Source: Campylobacterota bacterium (GTDB lineage: Bacteria; Campylobacterota; Campylobacteria; Campylobacterales; Sulfurovaceae). From it: DNA of 46,918 bases. Of the stretch, positions 1-46,918 are shown piece by piece. How positions within the stretch are numbered: position 1 is the stretch's first letter; each line of letters opens with the position of its first letter. Where the stretch lies: positions 1 through 46,918 of the forward strand of contig DSDW01000136.1 in assembly GCA_011048515.1 (NCBI GenBank), read 5' to 3'. Both the position numbers and the translations under genes were made by a program. Under the pieces are notes generated by a model, which was given only the letters and a program-made list of their open reading frames with translations, was not told where the DNA came from and did no database searches.

Positions 1-134
1 CGATCAAATTGGATCAGGAAAAGTCTGATTTGGACGGATTGCGTGTGACGGTAGATGATTTGGGCATTGAGGTAAACTTCTCTAAGCAGAGAGTTAAAGA
101 ACAACTTATCGATTTCATCAAGAAATCATTGTAG
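1..134 (+). CDS. atpH: ATP synthase F1 delta subunit, C-terminal end (partial)
   Basis: The open frame enters from the left edge (first full codon at 3) and stops at 132-134. The 43 visible residues include the segment LRVTVDDLGIEVNFSKQRVK, which fits the end of the delta (OSCP) subunit that joins F1 to the peripheral stalk. Identity rests mostly on context: a 23-bp gap with a ribosome-binding site separates it from atpA, and the order atpH-atpA-atpG-atpD-atpC is standard. Most of the gene lies outside the window. Confidence 0.85.
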   Translation, partial: IKLDQEKSDLDGLRVTVDDLGIEVNFSKQRVKEQLIDFIKKSL

Positions 135-157
135 TTATCAAATAGAAAGGAGTAGCA

Positions 158-1672
158 GTGGCAAACAAATTGCAAGCAGATGAGATTAGTTCGATCATCA
201 AAGAGAGAATTGAGAACTTTGAGATTGATGTTAATATCAATGAAGTTGGTAAAGTAGTAGGTATCGCTGACGGTATCTCAACAGTGTATGGTCTGAACAA
301 CTGTATGGCTGGTGAAGTCGTTGAATTTGAAAACGGTGCAAGAGGTCTTGTACTCAACCTTGAAGAATCAAGTGTCGGTGTCGTTGTACTTGGTAAAAGT
401 GCAGGGATCGTAGAAGGTATGAGTGTAAAAAGAGAAGGTTCACTTCTTAAAACACCTGTAGGTGATGCGCTTCTTGGTAGAGTAGTTAACTCACTGGGTG
501 AGCCGATCGACGGTAAAGGTGCGGTTGAAGCAGCTGAGCACAGATTTATCGAAGAAAAAGCACCGGGGATCATGGATAGAAAATCTGTTCATGAGCCGCT
601 TCAAACCGGTATCAAATCAATTGATGCACTTGTACCGGTAGGTAGAGGACAGAGAGAGCTTATCATCGGTGACAGACAGACTGGTAAAACAACGCTTGCG
701 ATCGATACTATCATCAACCAAAAAGGTCAAGATGTAGTTTGTATCTATGTTGCGATCGGTCAAAAACAATCCACTGTAGCGGCAACTGTCAAAAAGCTTG
801 AAGAGCATGGCGCGATGGATTATACGATCGTAGTCAACGCTGGTGCTGCTGACTCTTCTGCAGCACAATTCCTTGCACCATACGCAGGTGTAACAATGGC
901 TGAATACTTCAGAGATAACGGAAGACACGCAGTAATCTTCTATGATGACCTTTCTAAACATGCAGTAGCATACAGAGAGATGTCTTTGATCCTTAGAAGA
1001 CCTCCGGGCCGTGAAGCATACCCAGGGGATGTTTTCTACCTACACTCAAGACTTCTTGTGAGAGCAGCAAAACTTAACGATGAGCTTGGTGCCGGTTCAA
1101 TCACTGCGTTCCCTATCATTGAAACACAGGCAGGTGACGTTGCGGCATACATCCCGACAAACGTTATCTCTATTACAGATGGTCAGATCTTCCTTGAAAC
1201 AGACCTCTTTAACTCAGGTATCAGACCGGCGATCAACGTAGGTCTTTCAGTATCAAGAGTTGGTGGTGCTGCACAGATCAAAGCAACAAAACAAGTTTCC
1301 GGAACATTGAGACTTGACCTTGCGTCCTTTAGAGAACTTCAGGCGTTTGCTCAGTTTGCTTCTGACCTTGATGACCATACAAGAGCACAGCTTGAACGTG
1401 GACAGAGAATGGTAGAAGTACTTAAACAAGGGCCATACGCTCCAGTACCGATCGAGAAACAAGTAGTGATCATCTTCGCTGGTGCAAACGGTTTCCTAGA
1501 TGATATTCCGGTAGCGTCAGTGACGAAATTCGAGGCAGAGTTGATGCCATTCATGGATGCGAAGTATACGAACATCCTTGAGAGTATCAGAAATGAAAAG
1601 AAGATCTCTGATGAAACAGAGGCAGAGTTGAGAAAAGCGTTAGAAGATTTCAAAGCATCTTTTCAAGCGTAA
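158..1672 (+). CDS. atpA: ATP synthase F1 alpha subunit
   Basis: This is the non-catalytic nucleotide-binding subunit of the F1 hexamer, which makes ATP from the proton gradient. The 504 residues match the usual family length. The N-terminal beta barrel covers about residues 25-95, and the Walker A motif GDRQTGKTT is at about 171-179. The signature [17 protein letters not shown] follows at about 360-375. The start is supported by AAAGGAG at 147-153. It lies between atpH and atpG with short gaps, consistent with one operon. Nothing unusual is seen. Confidence 0.98.
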
Positions 1673-1684
1673 GAAAGGCTGATT

Positions 1685-2572
1685 ATGGCTAATTTAAAAG
1701 ATATCAAGCGTAAGATTTCGAGTGTTAAAAATACTCAGAAAACGACTCGCGCGATGAAGCTTGTCTCTTCTGCAAAACTAAGAAGAACAGAAGAGTTAGC
1801 TAAAAGATCTAGAGTCTATGCAAATAAACTTACTGAGCTTCTCAATGAGATCGCTCAGAAGTTGCAGCAAAACAACGTAGATGGATTGGATAACGTCTTT
1901 TTTAAAGATGCGAGCAATCCTAAAGTAGTTGACATTGTTTTTGTTACTGCAGACAAAGGTCTTTGTGGCGGCTTCAACGCACAGACGATCAAGAGAGTGA
2001 ATAATCTCTTGGCTGAGTATAAAACACAGAATGTAAAAGTTCGTCTTAGAGCAGTAGGAAGAAAAGGGATTGACTACTACAAGTTCAATAATATTGATAT
2101 GTTGAACGAGGTAGTCGGTCTTAGCTCTGCACCCAATTATGAAGATGCAGCAGCCCTGATCAATGAAATTGCTGACTCCTATGTAAAAGGTGAAACAGAC
2201 AAGATCATCATGGTTCACAACGGATATGTGAACATGATCACTCAGGAAGTAAGACAGGCTCAGGTACTGCCGGTCGATCCTTCTACATTGGAACTTGACA
2301 AAGTTTCAACTTCAGAACTTGAAGTTGAGCCTGATGAAGATGATGCACTTCTTGAAGCATTGGTGAAACGTTATATAGAATACACAATGTATTATTCACT
2401 TATCGATTCACTTGCTGCAGAACACTCTGCACGTATGCAGGCGATGGATGCAGCGACAAGCAATGCAAAAGAGATGGTTAAAAAGTTGTCTGTACAGTAC
2501 AACAAAGCTAGACAAGAAGCGATTACTACTGAACTCATTGAGATTATCAGTGGTATGGAATCAATGAAATAA
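1685..2572 (+). CDS. atpG: ATP synthase F1 gamma subunit
   Basis: This is the central rotor shaft that couples ring rotation to catalysis in F1. The 295 residues are typical. The N-terminal helix carries IKRKISSVKNTQKTTRAMKL, the classic start of the family. The C-terminal helix ends in NKARQEAITTELIEIISGM, also a conserved signature. An AAAGG motif at 1673-1677 precedes the ATG. The gene sits 12 bp after atpA and 18 bp before atpD. Confidence 0.98.
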   Translation: MANLKDIKRKISSVKNTQKTTRAMKLVSSAKLRRTEELAKRSRVYANKLTELLNEIAQKLQQNNVDGLDNVFFKDASNPKVVDIVFVTADKGLCGGFNAQTIKRVNNLLAEYKTQNVKVRLRAVGRKGIDYYKFNNIDMLNEVVGLSSAPNYEDAAALINEIADSYVKGETDKIIMVHNGYVNMITQEVRQAQVLPVDPSTLELDKVSTSELEVEPDEDDALLEALVKRYIEYTMYYSLIDSLAAEHSARMQAMDAATSNAKEMVKKLSVQYNKARQEAITTELIEIISGMESMK

Positions 2573-3994
<1,422 letters not shown>

Positions 3995-4024
3995 TCCTTA
4001 GCGCTTGTCTACTAAAGGATTATT

Positions 4025-4411
4025 ATGGAACTTATGAAGCTTGAGATCGTTACTCCTAACGGTGTGATTTTTGATGGTGAAGTCAAGCAGGTTACTTTAC
4101 CGGGTAGTGAGGGTGAATTTGGTGTTTTGGCTCATCATGCTACTCTGGTCTCACTACTTGAAGCAGGTGTAATCGTTATCGAGAAGGCTGATTCAAGTGA
4201 AGTAGCGGTGGCTATCAACTCTGGATATGTGAAGGTGGATGAAGAGAAGACTACATGCATCGTCGATGGTGCAGTAGCAATCTCTGGTGATGATACAGAT
4301 CTTGCCAAAGCACTTGAAGAAGCAAAAGCGTTGCTCAAAAGTGCAGAGTCATCTAAAACTGCTATCGCGTCTGCGGTGAGCAAAGTTGAACAACTTGCCA
4401 AGACGCTATAA
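4025..4411 (+). CDS. atpC: ATP synthase F1 epsilon subunit
   Basis: The epsilon subunit links gamma to the c-ring and can inhibit ATP hydrolysis. The 128 residues contain the N-terminal beta-sandwich with LPGSEGEFGVLAHHATLVS at about 29-47, and a C-terminal alanine- and lysine-rich helical hairpin. The ATG at 4025 has AAAGGA at 4013-4018; the next ATG at 4034 is also possible. tolQ begins only 2 bp after its stop, so the Tol genes are probably co-transcribed with the ATP synthase operon. Confidence 0.95.
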   Translation: MELMKLEIVTPNGVIFDGEVKQVTLPGSEGEFGVLAHHATLVSLLEAGVIVIEKADSSEVAVAINSGYVKVDEEKTTCIVDGAVAISGDDTDLAKALEEAKALLKSAESSKTAIASAVSKVEQLAKTL

Positions 4412-4413
4412 CC

Positions 4414-4989
4414 GTGGGCTCTCTTCTAACTTATTTCATTGAAAGCAGTGCAATTACGATCTTTGTACTGCTTTTGCTTTCAGCATATTTCATCGCAGCA
4501 TTCTGGGTCTTTTTTGACAGATACTATATTCTACGTAAAAGAATCGAGACAGAATCCAAGTCTCTCAAAGCACTCTATACAGGGCAATCTAACAGTGCTC
4601 ATACCACCTCATTGATCTATACTTATCTGTCTCGGGTAAATAGACCCAATAAAGCGATACTTGAAGCGGCATCTTCTGATGCTGTTCGTGTTTCAACAAA
4701 AGGTTTAACGATACTTTCGATCATTGCCTCTACTTCGCCATTTATCGGTCTTTTCGGTACTGTAGTGGGGATCCTTGAAACATTTACAAACTTAGGCAGT
4801 CAAAACAGTGCCTCTTTGAGTGTTGTAGCTCCTGCGATCTCAGAAGCGCTTATCGCTACTGCTGCCGGTATTGCCGTAGCTATTTTTGCTTATACATTTC
4901 ATCTTTTATTGAAGCGTAAAGCATATGAACTTTCATCACTTCTCTCCTCACAGGCAGAGGTGATTTTGTCTCAGACTCACGAGGAGTAG
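4414..4989 (+). CDS. tolQ: TolQ/ExbB-family proton channel subunit
   Basis: This inner-membrane protein of the MotA/TolQ/ExbB family forms the proton channel that energises TolA. The 191 residues hold an N-terminal membrane helix (about 8-35), a cytoplasmic segment and two C-terminal helices. The family block LSIIASTSPFIGLFGTVVGI is at about 99-118. The start is GTG, 2 bp after atpC, with no clear Shine-Dalgarno motif, so translation is probably coupled to atpC. ExbB versus TolQ cannot be told by motif alone. The following tolR, tolA and the nearby tolB-pal favour TolQ. Confidence 0.88.
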   Translation: MGSLLTYFIESSAITIFVLLLLSAYFIAAFWVFFDRYYILRKRIETESKSLKALYTGQSNSAHTTSLIYTYLSRVNRPNKAILEAASSDAVRVSTKGLTILSIIASTSPFIGLFGTVVGILETFTNLGSQNSASLSVVAPAISEALIATAAGIAVAIFAYTFHLLLKRKAYELSSLLSSQAEVILSQTHEE

Positions 4990-4992
4990 TCA

Positions 4993-5379
4993 ATGTTCCA
5001 ATGGGATGAAGATCCGGATTTGAACATTACCCCGCTGGTTGATGTGATGCTCGTGCTTATGGCAATATTGATGGTGACCGCACCGACGATCACCTTCCAG
5101 GAGCAGATCACCCTTCCTCAGGGTTCCAAGACGGTAAAAGTTGAAAAGCCAAAAACACTGACGATCCGTATGGACAAAGACCAAAAGATCTATCTAGGCA
5201 ATGATAGCTATAAACTTGATACATTCGCAGATGATTTTGTCAATCAGTCGTCCAAACTGGATAAAAATGCTGAAGTCTATATCCGTGCTGATGAGCGTCT
5301 CTCCTACAAAGATGTCATGTACCTGCTTAAAACAGTCAAAGCAGCGGGATTTGAGAAGGTATCTCTTATTACCCAATGA
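4993..5379 (+). CDS. tolR: TolR/ExbD-family protein
   Basis: This is the partner of the TolQ channel. The single transmembrane helix (about residues 13-33) contains NITPLVDVMLVLMAIL, in which the aspartate is the conserved proton-path residue. A periplasmic domain of about 90 residues follows, for a total of 128. GAGGAG at 4979-4984 precedes the ATG. Its stop overlaps the start of tolA as ATGA, a translational-coupling arrangement. Confidence 0.9.
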   Translation: MFQWDEDPDLNITPLVDVMLVLMAILMVTAPTITFQEQITLPQGSKTVKVEKPKTLTIRMDKDQKIYLGNDSYKLDTFADDFVNQSSKLDKNAEVYIRADERLSYKDVMYLLKTVKAAGFEKVSLITQ

Positions 5380-6230
5380 TGGAACATAGACTACCCCGGT
5401 ATTTGGCCGGTTCACTTGCATTTGGTATATACTTTCTTGTTATTGGTCTGCTTGTTTACTACTTCAATACAAAAAGCCGTCAAGAGAGTGTACACTACGT
5501 TAAGAAAAATGAAGAGCGTATCCAGGTGGCTTTTTCAACACCCGAGAAGAAAAAGAGTGATATGCCACAACCCAAAAAGGATGTGACTCCAAAAGTTGAG
5601 CCGAAACCGAAACCGAAACCTGCTCCTAAACCGAAACCTGAGCCGAAATCTGTTCCTAAGCCAAAGCCTAAAGAAACAGTCAAAAAACCTGTAGAGCAGA
5701 AGAAGGTGATTCAGGAGAAGGTGGTCAAGAAGGTGATCAAAGAACCGGTCAAAAAAGATCAGAATGTTACTCGGCCCAAAAAAGTGAACAAGCCGCAAAG
5801 CCTTTTTGCCGATATCAGTTCGAGCAGGCCCAATGAGACGAAAAAGGCGGTTGAGAAGCCGGTAGAAAGAAAACCGAATCTTGACGTGATAAAGGTCAAA
5901 GAGAAGAGCAGTGCTTCAGAACTTGTCTCCAGTTCATTGAAGGTTCAGCAGAGCAGTGACAGAGGAGTTGAAAACGCATACCTGGCACAGATCGAAGAGA
6001 AGCTCAAAGGATGGCCGGCACAGAGCGAGTATGCCGGGGAGAAAGCAAGGGTGATGCTCGAAGTAGAGCCTTCGGGAAGTTTTACTTTTAGAGTCATTTC
6101 TGCCTCTAGCATCCCGGAGTTCAATGAGGGGTTAAATACCTATCTTAAACAACTTCAGCGCTTTGGATTTGGACCGCACAAAGGGAACAGGTCCTATAAG
6201 CTTGATGTCGAGTTTATCGCTACGGAGTAG
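5376..6230 (+). CDS. tolA: TolA/TonB-like energy transducer
   Basis: This is a periplasm-spanning protein that would pass force from TolQR to TolB-Pal in the outer membrane. The 284 residues have a membrane helix at about 10-30, a long proline/lysine-rich rod at about 55-130 with XP-K repeats, and a C-terminal globular domain from about 200 with GEKARVMLEVEPSGSFTF, which resembles TonB/TolA C domains. It overlaps tolR by 4 bp. TonB is the alternative name; the tol context favours TolA. Two ATGs are adjacent (5376 and 5379). Confidence 0.82.
   Translation: MMEHRLPRYLAGSLAFGIYFLVIGLLVYYFNTKSRQESVHYVKKNEERIQVAFSTPEKKKSDMPQPKKDVTPKVEPKPKPKPAPKPKPEPKSVPKPKPKETVKKPVEQKKVIQEKVVKKVIKEPVKKDQNVTRPKKVNKPQSLFADISSSRPNETKKAVEKPVERKPNLDVIKVKEKSSASELVSSSLKVQQSSDRGVENAYLAQIEEKLKGWPAQSEYAGEKARVMLEVEPSGSFTFRVISASSIPEFNEGLNTYLKQLQRFGFGPHKGNRSYKLDVEFIATE
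5601..5672 (+). repeat. Low-complexity Pro-Lys coding repeat in tolA
   Basis: Imperfect CCGAAA/CCTAAA hexamer repeats encode runs of KP, PKP and PKPKP in the tolA rod. Such stretches extend transducer proteins across the periplasm and are prone to length change by slippage. Confidence 0.8.
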
Positions 6231-6289
6231 TGTAACGTTAACAAACGCCTATTGATCCGATTCACGATTCGTCTCCGTGAGAGTAGTAT

Positions 6290-6321
6290 AGCGTTCCGCC
6301 TCCCCACTCTACGCTTTTTTT
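6290..6321 (+). terminator. Weak possible terminator after tolA
   Basis: AGCGT (6290-6294) can pair with ACGCT (6311-6315), and the right arm runs into seven Ts ending at 6321. The stem is only 5 bp with a 16-base loop, so this is a weak call. It would separate tolA from the opposing gene that ends at 6389. Confidence 0.3.
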
Positions 6322-6388
6322 GCAGCTTTCAATTACGACAGTATTCAACGTTTAGCTTATCTGTCTCTATCCAGCGATGCTCTCTCAT

Positions 6389-6799
6389 TTATTTGATAAA
6401 TGGACCACGAATATATCCCCATGGATTCATGTGAAGTTCCATCTCATTTCCGCTTTTATCCTTTATAACTACCCAGTACATTACTCCCATTAGCATTCTT
6501 TCTTTTTCCATTTTTGTAATGGTGAAACCTTTGAGATGTTTGCTGACAAATGATTCAAACTTCTCTCTAGCTTCTTTTTCCGGTATCACATTATACCCGC
6601 CATAATGCCCACGTTTATGATATGTCCCACACTCTTCACAAAACTCATAGTTTCCAGGCCCCGTCGTTTCATATCCAGATCCTCGCATATCATATTTAGG
6701 CCCTATATCCGCCGGAGACTTTTGAGCTTCTTCCGCCATGATAGTCATTGGCAGAGTAAAAAGTGCTATAATCATTGTTGCCCGTTTTAACGTATTCAT
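6389..6799 (-). CDS. Periplasmic CxxC protein of unknown function
   Basis: The product is 136 residues with a clear signal peptide (basic MNTLKR, hydrophobic stretch, then MAEEA). The ATG at 6799 is chosen because AAAGGA lies 6 bp upstream; an in-frame ATG at 6814 has no such site. The mature protein has a CEEC motif followed by GTYHKRGHYGGY, which could bind metal or form a disulfide. The C-terminal part, with MYWVVIKDKSGNEMELHMNP, looks like a small PepSY-type beta domain. I do not recognise a named family. It lies in the minus-strand block that splits the tol genes. Confidence 0.7.
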   Translation of the reverse strand: MNTLKRATMIIALFTLPMTIMAEEAQKSPADIGPKYDMRGSGYETTGPGNYEFCEECGTYHKRGHYGGYNVIPEKEAREKFESFVSKHLKGFTITKMEKERMLMGVMYWVVIKDKSGNEMELHMNPWGYIRGPFIK

Positions 6800-6830
6800 T
6801 ATTAATCCTTTCATCCGAGTTTTATTAACT

Positions 6831-7028
6831 TTAACTATTTTTTGTGTAATCTATATGTACTTTTAACGTGTTTTGAACGGGAAAGGGTTGTGCATAAAGT
6901 GATATAGTTCCCTGCAGCAACAATTTATCTTCTTCATATGTATACGAAATCTGTTTATCAAGGTCGACAAAGATGAGTTTGTTTGCTTGTATGTTCCCCA
7001 CAAAATCTTGAAGAAAAGAATAATTGTC
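6831..7028 (-). pseudogene. Frameshifted, truncated L,D-transpeptidase paralogue
   Basis: Read on the minus strand, the segment from about 6990 to the stop at 6831-6833 encodes ANKLIFVDLDKQISYTYEED and then a diverged tail. This lines up with NKLIFVDLDEQRAYAYEDE, the mature N-terminus of the intact enzyme just upstream. A hydrophobic leader-like peptide (TIILFFKILWGTY) sits directly before it but in another frame, so a frameshift separates leader from mature part. The catalytic SHGCxR region is absent. It is therefore a decayed copy, probably from an old tandem duplication. Confidence 0.65.
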
Positions 7029-7505
7029 TTAAGGATCAATACTGTAGGTATCATCATACACTGTTCCAATTTCTAACTCATCATCTTTAAAGGACGGATA
7101 CCCCATCACTTCTACTGTAGTGCCGACTTCTGCCCATGCCCATAGTCTTTGGGCAAAACCGTTTTTCATACGAATGCACCCATGCGAGAGGGGATACTTT
7201 TTCACTACACCAAGATGCATAGCGATACCATCATAGGTAAGGCGGAGCATATAGTTCATCTTCGCTCCGCCATTAGGTTTAGGCCAGAGATTTGATCTGT
7301 GGTATTTCTTCTTCTCCAGTACTTTAAATGTCCCTGTAGGAGTACTGTGCTCTTGTACTCCCGAAGAGACAGCTCCCTTGAACACTAACACTTCATCCTC
7401 ATACGCATACGCACGCTGTTCATCAAGGTCAACAAAAATGAGTTTATTTTTTGCATAGATATTGGTACTAAATAGCAGTAGAACCCATAATAGTAACACT
7501 CTCAT
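7029..7505 (-). CDS. L,D-transpeptidase (YkuD family), exported
   Basis: This is a periplasmic enzyme that crosslinks peptidoglycan stem peptides or attaches other molecules to them through a catalytic cysteine. The 158 residues start with a signal peptide (MRVLLLWVLLLFSTNIYA). The YkuD domain has GVQEHSTPTGTFKVLEKKK, AMHLGV and the active site SHGCIRM with Cys110. The start has no Shine-Dalgarno motif, and a TGCTATAAT promoter ends only 6 bp before the ATG, so the mRNA may be leaderless. The decayed paralogue lies directly downstream. Confidence 0.9.
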   Translation of the reverse strand: MRVLLLWVLLLFSTNIYAKNKLIFVDLDEQRAYAYEDEVLVFKGAVSSGVQEHSTPTGTFKVLEKKKYHRSNLWPKPNGGAKMNYMLRLTYDGIAMHLGVVKKYPLSHGCIRMKNGFAQRLWAWAEVGTTVEVMGYPSFKDDELEIGTVYDDTYSIDP

Positions 7506-7511
7506 AGGTTA

Positions 7512-7517
7512 ATTATA
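7512..7517 (-). promoter_or_regulatory. Extended -10 promoter of the L,D-transpeptidase
   Basis: On the minus strand TGCTATAAT ends at 7512, six bases before the ATG at 7505. With a normal -10 to start distance, transcription would begin at or next to the start codon. Confidence 0.55.
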
Positions 7518-7603
7518 GCATAGCATGAAATGATCTATTTACTGTTGTGCTGAAGAAGCACCGCAATCAGCAATAAGTGAAAGAGGTGCTTTTTGATCGG
7601 CGC

Positions 7604-8731
7604 TCAGTAGTCTGGAGGCAGATCGACAATATCCCTTAACTCACGATACTCTATCCCATGGGTTTGGGCAACTGGCTCATTGGTGACAAATCCTCCTGCG
7701 ACATTGACTCCGCTATAGATGGCCTGATCACCCATGACCGCTTCACGCCATCCAAGATCGGCAATGCGTCTGGCATACTTTATCGTCGCATTGGCCAGCG
7801 CCTGGGTAGAGGTCATCGGGTAGTTCCCCGGAATATTTGTCACACAGTAGTGTAACACTCCATCCACCTCAAATACGGGATTTTCATGTGTGGTAGGCCT
7901 GGAGGTCTCAAAGCACCCTCCCTGGTCGATGGAGACATCCACGAGAATAGAGCCTTTCTTGCAGAGTGGGAGCATCTCCCTGGTGATCAGTTGTGGCGTT
8001 TTCTCACCTGTGATGTAAACTGCCCCGATGACAATATCTACGGCAGGAAGTATCTTTTCAAGGTTATAGCGGTTGGAGTAGACCGTGGAGATATTTGCAG
8101 GAAGAGTCTCTTCAAGTCTTACCATGGAGCTTCGGTTCCTTCCCATGATCAGGACATCTGCACCCATACCTGCTGCTACCTTCGCGGCACTTTTGGCAAC
8201 CGTACCGCTGCCGATGATGAGTACTCTTGCCGGTGTAACTCCGGTGGCACCGCTGATCAGTACACCGCTTCCATGGTTATGGGCTGAGAGGAAGTAGCCC
8301 CCGACAAGAGGTGCGACCTCTCCCGCGATCTGGCTCATCGGGTCTAGTAGGGGGAGCGTACCATTTTCCTGGAGTGTTTCATAAGCGATGGCTATCACCT
8401 TCTTCTCCTGCAATACCCCGGTAAGTTCCGGTACGGGAGCGAGATGGAGATAGGCAAAGAGTATCTGACCAGGCTTCAAAAGATCATACTCTTCAGGCTG
8501 AGGCTCTTTGACCTTGATGATCATTTCGCACTGAGCATAGATCTCCCTGGGGCTTTGGACGATAGAAGCCCCCGCCTCGGCGTAGTCACTGTCGAAGAAA
8601 CCGCTTTTTTCACCCGCACCTTTTTCGATATAGACCAGGTGTCCACTCGCGACCAGCTGCTCCACCCCCGAAGGGATCATCCCTACACGGTACTCTCTGG
8701 TCTTGACTTCTTTGGGTACGCCGATCTTCAT
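7604..8731 (-). CDS. ald: Alanine dehydrogenase
   Basis: The enzyme makes pyruvate and ammonia from L-alanine with NAD, or the reverse. The chosen product is 375 residues, the normal length, beginning MKIGVPKEVKTREYRVGMIP. The frame stays open further upstream into the dksA-like gene, but that extension is not family-like. The NAD-binding glycine-rich loop is VLIIGSGTVAKSAAKVAAGM, and the active-site region EPQPEEYDLL and AYLHLAP is present. It starts 1 bp after the dksA-like stop, so the two are probably co-transcribed. Confidence 0.95.
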   Translation of the reverse strand: MKIGVPKEVKTREYRVGMIPSGVEQLVASGHLVYIEKGAGEKSGFFDSDYAEAGASIVQSPREIYAQCEMIIKVKEPQPEEYDLLKPGQILFAYLHLAPVPELTGVLQEKKVIAIAYETLQENGTLPLLDPMSQIAGEVAPLVGGYFLSAHNHGSGVLISGATGVTPARVLIIGSGTVAKSAAKVAAGMGADVLIMGRNRSSMVRLEETLPANISTVYSNRYNLEKILPAVDIVIGAVYITGEKTPQLITREMLPLCKKGSILVDVSIDQGGCFETSRPTTHENPVFEVDGVLHYCVTNIPGNYPMTSTQALANATIKYARRIADLGWREAVMGDQAIYSGVNVAGGFVTNEPVAQTHGIEYRELRDIVDLPPDY

Positions 8732-8732
8732 T

Positions 8733-9077
8733 TTATTGGGTTTTACTGATAACCGTTCTGGCAATCGGATTGGCTCTGAGACGCTCGACAGGAATTGGTT
8801 TGGAAGTCTCTTCACAGATACCGTAGGTTCCGTCTTTGATCTTTGATAGAGCATGATAGATCTCTTGAAGCTCAGCTACTTGCCGTTCCAGGAGTACACG
8901 GTCATTGTCATTGAGTGTTTCAAGGGATGCCAGGTCTTCCATATCATTGATCGTATCATCTGTGCTGACATCGAACAACTCGCTTTTGAGTCTTTCAATA
9001 TTTTCTTGAGTATGTTTCAATCTTTCAGTCAATAATGCTTCAAACTCTTTGAAGTCAATATCTTCTCGCTTTTTCAT
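8733..9077 (-). CDS. dksA: DksA/TraR-family transcription factor with one cysteine
   Basis: DksA-like proteins bind the RNA polymerase secondary channel and act with ppGpp. The 114 residues form an N-terminal coiled coil (about 8-80) whose tip carries DMEDLA, matching the essential DxxDxA tip motif. The C-terminal part GICEETSKPIPVERLRANP resembles the zinc-finger region but retains only one cysteine, so the classic four-cysteine zinc site is missing. AAAGGAG precedes the ATG. The window also holds spoT and rpoZ, its functional partners. Confidence 0.85.
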   Translation of the reverse strand: MKKREDIDFKEFEALLTERLKHTQENIERLKSELFDVSTDDTINDMEDLASLETLNDNDRVLLERQVAELQEIYHALSKIKDGTYGICEETSKPIPVERLRANPIARTVISKTQ

Positions 9078-9102
9078 ATTTTACTCCTTTGTTCTATTTA
9101 GG

Positions 9103-9351
9103 TCAGTACCTGGGTGACTCTTCTTTCACTTCCGTCCAGTCACTCAGGTCATTGGGGTAATTATCCAATTGATTTTCGAAGCGATCCCATTTTACGTGAT
9201 TCGTGTCAAAGGTAGCAACATCCTTAGCTGCAGATTCGGCATTTTCATAGACACCGAGCAGCTCATCTTTTATCCATAGCTCATATCTACAATGTCCAAC
9301 TTGTTTGATCGTGAATGTTCCAACGGGTGAATTATAACGATAAGCCTGCAT
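9103..9351 (-). CDS. Small conserved protein of unknown function
   Basis: The product is 82 residues, acidic at the C-terminus, with aromatic-rich segments (CRYELWIKDELLGVYENAES and LSDWTEV). There is no signal peptide or membrane helix, so it is probably cytoplasmic. AAAGGAGAAAAT precedes the ATG. It is the first gene of a likely three-gene minus-strand unit with the dksA-like gene (25 bp away) and ald. I recall similar short proteins in many bacteria but no known function. Confidence 0.75.
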   Translation of the reverse strand: MQAYRYNSPVGTFTIKQVGHCRYELWIKDELLGVYENAESAAKDVATFDTNHVKWDRFENQLDNYPNDLSDWTEVKEESPRY

Positions 9352-9404
9352 ATTTTCTCCTTTCTTTTGTATATCATATCATAAGTAGAACCAAAAGAAA
9401 AAGC

Positions 9405-9423
9405 AAATCAAAAGTTTTGATTT
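9405..9423. promoter_or_regulatory. AT-rich 19-bp palindrome in a divergent promoter region
   Basis: Two 9-base arms (AAATCAAAA and TTTTGATTT) flank a single G. It lies between the divergent small gene at 9351 and tolB. It could be an operator for either direction. AT-rich palindromes also arise by chance. Confidence 0.35.
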
Positions 9424-9497
9424 TGGATCTAAAAAGTGCTGAAATTATGATAAAATTCTACGGATATTTTTTAATGCAGATATTAACCTTTGCCTGA

Positions 9498-9503
9498 TAC
9501 AAT
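9498..9503 (+). promoter_or_regulatory. Candidate -10 element for tolB-pal-cpoB
   Basis: TGATACAAT gives a TACAAT -10 hexamer 34 bp before the GTG start. A second candidate, TAAAAT, is at 9451-9456. Because tolQRA are separated from tolB by opposing genes, tolB needs its own promoter, and these are the best candidates. Confidence 0.5.
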
Positions 9504-9537
9504 ATACCAATAATATTTAATAATTCGAGGGACGTTT

Positions 9538-10785
9538 GTGAGACGATTGTTACTTCTATGGACCGTATGGTTCACTACAAATCTTTTAGCCGTGGATGCG
9601 ACACTCAAGATCGAAAAAGATGTTGAGCAGCGTGCCCGTATCGCCTTGGTAGACGGCTCAGCGGAACATCATGAGAAATTTTTTGACATTCTGCTTTCAG
9701 ACCTGAAAATTTCAGGACACTTTTTGGCTGACGGCAACGTGTACAAAGGTAGTTTTAGCGATGGGTTTATAGACCCAAAACTGAAAAGCCGGGATTACCT
9801 GCTTAAGTACAATCTGCAGCTTGGGAGCGGAACGACACTCTATATCCGTTTGTTGCGAGGTGCTGATGGTACGGAACTCTTTAAAAAATCCTATAGTATC
9901 CCTGACACCGCAAAGATGCCGTTCGTAGCGCATAAGGCGATCAGTGATATTAATGCTTATCTGAAGTATCCGGATATTTCATGGCTCAATCGCTATGTGG
10001 TTTTTACTCGCTATGCAGGCAAACAAACAAGTGAGATTGTACTGGCAGACTATACGTTCACCTATCAAAAACCGATTATACGCGGTGGGTTAAATGTCTT
10101 TCCAAAGTGGGCTGATGGCAATCAGAGAACGCTTTACTATACTTCATACAAAGGAGTGCTGCCAACACTTTACAAAATAGACATATATACAGGTAATAAG
10201 AGTAAAATTATAAGTTCAGAAGGAATGCTTGTCTGTTCGGATGTCAGTAAGGACTACTCGAAACTACTTCTCACAATGGCTCCGCATGGACATGCTGACA
10301 TTTATGAACTGGATCTCTCTACAGGTTCAAAAAAGAGGGTAACGGACTTTCACGGAATAGATGTAAACGGGAAGTATGTGGATAACGAGAAGAGTATTGT
10401 ATTTATCTCCAACAGGTTGGGGTATGCCAATGTCTTCAGAAAGGCTATTGATGCTCCTGCTGTTTCTCCTGTCGTATATCATGGGCGCAATAACAATGCC
10501 TGCGATACGCACGACAATAAGGTAGTGTACTCAAGCAGGGAGTCATCAAGCAGTTTTGGCAGTAATACGTTCAACCTCTATTTGACATCTTCACGCGGAG
10601 GAGATACCAGACCCTTGACGACCACAGGAAGCAACCAGTTCCCAAGGTTCTCACAGGATGGTTCGGTCGTGCTTTATATCAAACAGAGTAGCCGCGGCAG
10701 TGCGATAGGGTATATCAACCTTGCCAGCTCACAGAGTTTGTTATTTCCAGTAAGTATCAATAAAATACAATCAATTGATTGGTAA
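9538..10785 (+). CDS. tolB: Tol-Pal system beta-propeller protein TolB
   Basis: TolB is periplasmic and links Pal to the energised TolA. The 415 residues have a signal peptide (MRRLLLLWTVWFTTNLLA), an N-terminal alpha/beta domain to about 140, and WD40-like propeller repeats such as FPKWADGNQRTLYYTSYKG and FPRFSQDGSVVLYIKQSSRG. The start is GTG at 9538 with GAGGGA upstream. Pal follows after 11 bp. Confidence 0.95.
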   Translation: MRRLLLLWTVWFTTNLLAVDATLKIEKDVEQRARIALVDGSAEHHEKFFDILLSDLKISGHFLADGNVYKGSFSDGFIDPKLKSRDYLLKYNLQLGSGTTLYIRLLRGADGTELFKKSYSIPDTAKMPFVAHKAISDINAYLKYPDISWLNRYVVFTRYAGKQTSEIVLADYTFTYQKPIIRGGLNVFPKWADGNQRTLYYTSYKGVLPTLYKIDIYTGNKSKIISSEGMLVCSDVSKDYSKLLLTMAPHGHADIYELDLSTGSKKRVTDFHGIDVNGKYVDNEKSIVFISNRLGYANVFRKAIDAPAVSPVVYHGRNNNACDTHDNKVVYSSRESSSSFGSNTFNLYLTSSRGGDTRPLTTTGSNQFPRFSQDGSVVLYIKQSSRGSAIGYINLASSQSLLFPVSINKIQSIDW

Positions 10786-10796
10786 AAGGATAAAAA

Positions 10797-11309
10797 ATGA
10801 TGAAAAAAATCTATGTTTCTACAATTGCACTGCTGATGTTGTCAGGGTGTGCACAAAATACACCTGATGCAAGCGGAAATGTATCGGATGCCAATAGAAT
10901 AGGGTCGGATACCATTTCGATTGATGAAAGCAATATGATGGAGGATGGATCCGGTATCAATTACAACAGCAGCAGTGATGGCTTTGTCAGTGTCTACTTT
11001 GATTTTGACGGGTACACTATTGCCTCATCCATGGAGAATAGGGTAAGACATAATGCAACAAAACTTCAAAGTGTAGGGAGCAGACAAGTCAAACTGGAAG
11101 GGAACTGTGATGAATTCGGTACGGACGAGTACAATTATGCTCTGGGACTCAAGCGTGCCAAAGCAGTAAAAGATGCATTGGCAGATCAGGGTGTGAACAC
11201 ATCGAATGTTGTGATGGTAAGCTTTGGTGAGAGTAGTCCGGTGTGTAGTGATCCGACCGATGAGTGCTATGCACAGAACAGAAGAGTTGACCTAAGGTTG
11301 GTAAGATAA
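10797..11309 (+). CDS. pal: Peptidoglycan-associated lipoprotein Pal
   Basis: Pal is an outer-membrane lipoprotein that grips peptidoglycan. The 170 residues have a lipoprotein signal peptide ending in LSGC (lipidated Cys at about 18) and a C-terminal OmpA-like domain from about 65. Visible are VYFDFDGYTI, the peptidoglycan-binding segment GNCDEFGTDEYNYALGLKRA and the final NRRVDLRLVR. C. jejuni Omp18 is the expected orthologue. Confidence 0.97.
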   Translation: MMKKIYVSTIALLMLSGCAQNTPDASGNVSDANRIGSDTISIDESNMMEDGSGINYNSSSDGFVSVYFDFDGYTIASSMENRVRHNATKLQSVGSRQVKLEGNCDEFGTDEYNYALGLKRAKAVKDALADQGVNTSNVVMVSFGESSPVCSDPTDECYAQNRRVDLRLVR

Positions 11310-11312
11310 TTC

Positions 11313-12146
11313 ATGTTCAGAAGACTGATACCTTTTGGCCTCTCATTTATGATATGCACCAGTGGGGTTATAATTGCTGAACCTTCTGCCTATGATATCG
11401 ACAGTGAGAGTCTTCGTCAATACTATGAGGAGGATGTTTCTGCTGTAGAGACGGCATCTATGCCTCAGCAGCAGCCGACTCTTGCTTCTCTGAGACGTCA
11501 GTTGCAAAGACAAAATGAGAGGATTGACGGACTGACTACGCTGGTAGAGGGGTTAAGTGCGCAACTTTTCGAGCTTCAGCAGCAAGGTCATGCAGTTTCC
11601 CCTTCCTCAAACACTGACAATACGGAATTGCTGAGAAAGCTTGGAGAGATGATCGACAAGATCAACCGCAGCTATGTCAGCAAAGAAGAGCTCCGGCAGA
11701 TACTTGCCGGAATGGATGGAAAGCCTGTACCATCAATTAAAACGACTACACCACCAGCGGAGAAGAAAGTACCGCTGAACACGCAGGATAATGCGGATCT
11801 CTACAAAGAAGGGGTAAGACTTTTCGGCCAAAGGCAGTATGATGAGGCGAAAAAGCGATTTGTCATTACTGACGAGAAAGGCTATAAACCTGCAGCGTCC
11901 AACTACTACCTCGGAGAGATCGCTTACTATACCAAACACTATGAAGATGCGATCTTCTATTTCAAAAAGAGTGCCGGATTATATGATAAAGCAAGCTATA
12001 TTGATGTATTATTGTTACATACGGGTATAGCATTGGAAAATACCGGTAAGAAAGATCAGGCAAAGCTTTTTTATCAAAATATTGTAGAGAACTACAGCGG
12101 ACACAACTCTGCAAAGATAGCAAAAGAGAAACTAAAGAAACTCTAG
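11313..12146 (+). CDS. cpoB: Tol-Pal associated coiled-coil/TPR protein CpoB (YbgF)
   Basis: CpoB coordinates outer-membrane constriction with peptidoglycan synthesis in E. coli. The 277 residues have a signal peptide to about 22, a coiled coil at about 50-85 (LRRQLQRQNERIDGL), a linker, and C-terminal TPR units from about 150 (LYKEGVRLFGQRQYDEAKKR and NYYLGEIAYYTKHYEDAIFY). It starts 3 bp after pal. The next gene, an L,D-transpeptidase, begins 9 bp after its stop. Confidence 0.92.
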   Translation: MFRRLIPFGLSFMICTSGVIIAEPSAYDIDSESLRQYYEEDVSAVETASMPQQQPTLASLRRQLQRQNERIDGLTTLVEGLSAQLFELQQQGHAVSPSSNTDNTELLRKLGEMIDKINRSYVSKEELRQILAGMDGKPVPSIKTTTPPAEKKVPLNTQDNADLYKEGVRLFGQRQYDEAKKRFVITDEKGYKPAASNYYLGEIAYYTKHYEDAIFYFKKSAGLYDKASYIDVLLLHTGIALENTGKKDQAKLFYQNIVENYSGHNSAKIAKEKLKKL

Positions 12147-12155
12147 GAGGAGAGG

Positions 12156-12773
12156 ATGAGATATATTATACTGATAGTTATATCTCTTACTACTCTTCTT
12201 CATGCTGAACATCCTCCTCCCCGTGGTAAAGCAACATTCCCACTATCAAAAACTTCATTTAAACTGATGGCTAAAGATGGTTTCAAAACAGTTGATTTAA
12301 AAGGACAGAAATTTATCGTGGTCTCTGTCAGGGAACACGGAAGTGACGGACGCTTTTATGCTGTCAATGAAGAGGGGAAAGTGTGGAAGTCCGGTGCGGT
12401 AACGTCCGGTGCGGAGAAGTACCGGAGCCCCTCCGGGATATTTACCATTTTTCAGAAAAAACGATTTCATATGTCGACAGCCTACCCTGACCCCAGCGGA
12501 GTGAACAATATGGACTATATGATGAAATTTACCCGTTTTGGTCATGCCCTGCATAAGGGAAGCGTAGACTGGATGTCCCACGGCTGTATCCATATCGATC
12601 CCAAGGATGTGGTAGAGCTGTTTGACTGGACAGACTATCGTACAAAGGTTGTGGTGACTCGACACAGTTATATGCCTTTTGCTTTGGGGGATCTGCGTGT
12701 GAAACGTGTAGAGATAGATAAAGCAGCAATATTCCCATCCAATATTATAGAAGCAATTTTTTCTGGCGAGTGA
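12156..12773 (+). CDS. L,D-transpeptidase (YkuD family) in the tol-pal operon
   Basis: This is the second YkuD-domain enzyme of the window, 205 residues with a signal peptide (MRYIILIVISLTTLLHA). The active site SHGCIHI places the catalytic cysteine at about 144, with the conserved ALHKGS histidine before it. The catalytic motif has His where the other copy has Arg. A strong AGGAGGAGAGG lies just before the ATG. Its position 9 bp after cpoB suggests one transcript with tolB-pal-cpoB, hence a possible role in wall crosslinking tied to constriction. Its substrate is not known. Confidence 0.88.
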   Translation: MRYIILIVISLTTLLHAEHPPPRGKATFPLSKTSFKLMAKDGFKTVDLKGQKFIVVSVREHGSDGRFYAVNEEGKVWKSGAVTSGAEKYRSPSGIFTIFQKKRFHMSTAYPDPSGVNNMDYMMKFTRFGHALHKGSVDWMSHGCIHIDPKDVVELFDWTDYRTKVVVTRHSYMPFALGDLRVKRVEIDKAAIFPSNIIEAIFSGE

Positions 12774-12842
12774 AGCAGGCGTATAGGCAATCAGCCTGAT
12801 TTGATCGAGATTTCCCTTAAGCGTTAGTAAAGTTTGCTTAGT

Positions 12843-12848
12843 TACAAT
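12843..12848 (+). promoter_or_regulatory. Candidate -10 element for slyD
   Basis: TACAAT at 12843-12848 lies 27 bp before the slyD start codon, in the 102-bp gap after the L,D-transpeptidase gene. Confidence 0.5.
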
Positions 12849-12875
12849 ACTCCAAATTTAATATGAGGAACTTTT

Positions 12876-13391
12876 ATGACAATTACAAATGAAAACTGCG
12901 TTGTAGGTATCGAATACGAAGTAAAAGAAGCCGGTACGACTGAAGTAGTGGATAGCAACAAAGGCGGAGAGCCGCTGGAGTTCATTATCGGTATGGGACA
13001 GATCATTCCCGGTCTAGAAAACGCACTTGTTGGTATGAAAAAAGATGAGAGCGGGGATATCCTTGTGAAAGCAGCAGATGCATATGGTGAAGTGAACCCT
13101 GAAGCGCAGCAGACACTTCCTAAAGAGCAGTTTGAAGGTATCGACCTTGCAGAGGGAATGACACTTTACGGTCAAGGTGAAGGCGGACAGACGGTACAGG
13201 TAAAAGTGAAGTCTTTTGATGACAATGAAGTCACAATCGACTTTAACCACCCGCTGGCAGGAAAAGATCTTATGTTCTCAGTAAAAGTACTTAGCGCAAG
13301 AGAAGCGACTGAAGATGAGATGGCTACAGGTGTTGTAGGCGGACAATCTCACGGTGGCGGACACTGTGGTTCAGGATGTGGTTGTCACTAA
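12876..13391 (+). CDS. slyD: FKBP-type peptidyl-prolyl isomerase SlyD
   Basis: SlyD is a proline isomerase and chaperone that also delivers nickel. The 171 residues show the FKBP core split by an insert-in-flap domain, with LEFIIGMGQIIPGLENALVG at about 31-50 and FNHPLAGKDLMFSVKV at about 124-139. The C-terminal tail SHGGGHCGSGCGCH is His/Cys rich and would bind metal. ATGAGGAAC precedes the ATG. In C. jejuni the orthologue sits between the Tol-Pal genes and fabD, as here. Confidence 0.96.
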   Translation: MTITNENCVVGIEYEVKEAGTTEVVDSNKGGEPLEFIIGMGQIIPGLENALVGMKKDESGDILVKAADAYGEVNPEAQQTLPKEQFEGIDLAEGMTLYGQGEGGQTVQVKVKSFDDNEVTIDFNHPLAGKDLMFSVKVLSAREATEDEMATGVVGGQSHGGGHCGSGCGCH

Positions 13392-13405
13392 GAATAACTC
13401 TCCTG

Positions 13406-13425
13406 CACCTGCCCATCGGCAGGTG
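13406..13425 (+). terminator. Hairpin after slyD
   Basis: CACCTGCC and GGCAGGTG form an 8-bp GC-rich stem with a 4-base loop, 15 bp after the slyD stop. The downstream tract is pyrimidine rich but has no long T run. Confidence 0.6.
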
Positions 13426-13492
13426 TATCCTTCCTCTCTTTCCTTTGTATCATTCTCCCTATTCCGTACTTGCCAGCACTCAATAAAAAAGA

Positions 13493-13498
13493 TAAAAT
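13493..13498 (+). promoter_or_regulatory. Candidate -10 element for the DUF89 gene
   Basis: TAAAAT in the context GATAAAATTCGC, 18 bp before the ATG at 13517, with AAGGAG between. It resembles other -10 elements in this window. Confidence 0.5.
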
Positions 13499-13516
13499 TC
13501 GCTGCAAGGAGTAACT

Positions 13517-14344
13517 ATGAATATAAAACCTGAGTGTATCGTCTGCCTGATGAATCAAGGGTTGAAAGTTTCCCGTCTTTTGCAGCTTGATGATCGCCAA
13601 AGCAAAGAGGTGCTGGATACGACAGCAAAAATAGTTCTGGAACACGATATGGATGTGACACCCCCTCAGATCGCTGATGTCATCTACCGTTCGATCAGTG
13701 AGATCACCGGATTGGATGATCCTGTTGCTGTTTCTAAAATGCAGGCCACTAAGCTGGCTTTGTCTGTGGACAAGCGATTGGTCAAAAGTATCGAAGATGC
13801 CACCAAATTTTCCGTGATCGGCAATGTGATCGATTTTGGTGCGCAGGAGCAGTTTGATCTCAATGAAATGATCGCAGATTATTTTCATCACCCTTTTGCG
13901 ATCAACGACACGAGTATTTTCATAGAAGAGTTGGAGAATGCAAAAGAGATAGTCATCATAGGTGACAATGTAGGTGAGCATATTTTTGATCAATGGCTAA
14001 TCGAGAAGATACTGGAAAGGTATGATGTGCATGTCAACTACTTTGTCAGAGGAAAACCGATCATCAATGATGTGACACTGGAAGATACTGAAATACTTCA
14101 GTCATGTGCAACCGTGATAGACACAGGGGTTGGCACACCCGGCTATGATCTCTCTGGGGCCAACAGGGAGTCTCTTGAAATCTTTGAGAAGGCGGATATC
14201 GTAATCTCCAAAGGGATGGGGAATTTTGAAAGTCTTTACGGTGAAACCGAGCGAAGCATCTACTACCTCTTTACCGTGAAATGCAATGTAGTGGCTGAAC
14301 AGATCGGACAGCCTGTAAAATCAATGATCTTTAAAAGAGTGTGA
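13517..14344 (+). CDS. DUF89 / ARMT1-like metal-dependent phosphatase-type protein
   Basis: The 275 residues match the DUF89 family: an N-terminal helical part starting MNIKPECIVCLMNQ with the paired cysteines, then the core with IVIIGDNVGEHIFD (the metal-site DN motif at about 155) and VISKGMGNFESL. DUF89 proteins are metal-dependent phosphatases proposed to remove damaged sugar phosphates. The bacterial substrate here is not known. It opens the insertion that separates slyD from fabD and converges on the SulP gene. Confidence 0.85.
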   Translation: MNIKPECIVCLMNQGLKVSRLLQLDDRQSKEVLDTTAKIVLEHDMDVTPPQIADVIYRSISEITGLDDPVAVSKMQATKLALSVDKRLVKSIEDATKFSVIGNVIDFGAQEQFDLNEMIADYFHHPFAINDTSIFIEELENAKEIVIIGDNVGEHIFDQWLIEKILERYDVHVNYFVRGKPIINDVTLEDTEILQSCATVIDTGVGTPGYDLSGANRESLEIFEKADIVISKGMGNFESLYGETERSIYYLFTVKCNVVAEQIGQPVKSMIFKRV

Positions 14345-14356
14345 GTGATATTTTGT

Positions 14357-14390
14357 ATGGCAGATGACGCAGAGATGCATTTTCTGCCAT
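14357..14390. terminator. Hairpin between convergent DUF89 and sulP genes
   Basis: ATGGCAGA (14357-14364) and TCTGCCAT (14383-14390) form a perfect 8-bp stem with an 18-base loop. It lies between two converging genes and could end both transcripts; no clear T run follows. Confidence 0.45.
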
Positions 14391-14434
14391 GAGAAGAGAG
14401 TATCGGCTTGTAGCCAAAGTTGGAAAGTCGGGGG

Positions 14435-15928
14435 CTAGTGCCCGCCCATTACCTTCTCGATCTCTTCAGGCTTGTCATAAACACCGAAACGGTCGATAAT
14501 AGTCTTGCTCGCTTCATTTTTACCGATCACTTCGACCTCTTTCCCCAACTTGCGCAGTTTGATGACCGATTTGTCCAGGGCGTAGACTGCTGTAATGTCC
14601 CAGAAATGGGCACGCCTCACATCGATGACAACTTTCTTTACCTCTTCTTTGTAATCAAAGGCATCGGCAAAGCGGTCGGCGGAGTTGAAAAAAACCTGCC
14701 CTACAAATTTGTAAATACGTGTCTGACTATTTTCGTCAAGCTCCTTCTCCCAGTACATGAAGTGACTGATTTTGTTGGCAAAGAAGAGCGAGGCGAGCAG
14801 GACTCCAGAAAAGACACCCAGAGCGAGGTTATGCGTCGCAACGACGACAGCAGTGGTGGTGAGCATGACGAGGTTGGTCGAAAACGGCAGGGTTTTAAGC
14901 CCTTTGATGGACGCCCAGTTAAAGGTAGAGATGGAGACCATGATCATGACTGCCACCAGCGCAGCCATAGGGATCTGCGCAATCAGGTCGCTCATAAAAA
15001 CGACCATGATGAGCAGCAGTACTCCTGCTGTGAAGGTCGATAGGCGCCCGCGTCCGCCGGACTTGACATTGATAACGGACTGCCCGATCATTGCACATCC
15101 TGCCATACCGCCGATAGAACCAGAGGCGATATTGGCGATCCCCTGTCCTTTGGCTTCACGATTCTTGTCACTGTCGGTATCGGTCATGTCGTCGACAATG
15201 GTTGCTGTCATGAATGATTCCAGCAGTCCTACCGCTGCCAGCGCTGCAGAGTAGGGGAAGATGATGGCGAGTGTTTCGAAGTTGAGCGGTACGTCAGGCC
15301 ACAGGAAGACCGGCAGGGTGTCAGGCATCTCTCCCATGTCGCCGACGGTGCGTACATCGATGCCCATTGAAACGACAACGAGGGTGAGTACGATGATAGT
15401 GACCAGCGGTGAGGGGATTAGCGTCCCTATTTTCGGAAGATAAGGAAAGAGGTAGATGATCGCCAAACCAGCTGCAGTCAAAGCGTAGACATGCCAGGTG
15501 ACGTTGGTCAGTTCGGGCAGCTGAGCCATAAATATAAGGATTGCAAGGGCATTGACGAAGCCGACGATGACGGTACGTGAAACAAAACTCATAAAGATTC
15601 CGAGCTTCAGGTAGCCTGCGATAATCTGCAGCACTCCGGTCAATATAGTTGCTGCCATCAGGTATTCAAGTCCGTGTTCTTTGACTAGTGTGACCATCAG
15701 CAGTGCCATGGCACCTGTGGCTGCCGAGATCATCCCGGCACGCCCACCGACAAAAGAGATGACGACGGCAATACAAAACGAGGCATAAAGCCCGACTTTG
15801 GGATCGACCCCTGCAATGATAGAGAAGGCGATCGCTTCGGGGATAAGGGCCAGAGCGACGACGATGCCCGCGAGCAGGTCGCCACGGATATTGCCCAGCC
15901 ACTCCTCCTTGCGTGAGAGTAACAGCAT
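14435..15928 (-). CDS. SulP-family anion transporter, BicA-like
   Basis: This inner-membrane anion transporter has 497 residues with about 12 hydrophobic segments to about residue 390 and a C-terminal STAS domain ([20 protein letters not shown]). The segment [20 protein letters not shown] and the upstream [17 protein letters not shown] look, from memory, more like cyanobacterial BicA (sodium-bicarbonate symporter) than like E. coli YchM. Bicarbonate uptake would suit an autotroph, but sulfate or another anion is possible. AAAAGGAAAC precedes the ATG. It lies in the slyD-fabD insertion. Confidence 0.88.
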
Positions 15929-15962
15929 AGTGTTTCCTTTTGGTTTAGATGTTGATGTATGA

Positions 15963-15968
15963 ATTATG
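15963..15968 (-). promoter_or_regulatory. Candidate extended -10 for the SulP gene
   Basis: On the minus strand TGCATAAT lies 34 bp before the ATG at 15928, in an otherwise gene-free stretch (15929-16176). Confidence 0.45.
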
Positions 15969-16124
15969 CATTAAAATGGTCTAGTATTTACCCTGATACA
16001 GGTAAAAAGCGAATTATATCTTTTTGTCTTTAATTAAATTTGGGAAATAGGACGTTAGGCGGGGTATTTCTAAATATTTTGAACGAGAGTTTCAGTCAGC
16101 AAAAATATCATTGAGTGATATTGA

Positions 16125-16160
16125 CATAACACAAAGCGTAGATCTGCACTTTGCGTTATG
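16125..16160 (-). terminator. Hairpin downstream of the rhodanese gene
   Basis: Bases 16125-16136 pair with 16149-16160 with one mismatch in 12, around a loop centred on GATC. It begins 17 bp beyond the rhodanese stop on the minus strand, as a terminator would, although no strong T run follows. Confidence 0.5.
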
Positions 16161-16176
16161 AGAGAAAGCAAAAAGG

Positions 16177-16644
16177 TTATTTCACCGGTGCATTTTTTGG
16201 GTCGTTCGCTTCAGCCAATGCTACCAACCCGCCTTTGAGTACATGTACTTTTGTGAAACCGATCTGCTGGAGTCCCATTGCCACGATCGTAGCACGTGTT
16301 CCAGAGTGGCAGATGATGATAAGCGGCTGGTCTGTGGGAAGTCTGTCCAGGTTGGCTTTTTCAAAGAGCTGTTCTACCGGAATATGCAGCGCATTTTTTG
16401 AGGAGAGCGATACAATCGCATTTTCACCTGCTGTTCTTACATCAAGAAGTGTAAACTTCTCCTTGTCCCTGAACATCTTCATCACATCTTCACCGGTGGT
16501 AAACAGTTTTGAGTCAGCACAGGCTTGTTGTGTCATATGCGAATAGAAAGCATCCAGGTTTTCTGCCTTTGTCGCATCATAGGCAGAGGCATTCAGTGCA
16601 AAGAGTGCAACAGCAAGAGAAGAAATCAGATATCTCTTTAACAT
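16177..16644 (-). CDS. Periplasmic rhodanese-domain sulfurtransferase
   Basis: A single rhodanese domain follows a signal peptide (MLKRYLISSLAVALFALNASA). The 155 residues include FTLLDVRTAGENA at about 64-76 and the active-site loop CHSGTRA with Cys112. Such proteins transfer sulfane sulfur to a thiol acceptor. Periplasmic single-domain forms are common in sulfur-oxidising Campylobacterota, though the acceptor is unknown. ATAAGGAT precedes the ATG, and a TATAAT promoter lies upstream. Confidence 0.88.
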   Translation of the reverse strand: MLKRYLISSLAVALFALNASAYDATKAENLDAFYSHMTQQACADSKLFTTGEDVMKMFRDKEKFTLLDVRTAGENAIVSLSSKNALHIPVEQLFEKANLDRLPTDQPLIIICHSGTRATIVAMGLQQIGFTKVHVLKGGLVALAEANDPKNAPVK

Positions 16645-16674
16645 TCTATATCCTTATAATATTTATTTTATGGG

Positions 16675-16680
16675 ATTATA
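16675..16680 (-). promoter_or_regulatory. Candidate -10 for the rhodanese gene
   Basis: On the minus strand TATAAT lies 30 bp before the ATG at 16644, in the divergent region shared with fabD. Confidence 0.5.
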
Positions 16681-16780
16681 TATTGAAAACCTTAATAGCG
16701 CTTTAAATAAAAATCGCTATCAAAATGATTGATTTGGATGAGAGAAAAGCGTAAGTCATCAGCGCATAATCTAAAAATGG

Positions 16781-16786
16781 TAAAAT
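16781..16786 (+). promoter_or_regulatory. Candidate -10 for fabD
   Basis: TAAAAT in GGTAAAATTACG lies 27 bp before the fabD ATG, with AAGGAT as ribosome-binding site between. Confidence 0.5.
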
Positions 16787-16813
16787 TACGAAATATTATT
16801 TATAAGGATATTC

Positions 16814-17755
16814 ATGTCAGTTAAATGTGCATTTTTATTTCCGGGACAGGGATCTCAGGCTGTCGGTATGGGACAGGACTTTTTCAATAACTCAGAAGTA
16901 GCAAAAGAGATGGTCGCGGATGCCAGCGAACGTACGGGTATCAACTTCGAGGAGCTGCTTTTTACGGAAAATGAGATGTTGGAGAAGACAGAGTACACCC
17001 AGCCAGCGATTCTTCTGGTCTCTGCGATCGCACATAGGCTGTTTGAAAATGAGATGCCGATCAAGCCACACTATGCGATGGGGCATTCGTTGGGTGAATT
17101 TTCTGCGCTGGTAAGTGTGGGAGCGATCGATGCGATCGATGCAGTAGAGCTTGTGAACCTGCGCGGTAAACTGATGGCTGAAGCGTGTGCAGGGCAGGAT
17201 GTAGGTATGATGGTCTCTCTCGGGCTTGCTGATGAGGTCGTTGAAGGTATCTGTAGAGAGCAGAGAGATGCCGGGATGAAAGTATGGCCGGTAAACTACA
17301 ATGCCGAAGGGCAGATCGTGATCGCCGGAGTGAAGTCTGACCTGCAGAAGCTTGAACCGATTCTCAAAGAAGCAAAAGCAAAAAGAGCGATGCTGCTCAA
17401 TATGTCCGTAGCGAGCCACTGTCCGCTTCTGGAAGCTGCTACAGCACCGCTGGCAGAGAAGCTTACCGAAGTGCTGAGAGATGAGTTCCATGCCCCGGTG
17501 GTTTCCAACGTGACCGCTGAGTACTACAGCTCCAAAGCTGAAGCGCTTGAGCTTTTGCCAAAGCAGTTGACTTCACCGGTACTCTATAAGCAGGCGATCG
17601 CCAAGTTTGATGATGAGGTAGATTGTTATGTGGAGTTTGGCCATGGCGGTGTGCTCAAAGGACTCAACAGAAAAGCAACGAAAAAACCTCATTTTGTGGT
17701 CTCGGATATGGAGTCACTACAGCTGGCGATCGATGAGATCAGCAAGCTGAACTAA
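16814..17755 (+). CDS. fabD: Malonyl-CoA-ACP transacylase
   Basis: FabD loads malonate from CoA onto acyl carrier protein for fatty-acid synthesis. The 313 residues begin VKCAFLFPGQGSQAVGMGQD with the GQGSQ motif. The nucleophile lies in AMGHSLGEFSAL (Ser92), and the catalytic histidine in MSVASHCPLL at about 199-200. ATAAGGAT precedes the ATG. It heads a three-gene run with the nucleosidase and the TtcA-like gene. Confidence 0.97.
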   Translation: MSVKCAFLFPGQGSQAVGMGQDFFNNSEVAKEMVADASERTGINFEELLFTENEMLEKTEYTQPAILLVSAIAHRLFENEMPIKPHYAMGHSLGEFSALVSVGAIDAIDAVELVNLRGKLMAEACAGQDVGMMVSLGLADEVVEGICREQRDAGMKVWPVNYNAEGQIVIAGVKSDLQKLEPILKEAKAKRAMLLNMSVASHCPLLEAATAPLAEKLTEVLRDEFHAPVVSNVTAEYYSSKAEALELLPKQLTSPVLYKQAIAKFDDEVDCYVEFGHGGVLKGLNRKATKKPHFVVSDMESLQLAIDEISKLN

Positions 17756-17773
17756 TACCAGGTAAGGATAATT

Positions 17774-18511
17774 ATGCCCAAGAAGATTGCTATCATGGGA
17801 GCGATGCCGGAAGAGATCGCACCGCTATTGGAAAAACTTGATCATGTCACGACATGTGTCTATGCGTGTAATACCTACTATGAAGGAACCTATAAGGGCA
17901 AAGAGGTTGTTGTCGCTTATTCAAAGATAGGAAAGGTTTTCGCTACCTTGACGGCCACAGTGCTTATCGAAAAGTTCGGGTGTGATCTGCTTCTTTTCAG
18001 CGGTGTGGCAGGGGCAATCAGCGATGAACTGGCTATCGGTGACCTGATCATCGCTGACGGGCTCTGTCAGCATGATCTGGATATCACGGCATTCGGTCAT
18101 CCGCACGGTTATGTCCCTGAAGGGGAAGTCTGTATCCCTACAGATGTAACGCTCAGAAATATTGCCAAAGAAGTAGCAAAAGAAAAGGGCTTGAAACTCA
18201 AGGAAGGGGTGATCGCTACGGGAGATCAGTTCGTAGCGAACCCTGAACGCAAAGAGTGGATCGGCAAGACCTTTAATGCCCATGCTCTGGAGATGGAAGG
18301 TGCATCGGTAGCCGTGGTATGTAGTTCACTGAACGTACCGTTCTTTATCATGCGTGCGATCAGTGACAGTGCGGATATGGATGCGGGATTTGACTTTGAT
18401 GCATTCTTGGAGAGTTCTGCAAAGACTTCAGCAGATTTTGTGATCAGTATGGTTGAAAAGATAGATCCAGATGAACTATGTAGACATTCTGTTTGTAATC
18501 ACAATGATTAA
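17774..18511 (+). CDS. mtnN: MTA/SAH nucleosidase (possibly aminofutalosine nucleosidase)
   Basis: The enzyme cleaves adenine from methylthioadenosine and S-adenosylhomocysteine. In Campylobacterota the same protein can also act on aminodeoxyfutalosine in menaquinone synthesis (MqnB). The 245 residues show AIMGAMPEEIAPL with the catalytic Glu, LLLFSGVAGAIS, the substrate-binding ALEMEGASVA and the catalytic Asp in RAISDSAD. The C-terminus carries about 15 extra residues with two cysteines (ELCRHSVCNHND) beyond the usual end. AAGGATAATT precedes the ATG. Confidence 0.93.
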   Translation: MPKKIAIMGAMPEEIAPLLEKLDHVTTCVYACNTYYEGTYKGKEVVVAYSKIGKVFATLTATVLIEKFGCDLLLFSGVAGAISDELAIGDLIIADGLCQHDLDITAFGHPHGYVPEGEVCIPTDVTLRNIAKEVAKEKGLKLKEGVIATGDQFVANPERKEWIGKTFNAHALEMEGASVAVVCSSLNVPFFIMRAISDSADMDAGFDFDAFLESSAKTSADFVISMVEKIDPDELCRHSVCNHND

Positions 18512-18528
18512 AAAAATAAAGGCGTAAG

Positions 18529-19320
18529 TTGGGTAGAAGAGACGATTTTCCGATCATACCGATGAGCAAGAAGCTGCTTAAGGTCATTGGCAAGACCAAT
18601 GCCGAGTTCAGGCTCATCGGTGAAGGTGACAGGGTACTGGTAGGGTTAAGCGGAGGGAAAGACTCACTGGCACTGGTACATGCGCTGAAACATATCCAGC
18701 GTAATGCGCCCTTTGACTTTGAGTTTGAAGCATGTACGGTGAAGTATGGGATGCCTGATGAACACTACGACTTCCTCTCGGCACATTGTGCGCAGTACGG
18801 TATCAAACACACGGTCTATGATACCAATATCTTTGATGTGAGCCAGGATGCGATACGAGAGAACTCCTCTTTTTGTTCCTACTTTTCCCGTATGCGAAGG
18901 GGAGCGCTCTACAGTTTTGCTGAAGAAGGCGGCTTCAATAAAGTAGCTTTGGGACATCACTTTGATGATACGGTAGAGAGCTTTTTTATGAATATGTTCT
19001 ACAATGGTACGATGCGGGCACTCGCTCCGATCTACAAGACAGGCAGAGGTTTCCACCTGGTCCGTCCGCTCATCCAGGTACGTGAGTCACAGCTGAGAGG
19101 GTTTGCCATGGATAACAACCTTCAGGTAGTCGGTGACGAAGCCTGCCCTGCGATGTTGAAGGATGTCAAGATGCCGCACGCCAGAGCCTCTACGAAAGTA
19201 TGGTTGTCCGAGCTTGAAGCGAAGAATCCGGATATCTTCAAGAGGATCAAGGCCTCTTTCAAGCATATCCATGACGATACCTTCCTTGACCCGGAGCGTT
19301 GGGATAGGGATGATATTTGA
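18529..19320 (+). CDS. TtcA-like PP-loop ATPase (tRNA thiolation family) lacking a CxxC cysteine
   Basis: The 263 residues contain the PP-loop SGGKDS at 41-46 and GHHFDDTVESFFMN at about 142-155, as in TtcA, which makes 2-thiocytidine-32 in tRNA with a [4Fe-4S] cluster. At the CxxC site before SRxRRG the sequence is CSYF, so the second cysteine is Phe119. The later site has only one cysteine (ACPAM, Cys206). The protein may be a divergent TtcA or a related enzyme. The start is TTG with AAAGGCG; an ATG at 18562 is the alternative. Confidence 0.8.
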   Translation: MGRRDDFPIIPMSKKLLKVIGKTNAEFRLIGEGDRVLVGLSGGKDSLALVHALKHIQRNAPFDFEFEACTVKYGMPDEHYDFLSAHCAQYGIKHTVYDTNIFDVSQDAIRENSSFCSYFSRMRRGALYSFAEEGGFNKVALGHHFDDTVESFFMNMFYNGTMRALAPIYKTGRGFHLVRPLIQVRESQLRGFAMDNNLQVVGDEACPAMLKDVKMPHARASTKVWLSELEAKNPDIFKRIKASFKHIHDDTFLDPERWDRDDI

Positions 19321-19326
19321 TTATGC

Positions 19327-19332
19327 TATAAT
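19327..19332 (+). promoter_or_regulatory. Extended -10 promoter of the toxin-antitoxin pair
   Basis: TGCTATAAT is a perfect extended -10, 19 bp before the antitoxin ATG, with AAAGGAG between. Its location just after the ttcA-like stop gives the pair its own promoter. Confidence 0.65.
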
Positions 19333-19351
19333 GCATAAAAAAGGAGTAGGT

Positions 19352-19540
19352 ATGAGTGCCATAAAAGATGAAGCATATAAAATGATAACAAATCTGCCGG
19401 AGAACTGTACCTATGAAGATATACAGTATCATCTTTATGTGATAGAGAAGATACAAAAAGGGAAAGAGAGAGCTGCTACTGGAGAGACACTTTCGCATGC
19501 AAAAGCAAAAGAGAGAATGTCCAAGTGGCTCTCTCGATAG
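19352..19540 (+). CDS. Type II antitoxin partner of a ParE/RelE toxin
   Basis: This small gene encodes 62 residues: MSAIKDEAYKMITNLPENC, then YEDIQYHLYVIEKIQKGKE and a C-terminal LSHAKAKERMSKWL. The pattern (short helix, LP..., YEDI.YHLYV..KI..G, then a terminal helix with HAKAKERM) fits a common antitoxin family found before ParE-type toxins. AAAGGAG precedes the ATG. The last 16 bp overlap the toxin gene. Antitoxins of this type usually repress their own promoter as a complex with the toxin. Confidence 0.8.
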   Translation: MSAIKDEAYKMITNLPENCTYEDIQYHLYVIEKIQKGKERAATGETLSHAKAKERMSKWLSR

Positions 19541-19809
19541 TCTGGTCTGAAGAGGCGTTGGAGGATATAGAATCCATCGCTTCCTATATCGAAAAAGACT
19601 CTCCCGTTTATGCCAGCTCTGTCGTTTCAAAGTTTTTTGAAAAAGCTGAACTTCTGATAGAAAATCCAAAACTCGGCCGTGTTGTTCCTGAGTTCTCTGA
19701 AGAGAGCCTGCGTGAGATATTTGTTTACAGTTACAGACTGATCTATGAATTGAAAGAGAGTGAAATCGTGTTTGTTGCTGTAATTCACGGGAAAAGATTG
19801 ATAGGGTAA
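19525..19809 (+). CDS. ParE/RelE-superfamily toxin
   Basis: The 94-residue product starts at a GTG inside the antitoxin gene. It shows the family features: an N-terminal SIVWSEEALEDIESIASYIE, the helix with AELLIENPKLGRVVPEF, the strand REIFVYSYRLIYEL and a terminal VIHGKRLIG. ParE toxins poison gyrase and RelE toxins cut mRNA; the sequence does not settle which. Length is normal, so the toxin looks intact. Repeats begin within 15 bp of the stop. Confidence 0.83.
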   Translation: MALSIVWSEEALEDIESIASYIEKDSPVYASSVVSKFFEKAELLIENPKLGRVVPEFSEESLREIFVYSYRLIYELKESEIVFVAVIHGKRLIG

Positions 19810-19821
19810 AGCCTCGAATGC

Positions 19822-19879
19822 GTAGCCATGAAGGCATGAACCTTTGCCGCCGTCATTCCCGATGTGACTGGTAATCCAC
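19822..19879 (+). repeat. Dispersed intergenic repeat, copy A
   Basis: The first 35 bases match copy B (19936-19970) at 29 positions, and all six differences are transitions. The rest (CGTCATTCCCGATGTGACTG) resembles GTCATTCCCG-type repeats that I recall from many bacterial genomes. The 332-bp stretch 19810-20141 has no gene and is largely made of such units. Confidence 0.65.
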
Positions 19880-19906
19880 TGATAAAATCATATACTTTTA
19901 ACATAC

Positions 19907-19931
19907 CGTTCATGCTGAGCTTGTCGAAGCA
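19907..19931 (+). repeat. GCTGAGCTTGTCGAAG-type dispersed repeat
   Basis: CATGCTGAGCTTGTCGAAGC is a sequence type seen scattered in intergenic DNA of many unrelated bacteria (from memory). It lies between repeat copies A and B. Confidence 0.55.
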
Positions 19932-19935
19932 AAGT

Positions 19936-19996
19936 GTAGCTATAAAGATATAAACCTTTGCCACCGTCATCCTCTGGCTTGACCGGGGGGATCCAC
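19936..19996 (+). repeat. Dispersed intergenic repeat, copy B
   Basis: It is a direct repeat of copy A 114 bp away, followed by a variant tail (CATCCTCTGGCTTGACCGGG) of another common intergenic repeat type. Confidence 0.65.
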
Positions 19997-20044
19997 ACGT
20001 TACATTACAGAGAACTTTATATCTCTCAGTATCCATATCTCTAG

Positions 20045-20070
20045 ATTCCCGATCGAGCCGGGAATGACAG
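20045..20070 (-). repeat. Inverted copy of the GTCATTCCCG repeat with internal hairpin
   Basis: ATTCCCG and CGGGAAT form a 7-bp stem with a 7-base loop at 20045-20065, followed by GACAG. Read on the minus strand it gives GTCATTCCCGGCTCGATCGG, the same family as copy A but reversed. Confidence 0.6.
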
Positions 20071-20106
20071 AAACCTACCTCCATTCAAATACTAAACAAA
20101 ATCCGT

Positions 20107-20112
20107 TATAAT
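20107..20112 (+). promoter_or_regulatory. Candidate -10 before the ATPase remnant
   Basis: TATAAT in CCGTTATAATTTATC lies 29 bp before the TTG start at 20142, so the broken gene may still be transcribed. Confidence 0.5.
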
Positions 20113-20141
20113 TTATCTACTACAACTTAGGGGGAATTGCA

Positions 20142-20354
20142 TTGGAACTGGTTTATCTTTGGGTTGAGGATTACAAAAACATTCATAAACAGGGGTTTAA
20201 CTTCTCTCCTCAGTTTCATTGTGAGTATGATGAAGAGAAGAATGAGCTTACGATAGAGGAGAATCAAGACAATATTCCAGATTTTTTTGGTGAGAATATT
20301 TTACTCGTTCCACCTCTCCTGAGATGGAATGCATACTTAACACGACAACTGTAA
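20142..20354 (+). pseudogene. N-terminal remnant of an AAA-family ATPase gene
   Basis: A TTG start with AGGGGGAA upstream opens a 70-residue frame: MELVYLWVEDYKNIHKQGFN, then FSPQFHCEYDEEK and IPDFFGENI. From memory this matches the first 60 or so residues of a family of AAA ATPases whose next segment is VTAIVGKNGSGKS (Walker A). Here the sequence departs right after GENI into an unrelated tail (LLVPPLLRW) and stops. The ATP-binding site and everything after it are gone. Related full-length proteins often lie in defence or mobile loci, which is an inference. Confidence 0.6.
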
Positions 20355-20455
20355 AATATTTTTTATATCAATCACTCTGAGTAGGAATGAAAAGAAAATA
20401 GCAGATCATACAACCTTTTGGTAGAATACGTTTCAGATAAACCAATTAAATTGAT

Positions 20456-21418
20456 ATGAGAGCCATGAAAACCTTCACAGTAGAAACCAAAAACCGCCTG
20501 GACAAAACCCTGGCCAACGAATTGGATGTCAGCCGCAACCAGATCGAAAAACTGATCAAGGACGGTCTGGTATCCGTCAACGGCAAGACGATCACCAAGC
20601 CCAGCTTCAAGGTAGAAGAGGGTGACGAGATAGTGTATGAGTTCAAAGAGGCTGAGAGACGAGAGGCAGTGCCTGTGGACTTTGATGTCGAGGTGATCTA
20701 CGAGGATGAGTACCTGATGGTCATCAACAAACCCGCAGGGCTTGTGGTGCATCCTGCTCCTTCAGTCAAAGAGCCGACTTTGGTGGACTGGCTGATAGAG
20801 CGGGGGATATCACTCTCCACGATAAGCGGTGAGGAGCGCCATGGGATCGTACACCGTATCGATAAGGAGACGACCGGGGCACTGGTGATCGCCAAGGACA
20901 ACAAGACCCATGAAAAGCTCAGCGAACAGCTGCAGGACAAGAGCATGGGGCGTTACTATCTGGCCCTCATCGACTATACGCTCAAAGAGGACACCATTGT
21001 AGACAAGCCCATCGGGCGCAACCCGAACAATCGTCTGAAGATGGATGTCGTACCGCACGGAAAAGAGGCAAAAACAGCTTTTGTGAAGCTAGCGCAGAGC
21101 TCATGCGATACTGAGCTGATCGCTGCTAAACTTTTTACGGGGCGTACCCACCAGATACGCGTGCATCTGAATGCTCTGGGGCGCCATATATTGGGGGATC
21201 ATTTATACGGTTTTAAGAGCAAACGGGATAAAATTTCACGCGTAAAGCTGCACGCGTATCTCCTCTATCTGACTCACCCTGTTACGGGAGTGAAGATGGA
21301 GTTTGTCGCTCCGCTTTTTGAGGATATGCAGGCGTATCTGGCAAAATATTTTGAAGAAAATGAAATAGATAAGAAGATCGACCCTCATACTCTTGGCGAC
21401 CGTTTTACTAAGATTTAA
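20456..21418 (+). CDS. rluD: RluD-family 23S rRNA pseudouridine synthase
   Basis: The enzyme converts uridines of large-subunit rRNA to pseudouridine. The 320 residues have an N-terminal S4 RNA-binding domain (RLDKTLANELDVSRNQIEKL) and the synthase domain with HRIDKETTGALVIAKD, catalytic Asp136, and FTGRTHQIRVHL later. Two in-frame ATGs (20456 and 20465) are possible; neither has a strong ribosome-binding site. It starts the block that parallels C. jejuni Cj1280c onward. Confidence 0.92.
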   Translation: MRAMKTFTVETKNRLDKTLANELDVSRNQIEKLIKDGLVSVNGKTITKPSFKVEEGDEIVYEFKEAERREAVPVDFDVEVIYEDEYLMVINKPAGLVVHPAPSVKEPTLVDWLIERGISLSTISGEERHGIVHRIDKETTGALVIAKDNKTHEKLSEQLQDKSMGRYYLALIDYTLKEDTIVDKPIGRNPNNRLKMDVVPHGKEAKTAFVKLAQSSCDTELIAAKLFTGRTHQIRVHLNALGRHILGDHLYGFKSKRDKISRVKLHAYLLYLTHPVTGVKMEFVAPLFEDMQAYLAKYFEENEIDKKIDPHTLGDRFTKI

Positions 21419-21673
21419 CGGTTGCAGCGGTGTTGTGCGGGGGTACCACGATTGAAGAGCGTGATCCTTTTTTGTCAAAACTCCGAGACCTTAAAGCCTT
21501 TTACAGAGAAACACTATAGGTTTCGAGTAGGCAAAGATCACAGAGAACAGAGTAGATGGGGTCAATGTCTATTGATGGACAAGAGAGGCATATTGCTATG
21601 ATCTCCAATGCCTATGCCAAACATTTTGTCGATACACAGGTCAAGCTCAGACTCTAAACACACAAGGAAAAAG

Positions 21674-22870
21674 ATGCCACATATTAAAGTCAAACCATTT
21701 GACGCTTCTATCGTAGAGGAGAAGATACCGGAAAGTTCGTTGCTTACTTTTCGCGCAAAAGCAATAGGAGCCGATGAGGAATTGTGGGGAGTAGAATTCG
21801 GCGGTGAAGAGTTCCTGTTGCAGTACAAACCAGACAGCAATGGTGCCGCTCAGCTCAAGTACGACAAGGTTACCAGGCCGCTGAAGGTCAATCTTCTCAA
21901 AGAAGCATTGGCCAAAACAGCCGAGGAGCTGAATCTAGAGATAAAGAGTTCTAATATCGCGATCTCTCATACCAAAGCGCCGTTGGCTTCGGAGTACTTC
22001 AAGAAGATAGAGGATTTTGAAACGGTAGCGTACCCGAAGGAGAAGCTCTCTGTTGAGGTAGGGTTTGGCAGCGGGAAACATCTGCTCTACCAGGCAAAGA
22101 AAAATCCTGACACCCTCTACATCGGATTGGAGATCCATACCCCATCTGCGCAGCAGGTGCTCAAACAGATCGAACTGCAGGGGCTGGACAATATCTGGGT
22201 GGTCAACTACGATGCAAGGCTCTTTCTGGAGATGCTGCCTTCCAACAGTTGTGAACAGATCTTTGTGCACTTCCCGGTACCGTGGGATAAAAAGCCCCAC
22301 AGAAGAGTGATCAGTCCGAGTTTTCTTGAAGAGTCGATGAGAGTACTGCGCAAGGAGGGGAGACTTGAGCTCCGTACGGACAGTGATAACTACTTTTGGT
22401 ATGCACTGGAGACCTTCTTTGGGGAGAGTGTACCGAAAACACATGTAGAGGTGCGCAAGAATGAAGCACTGGAAGTGACCAGTAAATATGAGGCAAGATG
22501 GCTCAGGCAGGAAAAAGATATCTATGATGTCTATGTAAAGTGTCTCACCCACTCCGAACCCAAACCCTTAGAGATAGACTTTAATTTTAATGGTGTAGAA
22601 TATATCCAGGGTATAGAGGAAAAACTCTCAAAAAAAGCGATGGTATTTGACGGGTTTTTTATACATTTTGAACGTCTTTTCAAGATCGGTGATGAAAAAC
22701 TATTGATCAAGTGTGCATTCGGAAGCTTTGACCGGCCTGAACATAAATATATACTTATGGGTAAGGAGGGATGCAGGTATTTTGCATCCGTACCGGTGAA
22801 AACCATGGTCAATTACATGGCACATCAAAAAATGAGAGAGATATTTTTAGAAGGAGAGTTAAGTGTCTAA
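21674..22870 (+). CDS. trmB: tRNA (guanine-N7)-methyltransferase, long form
   Basis: TrmB methylates G46 of tRNA using SAM. The chosen product is 398 residues from the ATG at 21674, which has AAGGAAAAAG upstream; the frame is open 66 bp further. The catalytic domain (about 125-310) has LSVEVGFGSGKHLLYQAK, LYIGLEIHTPSAQQVLKQ and the substrate motif QIFVHFPVPWDKKPHRR. Extra regions of about 120 residues at the N-terminus and 80 at the C-terminus make it far longer than the usual 210-240. Long TrmB forms are known in Campylobacterota. It overlaps ftsE by 8 bp. Confidence 0.93.
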   Translation: MPHIKVKPFDASIVEEKIPESSLLTFRAKAIGADEELWGVEFGGEEFLLQYKPDSNGAAQLKYDKVTRPLKVNLLKEALAKTAEELNLEIKSSNIAISHTKAPLASEYFKKIEDFETVAYPKEKLSVEVGFGSGKHLLYQAKKNPDTLYIGLEIHTPSAQQVLKQIELQGLDNIWVVNYDARLFLEMLPSNSCEQIFVHFPVPWDKKPHRRVISPSFLEESMRVLRKEGRLELRTDSDNYFWYALETFFGESVPKTHVEVRKNEALEVTSKYEARWLRQEKDIYDVYVKCLTHSEPKPLEIDFNFNGVEYIQGIEEKLSKKAMVFDGFFIHFERLFKIGDEKLLIKCAFGSFDRPEHKYILMGKEGCRYFASVPVKTMVNYMAHQKMREIFLEGELSV

Positions 22871-23537
22871 CGTTATCAATGCCTCCAATTTGACATTGAC
22901 TTATGACAATGGAAGAAAGGAGGTGATCACAGATGTCAACTTTACGGTTAAAAAAGGAGAGTTCGTCTTTATCACAGGTCCCAGCGGATCGGGAAAGTCA
23001 ACACTTCTCAAATCGCTTTACGGAAGGATCAAACCCACTTCCGGAAATCTTGTGGTCGGCGGTGTGGACCTTGGGCATGTAAGGCCATCAAAACTTCAGG
23101 AACTTCGTACCCATATGGGGATCATTTTTCAGGATTTTAAACTGGTCAATGAATGGACCGTGTCAAAAAATGTTGTTTTGCCTTTAATGATCGCCGGTTA
23201 TTCACTTGATGTGCAGAATACGCAGGCTCACAGACTGCTGAAACATGTCAAACTCACCGAGCATGCAGACAAGTACCCTCTTGAACTGAGCGGCGGGGAG
23301 CAGCAGCGTGTCGGTGTCGCCAGAGCTTTGGCAAAAAACCCTGTACTGATCCTTGCAGATGAGCCGACAGGGAACCTTGATGACTACTCATCCAATGTGA
23401 TATGGGATCTGATGGAGAATGCCTGTCAGCAACTTGAAACTACGGTACTGGTTGTTACACACAAAATACCTCAGGTATTTTCGTTGCCGTACAGGCACTT
23501 TATTATCGAAGGTAAGGGTGTATATGAAGTACATTAA
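22863..23537 (+). CDS. ftsE: Cell-division ABC-type ATPase FtsE
   Basis: FtsE powers FtsX to control peptidoglycan hydrolases at the septum. The 224 residues contain Walker [10 protein letters not shown] (39-47), the Q-loop GIIFQDFKL, the signature [15 protein letters not shown] (from 142) and Walker [13 protein letters not shown]. The GTG start overlaps trmB by 8 bp with GAAGGAGAG upstream. The last 14 bp overlap ftsX. Confidence 0.95.
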
Positions 23538-24339
23538 AAATCATCTGATGTTTATTCTGCCTTTGATGGCGATCTTGCTGGGTATCGAGTTCTATCTGGT
23601 CTTTGATCGTGCGACAGATACGTATGAAAAAGGGCTTCAGGAAGGGTATTCGATGCTTGTGGTGACAAATGACCCGATGGAGACCGATGCATTCAGGGCA
23701 CTCAATAGACATATCAGCAAAAGCGAACCTATAGAACGCGACAAGATCGTCTCCAAGATCGCTCAAGGTGTCACAAAAGAGGGCGAGGAAAAGATCCTGA
23801 AGTCATTGCCCTATTTTTATAATGTTCACCTGGATGAGTATATCAGCACAGAAGAGCTGATAGGGCTCAAAGAGGATCTTGAGAGAAGTCCGCTTATCAA
23901 AAAGGTCGAAACATTCGGAAGCAACTACGAATCAAACTATAGGTTGTTCACTTTTATCAAATTTACGTTAAAGATCTTTATCGGATTTATGACAGTGGTG
24001 AGCCTCTTTTTGATCATGAAACAGATGGAGATATGGAAATATGCACATAAAGAACGTATGCAGATCATGGAGATCTTCGGTGCGCCATTGATGCTGCGAA
24101 GCGGTGTACTCTTCAAGGTTGCGATCGTAGATGCGATCGTTGCTACACTGATCGTCAGCAGTATCTTCCTCTATCTCAAATTTCAGTGGGCCGTACACAG
24201 CGGTATAGAGATCATGGTTGAAAACAGAGATTATCTTTTCCGTGTCACAGACATAGGTGTTTTACTGGCTGCTGCGTTATTGATAGTGATCATTTCGGTC
24301 TATTCAGTCGTATATAGTGCCAAGGGAGTGGAGGAGTGA
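23524..24339 (+). CDS. ftsX: Cell-division membrane protein FtsX
   Basis: FtsX is the membrane partner of FtsE and transmits ATPase cycles to a periplasmic activator. The product from the ATG at 23524 is 271 residues; the frame is open upstream inside ftsE, but that part is not FtsX-like. One membrane helix lies at about 8-25, a periplasmic domain at about 30-145, and three helices follow (near 150-172, 195-218 and 240-262), the standard FtsX topology. Its stop overlaps the next start by 4 bp. Confidence 0.9.
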   Translation: MKYIKNHLMFILPLMAILLGIEFYLVFDRATDTYEKGLQEGYSMLVVTNDPMETDAFRALNRHISKSEPIERDKIVSKIAQGVTKEGEEKILKSLPYFYNVHLDEYISTEELIGLKEDLERSPLIKKVETFGSNYESNYRLFTFIKFTLKIFIGFMTVVSLFLIMKQMEIWKYAHKERMQIMEIFGAPLMLRSGVLFKVAIVDAIVATLIVSSIFLYLKFQWAVHSGIEIMVENRDYLFRVTDIGVLLAAALLIVIISVYSVVYSAKGVEE

Positions 24340-25691
24340 GGCTGATCATCCTTTCGTATTTGATGGTGTGTTCATTTCTTTATGGTGCCACCACTGTAGA
24401 GAAGATCAAAGATTCTGAAAAGGGTTTAAAGGCTACTTCAAGCGAGAAGAAGCAAACAAGCAGAAAAATTGAGAAGATCGCTGAAGATATCAAAAAAGCT
24501 GAAAATGATATTGTTTTCCTTGAAAAAAAGATCGGTCAGCTTCAGTCGGAACAGGATCAAACGGAAAAAGCCTATACACAGCTGAAGAGTGAGCTGAGTG
24601 AAGCAGAGAAGGAGCTTGATCAGATTTCTGCTGAGATCAAAACAAAGCGTGAGACTTTTTTATCCTTGGCTACCGAACAGTTCTCAGTGATTTTCGCATT
24701 GCAACAGTCAAAGATGGCGACTCGTGACTCTGTGATCTCGTATGAAGTCTATAAGGCTTACCAGACGTATAATAATGCGGAGATGGAATCCCTGAAAAAT
24801 GATATTATCAGTTTGGAAAAAACACAAAAAAACAAACGTGCTTTACGCGACAAAACCCAGAAATCCCTCTCTGAGATTGTTGCAAAGCGGAAAGATTTTA
24901 TACAGAAGAAAAAAGAAAAAGAATCTTATGTGAAGAGGTTGACGGAGGATGAGGAGAAGTATCAAAAGAGGTTTAACGATATTGTAGACAGACAAAGTAT
25001 GCTTCGTGATACGCTTGCACAGCTCAATATTTTGCATCAAAGAGAGGTAGAGGAGGCAAAGCGTGCCGCAGAGGCAAGAAAAGAAGCGATACGACTGGAA
25101 AAAGAGAGGAAACGGAAAATAAGACTCGCCCAGGAGAAAGAGCGTGATGCACAACTTGCTCTCATGAAAGCCCAGACCAAAGAGGCGAAACAGGCAGCAG
25201 AACGTGCCGCCAAGGAAGCCAAAACAAATCGTATGGCAGCGGAAAAACAGAGTGACACGGTAAGAAAAGTGCACTCCTCCTATAAAAAGGGCGATACCTA
25301 TGCCTACAGGGGGAGCAAGACGATCTCGCCTATCAGCGGCGCAAGAGTGGTTAAAAAGTTCGGAACCTATGTTGATCCTGTCTACAACATTAAGATCTAC
25401 AATGAATCCATTACGCTTCAGGCACCGCATCAAGATTCAAAAGTCCAAAATGTGCTAGACGGAAAAATCGTTTATGCAGGTAGTACCAGTATGCTTGGGA
25501 AGGTGGTAGTGGTGGCACATAGCGGAAAACTGCATACCGTTTATGCCGGCCTTTCGAAGATCGCACCGAATATCCAAAAAGGCCGTAAGATCAAAAAAGG
25601 GTATGTTGTGGGAAAAGTGAACAGCAAGCTGATCTTTCAGGCGACAAAAAATTCCAAACATATCGATCCGGTCAAACTCATTTCCATATGA
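24336..25691 (+). CDS. EnvC-like periplasmic factor: coiled coil plus degenerate M23/LytM domain
   Basis: The 451 residues comprise a signal peptide (MRLIILSYLMVCSFLYG), long coiled coils at about 20-310, rich in Lys, Glu and Ala, and a C-terminal LytM-type domain at about 330-451. The domain has DGKIVYAGSTSMLGKVVVVA and KKGYVVGKV, but the zinc ligands are missing: IYNESITLQAP stands where HxGxDxxAP is expected, YAGLS where YxHLS is expected, and KLIFQA where HLHFE is expected. It should therefore bind but not cut peptidoglycan, like E. coli EnvC. The GTG start overlaps ftsX by 4 bp. Confidence 0.88.
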   Translation: MRLIILSYLMVCSFLYGATTVEKIKDSEKGLKATSSEKKQTSRKIEKIAEDIKKAENDIVFLEKKIGQLQSEQDQTEKAYTQLKSELSEAEKELDQISAEIKTKRETFLSLATEQFSVIFALQQSKMATRDSVISYEVYKAYQTYNNAEMESLKNDIISLEKTQKNKRALRDKTQKSLSEIVAKRKDFIQKKKEKESYVKRLTEDEEKYQKRFNDIVDRQSMLRDTLAQLNILHQREVEEAKRAAEARKEAIRLEKERKRKIRLAQEKERDAQLALMKAQTKEAKQAAERAAKEAKTNRMAAEKQSDTVRKVHSSYKKGDTYAYRGSKTISPISGARVVKKFGTYVDPVYNIKIYNESITLQAPHQDSKVQNVLDGKIVYAGSTSMLGKVVVVAHSGKLHTVYAGLSKIAPNIQKGRKIKKGYVVGKVNSKLIFQATKNSKHIDPVKLISI

Positions 25692-25709
25692 TGATGAGAG
25701 GATAGGGAG

Positions 25710-26494
<785 letters not shown>

Positions 26495-26570
26495 GGCTTT
26501 GAAATAAGGTGTCCTAACAGCCTTTAGAGGTGTGTTAGACAGTGAAGCGATAAACAGTAAAAGGACGAAG

Positions 26571-26777
26571 ATGAGAACAGAAGTATTGACAGCAAGAGCA
26601 ATGGAAAAAGTAAATCACGATAAATACCTTTTGGCAAATGCGGTAGGTAAAAGAGCCGAAGCGATTTCCAATGGAGCAACACCGAAAGTAGATGTAGATA
26701 TGAAGAAGATGAAAGCGACTGATATTGCACTTTTGGAGATTGCTGAAGGTAAAATCGAAGTAAATCTAGAGGAGTAG
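26571..26777 (+). CDS. rpoZ: RNA polymerase omega subunit
   Basis: Omega helps assemble RNA polymerase and contributes to a ppGpp site. The 68 residues start at ATG 26571 (MRTEVLTARAMEKV), with AAAGGA upstream; a longer in-frame start is not supported. Core features are YLLANAVGKRAEAISNG and ATDIALLEIAEGKI. spoT follows after 5 bp, a frequent pairing. Confidence 0.93.
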   Translation: MRTEVLTARAMEKVNHDKYLLANAVGKRAEAISNGATPKVDVDMKKMKATDIALLEIAEGKIEVNLEE

Positions 26778-26782
26778 GCCTC

Positions 26783-28936
26783 TTGAACGCTTTTTTGGAA
26801 AAAGCCAAACATATCAACACGATTGAAGAGGCAGAATCTCTTCTGTGGGAATATGTACCCTCTCCTCAACCCAGTACCAAAAAAGCGTTGGAGCTCTCCT
26901 CTAAAGCACATGAAGGGCAGTTCCGCAAAAGCGGTGAACCTTACATCGTTCACCCGATCCTTGTCGCAGCGATCACTGCTGCCTTCTCCAATGATGAAAC
27001 GATGGTTCAGGCTGCACTGTTACATGATGTGGTTGAAGATACTTACTATGAGATAGAAGATCTGGCGGATGTGTTTGGCGAAGATGTTGCGCACCTGGTG
27101 GAAGGGTTGACCAAGATCGTCCAGATCCGTGATGAAAAGCTGGTATCATCCGCTTCGGATGAGCGGCTGATCAACTCAGCACTCAGTTTTAGAAAAATGC
27201 TGATCGCATCGATCAAAGATATCCGTGTATTGGTCATAAAACTCTGCGACAGACTGCACAATATGCTGACGCTCGATGCCCTGCCTCCTCATAAACAGAA
27301 ACGTATTGCAGAAGAGACCTTGGTAGTCTATGCCCCTATTGCACACCGATTAGGTATCGCCAGAATGAAGAATCAACTGGAAGATCTGAGTTTCTACTAT
27401 ATCTATCCGGATGATTATAAACATATCGATGACTATGTGAAGTCAAATGCGCAGAACCTTCAGCTCAAACTGAATGCCTTTATCCAGAAGGTGACAGAGA
27501 TGATGCTCAAAGACGGATTTGAAGAGGGGGAGTTTGAGATCTTCGGGCGTATGAAACACTACTACTCTACCTATCTGAAAATGCATAGAAAAGGGGTGAG
27601 CATAGAAGAGGTGCTTGACCTTTTGGCGATCCGTATTATCGTCAAGAAACCGATAGAGTGTTATCAGGTACTTGGCCTACTGCATCTTGGGTATACGCCG
27701 CTGATCTCACGTTTCAAAGACTATATCGCCGTACCCAAAGAGAACGGCTATCAGACGATCCACACGACACTGTTTGATGAAGAGGGGATCGTAGAGGCGC
27801 AGATCAGAACCGAAGAGATGCACAAGCTTGCAGAGTATGGCGTCGCTGCACACTGGAAATACAAATCCGGGGGTGAAGGGATCAACCTTGAATGGCTGGA
27901 AGGGCTCAACTACACCAACGAATCCATAGAGGAGTTCTATGAGCTTGCCAAGTGTGACCTCTTCTCAGAGGATATCACCGTATTCTCGCCAAAAGGGGAC
28001 TACTATACATTGCCTAAAGGTTCAGTGGCACTGGATTTTGCCTACCTGATCCACTCTGAAGTCGGTGCTAATGCAGTTTCCGCTATGATCAACAAGCGTG
28101 AGGCTCCGCTGTTGACTGTTTTGAAAAACGGTGATATCGTGAACATCGTCAAAGATAATACCCCGCATCTGCACTGCAGCTGGCTTGATACGGTAAGGAC
28201 TTCCAGGGCCCAGGAAGGGATCAGAAGTCTCTGCCGCGCAAGGATAAAGGAGGCCAATACGCTGAGTGCCTACAATATCCTGGCCAATCTTTTCAGTCAG
28301 CCGAGTAGACAGATGAAGGCATTGGTTGAAGAGATAGGGTTGCAGGATACCATACACAAACTTCCACTGAAGATTGATTATTATAAAGAGACGATCCGAC
28401 AGGTTGCGGACTTTTTGGGTAAAAAAGAGTTCCGCTTCTGGGAACTGAGGAGAAAAGGGTATAAGAAGCCTGTGTTCAAAGAGATAGAACATCTTAAGTT
28501 CTTTACTAACAATACGATTGATAGCGTAGAGTTTGATTACTGCTGTCATCCCAAAGTAGGTGATCAGATCGTAGCATTTTATAAAGAGAACAAGGCAGTT
28601 GTTCACCATAAGTTATGTAAAAAAGCCTATGCCCTGATGAAAGAGGGACATCCGATGTTGTATGTGAGCTGGTCAACATCAAAACTCTCACGCTATCGTT
28701 TGACACTGGGGTTGCAAAACAAAAAAGGAGTACTTGCCGAACTGCTTCATAAGCTCTCGGATCTCAATCTCAATGTGATCAGCATAGAGTTGGGAATACA
28801 GAGTTCTGACACTGCGGAGTATTGTCAGATTGAAGTAGAGAGTGATCAGCCGAACAAAGCGATATTGGCAGAAAAAATTTCACAAAAATTCAAGCTTATC
28901 GAAATAATTAGCCTGGATGATGCATATAACAAATAA
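26783..28936 (+). CDS. spoT: Bifunctional (p)ppGpp synthetase/hydrolase
   Basis: This Rel/SpoT enzyme makes and degrades the stringent-response alarmone. The 717 residues run through an HD hydrolase domain with HDVVEDT at 81-87, a synthetase domain with RFKDYIAVPKENGYQTIHTT at about 313-332, a TGS domain (DITVFSPKGDYYTLPKGSVA) and a C-terminal ACT domain. Both catalytic halves keep their key motifs, so it is probably the main or only long RSH enzyme. The start is TTG at 26783 with GAGGAGTAGG upstream. Confidence 0.95.
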   Translation: MNAFLEKAKHINTIEEAESLLWEYVPSPQPSTKKALELSSKAHEGQFRKSGEPYIVHPILVAAITAAFSNDETMVQAALLHDVVEDTYYEIEDLADVFGEDVAHLVEGLTKIVQIRDEKLVSSASDERLINSALSFRKMLIASIKDIRVLVIKLCDRLHNMLTLDALPPHKQKRIAEETLVVYAPIAHRLGIARMKNQLEDLSFYYIYPDDYKHIDDYVKSNAQNLQLKLNAFIQKVTEMMLKDGFEEGEFEIFGRMKHYYSTYLKMHRKGVSIEEVLDLLAIRIIVKKPIECYQVLGLLHLGYTPLISRFKDYIAVPKENGYQTIHTTLFDEEGIVEAQIRTEEMHKLAEYGVAAHWKYKSGGEGINLEWLEGLNYTNESIEEFYELAKCDLFSEDITVFSPKGDYYTLPKGSVALDFAYLIHSEVGANAVSAMINKREAPLLTVLKNGDIVNIVKDNTPHLHCSWLDTVRTSRAQEGIRSLCRARIKEANTLSAYNILANLFSQPSRQMKALVEEIGLQDTIHKLPLKIDYYKETIRQVADFLGKKEFRFWELRRKGYKKPVFKEIEHLKFFTNNTIDSVEFDYCCHPKVGDQIVAFYKENKAVVHHKLCKKAYALMKEGHPMLYVSWSTSKLSRYRLTLGLQNKKGVLAELLHKLSDLNLNVISIELGIQSSDTAEYCQIEVESDQPNKAILAEKISQKFKLIEIISLDDAYNK

Positions 28937-28948
28937 GGACAGAGATAG

Positions 28949-30148
28949 ATGATAACTAAAGCACTTGAAGAGATTCGCAGAGGTACTGCCGAGATCATAG
29001 ACATGGAAGCCATTGAAAAACTGGTAAAACGTTACTATGAGACGGGTGAGACCTATACAGTGAAAGCAGGATTTGATCCTACTGGAGCTGATCTTCATTT
29101 GGGACATACGGTATTGCTTCAAAAACTCAAAATCTTTCAGGCGCACGGCGGAAGAGTACAACTGCTGATCGGAGACTTCACTGCAACGATAGGCGATCCT
29201 ACGGGTAAAAGTGAGACAAGAAAAGTACTGGACCATGCGACCATCATGGCCAATGCAAAGACCTACCAGGAACAGGTCTTTAATGTACTTGAGGAGAGCA
29301 AGACTACCGTTGTATACAACTCAAAGTGGCTTAACGAACTGGGGGCGTCTGGACTGCTTGGGCTGACGACACTCTTCAACGTAGCCAGAATGCTTGAACG
29401 TGACGATTTTGAAAAACGTTTCAAATCGGGGCAGAGTATCTCTATCTCCGAGTTCCTTTACCCGCTTCTTCAGGGATATGACTCTGTCGAGCTCAAATCA
29501 GATATCGAGATCGGGGGAACGGACCAAAAATTCAATCTTCTGATGGGAAGACATCTCCAAAGAGCGTATAATGTAGGGAAAGAGCAGGCGGTACTGATGA
29601 TGCCTATCCTTGAGGGACTGGACGGTGTACAGAAGATGAGTAAATCTCTGAACAACTATATCGGCATTACAGAGAGTCCTAAAGATATTTACGGTAAAAC
29701 ACTCTCTGTTTCCGATGATCTCATGTGGCGCTACTATGAACTGCTGAGTGAAAAACCGCTCGATGAGATCGCGCAGTTGAAAGAGGATGTCAAGAACGGT
29801 ACAGTTCACCCGAAAACAGCCAAAGAAAATCTAGCTTTGGAGATAACTGCTAGGTTCCATAATGAAGAATTGGCTAAACTAGCCAAAGAGGAGTTCAACT
29901 CTGTATTTAAAGCAAATCAGATTCCGACTGATATGGATGAATTTGATATGGAGGATGGTATCTGGGTCTGTCAGGCACTTGTGGATGCCGGACTTGAGCC
30001 TTCGACATCGCAGGCGAGAAGAGATATCAAACAAAATGCAGTGAGCATCAATCAAGAGAAGATCAGTGATGATAAACTTAACCTGGGCTGCGGGGAGTAT
30101 ATCCTGCAGGTGGGAAAAAGAAGGTTTGCGAAAGTGAAGGTAAAATAA
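28949..30148 (+). CDS. tyrS: Tyrosyl-tRNA synthetase
   Basis: TyrS charges tRNA-Tyr. The 399 residues have the class I motifs HLGHT at about 50-54 and KMSKS at about 231-235, with GFDPTGADLHLGH before the first. A C-terminal S4 domain starts at about 335 (WVCQALVDAGLEPSTSQARR). It starts 12 bp after spoT and abuts the next gene with no gap. Confidence 0.96.
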   Translation: MITKALEEIRRGTAEIIDMEAIEKLVKRYYETGETYTVKAGFDPTGADLHLGHTVLLQKLKIFQAHGGRVQLLIGDFTATIGDPTGKSETRKVLDHATIMANAKTYQEQVFNVLEESKTTVVYNSKWLNELGASGLLGLTTLFNVARMLERDDFEKRFKSGQSISISEFLYPLLQGYDSVELKSDIEIGGTDQKFNLLMGRHLQRAYNVGKEQAVLMMPILEGLDGVQKMSKSLNNYIGITESPKDIYGKTLSVSDDLMWRYYELLSEKPLDEIAQLKEDVKNGTVHPKTAKENLALEITARFHNEELAKLAKEEFNSVFKANQIPTDMDEFDMEDGIWVCQALVDAGLEPSTSQARRDIKQNAVSINQEKISDDKLNLGCGEYILQVGKRRFAKVKVK

Positions 30149-31255
30149 GTGACATTCAAATCTTTTAAGATCGGTAAATACACGATCGAAAAGCCTATTA
30201 TTCAGGGAGGAATGGGGGTTGGTATCTCTTGGGACCAGCTTGCCGGCAATGTATCAAAGGAAGGAGGTCTAGGCGTGATCTCCGCTGTCGGTACGGGTGT
30301 CTATAAAAATAGAAAATACCTTGATGACAAAGAGATGGTCGGCAAAGACCACCGCCCGCTTGAAGCGATCAACTTCTATTCTTTCAAGGCACTCCAGAAG
30401 ATCTTTGAAAATGCGAGAAAGATCTGTGGGGACAAACCGCTTGCCGCAAACATTCTTTATGCACAGACAGACTATGACCGTGTGGTAAAAGATGCATGCA
30501 AGGCCGGTGCCAATATCATCATTACCGGTGCGGGATTGCCACTGACTATGCCTGAAGCGGCAAAAGAGTATCCCGATGTGGCACTTGTTCCGATCGTATC
30601 CACGGCAAAGGCATTGCGTATCCTCTGCCGCAGATGGCAAAAAACGCACAACAGACTGCCCGATGCAGTGATCGTAGAAGGGCCTCTGAGCGGAGGTCAC
30701 CAGGGGTTTAAGTACGAAGAATGTTTTCTCCCCGAGAACCAGCTTGAAGTGATCCTGCCTCCGGTTGTAGAAGAGGCAAAAGAGTGGGGTGATATCCCCG
30801 TGATCGCGGCAGGCGGTATCTGGGACCATGATGATATCGTGAGAATGCTGGAGCTCGGAGCAGTTGCGGTACAGATGGGTACACGTTTCATAGGCACGGT
30901 GGAGTGCGATACCAGCGATGCGATGAAAGAGATATTGCTCAATGCAAAAGAAGAGGATATCAAACTTTTCAAATCTCCGGTAGGCTATCCTGCGCGCGGA
31001 GTAAAGACACAGTTGCAGGCATCCATAGAAGCGGGTACGGCACCGAAAGTGGCATGTATCTCAAACTGTGTGGCTCCATGCCACAGAGGGGTAGAGGCCA
31101 GAGCGGTGGGATACTGTATCGCTGACAGGCTGACAGATGCCTATGATGGGATTGTGGAAACTGGACTCTTCTTTAGCGGTTCCAACGGCTACCGCCTCAA
31201 TGAGATCATCACGGTCAAAGAGCTTATGGATAAACTGATGAACGGAGAAGAGTAA
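30149..31255 (+). CDS. Nitronate monooxygenase / FabK-like FMN enzyme
   Basis: The 368 residues resemble the 2-nitropropane dioxygenase family of FMN-dependent TIM barrels: PIIQGGMGVGISWDQLAG at the N-terminus, ITGAGLPLTMPE, VEGPLSGGHQGFKYEE with the flavin-proximal His, and IPVIAAGGIWDHDDIVRMLE and AVQMGTRFIGT for phosphate binding. It probably detoxifies nitronates, although FabK-like roles cannot be excluded. The GTG start follows the tyrS stop directly. Confidence 0.85.
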   Translation: MTFKSFKIGKYTIEKPIIQGGMGVGISWDQLAGNVSKEGGLGVISAVGTGVYKNRKYLDDKEMVGKDHRPLEAINFYSFKALQKIFENARKICGDKPLAANILYAQTDYDRVVKDACKAGANIIITGAGLPLTMPEAAKEYPDVALVPIVSTAKALRILCRRWQKTHNRLPDAVIVEGPLSGGHQGFKYEECFLPENQLEVILPPVVEEAKEWGDIPVIAAGGIWDHDDIVRMLELGAVAVQMGTRFIGTVECDTSDAMKEILLNAKEEDIKLFKSPVGYPARGVKTQLQASIEAGTAPKVACISNCVAPCHRGVEARAVGYCIADRLTDAYDGIVETGLFFSGSNGYRLNEIITVKELMDKLMNGEE

Positions 31256-31261
31256 TAGACC

Positions 31262-32416
31262 ATGTTGAGACGGAGTTATCTTCTACTCGTTTTTATCATG
31301 ACGATGTTCTTTTTTCCCCCCTCTCTTTTCGGTGGAATGAACAGTATGACCAAAGCGATCGTAAGCCAGGGTGAGCTGAAACTTTTTTTTGCAAAACCTC
31401 TTGAGAAACAAAAGATCAAGCACTTTACTCTCCCGAACCCTCACCGGGAGATCTATGACTTTATAGATATGAGGCTGGGGCATAGCCGTGTTCCGCTTGG
31501 ATTGGGAAACAATATTCGTATTGCCCAGAACAATGCCACTACCGTACGGGTGGTGATAGAGAGCCGGAGACCTTTTGAGCCAACAGCCTATCAATCGCTT
31601 TTTTCTAAATCAACCTATCACATCTCTCTGCCAAAGAACAGTGCGTATATTCAAAAAGGATCTTCTCCTGCACAGCAGGCTTATGCGAAACCACAGGCAC
31701 AAAAGACTACGGCTAGACGCCATACAGAGGTGATAGTGATTGATGCAGGTCACGGTGGACATGACGGTGGGGCAATTGCCGGAGGGAAAAGAGAAAAAGA
31801 ACTTGTTCTTGCGATCTCCAGGAAGGTAGAAAAACAGTTAAAAAAAAGGGGGTATCCGGTCTATCTGACAAGAGGGAGCGACCGTTTTTTAAAACTGGAT
31901 GAGCGTACACGTATTGCCGATAGAAAAGATGCAAAAGTTTTTATCTCGATTCATGCCAACTCGATTGATAAAAGTAAACAGGATAAAATGGAGGGAATTG
32001 AGACATTTTTCCTGCAGAATACAAGAGATGAGCGCTCTAAACGTATTGCAGCCAGAGAGAATGAGGCGGTGCTCAAGGGGACTGATAATGTCAGCAAGCA
32101 TGTGATCATAGATTCAGTGCTAAGCGGTCCGAAGATCGTTGAATCAAACAAGCTGGCTATCGATATCCATAGGCGTATGATGACCAATGCAAGAACGCTT
32201 TACAGGGATGTCAAGGATGGCGGAGTACGTCATGCACCGTTTTATGTCCTGGTCGGTGCAAGCAGACCCTCTGTGTTGATCGAAGTGGGGTATATCTCCC
32301 ATCCGAAAGAACGCAAGCGTCTCTTCACTACAGAGTATCAAAATATTCTTGCCAAAGGAATCGCCGAAGGGATAGAGAACTACCTCTTTAACCGAAGAAA
32401 AGAGATCGATTTTTAA
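31262..32416 (+). CDS. amiC: N-acetylmuramoyl-L-alanine amidase with AMIN-like domain
   Basis: This periplasmic zinc enzyme cuts the peptide from glycan during cell separation. The 384 residues have an N-terminal signal or anchor (to about 25), an AMIN-like beta domain (about 30-125) and an Amidase_3 domain from 155. Zinc and catalytic residues are visible in VIDAGHGGHDGG (His164), KREKE, FISIHANS (His231) and LIEVGYISH (Glu341). A long insert at about 255-300 (ARENEAVLKGTDNVSK) matches the place of the autoinhibitory helix in E. coli AmiA/B/C, which EnvC-type factors relieve. Confidence 0.93.
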   Translation: MLRRSYLLLVFIMTMFFFPPSLFGGMNSMTKAIVSQGELKLFFAKPLEKQKIKHFTLPNPHREIYDFIDMRLGHSRVPLGLGNNIRIAQNNATTVRVVIESRRPFEPTAYQSLFSKSTYHISLPKNSAYIQKGSSPAQQAYAKPQAQKTTARRHTEVIVIDAGHGGHDGGAIAGGKREKELVLAISRKVEKQLKKRGYPVYLTRGSDRFLKLDERTRIADRKDAKVFISIHANSIDKSKQDKMEGIETFFLQNTRDERSKRIAARENEAVLKGTDNVSKHVIIDSVLSGPKIVESNKLAIDIHRRMMTNARTLYRDVKDGGVRHAPFYVLVGASRPSVLIEVGYISHPKERKRLFTTEYQNILAKGIAEGIENYLFNRRKEIDF

Positions 32417-32441
32417 AATTTCCCCTCACTGTTGGCGATCG

Positions 32442-32476
32442 ACTATTTTGTTCGATCACATATCGATCAAAATAGT
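32442..32476. terminator. Bidirectional hairpin between convergent genes
   Basis: ACTATTTTG (32442-32450) pairs with CAAAATAGT (32468-32476) around a 17-base loop that contains the stop codon of the minus-strand gene. It follows the amidase stop by 25 bp. Confidence 0.6.
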
Positions 32477-32800
32477 ATTGATCCTGTCGATGATCTCATT
32501 GATGGCTTCTGGAAATCTGGCCAGTTCCGCCTCCATCTGTGCATCGATCGTTTTGCCGAGTTCGATATCCTCGAGAAGGTTCAGGTATTGATTGAGAATA
32601 TCCCGTTTTTTGGCACACTCTTTGCACATCACCAGACTTTCGCATATGCTTTCATTGAGCTGAAGGTAGGTATTTTCAGTCGCATCGATCAGCACTTTGA
32701 GATATTTTTTATGCGAGAGATCTTCTGCTGTCAGTATACCACCCAACACGATTTTTACCATCTCGAATTTTGCCTTGATGACCAAAACTTTTTCTTTCAT
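32456..32800 (-). CDS. Small helical protein with clustered cysteines, unknown function
   Basis: The product is 114 residues, predicted helical, with no signal peptide. It starts MKEKVLVIKAKFEMVKIVL and has a mid-region CESLVMCKECAKKRD giving three cysteines within eleven residues, which could bind a metal. The C-terminal part is acidic and amphipathic (FPEAINEIIDRINTIL). GGAGGAAG precedes the ATG. I do not recognise the family; a four-helix-bundle fold is a guess. Confidence 0.7.
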   Translation of the reverse strand: MKEKVLVIKAKFEMVKIVLGGILTAEDLSHKKYLKVLIDATENTYLQLNESICESLVMCKECAKKRDILNQYLNLLEDIELGKTIDAQMEAELARFPEAINEIIDRINTILIDM

Positions 32801-32944
32801 AAACTTCCTCCTACAAAAGTTGTATTATGAAGTATAACCTAAGATAATTAAATTTTAATATACAATATTATTGGTGAAATCTTTTGAAAAGTTTCAAATA
32901 AATTGCAGAACTGGGAAGAAAAATGAGGAGGAGCATGAAAGCCA

Positions 32945-32968
32945 ACCCTGTTAAAAGATCAACAGGGT
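32945..32968 (-). terminator. Hairpin downstream of ppa
   Basis: ACCCTGTT (32945-32952) and AACAGGGT (32961-32968) form an 8-bp stem with an 8-base loop, 23 bp beyond the ppa stop on the minus strand. Confidence 0.55.
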
Positions 32969-32991
32969 GTTCCAGATAAGGATTTTATGGC

Positions 32992-33510
32992 TTATTTGTA
33001 GTTTTTGATCGCTTTTTCAAGGATTTCGGAAGCAGCTGCTTTGTCTTTAAAGCCTGATACTTTTACCCATTTGTTCGGCTCAAGCATTTTGTATGTTTCA
33101 AAGAAGTTTTTGATACGATTAAGTGTATGTTCCGGTACATCCGAGAGGTCCTGGATATTTGCATAGGTCGGGTCAATTTTCTCAGTCGGTACAGCAAGCA
33201 GTTTTTCATCCCCGCCTTTTTCATCTTCTGTCAAAAGTACACCGACAAGTCTACATTTGATGTATGAACCTGCCTGAAGCTGATAATCACAAAGTACAAG
33301 TACATCTGCCGGATCACCGTCATCAGAGAGTGTGTTCGCTACAAATCCGTAGTTTGCTGGGTAGTGCACAGCAGAAAAGAGCACTCTGTCTACCTCTACG
33401 GCGCCTGACTCTTTGTCGATCTCATATTTGATGTTTGAGTTCAGTGGTACTTCGATGATTACTTTTACTTCATCTGGGCATTTACCCGGTCCAATTTTAC
33501 TAATATCCAT
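32992..33510 (-). CDS. ppa: Inorganic pyrophosphatase (family I)
   Basis: Ppa hydrolyses pyrophosphate and pulls biosynthetic reactions forward. The 172 residues are typical and include VIIEVPLNSNIKYEIDK, the metal-binding LSDDGDPADVLVLCDY, and GGDEKLLAVP. A minus-strand TGTTATTAT promoter and GGAGAT precede the ATG. Confidence 0.97.
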   Translation of the reverse strand: MDISKIGPGKCPDEVKVIIEVPLNSNIKYEIDKESGAVEVDRVLFSAVHYPANYGFVANTLSDDGDPADVLVLCDYQLQAGSYIKCRLVGVLLTEDEKGGDEKLLAVPTEKIDPTYANIQDLSDVPEHTLNRIKNFFETYKMLEPNKWVKVSGFKDKAAASEILEKAIKNYK

Positions 33511-33538
33511 GTGAATATCTCCATAAAAAATTTTCGTG

Positions 33539-33544
33539 ATAATA
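33539..33544 (-). promoter_or_regulatory. Candidate extended -10 for ppa
   Basis: On the minus strand TGTTATTAT lies 28 bp before the ppa ATG. Confidence 0.5.
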
Positions 33545-33567
33545 ACATAAGGTTTATTTGTAAGAAG

Positions 33568-34758
33568 TTAAACCAGATGGACCCTTCGGATCCATAGGTA
33601 ATATATGGCGGTAAGGAGAAAACCGATCGCCAGAGTGAGGGTAATTTTCTCCAAACTTATCCCCCATTTAGCGGCATATCCGATAAACATTGCCGTCAAG
33701 ACGTTTGAGATCATAAAAAACATATCATTATAGGAGATGATACGCCCCATGTATGCTCGGTCGGTATTTTCCTGTATCATCAGGTAGGTATATGCCCAAA
33801 GTGTCGTAGTGAAGAGTCCCACGATAAAAATAGCTATCAATGATATATAGAAATTTGCCTGCAGTTGGCTCCAGGCAATGATCGCAGCACCCTGGGCAAC
33901 AAAAAAGTAGTGCAGATTGTCTTGGCTAACGATCTTTGAGAAGAAGATGGAGCCAAAAAGCAGGGCGATCGCACGCGTAGCATTCAGCCAGCCTATTGCC
34001 AGTGCTACGGCAATGATCTCCTTGTATTTCAGGTCAGCCAGAAGTGTTACAAGTGCGTCAAAACTGGTAAGCCCGATACTTGCATGAAGTAAAATAAGGT
34101 GCATTATCTTCGGGTTGCTTTTAAGATAAACAAAACCATCTCTGAACATTTTCCAATTTGACTCGGTATGCTCTTCTTTCTCCAGATCCACCTTTAGGCC
34201 AAAGAGAAGCAGGAGTGCCAGTCCGTAGAGCAGGGCATCGAAGATAAAAGCCATATCATACCCCATATAGTGTGTCGCTATGCCTCCGATGGCCATACCT
34301 GAAGCATAACACAGGGACCAGATGACCGAATGTATCTCATTGGTGCGCTGAAGCATTTTTCCTTGAAGTATCTTGGGAAAGAGCGTCATCTCGGCAGAAA
34401 AGAGTATAGAAGCAGCCGCGGAACGTATAAAGATCAGGAGCATCAGTATCCACACATAGCTCAGTGAGTCTATCAGTATGAAGCCAAGCGTCATGGTGAT
34501 CTCGACAAAAAGGAGGCTCATCATCAGTTTTTTGAAATCTACCCTGTCCACGACGATGCCGATGACAGGAGCCAGTACAACGGATGGGAGCATACTCATA
34601 GCCGCAGTGAGTGCAATCGTCAGTGCATCCGCCCCATATCCGACAATCATGGCAAAGATGGCAACCTGGGAAAACCATGTACCAAAATAGGAGAGAAACT
34701 GTATCGCTGAAAGCCGTCTTACGACAGGGTGCTTCAATACTTCTATATACCCTGCCAT
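33568..34758 (-). CDS. MFS transporter (MFS_3/EntS-like)
   Basis: The 396 residues show about 12 hydrophobic helices and begin EVLKHPVVRRLSAIQFLSYF, typical of the MFS_3 branch that includes the enterobactin exporter EntS. The loop between helices 2 and 3, IGIVVDRVDFKKLMM, fits the MFS signature G-x-x-x-DR. The substrate cannot be predicted. The start codon directly abuts the stop of the upstream CinA-like gene, so they form one unit. Confidence 0.85.
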   Translation of the reverse strand: MAGYIEVLKHPVVRRLSAIQFLSYFGTWFSQVAIFAMIVGYGADALTIALTAAMSMLPSVVLAPVIGIVVDRVDFKKLMMSLLFVEITMTLGFILIDSLSYVWILMLLIFIRSAAASILFSAEMTLFPKILQGKMLQRTNEIHSVIWSLCYASGMAIGGIATHYMGYDMAFIFDALLYGLALLLLFGLKVDLEKEEHTESNWKMFRDGFVYLKSNPKIMHLILLHASIGLTSFDALVTLLADLKYKEIIAVALAIGWLNATRAIALLFGSIFFSKIVSQDNLHYFFVAQGAAIIAWSQLQANFYISLIAIFIVGLFTTTLWAYTYLMIQENTDRAYMGRIISYNDMFFMISNVLTAMFIGYAAKWGISLEKITLTLAIGFLLTAIYYLWIRRVHLV

Positions 34759-35514
34759 TTAGATATTGCTCTCATCATGAAGACCGTAGTGTATGCCTTT
34801 AAGATCCAGCAGATCGGTATACATTTTAAAGGCACGTTCGGCCAAATTTTTATCATAGGAGGCTACGGAAATGGAAACCCGCCATCCATCTTCATAGAGT
34901 TTCGGCAGTGATGAGAACTCTACCTCTTTTGGCATCTGCTCCATAAGGTCAATAAAGATATTTTCCTTGCAAAGCGCGGTGAGGGTATGGCGGTAATAGG
35001 TCTGTCTGTTGGGGATAAGTCTGGTTAATATCTCTTCTACCATAGGATGGCTCATTTCAGGAAATCCAGGCATAAAGAAATAACGGTCATCAAGGCTGAA
35101 TGCCGGCATTTTATTGATGGGGTTGTCAATGAGCTTTGCACCTTTTGGTAGTTCTGCCATGCGAACGGAGTAGGGGTAGGCTTTTTCTCCCAGTTGACCG
35201 ACGATAATCTTTTTGGCTTCCTGGTGCAGAGACAGTGTCCCGTCTCTCAATGCTATTGCGGCACATCGTCTCGTGTGGTCATCCGGAGTTGAGCCGATCC
35301 CCCCAAAACTGAAAAGTACGGCATTGGGCTGTGCAGCAATAAATTTGATCGTTTGAACGATGAGTGCAGGATCATCCTCGATAATAAATGACCCCGTCAG
35401 TTTATAGCCTCTCTGCGCAAGTGAGGAGGCAACAAAGTCAAAATGTTTGTCCCGTCTCCGTTGATTGAGTATCTCAGTGCCGATAATCAGTACAAAAAAA
35501 TTTGGAAGACTCAT
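34759..35514 (-). CDS. MoCF/CinA N-domain protein
   Basis: The 251 residues carry one MoaB/Mog-type domain with LIIGTEILNQRRRDKHFDF at the N-terminus and FSFGGIGSTPDDHTRRC, matching the GGxGxTxDDxT motif of molybdopterin-binding and CinA proteins. The C-terminal amidase (PncC) part of full CinA is missing, so it may be a stand-alone CinA-N pyrophosphatase or a molybdopterin-related protein. AAAAGGAACAG precedes the ATG. Confidence 0.82.
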   Translation of the reverse strand: MSLPNFFVLIIGTEILNQRRRDKHFDFVASSLAQRGYKLTGSFIIEDDPALIVQTIKFIAAQPNAVLFSFGGIGSTPDDHTRRCAAIALRDGTLSLHQEAKKIIVGQLGEKAYPYSVRMAELPKGAKLIDNPINKMPAFSLDDRYFFMPGFPEMSHPMVEEILTRLIPNRQTYYRHTLTALCKENIFIDLMEQMPKEVEFSSLPKLYEDGWRVSISVASYDKNLAERAFKMYTDLLDLKGIHYGLHDESNI

Positions 35515-35546
35515 TCTGTTCCTTTTGAAAGAGCATTTTTTAGCGT

Positions 35547-35552
35547 ATTATA
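35547..35552 (-). promoter_or_regulatory. -10 promoter element for the CinA-like/MFS unit
   Basis: On the minus strand TATAAT in TCGTTATAATACGC lies 32 bp before the ATG at 35514. Confidence 0.55.
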
Positions 35553-35669
35553 ACGAACTCCGCTCTATTTTGATATTGGTTAAAAAATAATCAAGAGGTT
35601 CTATATACACGGGCCGCTCTACGCTATACTTTGTTCAGGAGAGAGAATGGATGATTGGCTATCGGCTGG

Positions 35670-35755
35670 TTTGTATCTACAAGTACCTGAAGAGCCTCCT
35701 TATATTTGATTGCATTGATGCACACTTGTCCACTTCAGGTACTTGTAGATACAAA
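35670..35755. repeat. Perfect 23-bp inverted repeat with 40-bp centre
   Basis: The arm at 35670-35692 is the exact reverse complement of 35733-35755; each contains ACAAGTACCTGAAG or its complement. The 40 bases between do not pair well, and no T run follows. It sits in a 337-bp gene-free stretch (35515-35851) together with two divergent promoters. It may be a small mobile-element end pair or a regulatory hairpin. Confidence 0.9.
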
Positions 35756-35815
35756 TGATGTTTTAGTCATATCCTCCATTTTAGAGAACTCTATTTTGAC
35801 TACGCTCTTTTATGT

Positions 35816-35821
35816 TATAAT
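35816..35821 (+). promoter_or_regulatory. Extended -10 promoter for the small lipoprotein
   Basis: TGTTATAAT lies 30 bp before the ATG at 35852, with AAAGGAG as ribosome-binding site. TTGACT at 35796-35801 resembles a -35 but the 14-bp spacing is short. Confidence 0.6.
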
Positions 35822-35851
35822 GAAACAAGGTTTTAGATAAAAGGAGCCAGT

Positions 35852-36067
35852 ATGAAAAGTGTAGATATTAAAAAAATCTCTTTGGCATTTGCTTTAGTAT
35901 GGATGATGGTCGGTTGCGGACAACCAAGCCCAAATACCAAAAAAGGTGCCGTAGTCGGTGCTGCAAGTGGTGCAGTGATATCAGGCGTGACCGGTGGAAA
36001 TGTCCTGAAAGGTGCTGCAGTCGGTACGGTTGTCGGCGGAACAGTAGGGTATATCTCAGACCAGTAA
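35852..36067 (+). CDS. Small glycine-zipper lipoprotein
   Basis: The 71-residue product has a signal peptide with a lipobox-like MMVGC (lipidated Cys at about 24) followed by a glycine-zipper segment: GAVVGAASGAVISGVTGG and LKGAAVGTVVGGTVGY. Such proteins (SlyB/Rcp-like or OmpA-associated glycine zippers) sit in the outer membrane, and many are stress linked. The exact role is unknown. It ends 48 bp before the rpoD stop. Confidence 0.82.
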   Translation: MKSVDIKKISLAFALVWMMVGCGQPSPNTKKGAVVGAASGAVISGVTGGNVLKGAAVGTVVGGTVGYISDQ

Positions 36068-36101
36068 GTGGGATTTCCTGATTCTGAGAAATGAGACGTT
36101 G

Positions 36102-36126
36102 TAGAGGAGTTGTGATTACTCCTCTA
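36102..36126. terminator. Bidirectional hairpin holding the rpoD stop codon
   Basis: TAGAGGAGT (36102-36110) and ACTCCTCTA (36118-36126) form a 9-bp stem with a 7-base loop. The rpoD stop (36116-36118) lies at the loop edge and the last rpoD codons in one arm. It also lies 35 bp after the small lipoprotein stop. Confidence 0.65.
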
Positions 36127-37972
36127 TATAGTTTTTGAGTTTTCTTCCGACTTTCGGGTGTTTCAGTTTTTTAATCGCTGAGCTTTCTATCTGACGTACA
36201 CGTTCACGCGTAACATTGAGCTCTTTCCCGATCTCCTCAAGGGTTCTGTCACTCTCATCTTCAAGCAGTCCAAATCTCATACGGATCACGGCTTTTTCTC
36301 TTTCATTCAGTTGATCAAGCACTTCATCGATCTGAAGGTTGAGGTCATCCTTGAGCACAGCATCTGTAGGACTGAGCGTATCTTTGTCCTCAATAAAGTC
36401 CCCAAATCTTCCGTCATCCTCATCACCTACCGGTGTCTCAAGGCTCACTGGCTCCTTGGTGATCTTGATGACATTTTTGACCTTGTCTACAGAGAGTCCC
36501 ACCTCCTCTGCAATCGTTTCAAGATCAGGTTCTCTTCCTGTCTCCTGGAGATGTTTACGGATGATCTTGTTGATACGGTTGATCGTTTCGATCATATGGA
36601 TCGGGATACGGATCGTACGTGCCTGGTCCGCGATTGCACGGCTGATCGCCTGGCGGATCCACCATGTCGCGTAGGTGGAGAACTTGTACCCCTTCTCGTA
36701 CTCGAACTTGTCAACGGCTTTCATCAATCCGATATTCCCTTCCTGGATAAGATCAAGGAAGGGAAGTCCGCGGTTGGTATAGCGTTTTGCGATCGATACG
36801 ACCAGCCTCAGGTTTGACTTGGCCATGCGTGTTTTGGCCTTTTCGCTTTTTGCTTTACCCTGGCGGATCTGGTTGAGTACCTCCTGAAGTTTCTCTTCGC
36901 TCAGGTCAAACCCGCCCTTACTTGCTTCACGGGTCTCAAAGAGCTTTTTGATCTCCACATAGGTGCTTACCATGGTAGTTTCAGGAACAGCATCAATGAT
37001 ATCATCTTTATCCATATTGATAATATTGTCCAGAATCTTCTGGTGATTTTTTTTCAGGATGTCATTAAAGAGCGGAAGTTTGTACTCAAGACGCTTGAGC
37101 TCTCTTTCAAAACTGTCATCGCTGGTGAGAGCAGTTTCCATAGCCTTCACAAGTTCATTGATCAGTTTTGATGTCGGCCCGAGGTTGATCAGGGCACGCT
37201 TAAGGAGCTCTTTTTTGAAAGCGACTTTAAGACGTTCATGGAGGATGACCTCTTCGTCGCTTTCATTTTCCATCATCTTGAGCATCTCTTCACGTGCTTT
37301 CATCCACTCTTTTTTGGCTTTCTCCAGCTGTTTGAAGCTGTCTACAACCTGTTTTACTCTGCTGTCATCTTTTGGTGAATTTTCATTCTCTTCGTCATCA
37401 TCATTCTCGTCATCATCTTTGTCAGAGTCACTGTTCTTGTCATCTTCAAAACTTTTGAAGAGCTCTTTTACCCGTCTTTCACGGTTCAAAAGAGGGCCTT
37501 TATAGTTGAGGATGTAGTCGATCAGATAAGGTACGGAACAGATCGCATCAAGGATGATATTCTCTCCCTCTTCAATTCTTTGGGAGAGTTCAACCTCCTC
37601 TTCTTTGGAGAGGAGAGGAATTTTCCCCATTTCACGAAGGTACATACGCACAGGAGAGTCGGAACGGCTCCACTCAAGAAGTTCCTTTTCTTTAAGAAGG
37701 TCAAACTCCTCCAGCTCTTCTCCTGCGGCGATCTTTTTTTTCGCTTCTTCGATCTTTTCGGCCTGCTGTGTAGTAAGAAGCTTGGCATATTCGGATGAAC
37801 TTACGATCTCTACTTTATTATCAAGGGATAATTTCTGTATTTTTTTGGCCTGTACAGCGGTAATCTGTTTATTGAACTCTTTGGCGATGTTCTCAAGCGT
37901 AATTACATCACCTTTTTTTTTGGATGTAAAGAGCGTCTCTACGCTTTTCATACTGTCTTTTACTGCTGCCAT
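36116..37972 (-). CDS. rpoD: Primary sigma factor RpoD (sigma-70)
   Basis: This is the housekeeping sigma factor. The 618 residues include region 1.2 with [20 protein letters not shown] at about 102-121, an acidic stretch at about 175-205 ([14 protein letters not shown]), region 2 with [20 protein letters not shown] and [10 protein letters not shown], region 3, and region 4 with the helix-turn-helix [21 protein letters not shown] minus-strand TATAAT lies at 38031-38036. The gene is divergent from leuD. Confidence 0.98.
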
Positions 37973-38030
37973 AATTTTCCTTGTTCATGAGAGTTTATAG
38001 TTTATTTAGCTCAGTTAATATTAAGGTTGG

Positions 38031-38036
38031 ATTATA
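38031..38036 (-). promoter_or_regulatory. -10 promoter element for rpoD
   Basis: On the minus strand GGTATAATCC gives a perfect TATAAT 58 bp before the rpoD ATG. Confidence 0.6.
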
Positions 38037-38090
38037 CCGAAATTTTTCGATAAAAGATAGGGGTAGTTTGGTGATTTCTGTTTTTTTGGC

Positions 38091-38096
38091 TATAAT
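38091..38096 (+). promoter_or_regulatory. -10 promoter element for leuD-leuB
   Basis: TTGGCTATAATCGCG contains TATAAT 46 bp before the proposed TTG start; the same context is found before pyrH. Confidence 0.6.
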
Positions 38097-38142
38097 CGCG
38101 AAAATATTTTTTGGGGCGAAGCCTCTTTCTAAGGAATGGATT

Positions 38143-38637
38143 TTGCAAGGTAAAGTTTGGAAATTTGGTGACAATATCGATACAGATCTGATCATCGCAG
38201 CAAGATATCTTAATACTTCTGAGCCGTCAGAGTTGGCAAAACACGTGATGGAAGATGCAGATCCGTCATTTGTTCACAATATGCGTGAAGGTGATATCAT
38301 CGTAGCAGGTGAAAATTTCGGCTGCGGTTCAAGCAGAGAACACGCACCTATCGCACTGAAAGCAGCAGGTGTTGCGGCAGTTGTCGCACCCACATTTGCA
38401 CGAATTTTCTATAGAAATGCATTTAATATGGGATTGCCTATCTTTGAACTTCCCGAGGCTGAAGAGATCGAGGAAGGAGATACGATACGTATCGATATGG
38501 ATGCCGGCGAGATCATCAATGTGACACAGGCTAAAACCTATAAGTTCACGCCGATCCCTGAGTTTATGCAGGAGCTCGTTGATGCAGGCGGATTGATCAA
38601 TTATGCAAAACAAGAAATCGCAAAACAACAAGCTTAA
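38143..38637 (+). CDS. leuD: 3-isopropylmalate dehydratase small subunit
   Basis: LeuD with LeuC isomerises isopropylmalate in leucine synthesis. The 164-residue product is taken from TTG at 38143 ([20 protein letters not shown]), with AAGGA 7 bp upstream; the frame is open much further but the extension includes the promoter. Motifs [18 protein letters not shown] and [14 protein letters not shown] are diagnostic. leuC is not beside it; leuB follows after 15 bp. Confidence 0.93.
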
Positions 38638-38652
38638 AAAAGGTTATATAGT

Positions 38653-39723
38653 ATGAGTAAGAGTTATAAAATCGGCGTGATTAAAGGTGACGGGATCGGT
38701 CCCGAGATCATTGATGAGGCGATCAAGGTATTGGATGCCGTATCGGTAAAAGAGGGATTTACGCTGAGATATGAGGAGATGCTTTTAGGCGGAGCGGCGA
38801 TCGATGAAACCGGTGTGCCCCTCCCTGATGAGACGATCCAGGGTGTAAAGAAGTGCGACGCGGTCCTTTTCGGTGCGATCGGCGGACCAAAATGGGACAA
38901 CCTGGAGAGACACCTTCGTCCTGAAACAGGGCTTCTCGGTCTGCGTAAAGAGATGGGGACATTTGCCAACCTCCGTCCGGCAATGGTCTATGATGAGCTC
39001 GTCAATGCCTCGACTCTCAAACCCGAGGTGATCAGAGGTGTGGATATTATGGTCGTGCGTGAACTGACAGGCGGTATCTACTTCGGCCAGCCAAGAGCGA
39101 TCGAAGGGGATAAAGCGTACAACACAATGGTCTATACCCGTGAAGAGGTAGAGCGTATTGCTGTCGTGGCGTTTGATATCGCAATGAAACGCAACAAGCG
39201 TGTCTGTTCTGTTGACAAGGCAAATGTGCTTGAAGTAAGCCAGTTCTGGAGAGAGATCGTTGAAGAAATTGCAAAAGATTACCCTGAAGTGGAGTTGACA
39301 CATATGTATGTGGACAATGCCGCGATGCAGCTGATCCGTGCGCCCAAACAGTTTGACGTGATTTTGACAGGGAATATCTTCGGTGACATCCTCTCGGATG
39401 CGGCAAGTATGCTCAGCGGTTCGATCGGGTTGCTCCCGAGTGCAAGCACAGGAAAAGGCGTGGGGCTTTATGAACCGATCCACGGTTCGGCACCGGACAT
39501 TGCAGGACAGGGTATCGCCAACCCGCTTGCTACGATCTCAAGCGCCAGCATGATGTTGCGTTATGCGCTTGGTGAAGAGAAAGCTGCGGACAGGATCGAT
39601 GAAGCCATCAAAAAGGCGCTTGCAGACGGGTATCGTACGGGCGATCTGGGCGACTATGATGCAAAAGAGATCTGTTCATGCAGCGAGATCGGTGATATCA
39701 TCGCTGATTATGCATCCAAATAA
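38653..39723 (+). CDS. leuB: 3-isopropylmalate dehydrogenase
   Basis: LeuB oxidises and decarboxylates 3-isopropylmalate with NAD. The 356 residues show [20 protein letters not shown] at the start, [10 protein letters not shown], the substrate-binding [32 protein letters not shown] and [18 protein letters not shown]. An AAAAAGG motif precedes the ATG. Three hairpins follow its stop. Confidence 0.98.
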
Positions 39724-39735
39724 TAAGCAGGGCAT

Positions 39736-39756
39736 GAAACGAATAAGGTTCGTTTC
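39736..39756 (+). terminator. First hairpin after leuB
   Basis: GAAACGA and TCGTTTC form a 7-bp stem with a 7-base loop, 12 bp after the leuB stop. Confidence 0.45.
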
Positions 39757-39759
39757 ACC

Positions 39760-39800
39760 TCTCTTAATAAAATTGCCGTATCGGCAATTTTATTAAGAGA
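39760..39800 (+). terminator. Long perfect hairpin after leuB
   Basis: Bases 39760-39778 and 39782-39800 form a perfect 19-bp stem with a 3-base loop. The stem is AT rich outside a GCCG/CGGC core, so the rising arm ends in TTTTATTAAG, which may act as the T tract. It is the likely main terminator of leuDB. Confidence 0.75.
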
Positions 39801-39813
39801 TCGCTATATGGTG

Positions 39814-39830
39814 TGCAGCAGTTTGCTGCA
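39814..39830 (+). other. Third hairpin after leuB
   Basis: TGCAGCA and TGCTGCA form a 7-bp stem with a 3-base loop, followed by an AT-rich stretch that leads toward purU. Confidence 0.45.
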
Positions 39831-39910
39831 TGTAAAATAATGGTTTTTCTTTTTTCTCTATACTTTTTAGAATAATCTATAGATAAATTATGGTGTTAAG
39901 GGTAACATAA

Positions 39911-40747
39911 ATGGAAACAAGAGCAAGGGTTCTGATCGATTGTAATGATGCTAAGGGATTAGTCTATAGGATCTCGAAAGTCTTTTTTGAAAAAGATATG
40001 AACATTGACTCCAACCGTGAGTTTGTAGACAAAGACAGCGGGAGATTTTTTATGCGTTCGGTCGTGACAGGGAAGTTTGAACCCCAGGAGCTTTTGGCAG
40101 AGCTGAAGGCTACCGTCCCTGAAGAGGCAGATATCAAAGTGATCGTGCCAAAGCCAAAGAAGATCATACTGATGGCCACCAAAGAGTCTCATGCCCTTGG
40201 CGATATCCTTATCCGTCATGCGGATGGCGAACTGGATGCGCAGATCGAGTGTGTGATCGCAAACCATGATACCCTTGAAACACTTGTCCGTCGTTTTGAT
40301 ATTCCATTCTTCTGTATTCCTGCTGACGGGATGAACAGGGAGGAGCATGAAGAGAGAGTGATGGAGCTGATCGATACGTTCGAGTTTGATTTCATTGTAC
40401 TTGCGAAATATATGCGTATCCTGACACCGAAGTTTGTCAAAGCTTATCCTCATAAGATCATCAATATCCACCACTCCTTTCTCCCGGCATTTATCGGTGC
40501 AAACCCTTATAAGCAAGCCCATGACAGAGGGGTGAAGATCATCGGTGCTACTGCACACTTCGTGACCGATGATCTGGATGAAGGTCCGATCATCGCGCAG
40601 GACGTGATCCCGGTCAACCACCGTATGGAGTGGAGGGATATGCAGCGTGCCGGACGCGATGTGGAAAAGGTGGTACTCTCCCGTGCACTCTCCTATGTGC
40701 TCAATGACCGTGTTTTTGTACACGGAAACAAAACGGTCGTGTTCTAA
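39911..40747 (+). CDS. purU: Formyltetrahydrofolate deformylase
   Basis: PurU hydrolyses 10-formyl-THF to formate and THF, balancing one-carbon pools. The 278 residues have an N-terminal ACT domain (RVLIDCNDAKGLVYRISKVF) and a formyltransferase-like domain with FDFIVLAKYMRILTPKFV, INIHHSFLPAFIGANPY (active-site His) and ATAHFVTDDLDEGPIIAQDV. The last part matches the conserved catalytic aspartate region. trmL follows after 2 bp. Confidence 0.96.
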   Translation: METRARVLIDCNDAKGLVYRISKVFFEKDMNIDSNREFVDKDSGRFFMRSVVTGKFEPQELLAELKATVPEEADIKVIVPKPKKIILMATKESHALGDILIRHADGELDAQIECVIANHDTLETLVRRFDIPFFCIPADGMNREEHEERVMELIDTFEFDFIVLAKYMRILTPKFVKAYPHKIINIHHSFLPAFIGANPYKQAHDRGVKIIGATAHFVTDDLDEGPIIAQDVIPVNHRMEWRDMQRAGRDVEKVVLSRALSYVLNDRVFVHGNKTVVF

Positions 40748-40749
40748 TT

Positions 40750-41244
40750 ATGTTTAATATTGTACTGGTTGAACCGATGATCCCTCAAAATACGGGGACG
40801 ATCGGCCGTTTATGTGTCAATCTCGGCGCCACGCTTCACCTGATCAAGCCGATTGGATTTGATATCGATGACAAGGCGGTCAAACGTGCCGGCCTGGATT
40901 ACTGGAAGCATCTTGACCTGGTCGTCTGGGAGAATTTCGAGGAGTTCCTTGCGGTACACCCGATCGATGAGCATACCCATATGGCAACGACCAAAACAGA
41001 GAAGATCTACTTTGAGGCAAGCTTCAAAAAGGGTGACTATATCCTTTTTGGTTCTGAAAGCAAAGGGATCGACGAGAGGGTATTGCTGGAACATCCTGAA
41101 AACTGTATCACCATTCCGATGGGAGGGGCCGGACGCAGCCTCAACCTCGGGGTAAGTGTAGGTATTGTGACCTATGAAGCGCTGCGCCAGAACTATAAGG
41201 GTTTTGAAAAAATTACGATACCTAATACACTGAAGGAAGCATAA
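40750..41244 (+). CDS. trmL: tRNA (cytidine/uridine-34-2'-O)-methyltransferase
   Basis: This small SPOUT enzyme 2'-O-methylates the wobble base of tRNA-Leu in E. coli. The 164 residues show the family blocks PQNTGTIGRLCVNLGATLHL, YILFGSESKGIDE and the knot-forming IPMGGAGRSLNLGVSVGIVT. Its stop overlaps the next start as TAATG. Confidence 0.93.
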   Translation: MFNIVLVEPMIPQNTGTIGRLCVNLGATLHLIKPIGFDIDDKAVKRAGLDYWKHLDLVVWENFEEFLAVHPIDEHTHMATTKTEKIYFEASFKKGDYILFGSESKGIDERVLLEHPENCITIPMGGAGRSLNLGVSVGIVTYEALRQNYKGFEKITIPNTLKEA

Positions 41245-41399
41245 TGGGTTTTGGAGATATCTTTTATATTGTTGCCTTTGTGTTGTTTGCGTTTATGACC
41301 TTTGTGATCATCAGAAACTATTTCAGAAGCAAGTTTGATGATGAGGGAAGACGTAAAGATATGAGCGACACACAAGACGAGAATCAATCATCACAGTGA
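41244..41399 (+). CDS. Small single-span membrane protein
   Basis: A 51-residue frame begins at the ATG overlapping the trmL stop (TAATG), with AAGGAAG upstream. It encodes one membrane helix (DIFYIVAFVLFAFMTFVIIR at about 4-23) and a charged cytoplasmic tail ending TQDENQSSQ. The tight coupling, ribosome-binding site and clean hydrophobic pattern argue that it is translated. I do not recognise the family; it may relate to small proteins that help membrane complexes. Confidence 0.7.
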   Translation: MGFGDIFYIVAFVLFAFMTFVIIRNYFRSKFDDEGRRKDMSDTQDENQSSQ

Positions 41400-41453
41400 T
41401 TGACTCCAGCGACCAAAGAGAGTTTATCAAATGTCAGAAATTAAGGAGGAACG

Positions 41454-41678
41454 ATGATCCCCGCTAAGTATCTTCATCACGTACAGGCTTTTTTGCTTTC
41501 CGGCATTATGAGTTTTATCATGTCCGGAGCTATTTCGTTTATCAATCTTGGCGTCGTAGAGCAATTTATGGCTATCTGGATCCATGCATGGCTTGTAGCC
41601 TGGGCGGTTGCATTCCCTTCGATTTTGGTAGTTTTCCCTGTTGCGCGAAAGTTGGCTCTGAAGATCGCTTCAAAGTAG
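41454..41678 (+). CDS. DUF2798-family small membrane protein
   Basis: The 74 residues contain two hydrophobic helices (FLLSGIMSFIMSGAISFINL at about 13-32 and WLVAWAVAFPSILVVFPVAR at about 45-64), the pattern of DUF2798 proteins. AGGAGG lies directly before the ATG. The function of the family is unknown. It sits 54 bp after the single-span protein. Confidence 0.8.
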   Translation: MIPAKYLHHVQAFLLSGIMSFIMSGAISFINLGVVEQFMAIWIHAWLVAWAVAFPSILVVFPVARKLALKIASK

Positions 41679-41779
41679 GGCAGATCTTTTCTTTGGCGAT
41701 CATTGCTTCCCCTCATTGGGGCATGCTGCGCATGACAACTATACCGGTACCACTAACCCCCTATTTACTTACTTTTGGA

Positions 41780-41785
41780 TAAAAT
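41780..41785 (+). promoter_or_regulatory. Candidate -10 for glyS
   Basis: TTTTGGATAAAATCACG holds TAAAAT 35 bp before the glyS ATG and shares its context with the pyrH promoter. Confidence 0.55.
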
Positions 41786-41820
41786 CACGTATTATTATTG
41801 ATAGTATAGGAATCTAAAAG

Positions 41821-43869
41821 ATGACACAACCACTCCTTATTGAAATCGGTGTTGAAGAACTACCTGCAATACCGTTACTAAAGATCGTAAAAAATATTGA
41901 AAACTCCTGGCAGAATCTGCTGGATGAGTATAAACTCAGCTGTGAGTTCGAGTTTATCTATACCCCCAGAAGACTGGTGCTGAAACACAGTGCGATGCCG
42001 GAAAAACAAGAAGATCAGACGATCGAACTGATGGGGCCTCCTGTGGCGGCTGCATTCAAAGAGGGTGAACCGACCAAGGCAGCGGAAGGGTTTGCCCGCA
42101 AGTGCGGTGTGGGTGTCGGAGAGCTGGGACGTGCTGAAAATAACGGTCGCGAGGTGCTTTTCTTCAAAAAAGAGGAGAAGGGTGCTGAGACAACTGTGTT
42201 GCTGCAGGAGATGCTCGAGAAGTGGATCGCATCAATGGCATTTGGAAAGATGATGAGATGGGGGTCAAGAAGCGACGAGTTTATCCGCCCTATCAGATGG
42301 CTGCAGGTAAGAATGGGCAATGTGTCTGTGCCGGTAGAACTCTTTGGGGTAGAGAGCGATACGAAAACCTATCTGCACCGTATGGTCAACTATGATGCTG
42401 TTGAAGTGCCGAGCATCGACGCCTATGAAAAGATATTGGCCGGTGGTGCGGTAACACTCTACCCAAAAGAGAGGGAAGCGCTTATCCTGGAGCAGTTTGA
42501 TGCACTTGAAGCGCGTGAAGGGATCTTTATTGAAAGAGATGCCGATCTGCTTGCAGAGGTGGTTGCGATCACAGAGAACCCTAAGGCACTGGTTGGAAAG
42601 TTCGATGAGATGTTCCTTGAACTGCCGCCAGAAGTGATCATCACATCCATGAAAGAGCATCAGCGTTACTTCCCGGTATTTGAAGGCGGCAAGATCACCA
42701 ACAAGTTCGTGGTTGTGAGCAACGCCTATACAGATGACTACAGCAAAGTGATCGCGGGGAATGAAAGGGTACTCAAGCCAAGGCTCGCTGACGGTCTTTT
42801 CTTCTATCGGAACGATCTCAAGGCGGGGCTGAGTACTGAGGGGCTGGAGAAAGTACAGTTCCTTGATGGGCTGGGTACACTGAAAGATAAGATCAGAAGA
42901 GAAAAACATATTGCGATGCGTCTGCTCGGTCTTTATATGGAGAGAGTGGAAGTCCAGAGCGGCAAAGATAATGTCACGCTTGAAAAAGCAATGGACAGAG
43001 CGGTAGAGCTTGCCAAGGCAGACCTGATGAGCGAGATGGTCTATGAGTTTACCGAGCTTCAGGGACTGATGGGCTACTACTATGCCAAAGCGCTCGGCGA
43101 AGAGGAGATCGTCTACAATGCGATCAGAGAGCAGTATATGCCGGTGGGTGAGGGTGCGGAGCTTCCAAGCACGCTCTTCTCAAGTATTGTTGCGATGGCG
43201 ATCAAGCTTGATACGCTTATCGGGCTCTTCAGTATCGGCATGATACCGACAGGTTCCAAAGACCCGTTCGCGCTCCGCCGTGCGGTCAACGGTATCGTGC
43301 GTATCGTTACGACAAATAACCTGGGCTTCCATATGGAGGATGTCATCGCACTGCTCAAAGGGGAGTATGCAGCGTTTGATACGCAGCTTCTCATTGACTT
43401 TATCATCGAGCGTATCTATAAATCATTCGATGCCAACCCGTCTGTGATCGCCGCTGTTCTTGCTTCGGGAGAGAGAGATATTAACGAGATCGCCAAGAAG
43501 GTCGCCGCGCTCAATGAGATCGTCAGCAGCGATGTATTCAAGGAGCAGTTCTCTACCTTCAAGCGTGTGGCGAATATCTCCAAAGATGTAGATCTGGATG
43601 CACCGATGAAGATCGATACGACGCTCTTTGCCGAAGATGCAGAGGTGACACTTTACAACGCCTACGAAAAAGTGATCAACGCAACCTATAAAGACTACAA
43701 AGAGGAGCTGGATGCGCTCTTCGGCTTGAAGCGCGAACTGGATGCCTACTTCGATGATGTGATGGTCAACACCGAGGATGCAGCACTGAAAGCCAACAGG
43801 CTCAACACCATCGGATCTATCTACAAGACATTTAGAGATATTGCGGATATCAAAGAGATCTCAATCTAA
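41821..43869 (+). CDS. glyS: Glycyl-tRNA synthetase beta subunit
   Basis: GlyS pairs with GlyQ (not in this window) to charge tRNA-Gly. The 682 residues begin PLLIEIGVEELPAIPLLKI, the typical start, and contain KMMRWGSRSDEFIRPIRWLQ, HQRYFPVFEGGKITNKFVVV and the HD-like FSIGMIPTGSKDPFALRRAV. Length is normal for the beta subunit. The next gene starts at the base after its stop. Confidence 0.97.
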   Translation: MTQPLLIEIGVEELPAIPLLKIVKNIENSWQNLLDEYKLSCEFEFIYTPRRLVLKHSAMPEKQEDQTIELMGPPVAAAFKEGEPTKAAEGFARKCGVGVGELGRAENNGREVLFFKKEEKGAETTVLLQEMLEKWIASMAFGKMMRWGSRSDEFIRPIRWLQVRMGNVSVPVELFGVESDTKTYLHRMVNYDAVEVPSIDAYEKILAGGAVTLYPKEREALILEQFDALEAREGIFIERDADLLAEVVAITENPKALVGKFDEMFLELPPEVIITSMKEHQRYFPVFEGGKITNKFVVVSNAYTDDYSKVIAGNERVLKPRLADGLFFYRNDLKAGLSTEGLEKVQFLDGLGTLKDKIRREKHIAMRLLGLYMERVEVQSGKDNVTLEKAMDRAVELAKADLMSEMVYEFTELQGLMGYYYAKALGEEEIVYNAIREQYMPVGEGAELPSTLFSSIVAMAIKLDTLIGLFSIGMIPTGSKDPFALRRAVNGIVRIVTTNNLGFHMEDVIALLKGEYAAFDTQLLIDFIIERIYKSFDANPSVIAAVLASGERDINEIAKKVAALNEIVSSDVFKEQFSTFKRVANISKDVDLDAPMKIDTTLFAEDAEVTLYNAYEKVINATYKDYKEELDALFGLKRELDAYFDDVMVNTEDAALKANRLNTIGSIYKTFRDIADIKEISI

Positions 43870-45027
43870 ATGTCTTCTATCTACGATACCATCATTATCG
43901 GCGCAGGGATTGCAGGGGCTAGCAGTGCCTATTTCCTTAAACAAAAAGGAGAAAAGGTTCTTGTCCTGGACAAACAGGGTATCGCAACCGGAGGATCAGG
44001 GGCGGCAGGGGCGTTTGTCTCTCCTAAGATCGGCAAGGGCGGGCCGCTTCAGAGTCTGACCAATGAAGCATTTGTATTTGCAAAAAATTTCTACCTGGAG
44101 CATTTCCCCCACTGTTATCACCAAAGCGGTGTGGTACGCATCCCCAAAGATGAAGCGGATGCGAAGAAGTTTGCCGAGTATGAACCCCACAATGAAAACA
44201 GCTACAGCAGATGGGATGCAGAGAAGCTCAAAGCACACCGGATCAAGGTCCCTTTTGAGAGCTTCTTCTTTGATGAAGCGGGGGCTTGTGATGCGCCGGA
44301 GACATGCACGGCGCTTTTGGAAGATATAGATGTTCAGATATGTGCTATTGAAAAGATTTTCTATCGTGATGGATTGTGGGTATGCATTCCCGCTCAGGAG
44401 AGTGGGAACGAGGGTTCATCTGCCTATCAGGCGAAATCTATAGTACTTGCCACAGGGTATGAAAATGCGCTTTTTGATATGCGTTATATGGGCGTCAAAG
44501 GTACATGGGGAACCCGTGGGGATTTCCGTTCTCAGTTGCCTATGAAAGTGAGCATGCACCAGTCGATGTCGGTCTCTGCCAATATCAACGGTATTATCCG
44601 CCTTGGAGCGACACACGAAAAGGGTGTCAAAGAACCAAAACCGTGCGAGGAGCAGCAGGCACTTTCTCTGAAGAACAACGCTTCTGCATTGGTGGATACT
44701 TCGGATATGGAACTTGTCGAAATCTTCTGCGGAATGAGAGCAGGGAGCAAGGACTACTTCCCCCTGGTAGGAAAGGTAATCGATGTGGCGACGATGCTGG
44801 AGAGGTATCCTGCGATCGTACGCGGTGCGAAACCTGAATTAAAATATATCTACAACCTCTATATCTGCAACGGTCTTGGGGGCAGAGGGTTTGTTTTCGG
44901 CCCGTTGATGGGGAAGATGCTGGCCGATCTCGTCGTCGATCAAAAAGAACCGGATCCCCGGGTGAACTCGGACAGGCTCTTTTTGAAGTGGTGTAGAAAA
45001 TCTCCGGAATTGGATGATATCAGATAG
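43870..45027 (+). CDS. FAD-dependent oxidoreductase, MnmC C-domain-like
   Basis: The 385 residues have an N-terminal FAD-binding fold (DTIIIGAGIAGASSAYFLKQ at 6-25) and DAO-type regions: GGSGAAGAFVSPKIGKGGP, IVLATGYENALF, and a terminal LGGRGFVFGPLMGKMLADLV. The pattern resembles the C-terminal half of MnmC, which removes the carboxymethyl group from cmnm5U34 in tRNA. The methyltransferase half is absent. A general amino-acid oxidase is the alternative. It begins directly after the glyS stop. Confidence 0.8.
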   Translation: MSSIYDTIIIGAGIAGASSAYFLKQKGEKVLVLDKQGIATGGSGAAGAFVSPKIGKGGPLQSLTNEAFVFAKNFYLEHFPHCYHQSGVVRIPKDEADAKKFAEYEPHNENSYSRWDAEKLKAHRIKVPFESFFFDEAGACDAPETCTALLEDIDVQICAIEKIFYRDGLWVCIPAQESGNEGSSAYQAKSIVLATGYENALFDMRYMGVKGTWGTRGDFRSQLPMKVSMHQSMSVSANINGIIRLGATHEKGVKEPKPCEEQQALSLKNNASALVDTSDMELVEIFCGMRAGSKDYFPLVGKVIDVATMLERYPAIVRGAKPELKYIYNLYICNGLGGRGFVFGPLMGKMLADLVVDQKEPDPRVNSDRLFLKWCRKSPELDDIR

Positions 45028-45062
45028 ATAGTAAGTAGTAAGGAGGAAGTAGCAAGTAAGGT

Positions 45063-45087
45063 AAGCTTTTCAATGAAAAGCTTTTAT
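45063..45087 (+). terminator. Terminator after the MnmC-like gene
   Basis: AAGCTTTTC (45063-45071) and GAAAAGCTT (45075-45083) form a 9-bp stem with a 3-base loop, followed by TTATTTT. It lies between convergent genes. Confidence 0.75.
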
Positions 45088-45132
45088 TTTAAAGGTTGAC
45101 GTAAATCAATCTATGAAAAATACTCCTATCTC

Positions 45133-45894
45133 CTATCTAGGTATAAACTCCCATTGCTCCCATTGCGGGATTTCACTGATATGGGGGAAGCCGTCCAGGA
45201 TCTCCTGGGGCTGGAACTTGGGCTTGTAGGCAAAGGCCTTGCACCCTTCTACCCAGTAGCCGAGATAGATCCACGGAAGTTCAAGGATCTTGGCAAGCTG
45301 GATCTGGTAGAGCAGCGAGTAGGTCCCCAGAGAGAGCCTCGGATAGTCAGGATCATAGTAGAAGTAGATCGAGCTGATCCCGTCATCGAGTATATCGATC
45401 AGATCGACTCCGATCAGTTTGTCTCCATCCATATAGAGTATCTCTTTGCCAAAGTCATGTGCGCCGTCAACAAAGTTTTCAAAATACTCCCTTTGGGAGA
45501 TATTTCGGTGGCTCCACCCATCTTTTTGGTGTTTGAAAGCATGGTATTTGTTGTAGAGATCGAGATGTGCTCTGGTCATCATGGGTTTCTGGACTATGAT
45601 CTTGGTCTCTTTGTTGCGGTTGATCACCTTGCGCTGCGATTTGCTCGGCTTGAAATCTGCCACATTGATACGGATACTTTTGCATTCGTTGCACCCGTTG
45701 CAGATCGGATGAAAAAAATATTTTCCGAAACGTCTCCATCCCCGGTCGATCACGGCAGTGGTGAAGGTCTTGGAGGCATTGTTGACATATTTGTAGTGCA
45801 TACGTACGGTTCTGTCAGGCAGGTAGGCGCACTCATAGTCCAACATGGAGAAGTCTGTTGATGGCGGATTGAGTAGATTTTTCTCTTCATTCAT
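45133..45894 (-). CDS. bpt: Aspartate/glutamate leucyltransferase (N-end rule)
   Basis: Bpt adds leucine to proteins with N-terminal Asp or Glu, marking them for ClpAP. The 253-residue product from the ATG at 45894 has the family blocks DYECAYLPDRTVRMHYKY, the cysteine cluster FFHPICNGCNECKSIRI at about 75-91, and GTYSLLYQIQLAKILELPW. The frame is open upstream, but a TATAAT element lies within that extension. The -10 ends 7 bp before the ATG and no Shine-Dalgarno motif is present, so the mRNA may be leaderless. Confidence 0.92.
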   Translation of the reverse strand: MNEEKNLLNPPSTDFSMLDYECAYLPDRTVRMHYKYVNNASKTFTTAVIDRGWRRFGKYFFHPICNGCNECKSIRINVADFKPSKSQRKVINRNKETKIIVQKPMMTRAHLDLYNKYHAFKHQKDGWSHRNISQREYFENFVDGAHDFGKEILYMDGDKLIGVDLIDILDDGISSIYFYYDPDYPRLSLGTYSLLYQIQLAKILELPWIYLGYWVEGCKAFAYKPKFQPQEILDGFPHISEIPQWEQWEFIPR

Positions 45895-45901
45895 TACCGC
45901 G

Positions 45902-45907
45902 ATTATA
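45902..45907 (-). promoter_or_regulatory. Extended -10 promoter for bpt
   Basis: On the minus strand TGTATAATCGCGGTAATG places TATAAT seven bases before the ATG, so transcription would start at or beside the start codon. Confidence 0.55.
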
Positions 45908-46043
45908 CAGAAAATAGTGTAAAATTCGATTGATATTACGCTCTGTTTCCGATGTGGCATTTGTCTACTGTATCAGAGATGCTTCTCTTCTTCTGAAGAG
46001 GCACCGCGACTCGTCGCTTTTATTATGAGAACTAAGGTAGGGT

Positions 46044-46766
46044 ATGTTTCTTTATCAACCAACCTCCGGATACTGTTACAACAGCGACTCAATCTTCCTC
46101 TATGATTTTATCTCCGGCTTCCAGCCTAAGGGTTCGCTCCTTGATGTCGGATGCGGCGTAGGGATCATTTCGCTTCTTTTGAGTCGTGATTTTCCTGTGA
46201 AGACCACGATCATTGACAAACAGCAGAAGATGCTGGAGTATGCGGTGCATAATTTTCATCTCAACCAACTTGAGGTGCAAAGCCATCTGGGAGACTTTAC
46301 GGAGTTTATGAGCCAAGAGAGATATGATTTTATTGTCTCCAATCCTCCTTTTTATGACCCGAGAGTCACACAGAGCGAGGATACGCACCTCAATATCGCA
46401 CGCTATGCGCACCATCTGCCCATCGAGGAGTTTATCAGAAGGGTCAAGACCTTTTTGAAACCCAAGGGATGGTTTATTTTCTGTTACGATGCAAAACAGA
46501 TCGATCTGCTCTTGCATCATCTTAAAATAAATGGTATAAATCCCGAAAAGATCCAGTTCGTACATTCCAAGATCGACAGGGAGTCCAAGCTGGTCATGAT
46601 CGCGGCGCGTAACAACTCCAGGTCGATGACACAGGTCCTGCCGCCGTTTGTGGTATTTGATGCGCAGAGTGTCTACAGGCCCAATGCACAAAAAGCGTTT
46701 GAGAGAGCAGGGACGCACAGTATCAAAGGGGATTTTGCTGGCAAGGAAGCAGCAGATAGCAAGTAG
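46044..46766 (+). CDS. tRNA1(Val) A37 N6-methyltransferase-like (TrmN6)
   Basis: The 240 residues form a class I SAM methyltransferase: LLDVGCGVGIISLLLSRDF for SAM binding, TIIDKQQKMLEYA, and the adenine-N6 motif DFIVSNPPFYDP. This fits the TrmN6/YfiC group that methylates A37 of tRNA1-Val. AAGGTAGGG precedes the ATG, and TATTAT at 46021-46026 may be its -10. A terminator follows its stop. Confidence 0.85.
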   Translation: MFLYQPTSGYCYNSDSIFLYDFISGFQPKGSLLDVGCGVGIISLLLSRDFPVKTTIIDKQQKMLEYAVHNFHLNQLEVQSHLGDFTEFMSQERYDFIVSNPPFYDPRVTQSEDTHLNIARYAHHLPIEEFIRRVKTFLKPKGWFIFCYDAKQIDLLLHHLKINGINPEKIQFVHSKIDRESKLVMIAARNNSRSMTQVLPPFVVFDAQSVYRPNAQKAFERAGTHSIKGDFAGKEAADSK

Positions 46767-46785
46767 CAGGGAGTGGGTTTGGCAG

Positions 46786-46806
46786 GCATTGCTGTGCAAT
46801 GCTTTT
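46786..46806 (+). terminator. Terminator after the TrmN6-like gene
   Basis: GCATTGC and GCAATGC form a 7-bp stem with a TGT loop, followed by TTTTATT, 19 bp after the stop. Confidence 0.7.
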
Positions 46807-46852
46807 ATTGGATAAGGTATGGTTTTGGCATTGCCAAATACTGCAGAAAATA

Positions 46853-46862
46853 CCGATATCGG
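46853..46862. promoter_or_regulatory. Palindrome before the last partial gene
   Basis: CCGATATCGG is a perfect 10-bp palindrome 20 bp before the GTG start. Another small hairpin (TTTGGC-ATT-GCCAAA, 46824-46838) lies just upstream. These could be operator or attenuation elements, but short palindromes are common. Confidence 0.35.
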
Positions 46863-46882
46863 AAATATATAAAAGGAACATC

Positions 46883-46918
46883 GTGGAACTTCTAAGCGAA
46901 ACAGGATACGGCTATAAG
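46883..46918 (+). CDS. Start of a gene cut by the window edge, unknown
   Basis: AAAAGGAAC precedes a GTG at 46883 that opens a frame of 12 codons to the edge (VELLSETGYGYK). Too little is present to name it. Confidence 0.6.
   Translation, partial: MELLSETGYGYK

Follow-up and report, generated by a model that had tools for sequence, protein, structure and literature searches.

What is a long, perfect inverted repeat doing between two divergent genes of a Campylobacterota bacterium? The question is raised by positions 35670–35755 of the window, the 46,918-nucleotide stretch of DNA analysed here. The two arms (35670–35692 and 35733–35755, forward strand), identified by an inverted-repeat search and by covariation, are complementary at 23 of 23 positions and enclose a loop of 40 nt (35693–35732). 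The arm search thereby reproduced the exact coordinates of the perfect 23-bp repeat with a 40-bp spacer that a preliminary description of this DNA had reported. The intergenic position given there was also recovered, since the repeat lies between the divergent ORFs 34759–35514 (minus strand) and 35852–36067 (plus strand). The former encodes a CinA-like protein, which scores 71.1 bits against Pfam PF00994 and falls below the NCBIfam CinA cut-offs. The latter encodes a 71-aa glycine-zipper protein (Pfam PF13441, 34.9 bits, cut-off 28.9) with a lipoprotein-like start, which we take to be a lipoprotein motif.

The inverted repeat in the window

Among the perfect inverted repeats of the window with spacers of up to 100, the 23-bp pair is the longest. 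The runner-up has arms of 19, and dinucleotide-shuffled windows (n = 6) reach best perfect arms of only 10–11. The 23-bp inverted repeat is real and well above chance. As RNA, the segment 35660–35851 folds with a z score of −5.08 relative to 200 shuffles, none of which (0 of 200) was equally stable. The loop contains CCTCCTT (35695–35701, plus strand), mostly unpaired in the predicted nested fold, and the CTCCTT of this stretch is complementary to the Shine–Dalgarno (SD) motif AAGGAG. The view that the repeat is no normal terminator was borne out, as a consensus scan yields no terminator-like site at the hairpin, and the hairpin does not combine a short GC-rich stem with a T run as an intrinsic terminator does. 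A second long perfect inverted repeat, with arms of 19 and a spacer of 3 nt, occupies positions 39760–39800 on the 3′ side of an ORF ending at 39723, which from its sequence is presumably LeuB-like. This repeat is an ordinary tight hairpin and may serve as a terminator.

Gene settings in the genus and beyond

A one-arm pattern allowing at most two mismatches was run over 78 genomes of the genus, with the reversed pattern as control. The pattern matched 13 of the 78 genomes and the control none. Paired arms were present in 12 of the 13, and the remaining genome (G072), with a lone unpaired arm, was excluded from the count. A strict paired-arm pattern matched no genome beyond the window's own. 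A covariance model built from 17 paired elements (R1) matched 13 of the 78 genomes, losing G072 and gaining G065, and the genus total is 18 elements in 13 of 78 genomes. Nine of these occupy the gap between nrtA and nrtB, four precede a second nrtB copy and the remaining five separate the cinA-like gene from the lipoprotein gene. All 18 are placed in sense orientation ahead of either nrtB or the lipoprotein gene, the element of G002 having been oriented by hand. The lipoprotein setting is found in the window genome, G036, G093, G028 and G065, and G028 carries the nrt kind as well.

The NrtB of G002 reaches 235.5 bits against the nitrate ABC transporter permease model TIGR01183 (cut-off 209.05), NrtA is an NMT1_2 protein, and a 192-aa part of NrtC scores 241.1 against ntrCD, under the cut-off of 291.8. 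At E 1e-70, nrtB is present in 12 of the 78 genus genomes, nine of which carry the element. No element was found in the other three of the 12 (G025, G063 and G061), and G025 and G063 have short nrtA–nrtB gaps. At the same threshold nrtB is absent from the window genome, G036, G093 and G065, whose completeness is 83–95%, and the best nrtB match in the window genome has only 33% identity. In the four second-copy settings nrtA is missing or, as judged by eye, only a remnant. There (L031, L033, L039 and L040) the second nrtB has its own hairpin and no intact nrtA, and L039 and L040 apparently retain a piece of the 3′ end of nrtA (by eye). In G028 (L080), genes divergent from nrtA on the minus strand (1160–3178 and 1–1164) presumably encode a nitrate reductase of the molybdopterin kind and a protein of the siroheme-synthase type, as would suit nitrate assimilation.

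This distribution bears on the three readings that the preliminary description had offered, of which the structured RNA leader was retained while a MITE or transposon end pair and a recombinase site were both set aside. The multiple copies that a genome-wide search for the arm sequence might have returned were not seen: in the window's own genome (2.08 Mb, 171 contigs, 90.1% complete) the sequence is present only as the window pair. One copy here, at most two per genus genome, three gene settings only, conserved arms around unrelated interiors, and plasmid and phage collections without a match all speak against both a MITE or transposon end pair and a recombinase site. A mobile element (MITE, REP or transposon ends) or a recombinase site would account for an inverted repeat that occurs in unrelated gene settings, but fixed settings, one or two copies per carrying genome, unrelated loops and arms without a fixed short core leave such an origin with almost no probability. 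The many dispersed copies of a MITE or REP failed to appear. A Xer/dif or inverton site was rejected on the spacer, which is 40 nt here and 32–50 nt in the genus, in contrast to the central hexanucleotide that PMC2731167 names as a hallmark of dif. The same paper describes a classical dif-like motif in Sulfurovum.

The lipoprotein setting was compared with other cinA-like loci. The cinA-like gene is present in 66 of the 78 genus genomes, and among the best 30 loci, which were inspected, the hairpin is present in 5 and absent from 24, with one locus unreadable (G073). The preliminary description had named absence from the closest strains as evidence against its proposal; the five most similar cinA-like loci all carry the hairpin (5 of 5). 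Both the hairpin and the lipoprotein gene are missing from 24 of the next 25, and in 21 of the 24 hairpin-less loci the sigma-factor gene known from the window, which we take to be RpoD from its sequence, comes next without an intervening lipoprotein gene of this kind. The lipoprotein region has strong matches (E 1.7e-57 or better) in the five hairpin genomes and no others, and three weaker matches all lie elsewhere. Since both occur in the same five genomes, the hairpin and the lipoprotein gene were apparently gained together in one clade. Four of the 24 hairpin-less gaps (G099, G019, G032 and G089) hold palindromes of other kinds. The gaps L198, L200 and L221 beside the cinA-like gene contain different palindromes of the GGGTACCC type, and such palindromes of other genus genomes are perhaps REP-like.

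The alignment of the five lipoprotein sites contains three conserved blocks. The first is TATACTTTG, which lies upstream of the hairpin, the second is the hairpin itself, whose loop includes CCTCCT and TGTCC, and the third comprises TATGTTATAATG and AAAAGGAG ahead of the start codon. The first block, invariant in 5 of 5 genomes, surrounds TATACT (35625–35630, plus strand), a putative −10 box for a transcript containing the hairpin. Downstream of the hairpin, TATGTTATAAT (35811–35821, plus strand), identical in 5 of 5 genomes, is a putative extended −10 box of the lipoprotein gene, and AAAAGGAG (35839–35846, plus strand) is its SD sequence. The consensus scan reported no promoters in the cinA-like/lipoprotein gap. 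From these motifs we infer that the lipoprotein gene may be served by a pair of promoters, one for a long leader that includes the hairpin and the other for a short leader that lacks it.

A free-standing small RNA that starts from TATACT and pairs with SD sequences in trans through its loop would fit the conservation of TATACTTTG in 5 of 5 genomes, the separate putative promoter of the lipoprotein gene downstream of the hairpin, and a CCUCC that is predicted to be unpaired. This is unlikely, given that no terminator follows the hairpin, that the nrt copies are intra-operonic, and that the lipoprotein gene and the hairpin share the same five genomes, which suggests a link in cis. A leader peptide of 20 codons (35647–35709), whose coding sequence happens to include the 5′ arm, is highly improbable. 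By eye its frame is open in the window and in G093, and a related frame is open in G065; however, the G028a frame hits TAA in the arm (by eye), G036 has lost the ATG and has an in-frame TGA upstream (by eye), and arms such as that of L140 contain an in-frame TAA. The candidate was rejected on this lack of frame conservation, as seen by eye.

Beyond the genus, GTDB contigs supplied 65 nrtB loci, 54 of which were used (NrtB identity 66–93%); a truncated locus (L171) and loci of 32–52% identity (L174–L180 and L182–L184) were left out. Most of the 54 have Campylobacterota titles, and a few are titled just 'bacterium'. R1 matched 23 of them, each just upstream of nrtB, two of these (L149 and L158) on the other strand only. 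Related hairpins occur in the nrtA–nrtB gaps of other Campylobacterota, in records of Sulfurimonas, Arcobacter and Sulfurospirillum. Over 72 sources (387 kb), all R1 matches up to E 0.5 fall upstream of nrtB or beside the lipoprotein gene. A model-independent stem search was scored in 45 gaps, namely the 54 minus seven too short for the search and minus L169 and L170. The best stem exceeded the best of 25 shuffles in 39 of the 45, a count that includes L138, L157 and L165 although their hairpins look unrelated, and 33 reached a score of 14.

A second model with strict filters (R2) matched 11 of 398 genomes of the order, nine of them at nrtB or the lipoprotein site; the other two (G207 and G230) gave weak matches (E about 1e-3) outside the listed nrtB places. 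Among the 44 nrtB genomes of the order, R2 matches G028, G077, G427, G215, G253, G269, G379 and G431, and about 36 have no match under these strict filters. The hairpin family is not universal among nrtB genomes. In the distant nrt loci L174–L180 (38–52% identity), stems within 50 nt of nrtB score 9 at most. An Rfam scan of window positions 35200–36300 and eight loci gave no match at the gathering score, the window segment producing only weak microRNA-family matches far under gathering. Among the matches listed in literature searches, no paper describes the family. We regard it as a candidate RNA family, unmatched in the Rfam scans.

Covariation of the stem

The preliminary description had named compensatory changes in relatives as the test for RNA structure, and these are abundant, which upholds the structured RNA leader. 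Alignment A4 comprises 31 of the 39 sense-strand R1 matches; seven near-duplicates (L033, L040, L052, L120, L121, L141 and L145) and the unrelated-looking L138 were dropped. Changes on both sides occur at 20 of 23 stem pairs, compared with only 5–10 pairs in controls with slid partners, in rows chosen by a stem-aware model that favours paired rows. The cells with both-side changes number 97 against 12–25 with partners slid by 1–3 columns, further pair types 42 against 17–26, and none of 500 shuffles reaches any of five covariation measures. A genus-only alignment has three covarying pairs, and two of the five measures are no better there than in shuffles (214 and 479 of 500). The strength of the covariation comes from the wider set because the arms are so strongly conserved within the genus. 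In a copy from another genus (G427), six arm positions depart from the genus consensus, yet 23 of 23 pairs are kept.

Imperfect pairs read on the strand of the downstream gene comprise 38 G-U and 9 A-C, a count with some bias, since the stem search beyond the genus permitted G-U and wobble had first served to orient several genus elements. This wobble-based orientation of the genus elements matches the direction of the downstream gene. The hairpin consists of a stem of about 23 bp and a loop of about 15–60 nt. Stem columns 14–19 (GTRCCT) are kept as sequence, G14 in 30 and C18 in 29 of the 31 elements, a possible sign that a protein binds there or a nuclease acts on it. Arm sequence more conserved than pairing demands would also suit a pair of DNA operator sites in which the arms are bound by a regulator. 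That reading is very unlikely, as the distance between the arms varies from 32 to 50 nt within the genus with no fixed phase, the arms change in a compensatory manner, and the wobbles favour one strand. Judged from these comparisons of sequence, the structure and conservation of the hairpin are well supported.

Loop pairing, proposed mechanism and known systems

The fit between loop and SD sequence was analysed in 41 elements, 30 after dereplication; elements with a stem score below 14, as well as L138, L153, L156, L157 and L165, had been dropped. A pyrimidine run of at least six containing CC is present in 25 of the 30 loops and missing from L131, L142, L143, L149 and L158. The mean loop–target energy, computed in 14-nt windows, has its minimum of −7.8 at window starts −18 and −16 (range −18 to −16) and is −2.5 to −4.6 inside the gene. 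Loops pair with their own SD sequences at −8.47, compared with −7.27 (sd 0.35) for swapped partners (p 0.0007, related lineages being non-independent), and the difference in run length, 6.17 versus 5.79, is marginal (p 0.049). Shuffled loops give −4.89 (sd 0.30, 300 rounds) against −7.82 for the real ones. With reversed loops the energy remains at −6.80, and the pyrimidine run itself thus accounts for much of the fit. The longest matching runs are 13 (L123 and G077), 10 (G070a) and 9 (L130 and L133), and the SD window is the single best loop target in 11 of the 30 elements, including that of the window.

In the predicted fold of the window's long leader, CCUCC of the loop has an unpaired probability of 0.82–0.96. 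The GGAG of the SD sequence is predicted to pair with another stretch (unpaired probability 0.03–0.08); the SD sequence of the window could thus be concealed without help from the loop. In several nrtB loci the SD sequence begins a few nucleotides past the stem, and pairing in cis would therefore require a bent-back loop.

The most likely reading is that the hairpin lowers downstream translation by loop–SD pairing and protects the nrtA message. We give a probability of about 0.5 to a cis-acting intercistronic or leader hairpin that reduces translation of the next gene through its loop and can shield the upstream mRNA. The stem would close after transcription, and the pyrimidine-rich loop would pair with the SD sequence of the next gene, resulting in less translation, while the stem could block 3′–5′ exonucleases. 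For a nitrate operon, the expected outcome would be abundant binding protein alongside low amounts of permease. In the window, away from close nrt genes, the hairpin would lie in the putative long leader starting from TATACT (35625–35630), which may be poorly translated, whereas transcripts from TATGTTATAAT (35811–35821) would lack the hairpin and allow free translation of the lipoprotein gene.

A possible but clearly less probable alternative is that the hairpin is only a boundary of mRNA decay, as at malE–malF, in which the stem protects the nrtA message, the loop is incidental, and the window copy is a leftover or another stabiliser. The position directly after the binding-protein gene, the second hairpin often found ahead and the precedent reported in E. 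coli (PMC5927463) agree with it. Two observations weigh on the other side: the loop–SD fit peaks at the SD sequence and exceeds both swapped and shuffled controls, and the gene upstream in the window is divergent, leaving no same-strand upstream message to protect.

Some loci carry a segment 9–11 nt upstream that could pair with the outer half of the 5′ arm, in rivalry with the 3′ arm. It is present in most nrt loci of the genus, in loci of Arcobacter, Poseidonibacter and unclassified Campylobacterales (L140, L144, L149, L153, L154 and L156) and in one of Sulfurospirillum (L135), and its sequence is AAATACAAA, AAAAGATAAA or GAACACAAA according to lineage. Several Sulfurimonas-type loci have a separate small hairpin ahead instead, and neither a competing segment nor a preceding hairpin was found at the lipoprotein site. 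Because the segment would compete for the outer 5′ arm, the hairpin might be a regulated RNA switch of Campylobacterota nitrate uptake, in which a protein or metabolite chooses the fold, the loop binds the nrtB SD sequence, and a competitor-less hairpin came to lie before the lipoprotein gene. We consider this extension tentative and rather unlikely.

The hairpins make up a candidate RNA family that recurs at one set place in the nitrate-transport operons of several Campylobacterota lineages. Few cis-acting RNAs seem to have been described there, since in Campylobacter jejuni the TPP riboswitch is the sole metabolite-sensing leader reported in the available part of PMC3847290, which also describes the organism as lacking Hfq. 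The same hairpin before an unrelated gene offers a way to ask how RNA control elements reach new genes.

Like REP elements, the hairpin is an intergenic palindrome able to form an RNA hairpin; REPs are 20–40 bp long and of high copy number, whereas the present element measures 86 bp and, in fixed settings, occurs once or twice in each genome that carries it. CGTC-type REPs have been reported in Sulfurovum NBC37-1 (PMC3733652). The arrangement has a closer counterpart in the E. coli ABC operons of the malE–malF type, which likewise have a stable hairpin between the binding-protein and permease genes. In the portion of PMC5927463 available, the stabilised segment of malEFG and four other such operons is always the binding-protein gene and often ends in a hairpin. 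A stable hairpin in this position was found in 39 of the 45 scored gaps. Unlike malE–malF, one covarying long stem recurs here across lineages and its loop matches the next SD sequence; the family also has a copy before an unrelated gene, and the window copy lies outside a binding-protein/permease gap. SD-sequestering leaders are known from RNA thermometers and from the expression platforms of ribosomal-protein leaders and riboswitches. They place an anti-SD sequence near the controlled gene on the same transcript, as the candidate anti-SD sequence would be here. In contrast to these leaders, no sensor domain was recognised in the present hairpin, and its candidate anti-SD sequence sits in a loop closed by a very long stem; pairing with the SD sequence would therefore be a pseudoknot-like long-range contact.
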